Shown here: piece by piece, positions 1 through 50,040 of the stretch
Position numbering within the stretch: the first letter of the stretch is position 1
Layout: every line of letters begins with the position of its first letter
Assembly: GCA_026415195.1 (NCBI GenBank)
Contig: JAOAHO010000017.1
Span: 1-50,040 of the forward strand
From: Bacteroidia bacterium
GTDB lineage: Bacteria > Bacteroidota > Bacteroidia > B-17B0 > Aurantibacillaceae
Direction of reading: 5' to 3'
Length of the DNA stretch: 50,040 nt
Program-made: the position numbers and the translations under genes
Notes under the pieces: model-generated
Seen by the model: the letters and a program-made list of their open reading frames with translations, nothing else
What the model was told of the DNA's origin: nothing
Database searches by the model: none

Positions 1-21
1 GGAGATGTGTATAAGAGACAG
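1..21 (+). other. Nextera/Tn5 adapter remnant at contig edge
   Basis: Bases 3-21 are an exact copy of the 19-bp Tn5 mosaic end used in Nextera libraries (AGATGTGTATAAGAGACAG). The two G's before it also agree with the read-2 adapter version. This is library-preparation sequence left on the end of an assembled contig, not genomic DNA, so the natural sequence starts at about base 22. Confidence 0.93.
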
Positions 22-115
22 TATATGGATTCATCATAAGTTGAGAACCAGTTGTTTTTACCGCTTTTATTGCGGTCTTTATGGAATTCAGCAAATCAGA
101 GATTAAAACCATCCC

Positions 116-2875
116 TTGTTCCCACTTATCAAAGGGTATCAAGTTAGCTTCCTGGCCTGGACCACAACTCCCTGGACACTTCCATCCAATACCGCCCTTG
201 CCGTGGGGCCTGAAATAGACTATGTATGCGCTTGCGTTATTCATCCCATTTACCAAAAACCCGTCAACATTATTCTTGCACAGGAACGCTTTTCGGCCTA
301 CATCAAAGGATCAGAAGTAAAAAGCGAATCGGAAATCAAATATGACAAAGACAAAAAAACCTTTTCCTACTTCATCAGGTTTCGTTGCAAGGGTAAAGAC
401 TTGGAAGGATTAAAGTATGAACAACTTTTGACGTTTGTCAAACCGGAAGGTAAAGCTTTTGAAGTACTTTGCGGTGAATTTGTGACCACGGAAGACGGCA
501 CAGGCATTGTTCATATTGCCCCCTCGTTTGGGGCCGACGACTTTAAGGTAGCAAAAAAGTATGGTATTGCTGCGTTAACATTGGTAGATAAAAGAGGCAG
601 GTTTTTACCCGAGGTAAGTGATGGTGTTTTCCTTTTTGGTGATGAATATGTTAAAGAAGCCTACCTCACCGAAGAAGAAAAAAAACAATCCTTATTAAAA
701 CAAAAGGAGACTCTGGAAAAATCCGGTAAAATCAAAGAACTCAAGGAATATCTGAGCGTTGACGAACGCATCGTTCTTAAGTTGCAGTCAGAGGGAAAAT
801 TGTTTAAAAAAGAAATATACGAACATAATTACCCACATTGTTGGCGAACCGACAAGCCCGTTCTTTACTATCCGCTCGATTCTTGGTTTGTTAAAACCAC
901 CGCATGTAAGGAAAGGATGGTGGAGTTGAACAAAACCATTCGGTGGAAACCGGAAGCAACCGGAACGGGAAGGTTTGGCCATTGGCTTGAAAACCTCAAC
1001 GATTGGAACCTCTCCCGTTCACGTTTTTGGGGAATTCCCATCCCGATTTGGACAAGCGAAGATGGCCAGGAACAAATTTGCATAGGATCAGTTGAAGAGT
1101 TGTATGCTGAAATTCAAAATGCCATCAGTAAAGGATTTATGAAAGAAAATCCACTAAAGGGGTTTGTGACGGGGGATTTTTCAAATGAAAATTATGCCAG
1201 GTTTGATCTTCATAAACCCTATGTGGATGAAATCGTATTAGAGAAAAACGGAAAAAAACTGTTTCGTGAGCCCGATTTGTTGGATGTATGGTTCGATAGC
1301 GGGGCAATGCCCTATGCTCAGTGGCATTATCCTTTCGAAAACAAAGATTACATTGATAGCAAAATAAAATTTCCTGCCGATTTCATAGCCGAAGGCGTGG
1401 ATCAGACCCGCGGATGGTTTTATACACTGCACGCCATTTCGGCCATGGTCTTCGATTCAGTAGCTTTTAAAAACGTGGTATCTAACGGGTTGGTATTGGA
1501 TAAAAACGGCAATAAAATGAGCAAACGACTGGGTAATGCCGTAGATCCCTTTGATGCCATTACGAAATATGGCCCTGATGCCATCCGCTGGTACATGATT
1601 TCCAATGCCGCCCCATGGGAAAACTTAAAATTTGACATTTCGGGAGTTCAGGAAGTGCAAAGAAAGTTTTTTGGAACCCTCTTCAATACTTATTCCTTTT
1701 TTGCACTTTATGCTAATGTGGATAATTACTCCTATTCTGGTGAAATTCCTTTGTCCCAACGAACCGAAATGGATCGATGGATTATTTCATGTTTGCATTC
1801 TTTGATTAAAAACGTTGAAGAAGCCTATGAGAATTTCGAACCTCATCGGGCAACCCGATTCATGGAATTTTTTCTGGACGATCAGTTAAGCAACTGGTAT
1901 GTAAGATTGTCAAGAAAACGTTTTTGGAAAGGAGAATTAACACAAGACAAAAAAGCTGCTTATGAGACGCTGTATGAATGCTTGCTTGTCCTTTCAAAAT
2001 TAATAAGCCCAGTGGCCCCCTTTTTTTCCGAGTGGCTTTATCAAAATCTGCGATCGGCCGAGGGCGAGTCGGTTCATTTATCATCGTTTCCGGCTTTTGC
2101 CAATGAGTGCATCGACCGACAACTGGAAAAACGCATGGACCTTGCCATGCAATGCGCATCCATGGCCTTGTCTGTAAGGAAAAGAGAAAAAATCAAAGTT
2201 AGGCAGCCGCTTCAAAAAATTAAAATTGCCTTGCCCGAAAGCATTAATAAAGAAGACCTGCTGGCGGTTAAAGATGTACTGCTTTCTGAAATAAATGTAA
2301 AGGAAATGGAAATTGTGGATGAAAACGACCCTAATGTGGTTAAAACCATCAAACCAAACTTTAAGTTGCTGGGTAAAAAATTAGGTCCTTACATGAAGCT
2401 TTTTGCCGAGGATTGTCAAAAAAATGCCGCTAAAATACTTTCGGAAATCGCCTCAAAAAAATCTTACGATTTTAAAACTGATGAAGGGATTATCCCGATT
2501 TCAGAAGAAGAAATTGAAGTTGTTCCGGTAGATTTGCCGGGATGGAAGGTGGTGCATCAGAACCAAATTACCATTGCGCTGGATGTTCAAAGGAACGAAA
2601 ACCTTATTCATGAAGGGCTTGCGCGGGAACTTGTTAACCGGGTTCAAAACATTAGAAAAGATAGCGGATTTGAAGTTACCGACAAAATACGAATTTCCAT
2701 AGAAGGACCGGAAATGATTAAAAAAGCCGTAGAAAAGCATAAAAACTATATTTGCGGCGAAACCTTGGCTGAAAACATTATATTTGTGCAAAATAACGAA
2801 TGGACCGAAAATTCATCTTCCACAATAGAATTAGATGAAAACCTTACGGTAAAAATGAGCGTAAAAAAAATTTAA
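116..2875 (+). CDS. ileS: Isoleucyl-tRNA synthetase, 5'-truncated
   Basis: Class I aminoacyl-tRNA synthetase that charges tRNA-Ile in the cytoplasm. Visible in order: the start of the editing (CP1) domain with WTTTPWTLPSN, the catalytic-domain stretches NWNLSRSRFWGIPIP and DVWFDSGAMPY, GVDQTRGWFYTLH, the KMSKS loop as KMSKR (residues 467-471 of this reading), the anticodon-binding region, and the long C-terminal tail usual in Bacteroidota. About 200 N-terminal residues, including the HIGH motif, are missing. The TTG at 116 is not a real start: a TAA at 104-106 closes this frame. Restoring one A to the AAAA run at 105-108 would join it to frame 3 (VFMEFSKSEIK upstream), so a homopolymer error near the contig edge is likely. 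It is followed 12 bp later by the dksA-like gene, a common Bacteroidota order. Confidence 0.95.
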   Translation: MFPLIKGYQVSFLAWTTTPWTLPSNTALAVGPEIDYVCACVIHPIYQKPVNIILAQERFSAYIKGSEVKSESEIKYDKDKKTFSYFIRFRCKGKDLEGLKYEQLLTFVKPEGKAFEVLCGEFVTTEDGTGIVHIAPSFGADDFKVAKKYGIAALTLVDKRGRFLPEVSDGVFLFGDEYVKEAYLTEEEKKQSLLKQKETLEKSGKIKELKEYLSVDERIVLKLQSEGKLFKKEIYEHNYPHCWRTDKPVLYYPLDSWFVKTTACKERMVELNKTIRWKPEATGTGRFGHWLENLNDWNLSRSRFWGIPIPIWTSEDGQEQICIGSVEELYAEIQNAISKGFMKENPLKGFVTGDFSNENYARFDLHKPYVDEIVLEKNGKKLFREPDLLDVWFDSGAMPYAQWHYPFENKDYIDSKIKFPADFIAEGVDQTRGWFYTLHAISAMVFDSVAFKNVVSNGLVLDKNGNKMSKRLGNAVDPFDAITKYGPDAIRWYMISNAAPWENLKFDISGVQEVQRKFFGTLFNTYSFFALYANVDNYSYSGEIPLSQRTEMDRWIISCLHSLIKNVEEAYENFEPHRATRFMEFFLDDQLSNWYVRLSRKRFWKGELTQDKKAAYETLYECLLVLSKLISPVAPFFSEWLYQNLRSAEGESVHLSSFPAFANECIDRQLEKRMDLAMQCASMALSVRKREKIKVRQPLQKIKIALPESINKEDLLAVKDVLLSEINVKEMEIVDENDPNVVKTIKPNFKLLGKKLGPYMKLFAEDCQKNAAKILSEIASKKSYDFKTDEGIIPISEEEIEVVPVDLPGWKVVHQNQITIALDVQRNENLIHEGLARELVNRVQNIRKDSGFEVTDKIRISIEGPEMIKKAVEKHKNYICGETLAENIIFVQNNEWTENSSSTIELDENLTVKMSVKKI

Positions 2876-2887
2876 AAATTAAGGATT

Positions 2888-3961
2888 ATGGCAAAAAAGA
2901 ACAAAAAAGAAAAAACAAAAAATAAATCGGTTAAAAAAGCCGAAACAAAAAAAACCGTTAAAACAAAGTCCGCTTCCAAAAAATCTAAAGAAGTTAAAAA
3001 GAAAACCACATCCTCCACAATGAAAAAGACAGCCGACTCTGCCAAAAAAGCCAAACAGTCAAAACTCTCTTCAAATAATAAAAAAGAAGTTATTAAAGAA
3101 AAAAAATCCGAATCAAAAAAAATAAAAGCAAAAAAAGCAAGCCCGGCGGCCAAGTCTTCGGTTAAAGACGCAAAAAGAAACCCTAATTCTGGTTCTTCCG
3201 TTATCAATAAGATTTTACCCAAACCCGACCCAAAGAAAAAGAAAGCGGTATTTGACGTGGAGGACGAAGATTTGACCATAGCCATGGAACTGGAAAAAAC
3301 CGAAATTGTTGATCCTGAAGCCGGCGAAATTGAAGATGTGCCCATTCCTGATATTGATGTTGCCGATCCGATTGACGATGATGATTTTGAGGACGATGCC
3401 ATCGATTTGGTGCCGGAAAAAAGAGGCAGGGGCAGGAAGAAAAAAGCGGAACAAAAGGCTCAGCCCGGCAAGATCACCAGTATGGAATCTTACATTCGTA
3501 ATCGTCCGCTCCAGATCGATGTTACTAAACCCTTACTGAAACCTAAAAAGGAAGAACAACCTAAGCCTTTTATTGGAAAAGAAGACAACAGAACCAGGTA
3601 TTCTGATAAAGAACTGGCTGAATTCAAGGAAATCATACTGAAAAAACTGGCAGAGGCCCAAAATGATTACGAACAACTTAAGCAACAAATTAACAATGAA
3701 GATGATCATGGCACTGATGACACCTCGCCGACGTTCAAATTGATGGAAGACGGCAGTGAGCTCATGACCAAAGAAGAACTTACACGTTTGGCACTACGTC
3801 AGGAAAAATATATCACTGCTTTAAAAAATGCTTTAATCAGAATAGAAAATAAAACCTATGGCATTTGCAGGGCAACCGGAAAATTGATTCCAAAAGAAAG
3901 GCTCAGGGTGGTGCCGCACGCCACTTTAAGTATTGACGCCAAACTGAATCAGAACGATTAA
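2888..3961 (+). CDS. TraR/DksA-family protein with long lysine-rich and acidic N-terminal extension
   Basis: The last 120 residues or so are the standard Bacteroidota TraR/DksA-like domain: a coiled-coil segment, DTSPTFKLMEDG, then YGICRATGKLIPKERL. Only one cysteine of the usual four-cysteine zinc finger remains, as in other Bacteroidota members known to me. Relatives bind RNA polymerase through its secondary channel; that role here is inferred. The usual length is about 125 residues, but this protein has 357. Residues 1-110 are a Lys/Ser/Thr/Ala-rich tail like histone H1 C-termini. Residues 115-180 are strongly acidic (EDED, DDDDFEDD) and are followed by an AT-hook-like KRGRGRKKK. It starts at ATG 2888 after an AAGG. 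It lies between ileS and lspA, probably in one transcript. Confidence 0.85.
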   Translation: MAKKNKKEKTKNKSVKKAETKKTVKTKSASKKSKEVKKKTTSSTMKKTADSAKKAKQSKLSSNNKKEVIKEKKSESKKIKAKKASPAAKSSVKDAKRNPNSGSSVINKILPKPDPKKKKAVFDVEDEDLTIAMELEKTEIVDPEAGEIEDVPIPDIDVADPIDDDDFEDDAIDLVPEKRGRGRKKKAEQKAQPGKITSMESYIRNRPLQIDVTKPLLKPKKEEQPKPFIGKEDNRTRYSDKELAEFKEIILKKLAEAQNDYEQLKQQINNEDDHGTDDTSPTFKLMEDGSELMTKEELTRLALRQEKYITALKNALIRIENKTYGICRATGKLIPKERLRVVPHATLSIDAKLNQND

Positions 3962-3983
3962 TGTTTTTTTCATTCTCGTTTAA

Positions 3984-4643
3984 ATGAAAAAAAAAGCCGC
4001 CTTTTTTTTCTTTCTTATTTTGGCTTTGGTGGCGCTGGATCAATGGATTAAAATTTACATCAAGCTTAATTATCCGCTGGGTGAAGTAAGGCGTTTTGCC
4101 GACTGGTTTATCATTCATTTTACGGAAAATCCGGGAATGGCTTTTGGAATGGAATGGGGGGGGAGGGCAGGAAAAATTGCCTTGTCTGTTTTCAGATTGC
4201 TGGCAAGCATTGTGGGAATAGTATATTTGCGATATATCATAATTAAAAATTTTCCTGTTACTTACGTGTTTTCCCTTTCCTTGATTTTAGCCGGGACAAT
4301 AGGGAACATCCTCGATTCCGTGTTCTATGGAGTATTATTTACTGAAAGCACCGAATGGTCGGTGGCCGGGTGGGCCGGTCCAAATCCCGGCTACGCCGGA
4401 TGGCTGGAGGGCCATGTGGTGGACATGTTTTACTTCCCAATTATTAGTGGTTACTACCCGTCGTGGGTGCCATTTGTGGGCGGACAGGAGTTCTTGTTTT
4501 TCAGATTTATATTCAATTTGGCAGACGCATGTATTTCCGTAGGCGTGTTTTTATTGATACTATTCCAAAAAAATAATTCAGAAAAGAAGCCGGGGGCAGA
4601 ACAAAAAAAGGATTATTCCGTAAATCATAACATTTCCTCCTGA
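3984..4643 (+). CDS. lspA: Lipoprotein signal peptidase (signal peptidase II)
   Basis: Inner-membrane aspartyl protease that removes signal peptides from prolipoproteins. The 219-residue protein has an N-terminal membrane segment starting KKKAAFFFFLILALVALD, further hydrophobic segments, the first catalytic Asp in GNILDSVFYG and the second in FNLADACISVG. About 33 residues lie between the NxxD motif and GHVVDMFYFP, where enterobacterial LspA has almost none; this insertion is usual in Bacteroidota. The many lipoproteins in this window are its expected substrates. It starts 22 bp after the dksA-like gene, with hemH following 22 bp later. Confidence 0.95.
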   Translation: MKKKAAFFFFLILALVALDQWIKIYIKLNYPLGEVRRFADWFIIHFTENPGMAFGMEWGGRAGKIALSVFRLLASIVGIVYLRYIIIKNFPVTYVFSLSLILAGTIGNILDSVFYGVLFTESTEWSVAGWAGPNPGYAGWLEGHVVDMFYFPIISGYYPSWVPFVGGQEFLFFRFIFNLADACISVGVFLLILFQKNNSEKKPGAEQKKDYSVNHNISS

Positions 4644-4665
4644 ATGAAAACCGGCTGAAAATGAA

Positions 4666-5691
4666 ATGAAAAAAAAAGCAGCTCTTTTAATTAATCTTGG
4701 TTCGCCTGAATCGCCTGCTGTTAGTAAGGTAGGAAACTATTTGAAAGAATTTTTGAACGATCCTCGTGTTATTGATATTCCTCAACCCTGGAGGTGGATA
4801 TTGGTCAATTTGTTTATCATTCCTTTACGAAAATTCAATAGTGCCAAACTTTATAAATCTATATGGACAGAAAAAGGTTCTCCTTTAATCGTATATACCG
4901 AATCACTTGTGGCTCGGTTACAGGAAATGGCCGACAAAATTCAACCGCAGCTCGTTTTCGATTATGCCATGCGCTACGGAAAACCCACAATTCATGATAA
5001 ACTGCACGAACTTTGCGGTAATTCATCGGAAATTCTTCTTTTTCCGTTATATCCCCAGTATGCCTCTTCTACCACGGCATCGTGCCTTGATGAAGCTTTT
5101 TCCTTTTTTAAAGAAAGACAAGCCCATGTTCCCGTAAAAACAATTTCTTTCTTTTTTCACTTGAATTTTTACATCAACGCCAAAGCAGAGCTGATTCAGC
5201 GGTATCATCCTCATCAGTTTGATGCTGTAATCTTCAGTTACCACGGATTGCCCAACAGGCAAATTAAAAAATGTTCCCTGGAACAAAACTACTGTTGCTT
5301 TTCACAACATTGTTGCGAAAGCTGGGGAGAAAAAAATTATTTTTGTTATAAAGCACAATGCCACCGCACCACACGCCTTTTGGCAACAAAAGCCAACATT
5401 CCGGTCGAAAAATGTTATACCGCTTTCCAGAGCCGCCTTTCCAACGATTGGCTTGAACCCTTCACCGACAGAACGCTTGTTGAATTGGCTCAAAGCGGCA
5501 AAAAAAGTGTTTTGGTGGTTTCTCCTGCCTTTGTTTCCGATTGCCTTGAAACCATTCACGAACTGGGCGTGGAGTACAAAGCGTTGTTTCTGCAAAACGG
5601 AGGGGAAAAATATGAGTGGGTGAGGGCTTTAAACGACGAAGACGTTTGGGTGAAAAACTTGTTTGAATTTATAATCAGTCAGCTTAAATAA
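4666..5691 (+). CDS. hemH: Ferrochelatase
   Basis: Inserts ferrous iron into protoporphyrin IX (or acts on coproporphyrin III in the alternative route) in heme synthesis. The 341 residues match the family length. Seen: N-terminal LLINLGSPESPAV, the FSYHGLPNRQ motif with the catalytic His, and CLETIHELG near the C-terminus with the conserved Glu. A cysteine-rich stretch (CSLEQNYCCFSQHCCESW, then CYKAQC) sits in the middle and might bind metal. Two ATGs lie close together (4661 and 4666); only 4666 is in frame. Last gene of the ileS-dksA-lspA-hemH run, converging on murF-alr. Confidence 0.95.
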   Translation: MKKKAALLINLGSPESPAVSKVGNYLKEFLNDPRVIDIPQPWRWILVNLFIIPLRKFNSAKLYKSIWTEKGSPLIVYTESLVARLQEMADKIQPQLVFDYAMRYGKPTIHDKLHELCGNSSEILLFPLYPQYASSTTASCLDEAFSFFKERQAHVPVKTISFFFHLNFYINAKAELIQRYHPHQFDAVIFSYHGLPNRQIKKCSLEQNYCCFSQHCCESWGEKNYFCYKAQCHRTTRLLATKANIPVEKCYTAFQSRLSNDWLEPFTDRTLVELAQSGKKSVLVVSPAFVSDCLETIHELGVEYKALFLQNGGEKYEWVRALNDEDVWVKNLFEFIISQLK

Positions 5692-5751
5692 TTTGCTCTG
5701 ACGCTGATGAGGGAGTTCAATGGTTGTGGATATTGTTGCAGAATTTTTTTG

Positions 5752-8238
5752 TTATTCATAAACATAAACTCTTTTAACTCTTGAGGATATAGAAGAGATG
5801 ATTTCATAAGGAATTGTATTTGCTTTATCACAAAGAGCTTGAAGTTCTTCCAAATTTTCGAAGATAATTGCTTCATCATTTTCTTCAACGGCATCCCGGC
5901 CCACGTTAACCATGCACATATCCATGCAGACATTTCCTACAACCGGATAATATTTACCTTTTATCTTCAGACAGGCGTTACCGTTTCCGTATATCCTTGA
6001 AAATCCATCGGCATATCCTACCGGTAATGTGGCTATTCGCGTGTTTTCTCCAGAAACAAAGCGCCTTCCGTAACCCACAGTTTCGTTTTTTTCAAGAAAG
6101 TGAATTTGAGACACATGGGTTTTCCATCGAAGGGCGAACGATAAGGCGTGATTTCCGAATTTACAAGCCGGGATGCCATACAAACCAATGCCTAGGCGAA
6201 CCATGTTGGCGTGTGCCCAGGGGAACCGGATTGTTCCGGCTGTGTTACAGATGTGTATAAGAAAATCCCTTTTAAGGACATTTTTCATTTCCTCCGAGGC
6301 CTGTAGTAACGCCTCCCATTGCTTTTTAGAAAAAGCATCGTGTTCCGGATTTTCAGAAGCAACAAAATGGCTGAATACCGATTCAACGGAAATCCCTTGC
6401 AGTTCTTTGATTTTTTGTGCAAGCAAAGATGCATCCGAAGGTTTGAAGCCAAGCCGTACCATGCCTGTATCGAACTCAATGTGTATGCGTAAAGGATCTT
6501 CTGCTGAAAGCAAATAGGAAAAGCGTTTGATTTTTTCCAAACCTGAAAATGAATAAATCACCGGTTCTAAATTGTGTTCTATGCACATTTCCCAACCTTC
6601 ATCTTCAGGGTTCATCACCATTATAGGAAGATGAATCCCCGATTTGCGCAGTTCGGCACCCTCATCGGCAAAAGCCACAGCTAAGTAATTTACCCCACAT
6701 TGCTGAAGAAATAAGGCAAGCTCAGTATTTCCTGTCCCATATCCCATGGCTTTAACCATGGCCATGATTTTAGTTTTTTCCCCAATGAGGGAGCGAAAAA
6801 AGTTCAGGTTTTGCCGGATTTTTTCAGGGTAAATTTCCAGAGTGGTCTGATGTGTTTTTAATGTGACTTCCTTAACAATTTGTTCTAATGCGTATTTACG
6901 GGCGCCTTTTATAAGCACAACAGCATTGGATAATGCATGTAACCATTCATTTTTTTTCCGAAGAAATTCTTGTGTGTCACCAAACACTTCATAACCGGGA
7001 TGTTCAGCCAGCTTGCTATCCTTGAAAAATTTACCAATAAGAAAAGTTTTTTCTATTACACCCGAAGGCAAATGATTTTCCAGAAAATCCTCCATGGCGG
7101 CATTAGAAACTCCCGAAGGATCAAATTCACTTAATATTAATATTTTTTTTTTCGATTTTCCTGCTTGTTTGTAAAGAACATTGAGTGCAATTTTTAACGA
7201 ATCGGGGTCCGAAGAATAATAATCATGAATCAGGGTGCTGTTTTGTATGCCTTTGGTAACATCAAGCCGTGTTTGAATAACAGGCAGCGAGGGAATTTTC
7301 TGCAGTACACCGGGCAATAATCGAGGGTAATGGGAGTGAATAAATGCTATGCACGAAGCTAAATTACGAATACTTGCATCGTCAGTATGTGTTAGCGGAA
7401 GTTCAATTGTCTGATGATCGGGGCATGTCAGCTCGAGTATTTTCTTCTCATGGCAAATAGCGGTATCATAACGATAATCGGCTTTGGAATGTTCGGAAAT
7501 GGTAATAAAGTTGTTTTTTTGAGGAGTGTGGTTTTCAAATAAATGCCATCGGTTTTCAGGAATGTGCAGTAAGGCTTTTTGGCAATTTCTGAAAAGCGAA
7601 ATTTTTTCTTCCCACTTTTCTGTTTCAGTTGAAAAACCTTCTGCATGTGCTTCTCCAAACCATGTGAGTATTCCAAAATCGGGCTGAATCATGTGTTCCA
7701 GACAAGCCATTTCCCCACGACAGGAAATGCCGGCTTCTATAATGCTTAATTCGTAGTTTTTTTTGATTTGCAAGATGCTGAGCGGAACACCCAAACGGGA
7801 ATTATAACTTCTGGGGCTTCTGAAAGTATTTATTTCAGGATTTAACAAATGATACAACCATTCCTTGACGATGGTTTTTCCATTGCTGCCCGTGATACCC
7901 AGGAAGGGCCAATGGCAATTTTTCCGATGGTAGGCCGCCATGGCCTGCAGGCCGGTAAGCACATGGCTCACCCATAAGAAATGCGCGTCCGCCTTATAAG
8001 CTTCAACATAACGGAGATCATCAACCATAAACAATTTTACGCCTACTCGGATGAGGTCGCCTATGTAACGATGACCGTCGTTGGTTGCAGTTCGGATGGC
8101 AGCAAACATCACAGGAGTGTTGCGCATCACAAAATCACGGCTGTCGGTCAGTATTTCCACGGGAACCAAATTGCCGTCACCGAAATATTTTCCCGAAAGC
8201 ACTTCTGACCACTCTTTCAGTGAATAGGATTTCGGCAT
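5752..8238 (-). CDS. murF-alr: Bifunctional UDP-MurNAc-tripeptide:D-Ala-D-Ala ligase / alanine racemase
   Basis: Fusion of two peptidoglycan-precursor enzymes, 828 residues. Residues 1 to about 460 are MurF, the ATP-dependent ligase that adds D-Ala-D-Ala: P-loop GITGSNGKT at 114-122, SYNSRLGVPLSIL near 145, and a DPDS motif near 344. Residues about 465-828 are a PLP-dependent alanine racemase that supplies D-alanine: PLP lysine in VKAMGYG (K496), HICNTAGTIRFP, MVRLGIGLYG, and the catalytic Tyr in VGYGRRF (Y723). The fusion is a known Bacteroidota arrangement. It starts 9 bp after tdk and is probably co-transcribed with it. Both halves keep their main catalytic motifs. Confidence 0.96.
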   Translation of the reverse strand: MPKSYSLKEWSEVLSGKYFGDGNLVPVEILTDSRDFVMRNTPVMFAAIRTATNDGHRYIGDLIRVGVKLFMVDDLRYVEAYKADAHFLWVSHVLTGLQAMAAYHRKNCHWPFLGITGSNGKTIVKEWLYHLLNPEINTFRSPRSYNSRLGVPLSILQIKKNYELSIIEAGISCRGEMACLEHMIQPDFGILTWFGEAHAEGFSTETEKWEEKISLFRNCQKALLHIPENRWHLFENHTPQKNNFITISEHSKADYRYDTAICHEKKILELTCPDHQTIELPLTHTDDASIRNLASCIAFIHSHYPRLLPGVLQKIPSLPVIQTRLDVTKGIQNSTLIHDYYSSDPDSLKIALNVLYKQAGKSKKKILILSEFDPSGVSNAAMEDFLENHLPSGVIEKTFLIGKFFKDSKLAEHPGYEVFGDTQEFLRKKNEWLHALSNAVVLIKGARKYALEQIVKEVTLKTHQTTLEIYPEKIRQNLNFFRSLIGEKTKIMAMVKAMGYGTGNTELALFLQQCGVNYLAVAFADEGAELRKSGIHLPIMVMNPEDEGWEMCIEHNLEPVIYSFSGLEKIKRFSYLLSAEDPLRIHIEFDTGMVRLGFKPSDASLLAQKIKELQGISVESVFSHFVASENPEHDAFSKKQWEALLQASEEMKNVLKRDFLIHICNTAGTIRFPWAHANMVRLGIGLYGIPACKFGNHALSFALRWKTHVSQIHFLEKNETVGYGRRFVSGENTRIATLPVGYADGFSRIYGNGNACLKIKGKYYPVVGNVCMDMCMVNVGRDAVEENDEAIIFENLEELQALCDKANTIPYEIISSISSRVKRVYVYE

Positions 8239-8247
8239 TCTATTCTT

Positions 8248-8805
8248 TCATTTTTTATGATAACACCTTCGGCAAAGCGGCATATAGGTTTCGGCCTCGC
8301 CCAGTTCCACTAATTTGTCAGAGGGCGTTTTACGATACGAAATATAAGCCAATTGACCGCATTCCACACATATGGCATGTACCTTCGTTACAAATTCGGC
8401 AATGGCCATCAATTGCGGCATACAACCAAACGGGCGACCCAAATAATCCATATCAAGGCCTGCAACTATAACACGCTTGCCTTCATTAGCTAATTTTTGA
8501 CATACCTCCGTAAGCCCATCATCGAAAAACTGTGCTTCATCAATGCCCACCACCTGAGCATCCTTCGACAACAACAAAATGGTGTTGCTGTGATTTACCG
8601 GAGAACTGACAATTTCCCTTCCCCAATGGCTGACAATTTTAATTTCATCATATCGGGTATCGATAACCGGCTTGAAAATTTCCACACGGAATTTGGCCAA
8701 TTCTGCACGCTTCAGCCGCCGGATCAATTCTTCCGTTTTACCCGAAAACATACTGCCGCAAATCACCTCAATCCACCCCGCCCCTGTATGTTGCGAAACA
8801 TCCAT
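8248..8805 (-). CDS. tdk: Thymidine kinase, type II
   Basis: Phosphorylates thymidine to dTMP in nucleotide salvage. 185 residues, the usual length. Seen: P-loop [13 protein letters not shown] near residue 16, the Walker-B-like [11 protein letters not shown], the lasso-region pattern, and zinc-binding cysteine pairs CVECG and CRRCYHK. First gene of the minus-strand pair tdk-murF/alr. It is divergent from the unnamed gene at 8858, with about 50 bp between the starts. Confidence 0.96.
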
Positions 8806-8857
8806 GATTTTCCGGAAACAATTTTTTTCCCTAACTTACGGAAAATATTTTAAAATA

Positions 8858-9448
8858 ATGCCAGCAGAAAAACAGCTTCAAACGGTAAGGGAAAAAATCG
8901 CCAAAGCATTACCGCTACTGGAAAATTTTCTGCAAGAAAATTATAACCCCACGTCGGAAGAAACCCAACTGCTTAAAAAAAGCCTGGAAGAACTTACCGA
9001 TGAACTAACGGTTTATTTACATTATATTTCTAAAAAAGAAATATCTTCTTCGTTTGACTTACATGCTGCCGTAAGCAAGCTTGCCTCCAATGAATCGGAT
9101 TTTAAAACTGCACAAAAGGAAAGAGCACAAACAACACACGAAAAAGTTCTGAAGCCTGAAAATGAAAAGGAACAAATTATACCGATGGAAGCCACATCCC
9201 ACTCTGTGCCAGCTTCTGTTGATCCTAAGCCCATTCCTCTCAGCATAAACGACCGATACCTGGTGTTAAAAAACCTTTTTAAGAATGAACAATCGGAATG
9301 GAACGCTGCCTGGCAGCAATTTTCTGTTTGTTCAACCAGGGAAGAAATTATCCAATACCTGAATTCCCTGGCGGAACACTACGGATGGAATTTGAAAGAT
9401 CCGGCATACCAATCGCTTGAGCGCGCATGCTTGAAAAAATTTTCATGA
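8858..9448 (+). CDS. Conserved Bacteroidota hypothetical protein
   Basis: 196 residues, function unknown. Residues 1-80 look helical and charged, the middle is low-complexity and probably disordered (PENEKEQIIPMEA...), and the last 65 residues form a small predicted helical domain beginning PLSINDRYLVLKNLF and containing EEIIQYLNSLAEHYGW. I recall similar tails (INDRF...LF...W) in unnamed Bacteroidota proteins, but name no family. The start is ATG 8858; the frame stays open back to 8672, but that part is only the complement of tdk. Its stop overlaps the next start as ATGA, so it is translationally coupled to the M28 peptidase. Confidence 0.75.
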   Translation: MPAEKQLQTVREKIAKALPLLENFLQENYNPTSEETQLLKKSLEELTDELTVYLHYISKKEISSSFDLHAAVSKLASNESDFKTAQKERAQTTHEKVLKPENEKEQIIPMEATSHSVPASVDPKPIPLSINDRYLVLKNLFKNEQSEWNAAWQQFSVCSTREEIIQYLNSLAEHYGWNLKDPAYQSLERACLKKFS

Positions 9449-10596
9449 GAAGTTTTTTTTGTTTTTTGTTTATTTGTTTTTCTTTAAATCTTTTTCCTTA
9501 TGATACGGCGGAAGCAAGGAAAATCATAAAAAAATTATGCAGCCCGAAGCTTCATGGCAGGGGCTACTACAGGAAAGGAGTGCATAAAGCTGCCCGTTTT
9601 TTAATAAAGGAATTGAAAAAAAACAATATGAAACCCTTGTTTGGCAAGGATTATTCGATGGAATTTGCTCACCCCGTTAACATTTTTGAGGATGATCCTG
9701 TATTGGAAATTAACGGAAAAAAGCTTATACCCGGGAAAGAATTTGTTCTTGACCCTTCATTTCCCAAATTTTCATTAGATACCACGTTTGATTTGCCCGT
9801 AATGCCAAGTCGTAAAGTAACGGGCAAAGGGATCGGCTTTCGCTTGAAATTTACTTCCAAATTAACCTGGGGCGTGAGCACTTCATGGAGCGATGACCCG
9901 GAAGTACAAATACTTAAGGGCGCATCCGACACCATCATCCGTTCCATCAGATTAATAAACCCTGCACGATTGGAACCGGAATTCAAAGAATATATCGTGG
10001 GCGGGTACACCGATGGGGGAAGCAACGACTCTATGATAGTGTTTTGTGCCCATTACGACCATTTGGGACGCATGGGGCCGTCTTCGTTGTTTGCAGGTGC
10101 AAACGACAATGCATCGGGCACTTGCATGGTTACCATGCTGATGCGTTATTTTAATCCTGTAAAGAAGCAACTCCCGCGCTATCGGTTGGTATTTATTTAT
10201 TTTCCTGCAGAAGAAGCCGGACTTTTGGGATCCAGGTTTTTCAACGATTATCCGCCTATCGATTTAAAAAAAATAAAGTTTTTAATTAACTTTGACTTAT
10301 TGGGTTCAGGAGAAGAAGGCATGATGGTGGTTAATGCCACGGAATTTAAAAGGGAATTCGAATTACTGCAATCGTTGAACAGGCAATATGGCCGCGTGAA
10401 AGAAATTCGATCGAGGGGGCCTGCCGCCAACAGTGATCATTATTGGTTTTACAAAAACGGAGTGCCGTGTTTTTTTATTTATACCTTAGGCGGAAAGCCT
10501 TATTATCATGATGTGAATGATTTGCCCGCAGCGCTCTCGTTATATGCTTTTAACGATATTTTTAATCTTATAATCTCTTTTATCCGGCAACTTTGA
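9445..10596 (+). CDS. Exported M28-family metallopeptidase
   Basis: Probable zinc aminopeptidase of family M28, sent to the periplasm or outside. From ATG 9445 the protein begins with a signal peptide (MRSFFCFLFICFSLNLFP). The di-zinc ligands are visible in order: His in FCAHYDHLG, Asp in GANDNASGT, the catalytic/ligand Glu pair in PAEEAGLLGS, Asp in INFDLLGSG, and His in YYHDVNDLP. A more upstream ATG at 9427 would put extra residues before the signal peptide, and 9445 makes an ATGA overlap with the preceding gene, so 9445 is preferred. The 383 residues are typical of a single catalytic domain. Substrate unknown. Confidence 0.9.
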   Translation: MRSFFCFLFICFSLNLFPYDTAEARKIIKKLCSPKLHGRGYYRKGVHKAARFLIKELKKNNMKPLFGKDYSMEFAHPVNIFEDDPVLEINGKKLIPGKEFVLDPSFPKFSLDTTFDLPVMPSRKVTGKGIGFRLKFTSKLTWGVSTSWSDDPEVQILKGASDTIIRSIRLINPARLEPEFKEYIVGGYTDGGSNDSMIVFCAHYDHLGRMGPSSLFAGANDNASGTCMVTMLMRYFNPVKKQLPRYRLVFIYFPAEEAGLLGSRFFNDYPPIDLKKIKFLINFDLLGSGEEGMMVVNATEFKREFELLQSLNRQYGRVKEIRSRGPAANSDHYWFYKNGVPCFFIYTLGGKPYYHDVNDLPAALSLYAFNDIFNLIISFIRQL

Positions 10597-11158
10597 ATGA
10601 ACATCGCTCAACCACTTTCCATTTCAAAGAGTCCCATTCCAGCAGGCTTAAGCAATCGGCTCTAAAACAGGCTTCATAGGTCCGGTTCGAAAATTCACGG
10701 TGCAGGGCATCGTATGTATCAGGCTTAACATCTCTGAAGGCAAGGGTTATATGAGGATGAAAAGGCCTTTGATGTTTTTTCTCAGTTAACAAGTTCCATT
10801 CACGTGAAGCAAAATCCCTGAAGTTTTCATAAAGCATATGCAACTGCCTGTTTTCAACAGGCCGGACAAAAACAACCCGGTTTTCCGGAAAAAAACCGAA
10901 ATCTTTAAGACAAATGTCAAAGTTGTTAAACTCAAAGCGCTGAAAAGACTGCCGTATAAAATCCGCTTTGACAGATCTACACAAGAACGGACGATGAATG
11001 GTAATATGTGCAGGCGACCTGAGCGCAGCCTTGCATCCATAGTTGTTCATAATGTGAAGCTTCATGTTTTCCAGCTCGGAAAGCAAGGGTTCCGAAGGCA
11101 CAAGGGCAACAAAAAATCGGACCGGCACATCGGTTTTATTTTCTGAAAAACTTTTCAA
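10580..11158 (-). CDS. 2H phosphoesterase (2'-5' RNA ligase / LigT-like)
   Basis: 192-residue member of the 2H phosphoesterase superfamily, defined by two H-x-T/S-x motifs: HITIHRPF near residue 56 and HITLAFRD near residue 137. Relatives act on RNA 2',3'-cyclic phosphates or 2'-5' linkages; the substrate here cannot be read from sequence. The frame only opens after a stop just upstream, so the start is TTG 11158 or a GTG at 11128 (MPVRFFVALVPSE). It converges on the M28 peptidase gene with a 17-bp 3' overlap. Confidence 0.82.
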   Translation of the reverse strand: MKSFSENKTDVPVRFFVALVPSEPLLSELENMKLHIMNNYGCKAALRSPAHITIHRPFLCRSVKADFIRQSFQRFEFNNFDICLKDFGFFPENRVVFVRPVENRQLHMLYENFRDFASREWNLLTEKKHQRPFHPHITLAFRDVKPDTYDALHREFSNRTYEACFRADCLSLLEWDSLKWKVVERCSFKVAG

Positions 11159-11170
11159 GCCTTAAATTTT

Positions 11171-11178
11171 TATATTTG
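11171..11178 (+). promoter_or_regulatory. Bacteroidota -7 promoter element for the nucleotidyltransferase operon
   Basis: TATATTTG matches the TAnnTTTG -7 consensus of the Bacteroidota primary sigma factor and lies 19 bp before the ATG at 11198. No clear -33 TTG is seen at the usual spacing, so the call rests on the -7 box and its position. Confidence 0.5.
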
Positions 11179-11197
11179 CGAAATTATTGGAATTCCT

Positions 11198-12205
11198 ATG
11201 AAATTAATAATTCCCATGGCGGGGAAAGGCAAGCGCATGCGCCCTCACACATTGACGGTTCCAAAGCCACTGATAAAACTTGCCGGAAAACCTGTAGTAC
11301 AAAGAATAGCCGAAAGCATCAATATGGTTTGCGGCGAACCCCTCGAGGAAGTGGGATTTGTAATACACCCCGACTTCGGTGTTGAAGTTGAGGAAAAACT
11401 TATGGATATAGCCAAAAATCTGGGAGCAAAAGGTAAAATATTTTATCAGGAGGAACCGCTTGGTACAGCCCACGCCGTTTACTGTGCCGAGGCCATGTTG
11501 GAAGGTAAAACGCTTATTGCTTTTGCCGACACCCTCTTCAGGGCCTCGTTCAAAATGGACATAAAAGAAGACGGCATCATTTGGGTGAAGGAAGTGGAGG
11601 ATCCTTCCGCATTTGGGGTGGTTAAAACCAACGAAAAAGGATATATTTCTGAATTTATTGAAAAACCATCGGAGCCCGTGAGCAGGTTGGCTATCATCGG
11701 TATTTATTATTTTAAAGATGCCGCCCTGCTGAAGCAGGAAATCAAGTTTTTGCTGGACAACAACATTAAAGAAAAAGGAGAGTTTCAATTAACCAATGCA
11801 CTTGAAAATTTGAAAAACAAAGGAGTGTTGTTTAAGCCCGCTACCATTGATGAATGGCTTGACTGCGGCAACAAGGACATTACCCTTCAAACACATGCAA
11901 GAGTAATTCAGTTGGCATTAGAGAATAATGAAAAATTGCGGGGGAATTTTAAGCAAAAAAATTCTGTTATTATTGAACCATGCTTCTTAGCCGACGGAGT
12001 TGTGATTGAAAACAGCATCATTGGCCCACACGTAAGCGTGGAAAAAAATGCTGTTTTGAAAAACACTGTTATTTCAAATTCCATCGTCGGAGAACATGCC
12101 CTGATTGAAAACGGAATAATTAATTGGTCGATGATTGGTGAACACGCTGTTTTGAAAGAAAAAGAAAAGTCATACAGTTTGGGCGCCTATTCTGTTTGTG
12201 AGTGA
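11198..12205 (+). CDS. Sugar-1-phosphate nucleotidyltransferase with hexapeptide tail
   Basis: Makes an NDP-sugar from a sugar-1-phosphate and NTP. The N-terminal signature IIPMAGKGKRMRPHT followed by VPKPLIKLAGKPV is the Rossmann-like nucleotidyltransferase (RmlA/GlmU-like) active site; EEPLGTAHAV and IAFADTLF provide base- and metal-binding residues. After about residue 240, repeating I/V-E-N-S-I-I-G-like hexads indicate a left-handed beta-helix. The exact sugar and base are not readable. First gene of the overlapping set with TPR, DUF4292 and EnvC-like genes, which suggests an envelope role. Its stop overlaps the next GTG start. Confidence 0.88.
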   Translation: MKLIIPMAGKGKRMRPHTLTVPKPLIKLAGKPVVQRIAESINMVCGEPLEEVGFVIHPDFGVEVEEKLMDIAKNLGAKGKIFYQEEPLGTAHAVYCAEAMLEGKTLIAFADTLFRASFKMDIKEDGIIWVKEVEDPSAFGVVKTNEKGYISEFIEKPSEPVSRLAIIGIYYFKDAALLKQEIKFLLDNNIKEKGEFQLTNALENLKNKGVLFKPATIDEWLDCGNKDITLQTHARVIQLALENNEKLRGNFKQKNSVIIEPCFLADGVVIENSIIGPHVSVEKNAVLKNTVISNSIVGEHALIENGIINWSMIGEHAVLKEKEKSYSLGAYSVCE

Positions 12206-13929
12206 AAGGGTGGGGAATAGCCATAGTTGTTCTTTTTTTAATATCGTGTAAGTCCAGGAAAAACGCTTTATCGGAAATATCCCTTTCCGATCGGGAACAA
12301 TTGTTTTCCTTTTTGTATGTGGAGGGGGTGAGTGCCCGACTCAAGAATGACTTCCAGGCTTCCCTTGAGAAAATGGAACAGTGCCGTAAGCTGTTGCCTA
12401 AGCAGCCGGCGCCATACTACGAAACGGCTCTTTCGCTGCACTTAATGGGTAGAACTTCCGATGCCGTTCCCTATTCTGAAAAAGCCTATGCTATGGGCCC
12501 CCAAAATATATGGTATGGCCTTTTTTATGCCGATTTATTGTCGGCAACGGGGCAAATACAGATGTCGGCTAAGGTTAAAGAAAAAATTTTTAAGGATTTT
12601 CCGAACGACTTTGAAGTTTGCCTTCGGTTAGCGGAAGACTACAAAAAATTAGGCATGTCAGAACGCGCTTTGGAGTGGCTTAACCGGGCCGAAGATATTC
12701 TTGGGATTTCGGAAGAAATTACTCTTGAAAAAACTTCTCTGTTACAAGAGAAAAAAAATTTTGAACTAATTGAAAAGGAATATATTAAGCTCATTCGTTC
12801 CGACAGCACCGAACCCCGTTACTGGAATTATCTGGCCGAGCTTTATTTAAATCATAACCGGCATGATAAGGCATTTTGGATTTACGATCATATTTTTAAA
12901 ATTCAACCCGATTATCCGCCAGCGCTTATCACTATTGCCGGATATCATATAGATAAAATGAATTTTCAGGATGGTATGGAATATGTAATGAAAGTGATCA
13001 TTACCCCGGAAGCCGATATGGCCACCAAATCAAAAGTATTATCAGCTCTCGAGCTTTCTTATCTTGAAAACAAATCAAACGGCGTATTGGAGCAAGGACT
13101 TGTTACAGCCATACAGAGCCTTTATAAGCATTTTCCCAACCACTTCGAATCGAATTACTGGATGTCGAGATATTACAGTATTTATAATTCCCGCCCCGAC
13201 AGCGCACATTTCTTTCTTAAATCATGTTTGAGTTATGATAAGTCGCGCCCGGATATTTTCAAATCTGTTTTAGAGTATTATATTGATACTAAGCAATGGG
13301 ACTCATGTTTGCATTATTCCAAATTAGCAACAGAACTGTACCCTAATGAGCCGTTTTTCTACTTTTCAAAAGGAATGGCTTTATACTATAAATCGGATTA
13401 TGATAAATGTATAACGGAATTCAAATTTGCCCTGGAAATCCCTGCCATTTCGAAAAAAGATGTAATTTCTTGTTTGTTTTATTTGGCCAAGGCTTATGAC
13501 AAACTAAAAAAATATTCCGAGTCGGACCAGGCACACGAAAACATTTTGAAAATGAACCCGGATTATGCACCTGCATTAAACAATTATGCTTGGATGCTTT
13601 TGGAGCGCAAAACCCATTTTGAAAAGGCTGAAAAAATGGCTAAAAAGGCGTATGACCTTTATCCCGACAGCCCACAGTATGCCGACACTTACGGCACGGT
13701 TTTGATGTTTACAAAAAAATATGCCGAGGCCTATGAAAAATTTAAGCTTGCTCACAGCTTATTGCCTGAAAAGCCCCTCTATTTGGAACACATGGGGGAT
13801 GCGCTGTTTCTTTTAGGCAGGAAAAAAGAGGCTGTTGAAATGTGGAACGCTGCCATACAAAAAGGCGGGGATAAAGTTGTATTAACCAAAAAAATAAATT
13901 CGGGAATAACGAATGAATATACACCTTAA
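12202..13929 (+). CDS. TPR-repeat lipoprotein
   Basis: 575-residue lipoprotein built of tetratricopeptide repeats. The start is GTG 12202, overlapping the upstream TGA, which gives a short signal peptide and the lipobox LISC with the lipid-bearing Cys at residue 16. From about residue 35 to the end there are successive helix-turn-helix units with A..YPD/P pairs, such as NPDYAPALNNYAWML and YPDSPQYADTYGTVLM. TPR solenoids are protein-binding scaffolds, so an outer-membrane assembly role is plausible but not shown. The last 17 bp overlap the DUF4292 gene. Confidence 0.85.
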   Translation: MKGWGIAIVVLFLISCKSRKNALSEISLSDREQLFSFLYVEGVSARLKNDFQASLEKMEQCRKLLPKQPAPYYETALSLHLMGRTSDAVPYSEKAYAMGPQNIWYGLFYADLLSATGQIQMSAKVKEKIFKDFPNDFEVCLRLAEDYKKLGMSERALEWLNRAEDILGISEEITLEKTSLLQEKKNFELIEKEYIKLIRSDSTEPRYWNYLAELYLNHNRHDKAFWIYDHIFKIQPDYPPALITIAGYHIDKMNFQDGMEYVMKVIITPEADMATKSKVLSALELSYLENKSNGVLEQGLVTAIQSLYKHFPNHFESNYWMSRYYSIYNSRPDSAHFFLKSCLSYDKSRPDIFKSVLEYYIDTKQWDSCLHYSKLATELYPNEPFFYFSKGMALYYKSDYDKCITEFKFALEIPAISKKDVISCLFYLAKAYDKLKKYSESDQAHENILKMNPDYAPALNNYAWMLLERKTHFEKAEKMAKKAYDLYPDSPQYADTYGTVLMFTKKYAEAYEKFKLAHSLLPEKPLYLEHMGDALFLLGRKKEAVEMWNAAIQKGGDKVVLTKKINSGITNEYTP

Positions 13930-14800
13930 AAATAATCTTTTTTTTATTTTATTCTTTATTCCCCTTTTTTTTCTTAATTATCATTGTAAAGGAAAGAAAA
14001 AATCACAAAGAAAAAAAGACGTTGTGATTATATCCGATTCCCTTCAAATGCAGAATTGTAAAGTCCCTTCTTTAAAAACCTCCGAGTTAATACAAAAAAT
14101 GAATGCAGCTGAACTTACTTTTAAAACACTTACAATTAAAGCCCAATGTTCCTTTACGCTTGATGAAAACGCTGAAGATGTGGATTTAAAAATCAGAATA
14201 ATTAAGGATAGCTTAATATGGGTTCATATTGATTATTTGTCCATTGACATAGCCAGGATATTGATTACTAATGACTCATTAAAATTTATCAATTACCGTC
14301 AAAAACAATATTTGTCGGAGCCCATTGATCTGCTTTCTAAGCTCTTAAATACTGAAGTGGATCTTACCTTGCTACAGGCTGCATTGGTGGGTAACAGTGC
14401 CGAGTTTTATTCCGATGACGATAAAATTCGCTCCTTTACCGATAAGGAATCGTGTATTTATCACCTTAGCACGTTGAAAAAAAGAAAATTACGAAAAGTA
14501 GAGGAGGGGAAAAAAGAACTCAATAAAATATTGCAGAACATTACCATTCAACCGGAAAATTTCAAAATCCTTACCAATGTCTTTCAAGAACCTGAGCAAA
14601 ACAGAAGTTTTATTGCGGAATACTCGGATTTTACTATGTCCGACAGTATTTTTGCACCTCGTCGTGTTGATATCCGATTGCAGGTAGGCAAGAAGGTCGA
14701 TGTAAAATTAAAGTATGTTCGTATGGAAAAAAATGCCAATACGCCTATATCATTTAAAATTCCTCCCAAGTACGAACGTGTTGTTGTTCGTAAAGATTAG
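13913..14800 (+). CDS. DUF4292-family probable lipoprotein
   Basis: 295 residues with a strongly hydrophobic N-terminus (FFILFFIPLFFLNYHC) and a Cys at residue 25 that could be lipidated, though the lipobox is poor. The body matches the DUF4292 pattern I know from Bacteroidota: INAAxLTFKTLTIKA-like opening, DSLIWVHIDYLSIDIARILIT, DSLKFINYRQKQYLSEP, and a late FxxPRRVDIRLQ stretch. The fold resembles LolA/LolB-like beta-barrel half-cones, which suggests lipoprotein handling; this is inference. It sits between a TPR lipoprotein and an EnvC-like protein and overlaps both. Confidence 0.8.
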   Translation: MNIHLKNNLFFILFFIPLFFLNYHCKGKKKSQRKKDVVIISDSLQMQNCKVPSLKTSELIQKMNAAELTFKTLTIKAQCSFTLDENAEDVDLKIRIIKDSLIWVHIDYLSIDIARILITNDSLKFINYRQKQYLSEPIDLLSKLLNTEVDLTLLQAALVGNSAEFYSDDDKIRSFTDKESCIYHLSTLKKRKLRKVEEGKKELNKILQNITIQPENFKILTNVFQEPEQNRSFIAEYSDFTMSDSIFAPRRVDIRLQVGKKVDVKLKYVRMEKNANTPISFKIPPKYERVVVRKD

Positions 14801-16112
14801 TTTGTTCTGCTTTTTTTCCATTGAATTAGTTTCTCAAACAAACAAGGCCCAACTGGAGCAAAAAAAGAACCAGATCCAAAAAGAAATTCAAACACTTAAC
14901 GACATTCTGAAAGAAACCAAAGCCAGCAAACGTAACTCGCTAAACCACCTGATTACTTTAAATACTAAAATTGAAAAAAGGAAAGAGCTCATCGAAACTA
15001 TTCAAGAAGAAATTGAAGTTTTGAACCGGCAATCTGCCAGGGTGCAAAGTGAAATTGAGTCGGTAAAGCAAACGCTCGTTTTATTGAAAAAGGAATATGC
15101 AACCATGATTCGCAGTGCTCAAAAACAAAGCAACCATATTGCCAAACTTTCTTTCATATTTTCTGCACACGATGTGAAGCAATCATTTTTGCGACTAAAG
15201 TATATTGGCCAATACTCTGATTTCAGAAAAAAACATGCACTTAAGATACTCCGTACGCAGCGTGAACTGGTAAAAAAATATCTGGATCTTCAGCAGATAA
15301 TCCGTGAAAAAAACACTTTGCTGGGAAATGAAATGGAAGAAAAAAACAAACTTGAAGAAGAAAAAACAAACAAGGAAATATTAGTGGCAGAACTTCAAAC
15401 CAAAGAAGAAGAAATAAAACAAAAGCTGGAAGAACATAAAAGAGAAATGGCCGCACTGAAAGAAGCCATACGTAAAATCATTGAAGAAGAAATGCGCAAG
15501 AGGGAAGAGGAGCGCAAAAGAAAGTTAGCCGAAATGGCCGCTGCCGAAAAGAAAAAGAAAGAAGAAGCACAAAACAAAGGCAACAGGAAAAACAACAAAA
15601 AAGACCATCAGGCCACGATTGAAAAAACTGAAGCAAAGGAGGTCGGGCAAGAAAAACTTATTACAGAAACCGACAGGGAAATGGAAGCACTCAGTCAAAA
15701 TTTTGAAGATAATCGGGGGAAATTACCCTGGCCTGTTCAGCGAGGCGTAATTTGTGAACCCTACGGAGAACACGAACACCCAGCCATTAAAGGTTTTATG
15801 GTAATGAATAACGGAGTGGAAATATGTTCAATTATGAATGCTGACGCGCGTTGCATATTTGATGGCGAGGTTACACGGGTGGCTCCGTCTCCGGCCGGAG
15901 GAAAAATGGTTATTGTCAGGCACGGGGAATATCTTAGTGTTTATACTCACTTGAGGGAGGCATATGTAAAACAGGGCGACAAAGTAAAGGCACGTCAGCC
16001 TATCGGTAAAATAATCGAAAATGAAGAAGAAGGTAAATCGACCATGAATTTTCAAATCTGGAAAGGACAAAAAACTTTGAATCCTTCCGAGTGGTTGGGC
16101 AGAGTAAATTAA
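14778..16112 (+). CDS. EnvC-like murein hydrolase activator (degenerate M23/LytM)
   Basis: Periplasmic coiled-coil protein with a C-terminal LytM domain. After a signal peptide (FVKISLFCFFSIELVSQ) come about 200 residues of charged coiled coil, a Lys/Glu/Asn-rich linker, and a LytM domain in the last 120 residues (LPWPVQRGVICEPYG, VYTHLREAYVKQGDKV). The zinc ligands of active M23 peptidases are altered: the GxDI aspartate is Glu (NNGVEIC) and the final HFEI-type His is Asn (MNFQIW). It therefore probably activates an amidase, as EnvC does, and does not cut peptidoglycan itself. The start is uncertain: GTG 14778 or TTG 14781 fit the signal peptide, and ATG 14715 is a longer option. Overlaps the DUF4292 gene. 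Confidence 0.87.
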   Translation: MLLFVKISLFCFFSIELVSQTNKAQLEQKKNQIQKEIQTLNDILKETKASKRNSLNHLITLNTKIEKRKELIETIQEEIEVLNRQSARVQSEIESVKQTLVLLKKEYATMIRSAQKQSNHIAKLSFIFSAHDVKQSFLRLKYIGQYSDFRKKHALKILRTQRELVKKYLDLQQIIREKNTLLGNEMEEKNKLEEEKTNKEILVAELQTKEEEIKQKLEEHKREMAALKEAIRKIIEEEMRKREEERKRKLAEMAAAEKKKKEEAQNKGNRKNNKKDHQATIEKTEAKEVGQEKLITETDREMEALSQNFEDNRGKLPWPVQRGVICEPYGEHEHPAIKGFMVMNNGVEICSIMNADARCIFDGEVTRVAPSPAGGKMVIVRHGEYLSVYTHLREAYVKQGDKVKARQPIGKIIENEEEGKSTMNFQIWKGQKTLNPSEWLGRVN

Positions 16113-17785
16113 GGTATTTTTTTTAAAGTAAGCAGGTTCGGATAATCATCCACCGTAAATTCTATAAATGTAAGTTTTTTGGATACCACATGTACTCCTT
16201 GCTCGTGGACAATCGGGATTGCCGGAAGATCTTCCATTAGAATGCTTTGCATTTTTTTATAACACAGATTTCTTTTTTCCGGATCTTTCAATGAAAGCGC
16301 TTCTTCATACAAGCGATCAAATTCGCTGTTTTTGTACCGGAAGAAATTAAAACCCAAAGGAGAAAAGTTATTGCCATAAAATATGGTAAAGAAATTTTCT
16401 TCATCCGGATATTTGGCAATCCATGAACGCATGAAATTGGACAATTCATGATTTTTGATTTTATCCCGAAAAACTGCCGGGTCTTCTTTAATAAAGTTTA
16501 CTTTAAGACCATATGCATTAAAGGTGGCCGAAAGGAATTCAATCACTTGTTTAGGGTATTTACCCACCACGTAGTGGATGGGAATAACCGTATGGTTTTT
16601 TTGATTAAAATAACCCGCTTGTGTCAGGAGTTTTTTGGCTTTATCGGGGTTGAAGGTTTCTTTATCAGGAAAATCATGGCTTTTAAAACCCGCTGGAATA
16701 ATGCCTAGGGCGGGTAAGGCAAGGTTTTTATAAAAGACTCCCGAGATTTTGCTTCGGTCAATCAAATGATAAATGGCCTTTCTGATGTAGTTGTTTTTCA
16801 TCGGGTTGGCAGAGGTTGCCGAGGCGGTATCATGGAATAATACGCCGATGAATTCAGTTTTGAAAATATTATTTATGACTAATTTAAATTTGTCTTCATA
16901 TTTCACATTAATCCTTCCGTTGTCATCCAACAGATCGGCCCCGAGTATATTTTGTATACCTGAAAGAATGTCGGTTTTATCATTAAGCAATTCGGCACAC
17001 GAGATATAATAATCTTTTACGAATTCGATTTTAACTCCGTCTATGTATGGATATAAATTTCCTTCTTCGTCCTGCAAAAAGTAATTCGGATTTTTTTTAA
17101 GAATGATTTTATCTTTGAAATTCCAATCTTTGATCATAAACGGCCCGCAACCCACGGGATGTTTTTTAAAATCATCTTTGTAACGCTCAACTGCTTCTTT
17201 GGGAACGACGCTGAAATAAGGTAAGGTTAAAATTTTGATGAAAGCGCTATGGGGCTTTTTAAGTTCCAGAATCAATGTGGTGTCGTTTGGTGCGTATATT
17301 CCATTTAACCTTCCCTTTTCATCTCTTTTAAGAAAGCTAAGGAAAGTAACGGCTCCGAAGTCTTTAATGGAATCGAGGCGCATGAAGCTATAATAAAAAT
17401 CTTTCGCCGTTACCCGCCTTCCTTTACCGTTTGTAAAGCAAGAGTCGTCGTGAAAATAGACATCTGACCTAAGTGTAAAAGTATACTTCATTAAGTCTTC
17501 GGAAATGGAGAATTTCCTTGCCACGCAGGGCGAAACATTTTTATCCGAATCCAGATAAACTAGGCCGTCAAAAATCTGATCGTTAATGAAATACTGCGCG
17601 CTGCTTAGGCCATAGCATGGATCGATCTCCGTAAGCTGCCCCGGCATGATCAAATTCACCACTAAGGGTTTTTCTTTTTCACCGGGTTTTTTTTTCGAAT
17701 CAGAGCAGGCACCGCAAAGCAGAATAAAAAAAAATATAATTAATTTAATTTGTTGGTGTGGTTTTTGCCTATGTTTGTCATCCAT
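16109..17785 (-). CDS. Peptide-type ABC transporter substrate-binding lipoprotein (SBP family 5)
   Basis: 558-residue solute-binding protein of the OppA/DppA class. Signal peptide with lipobox CGAC places the lipid-bearing Cys at residue 27. Family features: TEIDPCYGLSSAQYFINDQIFDGLVYLD, then RRVTAKDFYYSFMRL (the conserved V-x-A-x-D-x-x-x-S motif), HPVGCGPFMIKDW, and NYIRKAIYHLIDRSKI. It most likely binds peptides, but no permease or ATPase gene lies nearby, so the partner transporter is elsewhere or absent. The 3' end overlaps the EnvC-like gene by 4 bp. A good promoter precedes it. Confidence 0.88.
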   Translation of the reverse strand: MDDKHRQKPHQQIKLIIFFFILLCGACSDSKKKPGEKEKPLVVNLIMPGQLTEIDPCYGLSSAQYFINDQIFDGLVYLDSDKNVSPCVARKFSISEDLMKYTFTLRSDVYFHDDSCFTNGKGRRVTAKDFYYSFMRLDSIKDFGAVTFLSFLKRDEKGRLNGIYAPNDTTLILELKKPHSAFIKILTLPYFSVVPKEAVERYKDDFKKHPVGCGPFMIKDWNFKDKIILKKNPNYFLQDEEGNLYPYIDGVKIEFVKDYYISCAELLNDKTDILSGIQNILGADLLDDNGRINVKYEDKFKLVINNIFKTEFIGVLFHDTASATSANPMKNNYIRKAIYHLIDRSKISGVFYKNLALPALGIIPAGFKSHDFPDKETFNPDKAKKLLTQAGYFNQKNHTVIPIHYVVGKYPKQVIEFLSATFNAYGLKVNFIKEDPAVFRDKIKNHELSNFMRSWIAKYPDEENFFTIFYGNNFSPLGFNFFRYKNSEFDRLYEEALSLKDPEKRNLCYKKMQSILMEDLPAIPIVHEQGVHVVSKKLTFIEFTVDDYPNLLTLKKIP

Positions 17786-17795
17786 AATTTGACAT

Positions 17796-17825
17796 CAAAT
17801 ATAACACACACCTTATTAAGAACAA
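17796..17825 (-). promoter_or_regulatory. Promoter for the SBP lipoprotein gene
   Basis: On the minus strand a TTG (17825-17823) is followed after 19 bp by TATATTTG (17803-17796). This matches the Bacteroidota -33/-7 promoter pattern and ends 10 bp before the ATG of the solute-binding protein. It is the best-formed promoter in the window. Confidence 0.65.
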
Positions 17826-17910
17826 TGTTAATTTAATGTTGAGTAAGCGAATTCATGTATGTAAAGTTCCTGCTATACGGGTTCGGTTTTCAAATATTAA
17901 ACATATTGCT

Positions 17911-17918
17911 TAAATTTG
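17911..17918 (+). promoter_or_regulatory. -7 promoter element for tRNA-Ala
   Basis: TAAATTTG fits TAnnTTTG and lies 10 bp before the tRNA 5' end. A TTTTC at 17887-17891 sits where the -33 TTG would be, one base off. The promoter may also serve the aminotransferase gene downstream of the tRNA. Confidence 0.55.
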
Positions 17919-17928
17919 CGAAGAATTT

Positions 17929-18002
17929 GGGGCATTAGCTCAGCTGGCTAGAGCGCAACAATGGCATTGTTGAGGTCATCGGTTCGACTCCGATATGCTC
18001 CA
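17929..18002 (+). tRNA. tRNA-Ala (anticodon GGC)
   Basis: Complete cloverleaf by eye. Acceptor GGGGCAT pairs with ATGCTCC and includes the G3-U70 wobble that marks alanine tRNAs. D arm GCTC/GAGC; anticodon stem CAACA/TGTTG with loop ATGGCAT, giving anticodon GGC, which reads GCC; T arm ATCGG/CCGAT with loop TTCGACT. The discriminator is A at 18002. The next bases are CCT, so CCA is not encoded and must be added after transcription. Confidence 0.96.
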
Positions 18003-18071
18003 CCTGGTCCATTTAATTCTTTTCTTTTCCTTTTCCTTTGGTTTCATTGAAATTCCTTATTATTGCCCTAC

Positions 18072-19265
18072 ATGTATCTTTCCGATCGCATTAAGGCCAT
18101 TTCTGAGTCTCAGACCATTGCCATGGCCCGAAAAAGCAGGGAACTAAAGGCCAAAGGAATTGATATCATCAGTTTAAGTCTGGGCGAACCGGATTTTCCC
18201 ACTCCTGAACCGATTAAAGCGTTTGCCAAAAAAGCCATCGACGACAATTTTTCTTTTTATACCCACGTTTCCGGTTATTTGGAACTCAGGGAAGCCATAG
18301 CGCATAAATTTAAGCGTGATAATGGACTTCATTATACTCCCGATCAAATTGTGGTATCCACCGGCGCCAAACAAAGCATAGCCAATGCTGTACTTTGCCT
18401 GATCAATCCCGGCGACGAGGTCATTGTTCCCACTCCCTATTGGGTTAGCTATGCCGAAATCATCAAGCTTGCAGGCGGAATTCCGGTTTTTGTAGAAGGC
18501 AGGTTCGAAAACGACTTCAAGATTACTCCCGAACAACTGGAAAAAAGCATCAGCAGGCGTTCCCGGCTCATCATGCTCAGTACGCCTTGTAATCCAACGG
18601 GAAGTGTATATTCTTATCATGAAATGAAAGCATTGGCCGAAGTTATTGTCAAATATCCTGATTTGTATCTTCTAAGCGATGAGATATACGAACACATCCA
18701 TTTCACCGACCGACATCACAGCTTTGCTGCGTTCGATTTTATTTACGACAGAGTGATTACCATCAACGGTGTGTCGAAAGGCTTTGCCATGACCGGGTGG
18801 AGGGGAGGGATTTTGGCTGGGCCCGAATGGCTTGCCAAGGCATGCGACAAAATGCAGGGCCAATTCACTTCGGCCACCTGCAGCATCACCCAAAAGGCCA
18901 TGCAAAAAGCAATGGAGCTGGATGTGGCCACCTACATCGAACCTATGCGGCAGGCCTTCCAAAAACGCAGGGATTTGGTATTGGAGGGGCTGAAAAAAAT
19001 CCCCGGATTAAAAGCCAATGTTCCTCAGGGTGCTTTTTATGTTTTTCCTTTAGTGGAGTATTATTTTAACAAATCATATAACGGTTTTACCGTAAGAAAT
19101 GCAACGGACTTAAGTTTATTTTTACTTGAGCACGCCCATGTTTCGCTCGTTCCCGGGGTTGCTTTCGGAGATGACCGCTACATCCGGATTTCCTATGCCA
19201 CATCCGAATCGCTTCTGGCCGAAGCCCTTCGCAGGATAGAAAACGCATTAGCCAAGTTAAAATGA
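18072..19265 (+). CDS. aspC: Class I pyridoxal-phosphate aminotransferase (aspartate aminotransferase type)
   Basis: PLP enzyme that moves amino groups between amino and 2-oxo acids, most like type Ib aspartate aminotransferases. Seen: ISLSLGEPDFPTPEPI near the N-terminus, TGAKQSIANAV, PTPYWVSY, STPCNPTGSVYS, LLSDEIYEHI, the PLP lysine in NGVSKGFAMTGWRGG, and the late Arg in RYIRISYAT. ATG 18072 gives 397 residues, the normal length; a TTG at 18063 adds three residues and is less likely. Its stop overlaps the next start (ATGA), so the heptose kinase gene is coupled to it. Confidence 0.92.
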   Translation: MYLSDRIKAISESQTIAMARKSRELKAKGIDIISLSLGEPDFPTPEPIKAFAKKAIDDNFSFYTHVSGYLELREAIAHKFKRDNGLHYTPDQIVVSTGAKQSIANAVLCLINPGDEVIVPTPYWVSYAEIIKLAGGIPVFVEGRFENDFKITPEQLEKSISRRSRLIMLSTPCNPTGSVYSYHEMKALAEVIVKYPDLYLLSDEIYEHIHFTDRHHSFAAFDFIYDRVITINGVSKGFAMTGWRGGILAGPEWLAKACDKMQGQFTSATCSITQKAMQKAMELDVATYIEPMRQAFQKRRDLVLEGLKKIPGLKANVPQGAFYVFPLVEYYFNKSYNGFTVRNATDLSLFLLEHAHVSLVPGVAFGDDRYIRISYATSESLLAEALRRIENALAKLK

Positions 19266-20275
19266 AAAAATTTTCCATTAAGAAAGAACAAATCAGGGAA
19301 ATCTTCCGCTCCTTTAATCATTTGAATATTTTGGTTGTGGGGGATGTGATGGTGGACAGTTATGTGTGGGGAAAAGTAAATCGATTGTCGCCTGAAGCAC
19401 CCGTACCGGTGGTTTCTGTGGAAAAGAAAGAAAGACGCCTGGGTGGAGCAGCCAATGTGGCTTTAAATTTGCAGGCATTGGGGGTGCACCCTATTCTTTG
19501 TTCCGTGATTGGGGTGGACTTCGAAGGTCAACATTTTCTGGAACTCCTGCGAAATCAAAAACTTTCACAAAAAGGCATACTAAAAAGCCGCGACCGTATT
19601 ACCACCGTCAAAACCCGGGTTATTGGCAACCAACACCAACTTATTCGTGTGGACGAAGAAATGGAGCAGGACATTAATTCGTCCGAAACTGCCCAATTAC
19701 TGACCATCATCCAGTATATCCTTAAGCATGAAAAAATCCACGCCGTTATTTTCGAGGACTATAACAAAGGACTTATTACACCAAGGTTGATTCAACGTGT
19801 GGTAGAACTTTCCAAATCCTACGGAATTCCGGTGTGTGTTGACCCCAAAAAGAAAAATTTTAATGCCTATAAAGGAGTTCAGTTGTTTAAGCCCAATTTG
19901 AAAGAATTACGCGATGGTCTTAAATTAGACGGAGAATATTCCATAAAAGAGCTCCAAAAAGCCATAAGCAGTTATCGGGTCAGGCAAAAAATGGAATGTG
20001 TGATGGTGACGCTTGCCGAAAAAGGGATCTTAGTGAACAGTCGTTCTGTAAAAGAACATATTCCCGCTCACGTGCGTAACATTGCCGACGTCAGCGGGGC
20101 CGGCGATACGGTGATCAGCGTGGCAGCGGCCTGTAGGGCACTGGAGTGTCATGAAATCGTTATAGCCGCCTTGTCGAATTTGGCCGGAGGGCTGGTGTGT
20201 GAACAAGTGGGTGTAGTTCCTGTTGATAAAGACAGATTGATGAAAGAAGCCTTAGATCTTGATTTTGTCCGCTAA
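19262..20275 (+). CDS. hldA: D-glycero-beta-D-manno-heptose-7-phosphate kinase (HldE/RfaE domain I)
   Basis: PfkB-family kinase that phosphorylates C1 of heptose-7-phosphate on the way to ADP-heptose for LPS core. Seen: ILVVGDVMVDSYVWGKVNRLSPEAPVPV split over the active site, RRLGGAANVALNL, EDYNKGLI, DPKKKNF, and the catalytic ADVSGAGDTVIS near the C-terminus. The length (337) covers only domain I; the nucleotidyltransferase domain of bifunctional HldE is absent. Overlaps aspC by ATGA and abuts the ubiE/menG gene (TAA directly followed by ATG). The other heptose genes lie at 24535-26334. Confidence 0.9.
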   Translation: MKKFSIKKEQIREIFRSFNHLNILVVGDVMVDSYVWGKVNRLSPEAPVPVVSVEKKERRLGGAANVALNLQALGVHPILCSVIGVDFEGQHFLELLRNQKLSQKGILKSRDRITTVKTRVIGNQHQLIRVDEEMEQDINSSETAQLLTIIQYILKHEKIHAVIFEDYNKGLITPRLIQRVVELSKSYGIPVCVDPKKKNFNAYKGVQLFKPNLKELRDGLKLDGEYSIKELQKAISSYRVRQKMECVMVTLAEKGILVNSRSVKEHIPAHVRNIADVSGAGDTVISVAAACRALECHEIVIAALSNLAGGLVCEQVGVVPVDKDRLMKEALDLDFVR

Positions 20276-21016
20276 ATGAAAGTTGTACTTCCCTACGGGA
20301 CCGGTAATTCGAAAAAAGATGAGGTGGAACGCATGTTCGATTCCATAGCTCCCCGTTATGATTTTTTGAACCGACTTTTGTCTTTGGGTATCGATATCCG
20401 TTGGAGGAAAAAAGCCGTACGGCAGCTCAAAAAACTTGTAAAACCCGGATCGCGTATTTTAGATGTGGCCACCGGTACGGCCGACCTGGCGCTGGAATGT
20501 CTTAAGCTTCATCCCTATGAAATTATCGGCATCGACATTAGTCAAAAGATGCTTTCATTGGGATATAGAAAAATTCAGCAAAAAAAAATTTCCAACATTC
20601 GGCTTTTGCACACTGACATCATGCAATACCAGGATCATGAGGGCTTTGATGTTGTTGTGGTAGCATTTGGCATCCGGAACTTTGAAAATCCAAAAGAGGG
20701 TTTAAAAAAAATGCACGCATTGTTAAAACCTGGGGGAATTCTTTTGGTACTGGAATTCTCAAAGCCGGGTAACCGTTTATTTGGAATGATGTTTCAATGT
20801 TATTTTAAATTTTTTTTACCGTTCATTGGAAAAATGGTCTCGGGAGACCGTCGTGCATATGCCTACCTGCCTGAGAGTGTCGAGACGTTCCCGAGTGGTT
20901 CTGGGTTTGGTTCGTGGATGAGTGAAGCAGGGTTTTCTAACGTGGAATTCCATACAATGACAGGGGGAGTGGTTACGATGTATTTGGGAATGAAAAAAAC
21001 TTTAAAAAATTATTAA
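20276..21016 (+). CDS. ubiE: Demethylmenaquinone methyltransferase
   Basis: SAM-dependent methyltransferase for the last step of menaquinone synthesis, also called menG. Family marks: VERMFDSIAPRYDFLNRLLSLGID at the N-terminus, SAM-binding DVATGTADLALE, GIDISQKML, AFGIRNFENPKEGLKKMH, LKPGGILLVLEFSKP and the C-terminal GGVVTMYLG. 246 residues, normal length. Menaquinone is the usual respiratory quinone in Bacteroidota, so the menaquinone role is favoured over ubiquinone. Starts at the base after the kinase stop codon. Confidence 0.94.
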   Translation: MKVVLPYGTGNSKKDEVERMFDSIAPRYDFLNRLLSLGIDIRWRKKAVRQLKKLVKPGSRILDVATGTADLALECLKLHPYEIIGIDISQKMLSLGYRKIQQKKISNIRLLHTDIMQYQDHEGFDVVVVAFGIRNFENPKEGLKKMHALLKPGGILLVLEFSKPGNRLFGMMFQCYFKFFLPFIGKMVSGDRRAYAYLPESVETFPSGSGFGSWMSEAGFSNVEFHTMTGGVVTMYLGMKKTLKNY

Positions 21017-21024
21017 CATTGTCC

Positions 21025-21032
21025 TATATTTG
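21025..21032 (+). promoter_or_regulatory. -7 promoter element for the DUF3276 gene
   Basis: TATATTTG fits TAnnTTTG and lies 42 bp before the ATG at 21075, just after the ubiE stop. No clean TTG is seen 19-21 bp upstream. It suggests that the DUF3276 gene has its own transcript. Confidence 0.5.
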
Positions 21033-21074
21033 TGCTGAATTAACCAATTTTACCATACGAAACAATTAAAATCT

Positions 21075-21383
21075 ATGAGCGAAGATAACGAAAGAGAAAA
21101 GCAAGAGATTTTTTCCAAACCCGTGAAAGCCGGAAAAAGAACATATTTCTTTGATGTGAAATGTACAAAGTCCGGAGCGCTTTACCTTACCATCACCGAA
21201 AGCAAAAAAAGGATAGATCATGAAGGAAAGTTTTATTATGAAAAGCACAAAATTTTCCTCTATCGGGAAGATTTTGAAAAATTCCTTGAGGGCTTTAATG
21301 AAGCTACCGAATACATTAAAGAAAATTCATCTGAAGAGCCCGTACGCCCTTCCGACGGTGATGTTAGCTTTGATGAACTTTAA
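21075..21383 (+). CDS. DUF3276 / PUR-alpha-like nucleic-acid-binding protein
   Basis: 102-residue protein of the DUF3276 family, related to the eukaryotic PUR-alpha fold and found in Bacteroidota and Borrelia. Seen: EIFSKPVKAGKRTYFFDVK, LYLTITESKK, and KIFLYREDFEKFLEGF, which give the beta-beta-beta-beta-alpha PUR unit, followed by an acidic tail (SSEEPVRPSDGDVSFDEL). Relatives bind single-stranded DNA and RNA. It has its own promoter-like element. Its stop overlaps the stop of the convergent arginase-family gene by 3 bases. Confidence 0.9.
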   Translation: MSEDNEREKQEIFSKPVKAGKRTYFFDVKCTKSGALYLTITESKKRIDHEGKFYYEKHKIFLYREDFEKFLEGFNEATEYIKENSSEEPVRPSDGDVSFDEL

Positions 21384-22384
21384 GCGGTTATTCCCTTTAA
21401 AAAGTCCGTAATCAGAAAAGCCAATAATTTCCCTGTGCGATTGTCGGCGCTTCGATGCGCCAACACCGGTGCAGCTTCGCATATATGAAAGTAGGAAGGC
21501 TTGGTTAATTCAGAGAATTTATAAACAGCCATTCGAGCTTCTTCTGCACTCAGGCCAGAGCTTGTTCGGGCGCTGCTGGGAGCATGAATAATGCAGTCGA
21601 TGTCCAATTCCAGCCCCGAAGGCTCAGTAAAATCATTTTTTAAATGATCGATAACATTACGAATATCAACAGCATTCCTGATTTTTAATTGTTCCATCGA
21701 AATCCCCCCCACGATGTCTGAGCGCTCCTGCATCAGTCGGAAAACATAATCGGGTATATAATTTTCATGGTATCCCAAAACAAAATATTTTTTTATAATT
21801 CCTTCTTCCAGGGCACAGGAAAAGCTGTTTCCGCTATGCCTGCCCTCGTGCGTATGGCGAAGGTCGGTGTGTGCATCAATGTTCAATACAGAAACTTTTT
21901 TTTTGCTTTGATTGAATAATGCACGCAAAACAGGCAATGCATTATTGTGTCCTCCCCCAATCACGATGGGGACTTTATTATGCGAGAACAACAACGATAT
22001 TATCTCTTCAACACGGGCGTCCAATACCTTCACTAATTCACGCAAATGGCCTGTTTCGTGTTTTCCCTCGGCGGCCTTCATAATGTCGGTTACGCGAATT
22101 TGTATGCCTAAGGCGCACAGAGATGACGGCAGGTATGGATTATCCTGAATATTCGATAAGGTCTGAAGTGCCGGTTCAAAAGCCGACCACGCCCCAGGCC
22201 TCCCGTAATTTGCCCTTACACCCACGTCTTCCGGAATGCCAAGAATACAAAAAGGAATTTCTTTTTTGTTTAAGAATTCATAAAGACCTTTTTCACTTTC
22301 TATCCAATAAGCACGTTCTCCGAAACGCACCTCGCCTTTTCTTGATTTGGAATATTTTTCTTTTGGTAAAAATTCGATGTTCAT
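21380..22384 (-). CDS. Arginase/agmatinase/formiminoglutamase-family hydrolase
   Basis: Binuclear manganese ureohydrolase fold, 334 residues from the ATG at 22384. Metal ligands: His146 in GGGHNN, Asp170/His172/Asp174 in NIDAHTDLRH, and Asp261/Asp263 in LELDIDCI. The wide spacing and GGGHNN (GGGHE/D is common in arginases) make formimidoylglutamase-type or a Bacteroidota-specific subgroup as likely as arginase; no hut genes lie nearby, so the substrate stays open. The longer frame upstream to 22441 lies inside the preceding gene. Overlaps the monooxygenase-like gene as ATGA. Confidence 0.85.
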   Translation of the reverse strand: MNIEFLPKEKYSKSRKGEVRFGERAYWIESEKGLYEFLNKKEIPFCILGIPEDVGVRANYGRPGAWSAFEPALQTLSNIQDNPYLPSSLCALGIQIRVTDIMKAAEGKHETGHLRELVKVLDARVEEIISLLFSHNKVPIVIGGGHNNALPVLRALFNQSKKKVSVLNIDAHTDLRHTHEGRHSGNSFSCALEEGIIKKYFVLGYHENYIPDYVFRLMQERSDIVGGISMEQLKIRNAVDIRNVIDHLKNDFTEPSGLELDIDCIIHAPSSARTSSGLSAEEARMAVYKFSELTKPSYFHICEAAPVLAHRSADNRTGKLLAFLITDFLKGITA

Positions 22385-22680
22385 GGTTGAAGCTCTTCTA
22401 TCATTTCCATGGTTCTGGCTTGCGGCTTTCCGCAAAAACACTTTTTAAGCCTTGGCCAAACATCCTGAAAAAATTCCGATTGCCTGTAATTTTCCAAATC
22501 GCGCTCGCATTCCCAAATACTGATGGTGAATATCCGGCATGGTTCGTGGCAGTCCCGAAAAACTTCAAGATGCAGGCATCCTTTGAAAGACCTGATTTTT
22601 TTTACATTTTCTCGTAATGTTTTTTTAAAATATTCCATTTTTTCAGGGCATATCTCCATCATCACAATTCGGGCAATCAT
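22381..22680 (-). CDS. Small antibiotic-biosynthesis-monooxygenase (ABM) domain protein
   Basis: 99 residues with the ferredoxin-like ABM/dimeric alpha-beta barrel pattern: IARIVMMEICPEKMEYFKK at the start, then SFKGCLHLEVFRD, FTISIWECERDLENYRQSEFF, and FQDVWPRLKKCF. Family members are quinol or heme monooxygenases and many of unknown role. It is the middle gene of a tight minus-strand trio, overlapping both the SAM-hydrolase-like gene and the arginase-family gene by 4 bp. Confidence 0.75.
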   Translation of the reverse strand: MIARIVMMEICPEKMEYFKKTLRENVKKIRSFKGCLHLEVFRDCHEPCRIFTISIWECERDLENYRQSEFFQDVWPRLKKCFCGKPQARTMEMIEELQP

Positions 22681-23495
22681 CTTAAAAAAATTTTCAGTTC
22701 ATAATCATGCATGGCGAATAATTTGTCAGAAAAAAGCTTTTGATACAAATTGTCGCCGTTAATGCCGATTTCCAAAAAATCTAAGGCGTTAAAAATGGCA
22801 AATACATGACCGGAAGGAACATCTTCATAATCTTGATGAATTTTTTTAGGACCTGAATTGCCCGGCAGTAAAAATTCAAATGAACGATTTTGTGTCCATT
22901 TATAAAAATCGTCTTTTTTTAAGTTGAAGATGAGGTTGCCGTAGTGGTCGTGCATAAAAAGCCTCGTGCTGATGACATTTCCCTGAACGTAAGCCTGCAT
23001 CAGGCGCCCTTTATAATAATCATTTACCGTATCGCCGGCATCATTCAAAAATCCGGAAATTATTTTTTCCAGCGCAACCGGATAAATATTTTTAAGAAAA
23101 AAAACATTTTGTTCCGGCGCATCATAAAACAGCCTTCTTGCAGGAGCATCATATTGCGGGTCGACCAATCCTATAAGGCCGTTGTCGGGTGTAAGCAGAT
23201 GTATGCCATGAACGTCGAACCACAAATGACGTGTATTATCCACCGAAGGCCCGTTGATGTTTTTTTGCTTCAATACGGCATTGTTTTTTACTCCGCAAAG
23301 AATAACCGAACCTTTTGGCAAAGTGCGCAATAACGACATCACCACATAGGCTGCCTGCTTCATGTTGTAAGGCTCAACGGCTGAACCGAAATCAAAAAGC
23401 ACGGCATCGGGGAATTTGTCATGAAAAGCTTGCCAAACCGATGCTTTTTGCGGATCATTGGGGCTCATGTCGGATATCCAGGCAATGTGCAGCAC
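22677..23495 (-). CDS. SAM hydroxide adenosyltransferase (DUF62) family protein
   Basis: 272-residue member of the family that hydrolyses S-adenosylmethionine to adenosine and methionine. Seen: N-terminal beta strand with ISDMSPND, MKQAAYVVMSLLRTLPKGSVILCGV, the substrate-binding HGIHLLTPDNGLIGLV, MHDHYGNLIFNL, and the C-terminal barrel segment VFAIFNALDFLEIGINGDN. The usual D-x-D-H and VDPGVG motifs are weaker (VKNNAV at the VDPGVG place), so activity should not be assumed. It is divergent from phoH with about 30 bp between starts; this pairing is common in Bacteroidota as far as I recall. Confidence 0.82.
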   Translation of the reverse strand: MLHIAWISDMSPNDPQKASVWQAFHDKFPDAVLFDFGSAVEPYNMKQAAYVVMSLLRTLPKGSVILCGVKNNAVLKQKNINGPSVDNTRHLWFDVHGIHLLTPDNGLIGLVDPQYDAPARRLFYDAPEQNVFFLKNIYPVALEKIISGFLNDAGDTVNDYYKGRLMQAYVQGNVISTRLFMHDHYGNLIFNLKKDDFYKWTQNRSFEFLLPGNSGPKKIHQDYEDVPSGHVFAIFNALDFLEIGINGDNLYQKLFSDKLFAMHDYELKIFLR

Positions 23496-23527
23496 TGCTT
23501 AAAATTACCCAATAATTCCGCGTATGG

Positions 23528-24538
23528 ATGAATATTTTTAAATTTGTTGCAACAAAAAAACTAACACATTTGGCAGAAAAAATCATAACCATTCGTCACA
23601 TTGAACCCATTGAAATTTTTGGTGTAAACGACGAAAAATTTAATCACATAAGACAGTATTTTCCAAAGCTTCGTCTGGTGGCTCGCGGAGACGAAATAAA
23701 AGCCATGGGCGAGGAAAAAGAAATTCTGGTATTTGAACGAAAACTGAAAAAATTAGTGGATGCATACTACATTGAAGGCATACTTAGTATCCCCATTATA
23801 GACCGGTATCTTCAGGATGAAGAGAATCGACGAGTCAGCAAAATCACACCTGAAAAAAATCAAAATGCCGACATCATATTGTTTGGCGTCAGCGGTTCCA
23901 TGATCAAGGCACGTACACCCGGCCAAAGAAAAATGGTTCATTCGTTGGAAAACAACGATGTGATATTTGCCATTGGGCCTGCCGGAACGGGAAAAACCTA
24001 TTTGGCCGTCGTCTTGGCCGTTAGGGCATGGAAAAACAAAGAAGTTAAGCGCATCATTCTCACACGCCCTGCGGTAGAGGCAGGTGAAAACCTCGGGTTC
24101 CTGCCCGGCGACATGAAAGAGAAGCTCGACCCTTACATGCAACCGCTTTACGATGCCCTTTACGACATGATCCCCGCAGAAAAACTTAATCAGCTCATCG
24201 AAGCCCGTACCATTCAAATTGCACCCCTTGCTTTTATGAGAGGAAGAACCCTGGATCATGCTTTTGTTATTCTGGACGAAGCCCAAAACACCACCGAGTC
24301 GCAAATGAAAATGTTTTTAACCCGCATGGGAACCAACGCAAAATTCATCATTACCGGCGACGTTACCCAGATCGATCTGCCCAACCGCCAGCCCAGCGGG
24401 CTTATCCAGGCCATGCGTATTCTTAGAAAAATAAAAGGAATCGACTTCATCCACCTGGGAAAAGAAGACGTGGTGCGCCATCCCTTAGTCAAGGAAATAC
24501 TTGACTCCTACGAAAAAAATGAACAGCCAAAATCATGA
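23528..24538 (+). CDS. phoH: PhoH-family ATPase
   Basis: Cytoplasmic P-loop ATPase of the PhoH/PhoL type, linked in other bacteria to RNA metabolism and ribosome assembly. 336 residues: an N-terminal KH-like segment (residues 20-80), Walker A GPAGTGKT at 150-157, TRPAVEAGENLGFLPGD near 180, AFMRGRTL, Walker B FVILDEAQN with D250-E251, and ITGDVTQIDLP. It starts at ATG 23528. The stop overlaps gmhA as ATGA, so phoH heads the operon with three heptose genes. Confidence 0.93.
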   Translation: MNIFKFVATKKLTHLAEKIITIRHIEPIEIFGVNDEKFNHIRQYFPKLRLVARGDEIKAMGEEKEILVFERKLKKLVDAYYIEGILSIPIIDRYLQDEENRRVSKITPEKNQNADIILFGVSGSMIKARTPGQRKMVHSLENNDVIFAIGPAGTGKTYLAVVLAVRAWKNKEVKRIILTRPAVEAGENLGFLPGDMKEKLDPYMQPLYDALYDMIPAEKLNQLIEARTIQIAPLAFMRGRTLDHAFVILDEAQNTTESQMKMFLTRMGTNAKFIITGDVTQIDLPNRQPSGLIQAMRILRKIKGIDFIHLGKEDVVRHPLVKEILDSYEKNEQPKS

Positions 24539-25113
24539 ACATACTTCTTAAAAATCTTTCCGATTCCATATCCTTAAAACAGTCTTTACTTCAAAATCAA
24601 AATCTAAAAGAAGCGGTTTCGCGGTTAACGGAAGCCATTGTCAATGCCTATAAAAACGGAAATAAAGTGTTGTTTTGTGGGAACGGCGGCAGCGCAGCCG
24701 ATGCCCAACATCTGGCTGCAGAGCTGAGCGGAAGATATTATTATGATCGACCGCCGCTGTTTGCCGAAGCGCTGCACGTGAATACGTCTTACCTCACAGC
24801 CGTCGCAAACGATTACAGTTATGAAGAAGTGTTCTCGCGTCTGGTGAAAGCCATGGGAAAAAAGGGCGACATCCTCATAGGCCTCAGCACCAGCGGAAAC
24901 AGCCCCAATGTGGTGCATGCCCTGAAAACGGCACAAGCATTGGGAATGCTTACAGCCGGGTTTACCGGCGAAGGCGGAGGAAAAATGAAATCTTTTTCCG
25001 ACATTCTGATTGAAATACCCTCTAAAAATACGCCCAGGATTCAGGAATGCCACATGATTATTGGGCACAGCATTTGCGAAGAAGTGGAAAATCAGCTTTT
25101 CCCCAGGCCATGA
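24535..25113 (+). CDS. gmhA: Sedoheptulose-7-phosphate isomerase
   Basis: Converts sedoheptulose-7-phosphate to D-glycero-D-manno-heptose-7-phosphate, the first step in LPS heptose synthesis. 192 residues with a SIS domain: FCGNGGSAADAQHLAAELSGR (binding site), LTAVANDYSYEEVFSR, GLSTSGNSPNVVHAL, and the late IQECHMIIGHSICEEVE with metal-type His residues. It starts in ATGA overlap with phoH and ends in ATGA overlap with the nucleotidyltransferase gene. Confidence 0.94.
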   Translation: MNILLKNLSDSISLKQSLLQNQNLKEAVSRLTEAIVNAYKNGNKVLFCGNGGSAADAQHLAAELSGRYYYDRPPLFAEALHVNTSYLTAVANDYSYEEVFSRLVKAMGKKGDILIGLSTSGNSPNVVHALKTAQALGMLTAGFTGEGGGKMKSFSDILIEIPSKNTPRIQECHMIIGHSICEEVENQLFPRP

Positions 25114-25814
25114 CCCGAACTGCCATCATTCTGGCCGGAGGCATGGGGACGCGCCTGCAAAAAGTACTCCCCGATATTCCCAAACCCATGGCCCCCATTC
25201 ACCAAAAGCCTTTTCTGGAGCATCTTATCAATTATCTTTTGGAGTACGATATTAATCATTTCATCCTCTCGGTTGGATATAAAAAACACATTATCATGCA
25301 GCATTTCGGTGGTTCATATAAAAATGCCAAAATTTCCTATGCCGTAGAAGAAATTCCTCTGGGAACCGGAGGGGCTGCTAAAAATGCCCTGGATTTGGTA
25401 AATGAAAATCAATGCCTCATAGTGAATGGAGACACCTTTTTTTCCATGGACTTTAAAAATTTTTTTAAAAAAGCTTCTGATAAGCCCTTCAGCATTGCCG
25501 TTCGAAAAGAAGAGCTTAAAGGTAGGTACGGCAGCGTCAGTATGGACAATGAAGGAAAAATCACGGGGTTTCATGAAAAAACGGAAAACCATCCAACACC
25601 CTGGATGAACGCAGGAATCTATTATACATCGAAGGATGTTTTCCTTTCTGTTTGCCCTGAAGCGCCCGCATTCAGCATGGAAAAAGACGTACTTCCCCTG
25701 GCGGCGGAAAGAGGGCTTTTATTCGGCGTCCCCATGGAAGGCGCATTTATCGATATAGGCATACCCGAGGATTATGAACGAGCCAGCCGGATTATCCCGC
25801 CTTTGGGGAATTGA
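25110..25814 (+). CDS. hddC: Nucleotidyltransferase, probable heptose-1-phosphate guanylyltransferase type
   Basis: 234 residues from ATG 25110, with the sugar-nucleotidyltransferase signature IILAGGMGTRLQKVLPDIPKP near the N-terminus, EEIPLGTGGAAKNA, VNGDTFFSMD and AFIDIGIPEDYERA at the end. By sequence type and by its place between gmhA and gmhB, it most resembles HddC, which makes GDP-heptose. Another sugar-phosphate substrate cannot be excluded, so the gene name is tentative. An upstream in-frame start at 25047 lies inside gmhA and is rejected in favour of the ATGA-coupled one. Confidence 0.82.
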   Translation: MTRTAIILAGGMGTRLQKVLPDIPKPMAPIHQKPFLEHLINYLLEYDINHFILSVGYKKHIIMQHFGGSYKNAKISYAVEEIPLGTGGAAKNALDLVNENQCLIVNGDTFFSMDFKNFFKKASDKPFSIAVRKEELKGRYGSVSMDNEGKITGFHEKTENHPTPWMNAGIYYTSKDVFLSVCPEAPAFSMEKDVLPLAAERGLLFGVPMEGAFIDIGIPEDYERASRIIPPLGN

Positions 25815-26334
25815 CAAAACCTGGACGCTTTTCCTGGACCGTGATGGCGTTATTAACAAACGCCTGCCGGGCAATTATGTTAAGCATGTCCGTGAATTTG
25901 TTTTTTTGGATGGCGTATTGGAAGCCATTCCGAAACTCAATCAGATTTTCGGGCGATTGATTTTGGTTACCAACCAACAGGGAATAGGTAAAGGCCTTAT
26001 GACGGAGCACGATTTGAAGATGGTACATGACTATATGTTGGAAAAAATCCGTGAACACGGCGGAAAGCTGGATGCGGTTTATTTTTCTCCCTACAGGGCT
26101 GAGGAAAATCACATGATGCGTAAGCCCAATACCGGCATGGCAATGAAAGCCAAAGAGGATTTCCCGGAAATTGATTTTGCAAAATCCGTCATGGTGGGCG
26201 ACAGCCTCTCTGATGTAGAGTTTGGAAAAAGATGTGGAATGAAAACCGTATTCGTTGTTCGTGAAAACACCATAGAAAAAAATGATGCTGATCTTGTTCT
26301 GAGCGGACTTAAAGATTTTGCGGTAATGCTGTGA
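25774..26334 (+). CDS. gmhB: D-glycero-D-manno-heptose-1,7-bisphosphate 7-phosphatase (HAD family)
   Basis: HAD-IIIA phosphatase of 186 residues that removes the 7-phosphate from heptose bisphosphate. Seen: nucleophile motif FLDRDGVINKR, TNQQGIGKGLM, MRKPNTGMAMKAK, and MVGDSLSDVEFGKRCGM. The cysteine/histidine zinc loop before RKP in enterobacterial GmhB is missing (YFSPYRAEENHMMRKP), so this copy is probably zinc-free. It overlaps the upstream gene by 41 bp, and no better in-frame start was found. Last gene of the phoH-gmhA-hddC-gmhB run. Confidence 0.88.
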   Translation: MNEPAGLSRLWGIDKTWTLFLDRDGVINKRLPGNYVKHVREFVFLDGVLEAIPKLNQIFGRLILVTNQQGIGKGLMTEHDLKMVHDYMLEKIREHGGKLDAVYFSPYRAEENHMMRKPNTGMAMKAKEDFPEIDFAKSVMVGDSLSDVEFGKRCGMKTVFVVRENTIEKNDADLVLSGLKDFAVML

Positions 26335-26626
26335 GAATAAATATTAAATATAACCAAAAGAATGTAATACACCTGTAATTCATGTGTTTTCATATTTACT
26401 TTTATTTTTTGCATTAAAATAATTTGCCAAATTTATTGTAACATCAAGGGTGATATTCAAATTTTGAGTTGGAAAATAAACAATAACGAAAAACAAGCTA
26501 AAAACAATTTAATACCTGGATATGCCATTATCATCAATGATATAGGGAAGACCACCAATATTTAAACTTTTATTAACACAGTCCGATTATCCGCATGCCA
26601 AACCTTAATTTTGTTGTTAACTTTTC
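26335..26626. other. AT-rich intergenic region before purH
   Basis: 292 bp with no convincing gene on either strand, the longest gap in the window. It holds a short perfect inverted repeat TATCATCAATGATA near 26530, a -7 promoter box at 26606-26613 and a TTGTTAACTT at 26614-26623. I see no GC-rich terminator after gmhB and no recognisable purine riboswitch. Confidence 0.6.
26606..26613 (+). promoter_or_regulatory. -7 promoter element for the purH-mre operon
   Basis: TAATTTTG fits TAnnTTTG and is followed directly by TTGTTAACTT and then the purH ATG at 26627. The untranslated leader would therefore be very short. No clear -33 element at the usual distance. Confidence 0.45.
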
Positions 26627-28129
26627 ATGAGTAATAGGAAAATTCATACGGCACTGATTTCCGTCTATCACAAAGAGGGTTTGGAACCTATTGTGAGGCA
26701 ACTGCACGCACTTGACGTAACCCTTATTTCCACAGGGGGTACGGCTGATTTCATCAGGGGCTTGGGGGTACCCGTGACGGATGTTAGTGTCCTTACACAA
26801 TACCCAGAAATTTTCGGGGGGAGGGTAAAAACCCTTCATCCGGCCATTATGGGCGGAATTTTAAACCGCCGCAACCATGAATCGGATATCCGTGAAAAAA
26901 AATTACTTGGCATTCCCGACATTGATCTGGTGGTGGTTGACCTTTATCCTTTTGAAAAAACCCTTCAGGAAAATCCGGACGATGAAAATGCTTTAATCGA
27001 AAAAATTGATATCGGGGGCATTTCTCTGATTCGATCGGCAGCAAAGAATTTTAAGGACGTGGTGATCATTCCTTCGGTAAAAGAATATGGGTTGTTGAGC
27101 GATATCTTACAAAAAGGGAAAGGAATCACCGACGAGCAACTCAGGAAACGATTGGCTGCCAGGGCGTTCGAGGTAAGCTCCGCTTATGATGCCCTTATAC
27201 ATGATTGGATGTCGGGAAGAAATGAAGAATACCCCCTCAGGTATGGAGAAAACCCGCATCAGAAGGCCTCATTCAGGGGCCGCCTTGGTGACTTTTTTGA
27301 AAAACTTAACGGCAAGGAATTATCGTACAATAATTTATTGGATTTGGACGCCGCATGGTCACTCACTGAGGATCTCGGATACAACGAGGCCTCGTGCATC
27401 ATCATCAAACACAACAATCCTTGCGGGGTAGCACTCAGAAGTACGGCCGTGGAGGCCTGGGATGCAGCCCTTGCAGCCGACCCCGTTTCGGCTTTCGGAG
27501 GCATCATCGCCTTTAACAAAACGGTGGATAAAGAGTTGGCCGAAAAAATAAATTCCATATTTTTTGAAGTACTGATTTCCCCTTCATATACAGCGGAAGC
27601 CTTGGAAGTGCTGCGTACCAAAGCTAACCGCATTATTTTACAGAGAAAACATGCTGCTTTTTCAACTATCTTATACCGAAGCGTACTTAACGGCGTATTG
27701 ATTCAGGAGCGCGACCAAATTGTACCTACAGAAAATATGATGAAAACCGTTACCGAACGTGCTCCTGAAAAGAACGAAATCCGGGATATGATTTTTGCAC
27801 AAATCGTGGCCAAAAACACTAAGTCAAATACCATCGTATTAGCAAAGGATTATACGCTTTTAGGAATAGGAGCCGGACAAACTTCCCGGGTGGACGCCCT
27901 GCTTCAGGCGATTGAAAAAGCAAAAAAATTTAATTTTTCATTAAAAGGGGCGGTGATGGCCAGCGATGCTTTTTTTCCTTTTCCCGACTGTGTGGAAATT
28001 GCACACAAAGAGGGGATTACGGCAGTGATCCAACCCGGAGGATCCATTCGGGACAAGGAAAGCATTGACTTCTGTAACCGTAACGGCATGGCCATGGTAT
28101 TAACCGGAATACGTCATTTTAAACACTAA
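26627..28129 (+). CDS. purH: Bifunctional AICAR formyltransferase / IMP cyclohydrolase
   Basis: Catalyses the last two steps of de novo IMP synthesis. 500 residues. The N-terminal IMP cyclohydrolase domain shows ISTGGTADFIRGLGVPV, GGRVKTLHPAIMGGIL and DLVVVDLYPFEKTL. The C-terminal transformylase domain shows RYGENPHQKASF, KHNNPCGVA, DPVSAFGG, SDAFFPFPD and AHKEGITAVIQPGGSIRD. It sits 29 bp ahead of mreB, an order seen in other Bacteroidota, and may be co-transcribed with the elongation genes. Confidence 0.97.
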   Translation: MSNRKIHTALISVYHKEGLEPIVRQLHALDVTLISTGGTADFIRGLGVPVTDVSVLTQYPEIFGGRVKTLHPAIMGGILNRRNHESDIREKKLLGIPDIDLVVVDLYPFEKTLQENPDDENALIEKIDIGGISLIRSAAKNFKDVVIIPSVKEYGLLSDILQKGKGITDEQLRKRLAARAFEVSSAYDALIHDWMSGRNEEYPLRYGENPHQKASFRGRLGDFFEKLNGKELSYNNLLDLDAAWSLTEDLGYNEASCIIIKHNNPCGVALRSTAVEAWDAALAADPVSAFGGIIAFNKTVDKELAEKINSIFFEVLISPSYTAEALEVLRTKANRIILQRKHAAFSTILYRSVLNGVLIQERDQIVPTENMMKTVTERAPEKNEIRDMIFAQIVAKNTKSNTIVLAKDYTLLGIGAGQTSRVDALLQAIEKAKKFNFSLKGAVMASDAFFPFPDCVEIAHKEGITAVIQPGGSIRDKESIDFCNRNGMAMVLTGIRHFKH

Positions 28130-28158
28130 TGAATAACCTAAAGAACATATAATCGGAT

Positions 28159-29184
28159 ATGGCAGGATTGTTTGATATGTTTTCGGTGGATATTGCCATC
28201 GACCTTGGTACGGCAAATACCATCATCATCTGCAACGACAAAGTGGTGGTGGACGAGCCCAGCATCGTGGCGATTGACCGAGCCACCAACAAAGTGATAG
28301 CCGTGGGCAGGCAGGCCCAGATGATGCACGGTAAAACACATGAAAACATTAAAACCATCCGCCCGCTGAAAGACGGGGTAATAGCCGATTTCCAGGCCGC
28401 CGAGGAAATGATCAAGCAGATGATCAAAATGATCAACCTGGGCAATCGGTTTTTCAAACCCTCCATCCGAATGGTAATCTGCATACCCAGCGGTATCACG
28501 GAAGTGGAAAAACGTGCCGTGCGCGACAGCGCCGAACATGCGGGAGCAAAGGAAGTGTATATGATCCACGAACCCATGGCAGCTGCCATTGGTATGGGCA
28601 TAGATGTGGAAGAACCGGAAGGAAATATGATTATTGATATCGGCGGGGGAACTTCGGAAATTGCCGTTATTGCCCTGGGTGGCATTGTATGCGACAAATC
28701 CATCCGCATCGCAGGAGATGATTTTAACTCTAACATAGAAGAATTCATGCGGCGCCAGCATAACATTTTAATTGGCGAGCGTACGGCAGAACGCATAAAA
28801 ATTGAAGTAGGGGCAGCCATGTCGGAAATTGAAAACCCTCCGGAAGATTTTCCAGTTCAAGGACGCGATCTGATGAGCGGCATACCCAAAGAAGTTACGG
28901 TGAACCATGTGGAAATTGCCCATTGCCTGGACAAGTCCATTTCCAAAATTGAAGAAGCCATCCTGAATGCACTTGAAATGACCCCGCCAGAACTGGCTGC
29001 CGACATCTACAAAAAAGGAATTTATATGGCCGGGGGCGGTTCACTTCTGCGTGGTCTGGACAAACGCATTTCCATGAAAACCAAACTGAAAGTTCATGTG
29101 TGTGAAGATCCCCTCCGGGCCGTAGCCCGCGGCACGGGAATTGCACTGAAAAATATTCATAAGTTTACGTTCCTGGAACGTTAA
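28159..29184 (+). CDS. mreB: Rod-shape actin homologue MreB
   Basis: Actin-like ATPase that forms membrane filaments and guides lateral wall synthesis. 341 residues. Phosphate-binding loops: IDLGTANTIIICNDKVVVDEPSI at the N-terminus and DIGGGTSEIAVIALGG in the middle; also IHEPMAAAIGMGIDV and the late YMAGGGSLLRGLD. It heads the mreB-mreC-mreD-mrdA-rodA series, whose products act together in the elongasome. Confidence 0.97.
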   Translation: MAGLFDMFSVDIAIDLGTANTIIICNDKVVVDEPSIVAIDRATNKVIAVGRQAQMMHGKTHENIKTIRPLKDGVIADFQAAEEMIKQMIKMINLGNRFFKPSIRMVICIPSGITEVEKRAVRDSAEHAGAKEVYMIHEPMAAAIGMGIDVEEPEGNMIIDIGGGTSEIAVIALGGIVCDKSIRIAGDDFNSNIEEFMRRQHNILIGERTAERIKIEVGAAMSEIENPPEDFPVQGRDLMSGIPKEVTVNHVEIAHCLDKSISKIEEAILNALEMTPPELAADIYKKGIYMAGGGSLLRGLDKRISMKTKLKVHVCEDPLRAVARGTGIALKNIHKFTFLER

Positions 29185-29193
29185 TCGGAAAGC

Positions 29194-30027
29194 GTGAGAA
29201 ATCTCATTCGCTTTATAATTAAAAACAATTTTTATTTTTTGTTTTTATTGCTGCAAACGCTAAGCTTGTATTTACTCTATTTAAGCCACACCTATCAGGG
29301 CAGTATTTTATGGAATACCTCCAAAGATTGGGCAGGAAAAATTTTCGCCTTGAGGGAAAAAGGATTGCGCTACCTGATGCTTGATGACATTAATCGAATG
29401 CTGATGCAATCATATCTGCAAAAACTCAGGTGCAATTCAAAACCACCCGAATTTCCGGGTACAATTAAATCTTCTTCGAACGCCTTACAATATTATGAAT
29501 TCCTGACGGCCGAAGTGGTGGACGTTACCAAGCACTATCAGAACAATTATCTCACCATCACCGGAGGCTCAAAGCACGGTGTAGTCAGGGATATGGGAGT
29601 GTTTTCCCCATCCGGAATTGTCGGTATAGTGCAGGATGTTTCGGAAAACTTTTCTCTGGTAATGTCGGTATTGCATTTAAAATTCAAGGTGAATTGTGAA
29701 ATAAAAAAAAACGGAATTTACGGCATGTTGCAATGGAACGGCTCCAGTCCATATTATGCCGAATTGACCGATTTGCCTAATCATACCAAAGCCATTCGTG
29801 GAGATACGATCGTAACGGGTAAGCTTTCGGGTATGTTTCCGGCCGGCATACCTGTTGGGGTGGTGGAGTACGTGGAGAGAAAACAAAATGAACCCTTTCT
29901 TACTGCCCACATCCGGCTTACCACGGAGTGGGGAAAATTGCATCAGGTGTTTGTAGTGAAGAACAAATACCTTCTTGAGGCTGACAGCTTGAAAATCAAA
30001 AGCATAAATGCTTTCGACAAACCATGA
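29194..30027 (+). CDS. mreC: Rod shape-determining protein MreC
   Basis: Bitopic inner-membrane protein with a periplasmic body that links MreB to PBP2. The start is GTG 29194, 9 bp after mreB. Residues 12-30 form the membrane helix (FYFLFLLLQTLSLYLLYLS). A coiled-coil segment follows, then two beta domains with TITGGSKHGVVRDMGVFSPSGIVGIVQDV and DTIVTGKLSGMFPAGIPVGVV, which are MreC hallmarks. 277 residues, typical. ATGA overlap with mreD. Confidence 0.93.
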   Translation: MRNLIRFIIKNNFYFLFLLLQTLSLYLLYLSHTYQGSILWNTSKDWAGKIFALREKGLRYLMLDDINRMLMQSYLQKLRCNSKPPEFPGTIKSSSNALQYYEFLTAEVVDVTKHYQNNYLTITGGSKHGVVRDMGVFSPSGIVGIVQDVSENFSLVMSVLHLKFKVNCEIKKNGIYGMLQWNGSSPYYAELTDLPNHTKAIRGDTIVTGKLSGMFPAGIPVGVVEYVERKQNEPFLTAHIRLTTEWGKLHQVFVVKNKYLLEADSLKIKSINAFDKP

Positions 30028-30536
30028 ATAAAACCATCCCTTATATAAAAGTGTTTGCGATAGTGTTTTTAATTCAAATTTTTGTACTGAGAAATTTGGA
30101 TTTGGGGGGATGGTTCATTCCTTATATTTATCCGTATTCCTTAATTATACTTCACCCGGCAATAAACCGAAACCTGGGGTTAATCATTGGTTTTATTTAC
30201 GGATTGTTGATAGATGTATTTTACAATACATCGGCCTTGCATGCATTTGCTTCGACTGCTTCCATGTTTTTCCGCCCGTTTTATTTAAAATATTTTTCTC
30301 CACGTGACGGTTTTGATGAGTTTAGTAAGATAAATGAGGGTTTTTTAGGCACGAATAACTATTGGTATTATACCCTTATCATGATGTTTTCACATCATTT
30401 TTTGTTGTTTGGTTTGGAGGCCTTTCGTTGGGATTATGTATTGACGGGAATGCTTCGTTCCATAACATCCTTGTTGTGCGGGGTTTTATTTTTGTACATA
30501 TTTAAAAAATTAATTTTTAACCGCATCGAGCCATGA
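30024..30536 (+). CDS. mreD: Rod shape-determining protein MreD
   Basis: 170-residue multispanning membrane protein, about five hydrophobic segments, with the MreD-like LIIGFIYGLLIDVFYNTSALHAFAS in the middle. MreD is poorly conserved in sequence, so the call rests on topology, this short motif and its place between mreC and mrdA, with 4-bp overlaps on both sides. Confidence 0.88.
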   Translation: MNKTIPYIKVFAIVFLIQIFVLRNLDLGGWFIPYIYPYSLIILHPAINRNLGLIIGFIYGLLIDVFYNTSALHAFASTASMFFRPFYLKYFSPRDGFDEFSKINEGFLGTNNYWYYTLIMMFSHHFLLFGLEAFRWDYVLTGMLRSITSLLCGVLFLYIFKKLIFNRIEP

Positions 30537-32386
30537 GCCAGCAAGGTTCTTATTATGCCGGGCGCAAGTGGCATTTTGTGATCGTTTTTTTGCTGGCTGG
30601 ATTGATTTTGATATTGCGGTTGTTTTACTTACAGGTTCTGGATGACCGTTATCGGTATATGGCTTATAACAATGCTTTGCGCAAGATTACCGAGTATCCG
30701 CTTCGCGGCTACATTTATGATAGGAACAACAAACTGCTTGTGTATAATGAACCATCGTTTGATTTGATGGTAATTCCGATTGAAGTTAAAAACTGCGACA
30801 CACTTGCACTTTGCAATATATTACAAATCGACAAACAAGAGTTTTTAAGAAGGATTAAAAAAGCTTCACAACATCCCAATTCGCCCAGAAAGGAAAGCAT
30901 TTTTGAAAAGCAACTGACGCCCGAATTGTATGTTGCTCTTCAGGAAAGGATGCATCGTTTTAATGGTTTTTTTGTTCAAAAACGTTCGGTGCGTAAATAT
31001 CCCAGGCCTATTGCGGCACATTTGCTGGGATATGTGGGCGAAGTGAGCAAACAAAAAGCAGCTTCTGATCCATATTATCGTGAGGGCGATTACATTGGCG
31101 TAAGTGGAATTGAAAAAAGTTATGAAGAGGTTCTGAGGGGAGTGAAAGGGGTACAGATTGCCATCACTGATGTGCATAATCGCATGGTGGGGCGTTATAT
31201 GAACGGATTATATGATACTTTAGCCATCCCAGGCAAGCCCTTATATTGTACCATAGATGCTGACTTACAGGAATATGGCGAAAAGTTGATGAAAAACAAA
31301 CGCGGTGCCATTGTGGCCATCGAACCTTCCACCGGAGAAATATTATGTTTGGTCAGCAGTCCCACGTATGATCCGAATTTATTGGTGGGCGGGCGCACGC
31401 GGGCAAAAAATTTCGCCATGCTCTATGCCGACAGCATAAACCGACCTCTCTTTAACCGAGCTTTGCAAGCCATGTATCCTCCAGGTTCGGTGTTTAAGCT
31501 TATCGATGCATTAATTGGGCAACACGAAAAAGTTTTGTTCCGCCACACTACTTATCCATGTGCCATGGGATATCCCCCCATGGGAGGCAAACCCAAATGT
31601 CACAGGCATCCGAAAGTGGATTTGCCCGGTTCCATTGCCCATTCCTGTAATTCCTATTATTCATATGTTTTTCGTTCAATTGTTGATCAAAAAAAATTTA
31701 AAACGTTCAAAGAGGGATACAACTATTGGAGAAACATGGTTATGAGCTTTGGCCCCGGCAGGAGCCTGGGCACCGATCTTCCTTATGATAAACCGGGGAA
31801 TGTGCCCAGCGAGAAATATTACGACCGCGTGTTCGGAAAAAACGGCTGGAGGAGCAATACGATTGTTTCACTGGGAATTGGGCAGGCAGAACTCACGCTT
31901 GTTCCGTTGCAAATGGCCAATGTGGTAGCCATTATTGCCAATAAAGGATATTACTATATTCCCCATTGTATCAGGGGAATTGGGAACGAAAAACAAATTC
32001 CAGATTCAGCTTTTTTAAAGAAAAATTATGTGGCTGTAACAGACACACAGTATTATAACCTTGTTATTGAAGGCATGCAAAAATGCCTTGAGTCGGGCAC
32101 GGCGTATACTTCAAGGCTTAAAGACATTACTGTTTGCGGAAAAACCGGAACGGCACAGAATCCTCATGGAAAAGACCATGCCGTTTTTATGGCTTTTGCA
32201 CCCAAGGAAAATCCCAAAATAGCCATTGCCTGTTTGGTGGAAAATGCCGGCTTCGGCGGAGTCTGGAGCGCTCCCATCGTTACGTTAATGATTGAAAAAT
32301 ATCTGAAAGGCAAAACCGACAGGCCTGAAGTGGAGAAAAGAATTCTGGAAGCCAATCTGTTGGATAATCAAAAAATTACTCCATGA
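30533..32386 (+). CDS. mrdA: Penicillin-binding protein 2 (elongation transpeptidase)
   Basis: Class B PBP that cross-links peptidoglycan during elongation, together with RodA. 617 residues: a short cytoplasmic tail, one membrane helix (FVIVFLLAGLILILRLFYLQ), a pedestal domain starting LRGYIYDRNNKLLVYNEPSFD, then the transpeptidase domain. Active-site motifs: SVFK with Ser319 and Lys322, SCN at 371-373, and KTG at 537-539. The first ATG overlaps the mreD stop. A cysteine-containing stretch (TYPCAMGYPPMGGKPKCHRH) occupies the zinc-site region known from some PBP2 proteins. Confidence 0.96.
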   Translation: MSQQGSYYAGRKWHFVIVFLLAGLILILRLFYLQVLDDRYRYMAYNNALRKITEYPLRGYIYDRNNKLLVYNEPSFDLMVIPIEVKNCDTLALCNILQIDKQEFLRRIKKASQHPNSPRKESIFEKQLTPELYVALQERMHRFNGFFVQKRSVRKYPRPIAAHLLGYVGEVSKQKAASDPYYREGDYIGVSGIEKSYEEVLRGVKGVQIAITDVHNRMVGRYMNGLYDTLAIPGKPLYCTIDADLQEYGEKLMKNKRGAIVAIEPSTGEILCLVSSPTYDPNLLVGGRTRAKNFAMLYADSINRPLFNRALQAMYPPGSVFKLIDALIGQHEKVLFRHTTYPCAMGYPPMGGKPKCHRHPKVDLPGSIAHSCNSYYSYVFRSIVDQKKFKTFKEGYNYWRNMVMSFGPGRSLGTDLPYDKPGNVPSEKYYDRVFGKNGWRSNTIVSLGIGQAELTLVPLQMANVVAIIANKGYYYIPHCIRGIGNEKQIPDSAFLKKNYVAVTDTQYYNLVIEGMQKCLESGTAYTSRLKDITVCGKTGTAQNPHGKDHAVFMAFAPKENPKIAIACLVENAGFGGVWSAPIVTLMIEKYLKGKTDRPEVEKRILEANLLDNQKITP

Positions 32387-33699
32387 ATACCGGCCGCTTT
32401 CAAAGAAATACCTGGCAAAATTCCGATAAGGTAACCATTTACCTGTATGTAGCGCTCGTTATTTTAGGATGGTTAAACGTTTATGCCGCGGTTTATAATG
32501 AAAACCACCCGTGGATTTTTGATATTAGCCAAAAATACGGTAAGCAGTTCCTTTGGATAGCCGGGGCCGGCATCATCGCATTTTCCATTATGCTGATGGA
32601 CACCGTGATTTTTACATCTTTTTCCTATGCGATTTTTGTTGGGATGTTGTTATTGAACGTGGCGGTAATTTTTTTGGGGAAAGACATTAAAGGTTCTCAC
32701 TCCTGGTTTAGGGTAGGAGGCATGGGTATACAACCATCTGAGTTCATGAAGTTTGCCATATTGTTAGCCATCAGTAAATACCTGAGCGAAAATCCAATAC
32801 CCATATATACTCCCGCCAATAAAGGCCGGTTGAAATCTTTTTGGTTAAAATGGAAATCCCTGATAGTATGCACCTTATTTGTGATAGTTCCCTTTGTGGT
32901 GGTTAAAATTTTTCAGAATGAAACCGGAGTTGCCCTGACTTATTTTTCCATAATGTTGTTGTTATACAGGGAAGGGGCGCCCTCGTGGACTATCGTGGCG
33001 GGTTTTGTGTTGGTGATAGTTTTCTTCTTGTCCATCATGATGGGTTCTAAACTTTGGCTGTTAGCCGTAATGGCGGTTCCTGCCCTGATTTTCTTCCTGA
33101 TATTTCCGGCCAAAATGTCGGTCAGGATTTTTTATTCTATGTTGATTTGGCTGGCATTATCGGGAACAAGTTTATTGATACAGAAAATTTACGACAAACT
33201 GGAACCACACCAAAAAAATCGCATAGAGGTATTGCTGGGAAGAAGCAAAGATGTCAAAGGTGTGGGATATAACGTTAATCAATCCAAAATTGCTATTGGT
33301 TCGGGGGGCTTTTGGGGTAAGGGATATCTGAAAGGCACACAAACCAAATACGACTTCGTTCCGGAACAGGAAACCGATTTTATTTTTTGCACGGTGGGAG
33401 AGGAGTGGGGCTTTGCGGGTTCTTCACTGGTGGTGGCCATGTATATTTTCCTCATCATCCGATTGATTTTTTTAGCCGAACGCCAGCGATCTTCTTTTTC
33501 CAGGATTTACGGATACGGCGTGGCGTGCATTTTTTTCATACATGTACTTGTGAATATCGGTATGGCTTTGGGAATAATGCCCGTTATAGGCATTCCGTTG
33601 CCCTTTTTCAGCTACGGAGGTTCTTCCCTTTGGGGGTTTACGGTATTGTTGTTTATTTTTATCCGTTTGGATGCTGAGCGGTTGTTTATCCTAAGGTAG
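32383..33699 (+). CDS. rodA: Peptidoglycan glycosyltransferase RodA
   Basis: SEDS-family membrane enzyme that polymerises glycan strands as partner of PBP2. 438 residues with about ten membrane segments. Family marks: GSHSWFRVGGMGIQPSEFMKF (split over the signature), FQNETGVALTYF, the extracellular-loop VKGVGYNVNQSKIAIGSGGFWGKGYLKGTQTKYDFVPEQETDFIF region with its conserved acidic residues, and GIPLPFFSYGGSSLW at the end. ATGA overlap with mrdA. Last gene of the elongasome run. Confidence 0.96.
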   Translation: MNTGRFQRNTWQNSDKVTIYLYVALVILGWLNVYAAVYNENHPWIFDISQKYGKQFLWIAGAGIIAFSIMLMDTVIFTSFSYAIFVGMLLLNVAVIFLGKDIKGSHSWFRVGGMGIQPSEFMKFAILLAISKYLSENPIPIYTPANKGRLKSFWLKWKSLIVCTLFVIVPFVVVKIFQNETGVALTYFSIMLLLYREGAPSWTIVAGFVLVIVFFLSIMMGSKLWLLAVMAVPALIFFLIFPAKMSVRIFYSMLIWLALSGTSLLIQKIYDKLEPHQKNRIEVLLGRSKDVKGVGYNVNQSKIAIGSGGFWGKGYLKGTQTKYDFVPEQETDFIFCTVGEEWGFAGSSLVVAMYIFLIIRLIFLAERQRSSFSRIYGYGVACIFFIHVLVNIGMALGIMPVIGIPLPFFSYGGSSLWGFTVLLFIFIRLDAERLFILR

Positions 33700-33716
33700 T
33701 GAAGAATTACTCTTCA
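33700..33716. terminator. Possible weak bidirectional hairpin between rodA and DUF4956 gene
   Basis: TGAAGA and TCTTCA form a perfect 6-bp stem with a 5-base loop. It sits just after the rodA stop and over the stop of the convergent gene. It is AT-rich and lacks a clear T-run, so its strength as a terminator is doubtful. Confidence 0.3.
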
Positions 33717-34378
33717 TAAAATACTCTGATATAGGCAGCATCCCTGAGATAATCTATTCGTTCAATTTCAAATTTGGTGATGGTATAACCCGTTCTGTTT
33801 TTCATGTCTTCCACAAAAAGATGTTTGTTCTCTGGTTTTAAATACTCGGGCTTGTCGTAAATGATTAATTTGGAGGTTTCTGATTTCCAAAGCTTGGGCG
33901 ACTCCATGAAAAAAACAACGGCAAGGATGATAAAATTATACAGTGAAATTTCTTCCCAGCTTCCTTTGGAAATAGCGGAAAGTAGGCCGATGGCAATGAC
34001 CAGAAACAGGTAGGTCAGGTTGCGTATGGAAATATCCTCGGAACGGTAGCGCATGATTCCGAAAATGGCAAAAAGCCCGAAGGCAGCCCCAAGGGACAAG
34101 TCAACCTTGTTCAGTAAATAAGTAATCAAAAAAATGACTACGTTGAACACCACAAAAGGAAGAAAAAATGCCTTGTTCCGATACTTGATATAATAAATTC
34201 CCCTGATAAGAACGGTAAGCGATACCAGATCTATAAACAAGCGAATAAAAAATTTTATGGTGATTTTGTTAAACCACCCGGATGAATTTTTATTAATTGC
34301 ATCGGCTGTTTCTATGGTATTGCCGCTGATTTCAACAAGTGAATCATTTAATGCCTGTAAAAGAATAAGGACAGTCAT
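33707..34378 (-). CDS. DUF4956 membrane protein
   Basis: 223 residues with about four membrane helices in residues 40-160 (for example LFIDLVSLTVLIRGIYYI, AFFLPFVVFNVVIFLITYLL, LTYLFLVIAIGLLSAIS), then a soluble C-terminal domain of about 70 residues. The loop AAFGLFAIFGIMRYRSEDISIRNLTYLF matches DUF4956. The family often lies next to VTC-domain genes, as here, which suggests that it handles or senses the polymer or its precursor. Function unknown. ATGA overlap with the VTC gene upstream. Confidence 0.83.
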   Translation of the reverse strand: MTVLILLQALNDSLVEISGNTIETADAINKNSSGWFNKITIKFFIRLFIDLVSLTVLIRGIYYIKYRNKAFFLPFVVFNVVIFLITYLLNKVDLSLGAAFGLFAIFGIMRYRSEDISIRNLTYLFLVIAIGLLSAISKGSWEEISLYNFIILAVVFFMESPKLWKSETSKLIIYDKPEYLKPENKHLFVEDMKNRTGYTITKFEIERIDYLRDAAYIRVFYEE

Positions 34379-35139
34379 GATTTTTCGATTTTATGAATAA
34401 GACGTATTTTTTCTTTAAAATTATTTTGTTTTAAGTTTTTATGCAAAAGCGCCATTCCGATACAGTATTTGCTGAGCCCCCCTTCTTTGATTCGAAACTC
34501 GTTCAGGTATGACATAAAAGGAGTTTTTTCTGAAAATGCACTCTTTTTCACTTCGGCAATCACAACATTATTCAAAATGATTTTCTTTTCTTCATAAATA
34601 AAGGAGAGGCAGGTATCAACTGTAACCCTTTCATTCATGTTGGAATGAGCCAACGTAGCACGAAAATACCCGATGCGCACCTGTGGTTCCAAATCCGAGC
34701 ATTTATAAGGGGTTCGGCTTTCAATAAAAGCCGCGGGTTGTCCTGTCAGTAAGGGTTGAGCATTAACATTACTTTCTATTCTTTTTTTTGAAGTTTGGTT
34801 CTTGTTGTTTTTAAATTTGATTTCCAGAAAACTTCGAATCTTTCCGCTGGAATAGGTTCGAATGCGTATTTTGTAACGGTTTGATTTCCACCGTTGATGG
34901 TCATGATACATGCTTAGTTCGCGGGTGTCGAAGTAAAGCGAGTTGTAGGCATGATTGCGGATTCCTGCAATTTCAAGAATCCGATAGTTTTCTTTACATT
35001 TTTCAAGGAGTTCAGGGAGAAAACTAATGTCAAACACATATTTTTGGTCTACCCTGTCCATGAAGCTGATTTTTTCTGCCTCTTCCAGGGAATAGGGATT
35101 AAAACCTTTTAATATTTCTTCCAATTGATTGGGCTTCAT
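34375..35139 (-). CDS. VTC-domain protein, polyphosphate polymerase-like
   Basis: 254 residues with the VTC/triphosphate-tunnel fold. Visible basic and acidic tunnel residues: MDRVDQKYVFDISFL, YNSLYFDTRELSMY, YKIRIRTYSSGKIRSFLEIKFK, QVRIGYFRATL, RVTVDTCLSFIYE, VVIAEVKKSAF and GLSKYCIGM. In yeast the VTC4 domain makes polyphosphate from ATP; bacterial members are mostly untested, and some may bind phosphate polymers without making them. It has no membrane segment, so it would act at the inner face with DUF4956. It overlaps genes on both sides by 4 bp. Confidence 0.85.
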   Translation of the reverse strand: MKPNQLEEILKGFNPYSLEEAEKISFMDRVDQKYVFDISFLPELLEKCKENYRILEIAGIRNHAYNSLYFDTRELSMYHDHQRWKSNRYKIRIRTYSSGKIRSFLEIKFKNNKNQTSKKRIESNVNAQPLLTGQPAAFIESRTPYKCSDLEPQVRIGYFRATLAHSNMNERVTVDTCLSFIYEEKKIILNNVVIAEVKKSAFSEKTPFMSYLNEFRIKEGGLSKYCIGMALLHKNLKQNNFKEKIRLIHKIEKS

Positions 35140-35636
35140 GGCTTTTCGTCCGAATTTTTTGTAAAATACTGGTATGTACGGGTTTCGATTAATTTTCCGT
35201 TTTTGTCGTAGGTTTTCTTTTCTGTTCTCAAACCTTTGGAATTATAACTGAAGGTTTCTTTTTCAATCACATTCCCGTCACCATCGAAGGTGGTTTCCGA
35301 GATTTTTTCATCAAAAGCACTGTAAGCATAAATTTTTTTAAAAACCAATTTGTTGTTTTCAAATTCGGCTTCTTCCAGCAGATTATTATTTTTGTCGTAT
35401 TTGTATGTTTTTTTCTTACGAATACTGCCGTCTTTGTTGAATTTAATGTTTTCCAATTCATTTCCCCGGGCATCATAGGTCGTTTGTTCGGCTTTATAAG
35501 AGGCCTCGCCTTCTTTAGCCATTTCAATAATTTGCCGTACGTTGTTTTTACGAATGTCTTTTTTGCTTTGTCCAAAAGAAACAAAAGACAAAAGCAGAGT
35601 AATGAAAAAAATGTTGATATGGGGTGTTTTATGCAT
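35136..35636 (-). CDS. Secreted YD/RHS-like beta-repeat protein
   Basis: 166 residues with a cleavable-looking signal peptide (INIFFITLLLSFVSFGQ). The rest is made of about five short repeats of the form YD-x-x-G-x-L-x-E-x-x-x-Y/F (TTYDARGNELENIKFN, YKYDKNNNLLEEAEF, TTFDGDGNVIEKETF, KTYDKNGKLIETRTY), like YD or RHS beta-hairpin repeats. No known enzymatic motif. It is the third gene of the minus-strand set between a lipoprotein and the VTC protein, with an ATGA overlap to the latter. Probably periplasmic or surface exposed; role unknown. Confidence 0.75.
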   Translation of the reverse strand: MHKTPHINIFFITLLLSFVSFGQSKKDIRKNNVRQIIEMAKEGEASYKAEQTTYDARGNELENIKFNKDGSIRKKKTYKYDKNNNLLEEAEFENNKLVFKKIYAYSAFDEKISETTFDGDGNVIEKETFSYNSKGLRTEKKTYDKNGKLIETRTYQYFTKNSDEKP

Positions 35637-35647
35637 AATAATTGGTC

Positions 35648-36073
35648 TTAATCATCAGCCATAAACATTTCTCCAAGATGGATGCTTTGATTATTCTTGG
35701 TAATTTCTACTTCTCTTATCACGGGTATTTTAGGAGCCTTCGGATTTGACGGAGGCCCTATATAAGCAATGGTGTCCGTAGAATAAAAATAAATTTTATA
35801 TTTCCCTTTACGTAGGTATTTGAATTCGAAATCTCCTTCATAATCGGTGCGGATGCGGTCGCCGTAACTGTGATCGTTACCATAAATGATATAAACTTCA
35901 ACATCGGCAGCGGGATATTTTTTGGAGAAGGTGTTCGTAGAGGCATCATATTTCAATAAGGTGATGTTTCCTTTGATGGAGGAATTGCCTCCTGGTCCCG
36001 GTTTTTTTTTGCACCACGTATGAAGATTTAATATCATTAATACAACGATTATCCAAACTATTTTGATGCCCAC
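35648..36073 (-). CDS. Small probable lipoprotein with a beta-sandwich (SpaA/CNA-B-like) domain
   Basis: 141 residues. Hydrophobic N-terminus (VWIIVVLMILNLHTWC) with Cys21 as possible lipid site, although the lipobox is poor, then a PGPGG linker. The body, SSIKGNITLLKY ... ADVEVYIIYG ... RTDYEGDFEFKYLRKGKYKIYFYS, has the pattern of carboxypeptidase-regulatory or Cna-B-like domains that decorate surface proteins. It overlaps the T9SS gene by 16 bp and precedes the YD-repeat gene by 11 bp. Function unknown. Confidence 0.7.
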   Translation of the reverse strand: MGIKIVWIIVVLMILNLHTWCKKKPGPGGNSSIKGNITLLKYDASTNTFSKKYPAADVEVYIIYGNDHSYGDRIRTDYEGDFEFKYLRKGKYKIYFYSTDTIAYIGPPSNPKAPKIPVIREVEITKNNQSIHLGEMFMADD

Positions 36074-37734
36074 TTAACGGTAAAATTTTGGTTATTGGCA
36101 GTTATGATTCTTATGAAATAAAAACCTGTTGAAAGAGGGAAACCGCAATGGTACATCGGGCAGGACACTGTTTCTTTTCCGATGATTTTTCCGGAGGTGG
36201 TGTATACTTCCAAAGTAAGGGGAAGAAGAGATACATCGGATTCCAGGTAAAAGCAACCGTTGCCGGGATTAGGAAAAATTTTTGCTTTTAATTCCCGGGT
36301 ACTCCATTCATGAAGCCCGTCAGGGCTGCCTGAAGAAAAGATTTTTTGTATGTAAATATCCCTTGCGCTTACGGCTTCATTCCGACGATCCTGCCAGGCA
36401 ACAATCATCCCTCCGTTTTCGTCATGAACATTTTTCGGGTCTGCCTGGGTGTTGGCAGCCGTACACACCGGTACATTCCAAAGGATATTTCCTGCAGCAT
36501 TAATTTTTGCCCCGGAAATATTCCATCCCTGAGCAGTGGAGTCCTGCCACACGATGTAGGCATTGCCTCCCGCGTCCACGTCAATGTTGGGATTAATCTG
36601 GTCGAAAGATCCTGTGCTTAATGGTTTCCCGTTTGCCTGTAAAAGTGCCGTGCCGTTTGTGTTGAATATTTGAAAGTAAATATCGGTATTGGTTACTGCT
36701 CTGTAATCTTTCCATACCACAAAAGCAAGATTTCCGTTGGTTTGCAGGTCGTGAGCGCTTTGGTTACCCGTGGCATTGCATACCGGAACGCCGTTAGTTC
36801 CCCACTGAGCCATTCCATTGTCGTTAATATATTGTATATATATGTCATAATCTAAAGCATTACGATTGTCTTGCCAGACGACCACAAATCCTGCTCCAAA
36901 TAATTCAATTTTAGGATTGGTTTGAGTTCCGGGAGCGCTGCATATCCAATATCCGTTTCCGCCCGGATTCCACAATCTTGTTCCCTGATCGTTGAGTTTT
37001 TGGCAATAAATGTCATGGTTGGCGCCGTTTCGTCGGTCCTGCCAAACCACATAAATTCCTCCGCTGGAAGCCATTTCCAGCCGAGGGTTTTTTTGATCAT
37101 AACCCGCATTGCACACTACGGTCCCCGTACTACCCCACAACCTTGTGCCGGAAGACGAAAGTTTTTGAGCCATAATGTTCCAGTTTCCTGCTGACGAATC
37201 CTGGAACACCACGTATGATTCACCGTTTGAATTAAGCGCAACTTTTCCGTCGTTTTGTGTTAAGCTGTTGGTAACTACCGGGTTGCCGTTTGTGGCCCAA
37301 AGCACGTTTCCGCTGGTATCAATCATTTGAGCATAGATATCCACATTCCCACTACGGAAATCATTCCAAATAATTACTGCTTTTCCGTTACGATAGTTTA
37401 TGTTGGGATTAGATTGGTGTGCCGAATGAATACACAGTGGCTTACCGTTTGCGCCCCATTGGGCCACGCCATTTTTATTAAATCGTTGAATGTAAATGTC
37501 GGCAGAAAGAGGGTTATTCCGATAATCTTCCCAAACGACGATGGCACCACCGTTGCCGTCTTCGGCAATTCTGACATTTTGCTGGTCGTTAAGTGCCGTA
37601 CTTACAGGTGTGTTAAGGCTAACATTGGAATTCCACTGCGAAAGGATTGCTATTGGAAAAACGAAAAATGCGGTAGCAAGAAAAACGTAAAGATCAATAA
37701 ATTTATTTCGTAACGGAACCAAAAAAGCAAACAT
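36058..37734 (-). CDS. T9SS-secreted beta-propeller-like repeat protein
   Basis: 558 residues from ATG 37734; an upstream TTG at 37749 is less likely. Signal peptide (LYVFLATAFFVFPIAILSQ), then eight repeats of about 54 residues, each with a core like GG-x-x-VVWQD-x-RN, then DIY-x-Q, then a G-x-x-LW turn. The last about 75 residues are a type A T9SS sorting domain (IFPNPGNGCFYLES ... GKIIGKE ... STGFYFIRI). It should cross the outer membrane and be attached to the surface or released. No catalytic motif was seen, and binding of a ligand or polymer is a guess. First gene of the five-gene set that ends in DUF4956. Confidence 0.85.
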   Translation of the reverse strand: MFAFLVPLRNKFIDLYVFLATAFFVFPIAILSQWNSNVSLNTPVSTALNDQQNVRIAEDGNGGAIVVWEDYRNNPLSADIYIQRFNKNGVAQWGANGKPLCIHSAHQSNPNINYRNGKAVIIWNDFRSGNVDIYAQMIDTSGNVLWATNGNPVVTNSLTQNDGKVALNSNGESYVVFQDSSAGNWNIMAQKLSSSGTRLWGSTGTVVCNAGYDQKNPRLEMASSGGIYVVWQDRRNGANHDIYCQKLNDQGTRLWNPGGNGYWICSAPGTQTNPKIELFGAGFVVVWQDNRNALDYDIYIQYINDNGMAQWGTNGVPVCNATGNQSAHDLQTNGNLAFVVWKDYRAVTNTDIYFQIFNTNGTALLQANGKPLSTGSFDQINPNIDVDAGGNAYIVWQDSTAQGWNISGAKINAAGNILWNVPVCTAANTQADPKNVHDENGGMIVAWQDRRNEAVSARDIYIQKIFSSGSPDGLHEWSTRELKAKIFPNPGNGCFYLESDVSLLPLTLEVYTTSGKIIGKETVSCPMYHCGFPLSTGFYFIRIITANNQNFTVKWASK

Positions 37735-37739
37735 GTGTA

Positions 37740-37771
37740 AAGTTAACAAAATATTAATTAATTGTTAACTT
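37740..37771. repeat. 10-bp perfect inverted repeat upstream of the T9SS operon
   Basis: AAGTTAACAA (37740-37749) and TTGTTAACTT (37762-37771) are perfect inverted copies separated by 12 AT-only bases. They fill the gap between the rpoN stop and the T9SS gene ATG. The position suits an operator or promoter-overlapping site. The right-arm decamer recurs before purH at 26614-26623. Confidence 0.6.
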
Positions 37772-37784
37772 CGTGAAAAAAACC

Positions 37785-39278
37785 TCAAATTTTTTTCCTG
37801 AGTCGTGCAACGGGAATATTTAGTTCTTCACGATATTTAGCCACGGTCCTACGGGCAATTTTATATCCTTTCTGATTTAAAGCCTCACACAACTCATCAT
37901 CGGTAAGAGGTTTGGACTTATTTTCCAGGTCAATTAGTTCTTTAATAAAGCTTTTAATCTCCCGGTTTGATACTTCCTCACCGTCTTTGGATTCCATACT
38001 TTCAGTAAAAAACCATTTAAGAGGAAAAGTGCCATAAGGAGTTTGAATGTATTTACTGTTCACCAGGCGAGACACAGTAGATATATCCAGTCCTGTTTTA
38101 TCAGCTATATCTTTAAGAATTAAGGGCTTAAGCCTGGCTTCGTCTCCGGTTTGAAAATATTCTTCCTGATGTTCCACAATAGCCATAACTCCTTTCAGAA
38201 GGGTCAATCGCCTTTGCTCCAAAGCATCGATAAACCACTTGGCCTGTTCGATTTTTTCACGAATAAACTTTCCGGCTTCTTTTTCCGATTTGCTTTTTTT
38301 TGAAGAATATTCTTCAAGCATTTTCAAATATTCCTTGCTGATAAATAAATCAGGCTGGTTCATGGAATGAAGTGATATCTCCGGCTTTCCGTTCACCATG
38401 CTGACCATGACGTCGGGTTGAATGTTAGAGCCGGAGCTGGTTTGGGTACCGCCAAGGCCCGGCCTGGGATTGAGCTTATGAATCACCCGTTCGGCTTTTA
38501 ACAACTCATCTCGCGTGATTTTAAGCCTGGCAAGGATTTTGTCAAATTGCTTTTTGCTCAGTTCCTCCATAAAGTGGCGAACGATGTCAGTGGCCACTTT
38601 AACGCCCGGCAATTCTTTATCCATTTTATTGAGTTGTAACAGCAGGCACTCCTGAAGCGAAGTGGCACCCACGCCGGGAGGATCAAATGTTTGAATGATT
38701 TTCAGAACTTTGCTGACTTTTTCAGGAGTGGTTTGTAAGTTGAGCTTAAATAACAGATCGTCGGTTATGGATTCTATATCTCTGCGAAGATAGCCGTCAT
38801 CGTCCAGACAACCGATAAGATATTCACCGATTTGAAATTCATTTTCCTCAAGGGGCAGGGTGTAAAGTTGTTCTATCAAACCATCCTGACTTCGGCCTGA
38901 TTCTATGACCACCGGTTCATAATGTTCATCGTCTTCATTGCGGTTTATGGTTTCATATTTATATGAGTCCAGTTCTTCATCGTCCATAAAATCTTCCAGA
39001 GTCACATTATTGTTCATTTCGACAGGTTCCGATTCCGAAGCATCTTCCCCTGCAGATTCGGCCCCTGGGTCATCTTCCATACGCCCATCCCATTCGTCTT
39101 TCTCCTCCTGCAGTTCTTCCTGATCGGGTTCTTCCGTTAGGGCTGGGTTATCGTTCAACTCTTCGCGTATACGGTCTTCGAGCTGCTGGACTGGCAACGA
39201 AAGCAATTTCATCAAAAGAATTTGCTGCGGGAGAAGGCGCTGCTGAAGCTTCAGGTTCTGTGTTTGCTTTAGTGCCAT
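37785..39278 (-). CDS. rpoN: RNA polymerase sigma-54 factor
   Basis: 497 residues. N-terminal region I: QNLKLQQRLLPQQILLMKLLSLPVQQLEDRIREELNDNPAL. Then an acidic region II (residues 53-115), the core-binding region with FDPPGVGATSLQECLLLQL, a helix-turn-helix (TGLDISTVSRLVNSKYIQTPYG), and the RpoN box near the C-terminus (ARRTVAKYREELNI). No enhancer-binding activator protein is encoded nearby. Co-directional with tyrS 9 bp upstream, probably the same transcript. Confidence 0.96.
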   Translation of the reverse strand: MALKQTQNLKLQQRLLPQQILLMKLLSLPVQQLEDRIREELNDNPALTEEPDQEELQEEKDEWDGRMEDDPGAESAGEDASESEPVEMNNNVTLEDFMDDEELDSYKYETINRNEDDEHYEPVVIESGRSQDGLIEQLYTLPLEENEFQIGEYLIGCLDDDGYLRRDIESITDDLLFKLNLQTTPEKVSKVLKIIQTFDPPGVGATSLQECLLLQLNKMDKELPGVKVATDIVRHFMEELSKKQFDKILARLKITRDELLKAERVIHKLNPRPGLGGTQTSSGSNIQPDVMVSMVNGKPEISLHSMNQPDLFISKEYLKMLEEYSSKKSKSEKEAGKFIREKIEQAKWFIDALEQRRLTLLKGVMAIVEHQEEYFQTGDEARLKPLILKDIADKTGLDISTVSRLVNSKYIQTPYGTFPLKWFFTESMESKDGEEVSNREIKSFIKELIDLENKSKPLTDDELCEALNQKGYKIARRTVAKYREELNIPVARLRKKI

Positions 39279-39287
39279 ATTACTATT

Positions 39288-40562
39288 TTACTCAACTACA
39301 CACAAAAAATAATTCTTTTTTCCTTTTTGCAACAAAATAAATTTGTCTTTAAGCAAAAAGCTTTGGTCCACTTTCAGGTCGGGCTTCAGGACTTTCCTGC
39401 GATTAATGGAAAATCCTCCGGATTGAATAAGCTTTTTGGCTTCTGATCGGCTGGGTAAAAATCCGGTAAGGTCGGTCAGTAATTCCGGCAGTAAAATCCC
39501 TGCAGTCACTTTGTCTCTGGATATGCCTGCCCTGGGAACACCATCCATGATTTCAAGCAGGGTGGCCTCATCCAAGGCCTTAAAATCGTGCTCCGTTCCT
39601 TTAAATAATACTTCCGATGCCTTGATCGCATTTTCACAATCTTCTTTGGAGTGAACAAAAATGGTTAATTCCTCAGCTAAAGCCTTTTGAAGAATGCGTT
39701 GTTCCGGGCCAGATTTGTGTTTTTGTACCAAAGCGACAGTTTCTTCTTTGGGTTTGATACTGAAGTAGTATATAAAATGCTCTATATCTTCATCTGCCGC
39801 ATTCAGCCAAAACTGATAAAACTTATAAGGGGAGGTTTTTCGGGCATCCAGCCACACGTTCCCCGATTCTGTTTTTCCGAATTTGGTTCCGTCGGCTTTT
39901 TTGATAAGGGTGGTGGTGAGGGCAAAGGCCTGGCCGTTGATTTTTCTCCGGATGAGTTCTGTTCCCGTAGTAATGTTGCCCCATTGGTCGCTGCCGCCCA
40001 TCTGTATGGTGCATCCCTTGTGCTGGTAGAGCCATAGGAAATCGTAGGCCTGCAGGAGCTGATAGGAAAACTCCGTGAAGCTCATCCCGTTTTCCAGGCG
40101 ATTTTTAACTGAGTCCTTGGCAAGCATGTAGTTAACCGTAATGTGTTTTCCCACTTCACGGATAAAGTCAAGAAAAGAAAAATCTTTTATCCAATCGTAG
40201 TTGTTCAGCACTTCCGCTTCGGCACGGTAGTTCGATAAAATTCTCTGGATTTGTTTGCTGATGGCTTCCAGGTTGTGCCGTATTTCATCAGGAGAAAGCA
40301 AGTTTCGTTCTTTGCTCTTTCCGCTGGGGTCGCCCACCATGCCGGTAGCACCGCCCAACAAAGCAATAGGCTTGTGTCCGTGGGAATAAAAACGGGCAAG
40401 GGTAATAATTTGAAGCAAGCTGCCCACGTGCAGGGAGTCGGCCGTGGGGTCGAAGCCTATATAAGCCCTGCGTTCGGGCCGAAGAAGTTCTTCATCCGTG
40501 CCGGGAGTAAAATTATGCAACAATCCCCGTTCTTTCAGGTCTTTCAAAAAACCCGATTTCAT
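39288..40562 (-). CDS. tyrS: Tyrosyl-tRNA synthetase
   Basis: Class I synthetase that charges tRNA-Tyr. 424 residues. GFDPTADSLHVGSLLQI (HIGH-type motif at residues 45-48), YDFLWLYQHKGCTIQMGGSDQWGNI, and the KMSKS-type loop KFGKTESGNVWLD are all present, followed by a C-terminal S4-like domain (LIQSGGFSINRRKV). Normal length for the TyrS bacterial group. It lies upstream of rpoN and is divergent from the cation transporter gene with about 80 bp between starts. Confidence 0.97.
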   Translation of the reverse strand: MKSGFLKDLKERGLLHNFTPGTDEELLRPERRAYIGFDPTADSLHVGSLLQIITLARFYSHGHKPIALLGGATGMVGDPSGKSKERNLLSPDEIRHNLEAISKQIQRILSNYRAEAEVLNNYDWIKDFSFLDFIREVGKHITVNYMLAKDSVKNRLENGMSFTEFSYQLLQAYDFLWLYQHKGCTIQMGGSDQWGNITTGTELIRRKINGQAFALTTTLIKKADGTKFGKTESGNVWLDARKTSPYKFYQFWLNAADEDIEHFIYYFSIKPKEETVALVQKHKSGPEQRILQKALAEELTIFVHSKEDCENAIKASEVLFKGTEHDFKALDEATLLEIMDGVPRAGISRDKVTAGILLPELLTDLTGFLPSRSEAKKLIQSGGFSINRRKVLKPDLKVDQSFLLKDKFILLQKGKKNYFLCVVE

Positions 40563-40642
40563 GGCATAAAGTTAAGAAAAAGGGGTGGAGTGCTGCAATG
40601 TTTGAAATTGATAAATTGTAAGTAATTTTAGTCGCCAAACAA

Positions 40643-41338
40643 GTGCAAAAAAATTTTTTTCATAATTGCCAACACGATACCGGAGGCGGCCATTTTCAAA
40701 GGGATTCCGAAAAGACGTTATCATTTGAACGAAATACACTCTATGTGGTAATTATATCGGCTGTGGCCATGGCTCTGGAGGTGTTTTACGGATATCACAG
40801 TGGCTCGGTGGCCCTGCTTGCCGACGGGTATCATATGGGCTCACACGTATTTGCCATCGGACTGAGCTGGTTGGCCTATTGGTTTGCCCGCAAATGGAGT
40901 AATTCCGCGCACATCTCCTTCAACCGCGATAACCTCCTTGCCCTGTCGGGATTTACCAGCGGTATCATCTTGCTTTTGTTCTGTATGGAAATCATTCACG
41001 AGTCGGCAGAACGTATCCTGCATCCGGAAAATATTATTTTCAGTGAAGCCATCGGGGTGGCTTGTATTGGTTTTGTGGTGAATCTCCTGAGTATATGGTT
41101 TTTACATAAAGATCACGATCAACACGACTTAAATATTCGTTCGGCCTATTTACATGTACTTTCCGACTTAATGACAAGCATTCTTGCCATAGTGTCCCTT
41201 TTAATCGGATACTTTTTTGAAATCCAAAGGGTTGACGGTTTTGCTGGGCTGATCAGCAGCATTGTGATTTTTTACTGGAGCTTTGGTCTGATTATAAAAT
41301 CCTGTAGGTTTTTGCTTCAGTTCAGAAAAAACGGTTAA
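40643..41338 (+). CDS. Short cation diffusion facilitator (DmeF/ZitB-like) lacking the C-terminal domain
   Basis: 231-residue CDF family transporter with six membrane segments. It begins with a His-rich tail (HNCQHDTGGGH). The metal site lies in LLADGYHMGSHVFA (Asp61, His64), the DGxHM form typical of DmeF-type members, and the second site in YLHVLSDLM. A His-rich loop (HKDHDQHD) lies between helices IV and V. Family members usually have 300 or more residues with a cytoplasmic domain after helix VI; here the frame stops about 25 residues into that region. The start is GTG 40643. Substrate (Co, Ni, Zn) cannot be fixed. Confidence 0.85.
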   Translation: MQKNFFHNCQHDTGGGHFQRDSEKTLSFERNTLYVVIISAVAMALEVFYGYHSGSVALLADGYHMGSHVFAIGLSWLAYWFARKWSNSAHISFNRDNLLALSGFTSGIILLLFCMEIIHESAERILHPENIIFSEAIGVACIGFVVNLLSIWFLHKDHDQHDLNIRSAYLHVLSDLMTSILAIVSLLIGYFFEIQRVDGFAGLISSIVIFYWSFGLIIKSCRFLLQFRKNG

Positions 41339-41374
41339 ATCCCCGTAAATTTTAGTTAATTTGGCAGTCAAAAC

Positions 41375-42139
41375 ATGGCCATGAGCGATCCATTTGTTAA
41401 AACGGAAATCCAGGACGGTATCGGCATCATTACTTTTTTTCATCCTCAGAGCAATTCCATGCCCGGGGAACAACTGCGAAAACTTGCCGAAGAAATTACG
41501 AATGCCGGAAAAAATGACGAAATCAAAGTAATCGTGCTCAAGAGTGAAGGAGACAAAGCGTTTTGTGCAGGAGCCAGCTTCGACGAACTTGTTCAAATTG
41601 AAAACGAAGAACAAGGATTGAAATTCTTCAGCGGATTTGCTCATGTAATCAATTCCATGCGAAAGGCGCCCAAGTTTATTCTGGCGCGTGTACACAGCAA
41701 AGCCGTTGGCGGGGGCGTAGGGATTGCTTCGGCGGCAGATTATACTTTTGCCGTACCTTCGGCATCGGTTAAGCTGTCGGAACTGGCAGTGGGCATTGGC
41801 CCTTTTGTGGTGGGGCCTGCCGTGGAAAGAAAAATCGGTAAAGCCGCTTTTCAGGAACTGGCTACGGATGCCTCCAACTGGCGCAGCGCACAATGGGCCA
41901 ACGAAAAAGGCCTTTATACCGACCTTTACGACAGTATCTCCGACATGGACAAAGCACTAATGGCACTGGCAGGCACACTTGCCAAATCAAGCCCGCAAGC
42001 TATGGCCGAATTGAAAAAAGTGTATTGGGAAGGTACTGAGCAATGGGATGACCTGCTCATCCAACGCGCCAAAATCAGCGGAAGATTAATTTTAAGCGAG
42101 TTTTCCAAAAATTTTATCAGGAAATTTAAAAACAAATAA
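41375..42139 (+). CDS. Enoyl-CoA hydratase/isomerase family protein
   Basis: 254-residue crotonase-fold protein. Oxyanion-hole residues occur in DKAFCAGASFDEL and in AVGGGVGIASAADYTFA; SELAVGIGPFVVGPAVERKIG follows, where hydratases usually carry the catalytic Glu pair. The first Glu is not clearly present (KAVGGGVGI is usually followed by A/C-x-D), so the reaction could be hydration, isomerisation or another crotonase chemistry. Two in-frame ATGs (41375 and 41381) are possible starts. It precedes the superoxide dismutase gene by 2 bp. Confidence 0.85.
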   Translation: MAMSDPFVKTEIQDGIGIITFFHPQSNSMPGEQLRKLAEEITNAGKNDEIKVIVLKSEGDKAFCAGASFDELVQIENEEQGLKFFSGFAHVINSMRKAPKFILARVHSKAVGGGVGIASAADYTFAVPSASVKLSELAVGIGPFVVGPAVERKIGKAAFQELATDASNWRSAQWANEKGLYTDLYDSISDMDKALMALAGTLAKSSPQAMAELKKVYWEGTEQWDDLLIQRAKISGRLILSEFSKNFIRKFKNK

Positions 42140-42141
42140 CC

Positions 42142-43155
42142 ATGAAAAACCTCATAAAATACTCCATCACTTATTTCTTTTGGACAGTGTTATTCGTATA
42201 TGCCCAGGCGCCCTATTCCCTAAGCCGTTTGCCTTATGGTTATAAGGACCTGGAGCCTTACATCGATGAACAAACCATGATTATCCACCACACCAAACAT
42301 CATCAGGCATACATTACCAACCTGAACAAAGCCATTCAGGGAACCGAAGCAGAAAAGTTATCACTCGAGGATTTGCTTAAAAACATTTCCAAATATCCTG
42401 CTTCCGTAAGGAATAATGCCGGAGGGCATTATAATCATGCGTTGTTTTGGACCATCCTGACGCCCAATAAAAACACTTCACCAAGCAAGCGGTTATCGGA
42501 TGCTATTCAAAACCACTTCGGAAATTTGGATTCCCTGAAAAGCCTGATGAACCGTGAAGCCATGAACCGATTTGGTTCCGGGTGGGTTTGGCTGAGCGTG
42601 GACGAGAATAAAAAATTGTTTGTTTCGTCAACTCCCAATCAGGACAACCCGATGATGGACGTGGCAGATAAAAGAGGAACCCCCATTTTGGGAATTGACG
42701 TGTGGGAACACGCCTATTACCTGAAATATCAAAACAGAAGGGGAGATTATCTAGCGGCAATTTGGAATGTGATTAACTGGGAAGAAGTGAGCAAAAGGTT
42801 TGAACTTTTAGTGCCGAAGGGAAAATTCGACGACTGGCCCGAAATTAAGGAATTCCACAAGGTGATGGCCCAAACGTTTCATCCGTCGGAAGAAGGAAAC
42901 CTGGAACCCATAAAAACCCGTAGTGGAGAGATGGCAGAAAAAGCCAAAAAACTGATGGCTTCCAAAATTCCTGCCGAGTTCGATAAGAAAGAAATCAGGG
43001 CTTCGGTAAAAAAACTTGCCATTGAAAGTGAAAAACTACATAAAATGGTCCAAAAGAAAGCGCCTGATGAAAAAATCAAGAAATCGCTGAGCGATTTGCA
43101 TGATGTGTTTCATACCATTGTGGGATTGTGCTCGGGGGAGCAGCATCAACATTAA
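42142..43155 (+). CDS. Exported Fe/Mn superoxide dismutase with C-terminal extension
   Basis: 337 residues against about 200 for ordinary SODs. Residues 1-22 are a signal peptide ending near YAQA, so the enzyme is periplasmic or outside. The SOD domain (25 to about 225) keeps the metal ligands: His in IIHHTKHHQAY, His in HYNHALFW, and Asp/His in GIDVWEHAYYLKYQN. GSGWVWLSV is also present. Residues about 230-337 form a Lys/Glu-rich, probably helical domain (EMAEKAKKLMASKI, IRASVKKLAIESEKL) ending GLCSGEQHQH, a possible metal site. I do not know this extension from a named family. Probably co-transcribed with the crotonase gene. Confidence 0.9.
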   Translation: MKNLIKYSITYFFWTVLFVYAQAPYSLSRLPYGYKDLEPYIDEQTMIIHHTKHHQAYITNLNKAIQGTEAEKLSLEDLLKNISKYPASVRNNAGGHYNHALFWTILTPNKNTSPSKRLSDAIQNHFGNLDSLKSLMNREAMNRFGSGWVWLSVDENKKLFVSSTPNQDNPMMDVADKRGTPILGIDVWEHAYYLKYQNRRGDYLAAIWNVINWEEVSKRFELLVPKGKFDDWPEIKEFHKVMAQTFHPSEEGNLEPIKTRSGEMAEKAKKLMASKIPAEFDKKEIRASVKKLAIESEKLHKMVQKKAPDEKIKKSLSDLHDVFHTIVGLCSGEQHQH

Positions 43156-43157
43156 AG

Positions 43158-43763
43158 TTATTCCGGCAAATAAGGAAAATGCTTTCCGTATTTCTGAAGC
43201 GTTCTGATGCCCGAGGATGAAATGTGTTCAAATTCTTTGTCGCAAAAAATGTTCACAATATTCAGTTCGGGATATAACTCCTTCATGTAACGGTATTGGT
43301 TTTGTTCATATTGGAAATCGGTTGAATTTCGAAGACCGCGGATAACGGTTACCGGATAAGGGAGCGATTGAACCAAGTCGGTCAACAGGGAGGAATATTC
43401 AACGATTTGCCTGTTTTTAATGCTTTGCGGTATGGGGAAAACACGCGGATCCTTGTCGGGGTTGTTCCCGAATGCAATGATTACTTTATCGAAAAGTTTT
43501 TCGGCTTTCAACAGAATATTCAGATGCCCCTTATGAAAAGGATTAAAGCTGCCCGGAAACAGCCCGATTTTTGGGCTATAATGCTCCAGCCATATTTTTC
43601 CGAAACGTGCATGTGGAAGCCCGTTTAAAAACTCCAGTCGCTTCTTTTTATACTCGTGCCAGTCGACTTGTTGGTAAAGCCTAAAGCATTTTATTTCAGT
43701 ATTGATTTGATCATTGGACTCGGTGGGATAATCGGTTTTTTTCCATTCCTTGATAATGTCCAT
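43158..43763 (-). CDS. coaD: Phosphopantetheine adenylyltransferase-like protein with N-terminal extension
   Basis: Adenylyltransferase of coenzyme A synthesis, by its last 135 residues: GLFPGSFNPFHKGHLNIL (HxGH-type motif H77-K-G-H80), FGNNPDKDPRVFPIP, VIRGLRNSTDFQYEQNQYRYMKELYP and ISSSGIRTLQKYG. CoaD is normally about 160 residues. Here about 65 residues precede the nucleotide-binding motif (WKKTDYPTESN ... WHEYKKKRLEFLNGLPHARFGKIWLEHYSP), of unknown role. It starts 3 bp after the M16 peptidase stop. The N-terminal motif FNPFHKGH also resembles NadD, so CoaD is likely, not certain. Confidence 0.8.
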   Translation of the reverse strand: MDIIKEWKKTDYPTESNDQINTEIKCFRLYQQVDWHEYKKKRLEFLNGLPHARFGKIWLEHYSPKIGLFPGSFNPFHKGHLNILLKAEKLFDKVIIAFGNNPDKDPRVFPIPQSIKNRQIVEYSSLLTDLVQSLPYPVTVIRGLRNSTDFQYEQNQYRYMKELYPELNIVNIFCDKEFEHISSSGIRTLQKYGKHFPYLPE

Positions 43764-43766
43764 GGC

Positions 43767-45008
43767 TTAATTTTTAGAAAGATAATACATTACGCATGAT
43801 TTTTCTTCCCTGAATATTTTTTGTGCCTCTTCCATAATTTGTGAAGCATTGATGCTTTCATATAATTCCGGTTCGCGGTTGTATTCATCTAAAATGCCCA
43901 ACCATTCATAAAAGCATAAGCCCTCGGCACGCTCTTCCACATTGTAATTCGTAAATGCCAGTTGGGTGAGTATTTTGTTTTTGTTTTTTTGCAACTCCTT
44001 TTCCGGCAAGGGTTTTTCGCAAATTTCGGCCAAAACGGTATTGATTTCCTTTTCTGCTTCTTCCGGAGAAGTTTTTTCAGTTAACGTCCCCGAGATGATA
44101 AACAACGAAGGGTCGTCGGCCAGATTAAATGTATATGCCGAAATGGAAGTAAACAATTTTTTTTCTTTAACAAGGGTTTGCTCAAGGCGCGAGGACTCAC
44201 CACCACTCAAAACATGGGCAATGACACTGAACACACGGTAATTTTCATAATGTAAACCCTGAATTTTCCATGCTTTATACAGGCGCGAAGCGGGAACATC
44301 ACGCTCAACGGCCATAAATTTTTTTTCTTTTTGTTCCGGTTCCTTTGGCAGGTTCAGGGCGGGTTTGTTACCGGAAGGAATGCTTTCAAACCATTTCTTA
44401 CAGAGGTGTTCAATTTTTTCCCGCGTCACATTACCCGACACGCAAAGAATGGCATTTGATGGCCTGTAAAATTTGTAGAAAAAATCTTTCACATCCTGCA
44501 ATTCTGCTTTTTTTATGTGTTCGATGTCTTTTCCTATTGTGGGCCAACGGTAGGGATGCTTTTCATAAATAAAGGGATGCAACAAAAGCCAAACATCACC
44601 ATAGGGGCGGTTCAGATAACTTTGTTTGTATTCTTCTATTACCACTTGTTTTTGTACTTCAAGACTTTCAGGCGTAAAGGCCAATTCCAGCATGCGGTCG
44701 CTTTCAATCCAAAAGACGGTTTCGATGTTATTATAAGGAACAATGTCGTAATAATTGGTCAGATCGTTGGTGGTGTAGGCATTATTGTAACCGCCTGCTT
44801 TCTGAAGTGCCAGGTCGAAGTTAGGGATGTTTTTACTGCCGCCGAACATCAGATGTTCGAAAAGATGGGCAAATCCGGTTTTATTTTCATCTTCATGCTT
44901 TGCCCCCACATCATAAAGGATGTTCACGCATGCCAGGGTAGAGGTGGGGTCGAATTGATGGATGACCCTCAGGCCATTGGAAAGCGTAAATTTTTCAAAA
45001 GGGATCAT
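43767..45008 (-). CDS. M16-family zinc peptidase
   Basis: 413 residues, one M16 half (inverzincin, processing-peptidase type). The zinc motif HLFEH lies at residues 48-52, preceded by YDVGAKHEDENKTGFA and followed by NAYTTNDLTNYYDIVP, with the distal Glu expected in EEYKQSYLNRPYGD. The C-terminal half is the non-catalytic M16 domain. There is no signal peptide, so it probably acts in the cytoplasm or through a non-classical route. ATGA overlap with the upstream nitronate monooxygenase-like gene. Confidence 0.92.
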   Translation of the reverse strand: MIPFEKFTLSNGLRVIHQFDPTSTLACVNILYDVGAKHEDENKTGFAHLFEHLMFGGSKNIPNFDLALQKAGGYNNAYTTNDLTNYYDIVPYNNIETVFWIESDRMLELAFTPESLEVQKQVVIEEYKQSYLNRPYGDVWLLLHPFIYEKHPYRWPTIGKDIEHIKKAELQDVKDFFYKFYRPSNAILCVSGNVTREKIEHLCKKWFESIPSGNKPALNLPKEPEQKEKKFMAVERDVPASRLYKAWKIQGLHYENYRVFSVIAHVLSGGESSRLEQTLVKEKKLFTSISAYTFNLADDPSLFIISGTLTEKTSPEEAEKEINTVLAEICEKPLPEKELQKNKNKILTQLAFTNYNVEERAEGLCFYEWLGILDEYNREPELYESINASQIMEEAQKIFREEKSCVMYYLSKN

Positions 45009-45961
45009 GGGATGGTTTTTGAAAAATTTTTCATTTTTTCTAAGGTGTCGTAAAATTCACGCATTATGTTTTTCACAATTTCGGCAGCGGGAAGGATATC
45101 GTTAATTAAACCGCTGACCTGCCCGATTTCCAGTTCTCCCTCATCCAGGTCGCCTTCGAACATACCCTTTTTAGCCCTTCCCCTTCCCAAATGAGCAGCC
45201 AGTTCTTCAACAGAAGCGCCGCGCTTTTCCATTTCATCTACCTCTTTGAAAAATTTATTTTTTATTAACCTAACGGGAGTAAGTTGTTTGAGCGTGAGCT
45301 GAGTGTCGCCTTCTTTGGCTTTCACCACCGTTTCTTTAAAAGCAGGATGGGCCGAGCTTTCCAGCGAAGCCACAAAACGGCTTCCCACCTGAACAGCTTC
45401 GGCACCCAGGGCAAAAGCCGCGGCCATTTGCCTTCCGTTGGCAATGCCTCCGGCCGCAATGAGTGGAATACTGATGGCATCCCTAACGGCCGGAATCAGC
45501 ACCATGGTGGTGGTTTCTTCCCTTCCGTTGTGGCCGCCGGCCTCAAAACCTTCCGCCACCACGGCATCCACCCCGGCTTCCACACACTTTAAAGCAAATT
45601 TGACGGCCGATACCACATGTACCACCTTAATGCCGTGTTCTTTCAGGTATGGGGTCCAGGTTTTGGGATTGCCCGCGCTGGTGAACACAATTGGTACTTT
45701 TTCTTCCACTATAATTTGCATGTGCTTGTCAATATCGGGATAGAGAAGGGGTACGTTAACACCAAAGGGTTTAGAAGTGGCTTTTTTGCATTTCTGAATA
45801 TGTATTCGCAGTATGTCAGGATACATAGATCCGGAACCAATCAACCCCAAACCTCCGGCATTACTTACGGCTGATGCCAGTTCCCAGCCGCTACACCAGA
45901 TCATGCCGGCTTGTATAATGGGAAACTCTATTCCCAAAAGTTCCGTTACTCGGGTTTTCAT
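45005..45961 (-). CDS. Nitronate monooxygenase / FabK-like flavoprotein
   Basis: 318-residue TIM-barrel FMN enzyme. Seen: GIEFPIIQAGMIWCSGWELASAVSNAGGLGLIGSG at the N-terminus (the PIIQAGM and GG-GLIG motifs), KPFGVNVPLL, FTSAGNPK, AEGFEAGGHNGREETTTMVLIP (the FMN and catalytic region, with His), IAAGGIANGRQMAAAFALGAEAVQVGSRF. Members are nitronate monooxygenases or enoyl-ACP reductase FabK; no fatty-acid genes lie nearby, so the role is open. It begins a new block 44 bp after the DUF2779 gene. Confidence 0.85.
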   Translation of the reverse strand: MKTRVTELLGIEFPIIQAGMIWCSGWELASAVSNAGGLGLIGSGSMYPDILRIHIQKCKKATSKPFGVNVPLLYPDIDKHMQIIVEEKVPIVFTSAGNPKTWTPYLKEHGIKVVHVVSAVKFALKCVEAGVDAVVAEGFEAGGHNGREETTTMVLIPAVRDAISIPLIAAGGIANGRQMAAAFALGAEAVQVGSRFVASLESSAHPAFKETVVKAKEGDTQLTLKQLTPVRLIKNKFFKEVDEMEKRGASVEELAAHLGRGRAKKGMFEGDLDEGELEIGQVSGLINDILPAAEIVKNIMREFYDTLEKMKNFSKTIP

Positions 45962-46005
45962 TGATATAAATTTAGGGAAAACTTATTAATGACAGCTTAC
46001 TCTGT

Positions 46006-47466
46006 CTATGATGCAAGTTCGTTAAATAATACATTTACCATGAACCCCATCCTTTCCGTATCCTCCACTACATAATTTACGATGAGTTCTTTCAAGCTTT
46101 GCCGTTCTAAATCGTTTTTGGATGTCATATATATATCGTACGCCATCAGGGCATCGAAGCCCTCTTTGAGGCCATTGGGGGCTTTTTTTTCGTAACCCAT
46201 CTTGTCGGAAAGTTTTTTAAGGCCGTAAATTTCCCTCCATTCCGGGGGTAAAGACGGAGCGAATTTTTTTAGTAAGCCCTGCAAATCCACCGAACCGGAT
46301 ATTAATTCTGCAAATCCCCTACAAGCCGAAGGGAAAAACGATTCCAGAAAAACCGCATATTCTGTTTCCATTTTTTTGTCAAAAGTGATAATGAGATTGG
46401 ATTTTTTTAATTTTTCAAATATTTTATTTATAAGATGCTCTAAAGATGCCAGCGAGGGTTCCTCCAGAAAGTAAGTATGGTGCCTGTTTTTTTCCACGTC
46501 AAAAACATCGGCAGCCACACACACATTTTCAAAGGGGCGATGCCCGTCCAGAAAAGGGATAGGGCCGTTGTAAAATTCCATATCGAAGCAAACCGCTCGG
46601 GCATTTTTAAATTCCTTCAGGATTTTCAGGAAATCTTTACGCATCATGGCATCCGGCTTTTGTCCGGTCGCATGAGTCGGGGAATATGCATGAAGCTGAT
46701 GGTAAAACACTATACCCTTCTGATATAATTCGATTTTTTCCTTTAAATCAAATCCTTCAATACGGAAAACCGAATCGGGATGAAGGGGAGATGCTCCTTT
46801 GAAACAATAGTCGGCAAATTCACACAGGCCCGGCCTGAAGCATTGTTCACCGATTTCAATGTTCGGCACCGATGGATTTTCCAAAATCCCCTGCCCATAC
46901 GACAAAAGTTTTTCAAAAAAATGAAGGTTTTTTTGGGCGGTTGCCGTGGCATTGATTTTTTTAAAAAGTTTTTGAACGTCTAAGGTTCGATGAAAAACAT
47001 AGTTTTTGTCGGGGATTAAGACATAAGCGCTTTTAACGGGAATGTGCTTTGAAAAAATGTAATACTGAAAGGCGGCGTCCATCAGATGGTGTTGCATCAC
47101 CTGCGATGAGGATTTTACTTCCAGGATTTCCCATCCGTCGGGCCTTTTTATCAAGATGTCGGCCATGGCACCCGCTCCGCCCCATTCCATGCTTGCTTCA
47201 TAAATTACTTCAGTTCCTTTTTCCAGCAGCAAGCGGGTGTTTTCGGCTGCTTCCATAAAGGACATGCGGTTGTTGTCGGTGGCATCAATGCCTCCGGGGA
47301 AAAGCCCGCGGGCTAGCAAACCAAGCCGCGTTCCTCTGTCGAGCAAAAACTGCTTTTTGGCATCGGGACTGGCTTTAAGGTGAGGATGGCGCTTGTAAAA
47401 ATAAAAGGCCTTGTCGCATCGTTGCAGATACATCAAAGCCGTTTTGCTGATGCGGTCGTGTTTCAA
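46006..47466 (-). CDS. DUF2779 protein: Cas4-like nuclease plus DEDD-type exonuclease-like domain
   Basis: 486 residues. The N-terminal half looks like a Cas4/AddB-type nuclease with an iron-sulfur cluster: Cys17, PD-(D/E)xK residues Asp103 and E116-V-K118 (MADILIKRPDGWEILEVKSS), Gln134/Tyr135 in FQYYIF, and cysteines 209, 215 and 221. The C-terminal half has a DxE motif (VCFDMEFYN, D295 and E297) and a later ED motif (NYVVEDTERM), as in DEDD 3'-5' exonucleases, over the DUF2779 region. No cas1/cas2 or helicase genes lie nearby, so a DNA-repair role fits better than CRISPR. Overlaps rpe by 4 bp. Confidence 0.75.
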   Translation of the reverse strand: MKHDRISKTALMYLQRCDKAFYFYKRHPHLKASPDAKKQFLLDRGTRLGLLARGLFPGGIDATDNNRMSFMEAAENTRLLLEKGTEVIYEASMEWGGAGAMADILIKRPDGWEILEVKSSSQVMQHHLMDAAFQYYIFSKHIPVKSAYVLIPDKNYVFHRTLDVQKLFKKINATATAQKNLHFFEKLLSYGQGILENPSVPNIEIGEQCFRPGLCEFADYCFKGASPLHPDSVFRIEGFDLKEKIELYQKGIVFYHQLHAYSPTHATGQKPDAMMRKDFLKILKEFKNARAVCFDMEFYNGPIPFLDGHRPFENVCVAADVFDVEKNRHHTYFLEEPSLASLEHLINKIFEKLKKSNLIITFDKKMETEYAVFLESFFPSACRGFAELISGSVDLQGLLKKFAPSLPPEWREIYGLKKLSDKMGYEKKAPNGLKEGFDALMAYDIYMTSKNDLERQSLKELIVNYVVEDTERMGFMVNVLFNELAS

Positions 47467-48110
47467 ATTTCCTTCAGTTGCCGGATGGTTTGTTCGGGAT
47501 TTTCCGAAACGAAAACTGTGTTGCCCGCCACCAGCACATCGGCCCCTGCAGCAAGGATGCCTTTGAAGTTGGCCGTGTCCACTCCTCCGTCAACTTCGAT
47601 GTGGAATTGCAGGCCGTGTTTTTGCTTAAATTCATGAAGTTGCCTGATTTTTTGCAGTGTGTGGGGGATGAATTTCTGGCCCCCGAAACCCGGGTTTACG
47701 CTCATGAGGCACACCAAGTCCACTTCGTGCAGAATGTCGAAGAGGAGGGTAACCGGATTGTGCGGGTTCAGGGCTACGCCGGCCTTCATGCCCAGGGATT
47801 TGATTTTTTGCACCGAACGATGAAGGTGGGTCTCGGCTTCATAGTGAAGCGTAAGGATGTGGGCGCCGTGGCGGTGAAATTCTTCGATGTAGCGATCGGG
47901 CCGGACGATCATCAGGTGGATGTCGAGGGGTTTTTGAGCCAGCTTTTGAATGGCTTTAATGACGGGAAAGCCGAAGGAGATGTTGGGAACGAATACCCCG
48001 TCCATCACATCGAGGTGGAACCAGTCGGCCGAACTGCGGTTGACCATGAGGATATCCTTTTCCAGACGGGAAAAATCGGCCGAAAGTATGGACGGAGCCA
48101 CCAGATGCAT
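47463..48110 (-). CDS. rpe: Ribulose-phosphate 3-epimerase
   Basis: Pentose phosphate pathway enzyme, 215 residues. Family motifs: VAPSILSADFSRLEKDI, WFHLDVMDGVFVPNISFG (metal-binding His/Asp), KPLDIHLMIVRP, VDLVCLMSVNPGFGGQKFI and IEVDGGVDTANF. Complete TIM barrel. It shares a 4-bp overlap with the DUF2779 gene and follows the phosphatase gene by 47 bp. Confidence 0.97.
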   Translation of the reverse strand: MHLVAPSILSADFSRLEKDILMVNRSSADWFHLDVMDGVFVPNISFGFPVIKAIQKLAQKPLDIHLMIVRPDRYIEEFHRHGAHILTLHYEAETHLHRSVQKIKSLGMKAGVALNPHNPVTLLFDILHEVDLVCLMSVNPGFGGQKFIPHTLQKIRQLHEFKQKHGLQFHIEVDGGVDTANFKGILAAGADVLVAGNTVFVSENPEQTIRQLKEI

Positions 48111-48157
48111 AAGTCAAAGGTAGGGAATATTTAGGTTATTCTCACTTAAAAAAATAT

Positions 48158-50040
48158 TTAAGATATACGTATTCCAAGAATGGTAACATCATCTGTTTGT
48201 TCTAATTCTTGTTTCCATAAATTAAATTCTTCTTCAATCAGTTCTTTTTGAAGATTACAAGGCAATGGAGATACACGGGTTAGTAAATCTTTGAGATTTT
48301 TTTGTTTGTATTTTTTTCCTAAAGGCCCACCAAATTGATCTTGAAAACCGTCAGTAAATAAATAAACCATGTCATTAGTGAAAAGATCAAAGGAATGGAG
48401 TGTAAAACTCAAATTATCTTTGTCACTTTTTCCAATGGGAATTTTATCAGCAGGAATTTCAATAAGTTGTTTATTTCGCAAAATCCAAACAGGATTATTA
48501 GCGGAAGATGCATATAGTTTTTTTTGTTTGAAATCGAAACAAATCAAAGCACCATCCATTCCGTCTTTAATTTCTTCCGTTGAGTCATTATTTAAATATT
48601 TAATAAGCACTTGACGGGTAAAATCGAGAATTTCATTAGGGAGGATTAACTTTTTTTCATGCACAGCTTTGTCTAAGCATGACATATTAAGAATGCTCAT
48701 AATTGCACCTGGAACACCATGGCCCGTGCTATCAGCACACATAATGGCAAAATGATTATTATTTAATAAAGAAGCCCAGTAAAAATCTCCGCTGACCAAA
48801 TCTTTGGGTTTATAAAAAATAAAATATTCATTTAAGTAAGTATCGAGTAGTTTCTGTCCGGCAAGTAAAGCGTGTTGTATTCTTTCAGCATATTTAATGC
48901 TATCTATGATTTCTCGATTCTTGGCTTCTACCAGTTCTTTTTGTTTGGAAATAACTTGAGTGGCTTGAGAAATTTTAAATTCGAGTTCTTTCTGTTTTAA
49001 TAGCAACTTTTTCTCTCGTTGGCGTATAAAAATGAAAATACCAGAAAAGGAAAGAATGGAATAAGACAGGTATGCCCACCAGGTCTTCCACCAAGGTGGT
49101 AGTATGGTGAATTGATATTCAAAAACATTGCTCCATTTTTTTGATCTACCAATAGCGCGTATCTTGAATATATATCTACCAGGGGGAATGTTTTTGTAAT
49201 CTGCTTTTATTTCACTGGTAATTGTATTCCATGCTTCGTCAAGACCTTCAAGCTTGTATTGATACTTAAGATGATGTGGAGCGCTCCAATCGTTAGAAGA
49301 AAAATAAAATGTAAGATGATTTAAGTGATATGGCAAAGAAAGATTATAAGGATAATTAAAAAAACGAGAAACACTATCAAATGTCATATCGTTGTATTTT
49401 TGATACAGAAAATCGGGTATAAGTCCAGGATGATACTTAAATGCTCTAAAATCAATTTTTTGGCCGTTGATAGTTATAAAATGTAGCTGAGGATTATGGG
49501 TTTTGGCATTAACAGATTTCTTCAATTCATTAAGGTTGACCAAATTGACGGATTCTTTAGTAACATACCAATAATTATTATTCTCGTCGATAAAATTGCA
49601 TAAAGGATTAGGTTTTATTCCATCTTGTTCGTTAAATTCATATACTGTGTCGTTTTTGATTAAAAAAAGCGAATAATAATTATGAAACCAGATGTCTCCG
49701 TCTCTATCAATGTTATATTTAAGATTATAATTATCGGATTTGTATTCGTTATACAATCTTTTGTTTCCAATAATTTTTCTCAAAATTGTATTCTGCAATT
49801 TGTACAATTCTCCGTAAGAGTTTACAAGATAATAATCATTTAGTTGATGAAAAGAATGAACAATATTCAGTTCATTACCGGTATTTAAATCATTAATTTT
49901 ATATTGAAATAAGGTGTCGTTAGATAATTTGAATAATCTTGATTCTTGATTGTTAAACCAATAATCTTTGTTAATATTGAATAGTAATGAAAGGGATTTA
50001 AGATCTATTTCATTTGAATAGAATAATCTAAGTTTATTTT
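48158..50040 (-). CDS. Sensor-type SpoIIE/PP2C phosphatase with propeller and Y_Y_Y domains, 5'-truncated
   Basis: Membrane signalling protein cut by the window end. The frame is open all the way to base 50040; the TTG at 49807 is internal. From N to C: periplasmic propeller-like repeats (IDLKSLSLLFNINKDYWFN, NIVHSFHQLNDYYLVNSYGELYKLQ, DRDGDIWFHNYYS), a Y_Y_Y domain (HLKYQYKLEGLDEAWN ... GRYIFKIRAIGRSKKWS), one membrane helix (LSYSILSFSGIFIFIRQ), a coiled coil with SIKYAERIQHALLAG, and a PP2C/SpoIIE phosphatase domain (LVSGDFYWA, CADSTGHGVPGAIMS, GMDGALICFD, FTDGFQDQFGG, DDVTILGI). It would dephosphorylate a serine/threonine-phosphoprotein in response to an outside signal. Confidence 0.88.
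   Translation of the reverse strand, partial: NKLRLFYSNEIDLKSLSLLFNINKDYWFNNQESRLFKLSNDTLFQYKINDLNTGNELNIVHSFHQLNDYYLVNSYGELYKLQNTILRKIIGNKRLYNEYKSDNYNLKYNIDRDGDIWFHNYYSLFLIKNDTVYEFNEQDGIKPNPLCNFIDENNNYWYVTKESVNLVNLNELKKSVNAKTHNPQLHFITINGQKIDFRAFKYHPGLIPDFLYQKYNDMTFDSVSRFFNYPYNLSLPYHLNHLTFYFSSNDWSAPHHLKYQYKLEGLDEAWNTITSEIKADYKNIPPGRYIFKIRAIGRSKKWSNVFEYQFTILPPWWKTWWAYLSYSILSFSGIFIFIRQREKKLLLKQKELEFKISQATQVISKQKELVEAKNREIIDSIKYAERIQHALLAGQKLLDTYLNEYFIFYKPKDLVSGDFYWASLLNNNHFAIMCADSTGHGVPGAIMSILNMSCLDKAVHEKKLILPNEILDFTRQVLIKYLNNDSTEEIKDGMDGALICFDFKQKKLYASSANNPVWILRNKQLIEIPADKIPIGKSDKDNLSFTLHSFDLFTNDMVYLFTDGFQDQFGGPLGKKYKQKNLKDLLTRVSPLPCNLQKELIEEEFNLWKQELEQTDDVTILGIRIS

Follow-up and report, generated by a model that had tools for sequence, protein, structure and literature searches.

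The five genes lying between positions 33707 and 37734 on the minus strand of the window (the whole stretch of 50,040 nucleotides analysed here) form one tight operon, whose products are an enzyme that probably makes polyphosphate, the membrane protein paired with it and three proteins that are exported. These genes belong to a module that is conserved across Bacteroidia and usually includes a secreted CotH kinase. We propose, with a probability of roughly one half for the reading together with the mechanistic steps set out below, that these genes constitute half of a T9SS-linked envelope cassette, of which the other half, CotH-PorP/SprF-DUF2490, lies on another contig of the same genome (C64).

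Results

Organization of the operon

An overlapping set of five genes had been described in the initial annotation and is borne out by the coordinates, by Pfam and NCBIfam matches and by its recurrence across numerous genera and families. Each of the five genes was confirmed at its position; in order of transcription they are:

36058..37734, minus strand: T9SS-exported beta-propeller protein of eight repeats with a C-terminal type A sorting domain, 558 aa
35648..36073, minus strand: P4, putative small lipoprotein of 141 aa with a GTG start
35136..35636, minus strand: P3, exported YD/MORN-like repeat protein, 166 aa
34375..35139, minus strand: VTC-domain polyphosphate polymerase-type enzyme, 254 aa
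33707..34378, minus strand: DUF4956 inner-membrane protein, 223 aa

By their coordinates the propeller and P4 genes overlap by 16 nt, P4 and P3 are separated by 11 nt, and both P3/VTC and the adjacent same-strand pair VTC/DUF4956 overlap by 4 nt (ATGA). For the propeller gene the ATG at 37734 is the preferred start; an in-frame TTG lies at 37749. The operon is flanked in the window by the housekeeping genes rpoN, tyrS and rodA, and a scan for sigma-70 promoters and terminators returned sites no more numerous than in shuffled sequence.

Conservation among relatives

The proposed search for conserved synteny was carried out on 39 VTC loci from relatives, with the neighbourhood taken as within six genes. 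DUF4956 lies directly 3' of VTC in 36 of the 39 loci and P3 directly 5' in 25 (26 with P3 at the locus), while P4 is found within six genes in 26/39 and a DUF2490 barrel is present at the locus in 29/39. A T9SS-tagged CotH kinase is encoded within six genes of VTC at 21/39 loci and the propeller at nine, five of them without CotH in range and four with both, and one or the other is present in 26/39. The order varies, as the propeller may precede or follow P4 and DUF2490 may be upstream or downstream, and the flanking genes differ between relatives while the gene set persists. Neighbours varying freely among relatives, the outcome held to speak against a linked set, were looked for and are not what these loci show. 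In rumen Bacteroidales relatives VTC-DUF4956 occurs without CotH nearby, and at L090, the rumen locus that was examined, a Cthe_2159-type carbohydrate-binding protein is encoded instead.

Co-occurrence was assessed in 60 genomes, 36 with VTC and 24 without. P4 is present in 33/36 versus 1/24 of these (p=2e-12), P3 in 27/36 versus 0/24 (p=1e-9) and full-domain CotH in 29/36 versus 3/24 (p=2e-7), pooled p-values that overstate independence because the genomes are related; the safer table, with one genome per family, has P4 in 11/11 of the families that possess VTC and in 0/12 of those that lack it. Conversely, VTC is present in 33 of the 34 genomes with P4, and some CotH is encoded in 35/36 VTC genomes. 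Recurrence in so many genera and families goes beyond what chance would give, and synteny and co-occurrence together indicate that the suggested link of an inner-membrane VTC polymerase-type enzyme with surface and exported proteins is real and conserved.

A proposed CotH-containing half elsewhere in the genome

The report of no CotH is correct for the window but not for the organism, whose genome encodes, outside the window, two CotHs bearing T9SS type B tails. Contig C64 carries a CotH-PorP-DUF2490 trio, comprising a CotH with a T9SS type B signal and a PorP/SprF protein, and in the close relative G011 both halves are joined in the order CotH-PorP-DUF2490-propeller-P4-VTC-DUF4956. The CotH domain search used several seeds, the first search having given one CotH branch only. 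In the resulting tree the C64 CotH is the sister of the G011 CotH (100/98 support), and this group stands next to the CotHs from G001, G017 and G028, which are encoded beside or close to the propeller gene; in each of these genomes the propeller directly adjoins a CotH. From these close relatives we infer that the C64 trio may act with the operon in the window.

Exported proteins

The claim of a propeller-like T9SS protein was well founded. The C-terminus of the protein carries a TIGR04183 sorting domain (32.5 bits versus a cut-off of 23; Pfam PF18962 stays below its cut-off, 21.6 versus 27), the N-terminus is signal-like, and the genome encodes a T9SS, with SprA, PorP/SprF and 76 sorting-domain matches. 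With its signal peptide and this type A domain, and with the secretion system encoded in the genome, the protein qualifies as T9SS type A cargo. Its repeats match the beta-propeller repeat model TIGR04275 (6e-21; 73.9 bits, below the 85-bit cut-off), and their W-x-D residues are mostly invariant across 19 homologues. Since the profile compared with PDB sequences matched proteins only through their T9SS tails, the propeller fold rests on an AlphaFold2 model, in which eight four-stranded repeats are followed by a C-terminal domain (mean pLDDT 88.4) and with which Foldseek retrieved solved propeller proteins at E values down to 8.7e-12.

P4 gives weak matches to prealbumin/CarboxypepD_reg-like models (SdrD_B, SpaA, CarboxypepD_reg), all below cut-off, which suggest a fold of this kind. 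The cysteine after the hydrophobic leader, the first residue of a C-K-K-x-x-G-x-GG motif, is kept throughout the family alignment except in a degraded copy at L065. Many members have S-C or similar at the end of the leader; the copy studied here has HTW at -3 to -1, which is not a canonical lipobox. In P3 the leader ends ahead of a conserved Q-x-K-K, and MORN_2, RHS_repeat and YD_repeat models match at E values of 4e-5 to 7e-4, with RHS and YD alone exceeding the cut-off.

VTC and DUF4956

The VTC protein matches PF09359 at 2.8e-26 (93 bits versus a cut-off of 23; residues 29-233, profile positions 2-235). In searches of the PDB a profile of 40 VTC sequences reaches the yeast Vtc2 and Vtc4 structures, and a single-sequence search gave a chance match only. 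Fifteen charged or serine residues, in keeping with the conserved basic and acidic tunnel of the family, are invariant in the 40 sequences (R88, K90, R92, R94, E106, K108, K110, K118, R160, E170, D175, E196, K198, S223 and K224). The R-x-R of Vtc4 (R264/R266 as read here) aligns with R92/R94, and E196 is the counterpart of E426 by motif only, the PDB alignment having ended before it. The protein has no strong transmembrane segment. It is a probable enzyme of the polyphosphate polymerase type. As PPK1 is also present in the genome, VTC would not be the sole polyphosphate synthase and plausibly has a special role. Replacement of PPK1 by VTC was considered and rejected, PPK1 being present here and the two being unassociated in the 60-genome co-occurrence.

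DUF4956 matches PF16316 at 2.7e-50 (171 bits versus a cut-off of 30.6). An AlphaFold2 model (pLDDT 83.7) has long helices and then a beta-alpha-beta-beta arrangement, predicting membrane helices with a C-terminal ferredoxin/ACT-like domain, and the hydropathy profile and the distribution of charges point to a C-terminus in the cytoplasm. Foldseek gave no significant solved relative (best E 0.096) and the profile found no match among PDB sequences. Several genomes (G002, G033, G041 and G050, for example) encode DUF4956 but no VTC homologue, so DUF4956 also has a function independent of VTC, and strict dependence on VTC is rejected.

Discussion

CotH, VTC and DUF4956 are found together in distant phyla. 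CotH+VTC+DUF4956 is known as a set of accessory genes at Pel loci of Gram-positive bacteria (PMC7112168, PMC12345266), and a 2025 paper found the three-gene arrangement nowhere outside the Pel locus (PMC12345266). In Streptococcus intermedius deletion of the DUF4956 or the CotH gene alters Pel level and aggregation, whereas for deletion of VTC no change was reported under the conditions tested (PMC12345266). The Pel cassette (CotH, VTC, DUF4956 and in some cases DUF4832; SIR_1591-1594 in S. intermedius) shares with the Bacteroidia module the three core families, a secreted CotH and a tie to the cell surface and aggregation. The Bacteroidia form differs in lacking Pel and in having recurrent P4, P3 and DUF2490 and T9SS signals on CotH and propeller. 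PelG was found in 0/60 genomes, including the one studied here, so that a Pel association is rejected. The module is a T9SS-linked variant of the known cassette, since that cassette has been described on Pel operons and is here without Pel; in the window VTC and DUF4956 adjoin as in the cassette, with no contiguous CotH. To call it an undescribed system was therefore too strong, the trio being known at Pel loci, although in this form we found no description in the literature of a link between VTC and surface proteins.

Three further known systems resemble the module in part. NELoc-2 of Clostridium perfringens (PMC2879425) has pairs of VTC and a membrane protein (annotated 'tubulin/FtsZ') with CotH and glycosyltransferase 2; VTC there adjoins a membrane protein of DUF4956-like size, presumably DUF4956 itself, with CotH nearby, but the locus is Gram-positive and without T9SS, and has duplicate pairs and a chitin synthase-like glycosyltransferase. 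The eukaryotic VTC complex (Vtc1/3/4), which in yeast couples polyphosphate synthesis to membrane translocation (PMC9911596), has the catalytic VTC/TTM domain in common with the module, in which the membrane part is a separate DUF4956 protein rather than a Vtc1-type domain and the SPX domain is lacking. In Bacteroides BT3498-BT3499, DUF4956 adjoins DUF2490 in a Bacteroidota genome, as here, but the pair appears as iron-responsive in a table of the source only, and the passage mentions no T9SS partners (PMC10434189).

The mechanism we favour is a supply of phosphate or polyphosphate to surface assembly. VTC, whose family residues are intact, would build polyphosphate chains in the cytoplasm from the phosphate of ATP, and DUF4956, translationally coupled to it, would hold it at the inner membrane and either pass the chain outward, like the yeast Vtc1/Vtc4 membrane channel, or sense phosphate state through its ACT-like domain; as DUF4956 has no solved structural relative, such a channel is putative. 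Judging by signals and families, the putative lipoprotein P4, the exported P3 and the DUF2490 barrel would function in the periplasm and at the outer membrane, and T9SS would place CotH kinase and propeller on the cell surface, where the former may phosphorylate surface proteins or matrix and the latter may bind a ligand, probably a glycan. In favour of this explanation speak the operon structure, the synteny and co-occurrence, the joined halves in G011 and the invariant VTC residues, together with the S. intermedius DUF4956 and CotH deletions and the coupling of synthesis to translocation in yeast. Counted against it are the S. intermedius VTC deletion, the genomes with DUF4956 but not VTC and the rumen loci without CotH. 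The Bacteroidia form separates the trio from Pel polysaccharide, and its added recurrent partners place the ends of the module in named compartments, cytoplasm and inner membrane on one side and the T9SS-built surface on the other, so that whether an inner-membrane polyphosphate enzyme supplies or controls extracellular phosphorylation or adhesion becomes directly testable.

It is possible, if somewhat unlikely, that the module is regulatory, DUF4956 being an MgtC/ACT-like sensor. Jointly with VTC it would adjust the phosphate or ATP state and in this way govern the making of a surface adhesin or exopolysaccharide, and no polyphosphate would cross the membrane. SIR_1592, described as MgtC transmembrane plus ACT, alters Pel level when deleted (PMC12345266), and the modelled C-terminal domain, the existence of DUF4956 without VTC and weak, non-significant Foldseek matches to aspartate kinase ACT domains (E 0.7-0.9) point in the same direction. 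Yet MgtC is absent among the best 25 of 36 Pfam families for 39 DUF4956 members, the structural search was without significant match, and the constant presence of P4, P3 and DUF2490 is left unexplained.

We regard as unlikely a complete export route, in which VTC-DUF4956 would make polyphosphate or another activated phosphate and drive it over the inner membrane, and P3, P4 and DUF2490 would conduct it outward, to serve as phosphate donor for T9SS-displayed CotH kinases or as a surface polymer bound by the propeller. If true, it would constitute a bacterial route of polyphosphate export and explain how kinases can act in the extracellular space despite its scarcity of ATP.

Phosphate scavenging, with surface propeller or CotH-type proteins and DUF2490 importing phosphorylated substrates and VTC storing the phosphate as polyphosphate, is quite unlikely: VTC and a predicted outer-membrane barrel do share one locus, and the BT3498-3499 genes are listed as responding jointly to iron (table in PMC10434189), but the annotated neighbours of the module included no recognisable phosphatase, Pho regulator or phosphate transporter. 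Highly improbable, and already disfavoured, is a loose neighbourhood in which VTC-DUF4956 is a housekeeping polyphosphate pair and the genes for exported proteins have been carried along in a conserved region without being related to it; the housekeeping flanks and variable gene order would suit this view, but the set is retained among relatives whose flanking genes differ, and P4 is present exactly where VTC is across 23 families. Least tenable is the original view of a CotH-less variant with the propeller standing in for CotH, which draws on the window itself and on the five of nine propeller loci without CotH in range, as CotH is usual in relatives, four loci have both genes, the propeller adjoins CotH in three genomes, and the C64 CotH, orthologous to the one contiguous with the operon in G011, already contradicts it here, unless C64 was binned into this genome by mistake.

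A Pel-independent form of the CotH-VTC-DUF4956 set

The initial annotation considered this operon a candidate for an undescribed system, yet a set of CotH, polyphosphate polymerase and DUF4956 genes is already known from streptococci, clostridia and bifidobacteria, where it accompanies Pel genes as an accessory (PMC7112168). In S. intermedius, deleting the DUF4956 or CotH gene altered Pel amount and aggregation, no change was reported upon deletion of the polymerase gene, and the study came across the three-gene arrangement only alongside Pel (PMC12345266). Unlike this Pel-linked cassette, the Bacteroidia form is linked to the T9SS and its genomes lack PelG (0/60 genomes searched). It is therefore a Pel-independent, T9SS-linked variant.

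Operon structure and the T9SS protein

The genes, assigned to families by Pfam and NCBIfam searches, are in transcription order:

37734-36058, - strand: T9SS protein, 558 aa, propeller
36073-35648, - strand: P4, lipoprotein-like, 141 aa
35636-35136, - strand: P3, exported repeat protein, 166 aa
35139-34375, - strand: VTC
34378-33707, - strand: DUF4956

Their successive spacings (-16, +11, -4 and -4 nt) are typical of a translationally coupled operon. rpoN and tyrS lie upstream on the same strand, and downstream 7 nt separate the operon from a convergent rodA-like gene. Read from its translations, 28159-33699 (+ strand) is an apparent mreB-mreC-mreD-PBP2-rodA cell-shape cluster converging on DUF4956. 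A superoxide dismutase-like ORF (42142-43155) has a signal-like N-terminus and an additional lysine-rich C-terminal extension of ~100 residues with HQH at its end.

The genome has a T9SS, as it encodes SprA, PorP/SprF and 76 sorting-domain matches. The description of the first protein as propeller-like was correct: its model comprises a C-terminal domain and eight four-stranded repeats, a W-x-D type motif recurs every 51-56 residues, and Foldseek matches propeller enzymes and lectins.

Conservation and the location of CotH

Up to 20 kb around VTC was taken from relatives and the genes were clustered. The proposed synteny was borne out in the 39 VTC loci counted, DUF4956 lying directly 3' of VTC in 36, P3 directly 5' in 25, and P4 and DUF2490 within six genes in 26 and 29, respectively; in that range CotH occurs in 21, the propeller in nine and both together in four. 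Over 60 genomes, P4 is present in 33/36 with VTC vs 1/24 lacking it (this single case, G018, is a 78% complete genome with P4 at a contig end), and taking one genome per family in 11/11 vs 0/12, as compared to 11/11 vs 2/12 for full-domain CotH; since thresholds were picked after the lists had been viewed and the sampled genomes are related, exact p-values for this co-occurrence deserve little weight. In one relative (G024, locus L065, 8658-10958) P4, P3, VTC and DUF4956 are all interrupted by stops or frameshifts while the propeller and two CotH genes are intact, reflecting either decay of half the module or assembly indel errors.

Many relatives share the order LytTR regulator, arylsulfotransferase-like T9SS protein, CBM-like T9SS protein, CotH (lamin-tail domain and T9SS tail), P4, P3, VTC, DUF4956, DUF2490. 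The VTC and propeller closest to ours are those of genome G011, ordered CotH (type B tail), PorP/SprF, DUF2490, propeller, P4, VTC, DUF4956. The reported absence of CotH holds for the five-gene set but not for the genome, in which contig C64 carries CotH, PorP/SprF and DUF2490; the gene after these three is unrelated and reads like lysyl-tRNA synthetase. The C64 and G011 CotHs are 68% identical and sisters in the tree (100/98), where their group neighbours CotHs that adjoin the propeller in G001, G017 and G028. The simplest reading is a single ancestral locus, split here between DUF2490 and propeller. The draft state of the assembly (116 contigs, 93% complete) leaves some room for C64 having been placed by a binning error, though its contents fit. 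Contig C116 holds a second CotH-PorP pair, its CotH on a different branch. At L101 7484-11253 and L113 7734-11303 a second CotH followed by PorP/SprF lies distant from VTC genes, and such pairs may be a separate T9SS type B unit.

Proposed function

We propose, with a probability of about one half, a single envelope module in which VTC-DUF4956 would make, and may export, polyphosphate or would control phosphate state, while T9SS-placed CotH and propeller would act at the surface. The VTC protein scores 93 bits against the VTC family (cut-off 23), a 40-sequence profile matches yeast Vtc2 and Vtc4 domains of known structure, and as the charged residues expected along the VTC/TTM tunnel are invariant in 40/40 relatives, it is likely an active polymerase.

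The main rival, a purely regulatory role for DUF4956, is a lesser but real prospect. The streptococcal homologue is described as an MgtC-like membrane part with an ACT domain (PMC12345266), for or against which our Pfam and Foldseek searches do not point; in the AlphaFold2 model of the DUF4956 protein here (pLDDT 83.7), long membrane helices precede a beta-alpha-beta-beta domain, Foldseek gave no significant match among solved structures, and charge distribution suggests a cytoplasmic C-terminus. That no phenotype is reported for the streptococcal polymerase mutant is the strongest point against an obligatory VTC role. The boldest version of the module, in which CotH would use exported polyphosphate, seems improbable. 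VTC as a gap-filler for polyphosphate synthesis is ruled out, as PPK1 is also encoded.

Since DUF4956 occurs in G002, G033, G041 and G050 without VTC, it has some role apart from VTC. Such DUF4956 genes (L118 6252-6929, L120 6305-6955, L121 6156-6932, L122 6263-6916) have no VTC homologue in their vicinity, nor was one detected elsewhere in the genome; in L122 the following genes encode a 341-aa protein that by eye resembles CotH and a phosphoesterase-like protein. Several rumen Bacteroidales loci carry VTC-DUF4956 with CotH not nearby. Together with the lone DUF4956 genes, they indicate that VTC-DUF4956 is the module core, with exported partners that vary yet stay surface-type. In one rumen locus (L090, 10849-14467) DUF4956, an outer-membrane-like protein, a small exported protein and a Cthe_2159-type carbohydrate-binding protein adjoin VTC, replacing CotH and P4/P3; among the genes that follow VTC-DUF4956, one resembles DUF2490 at its C-terminus.
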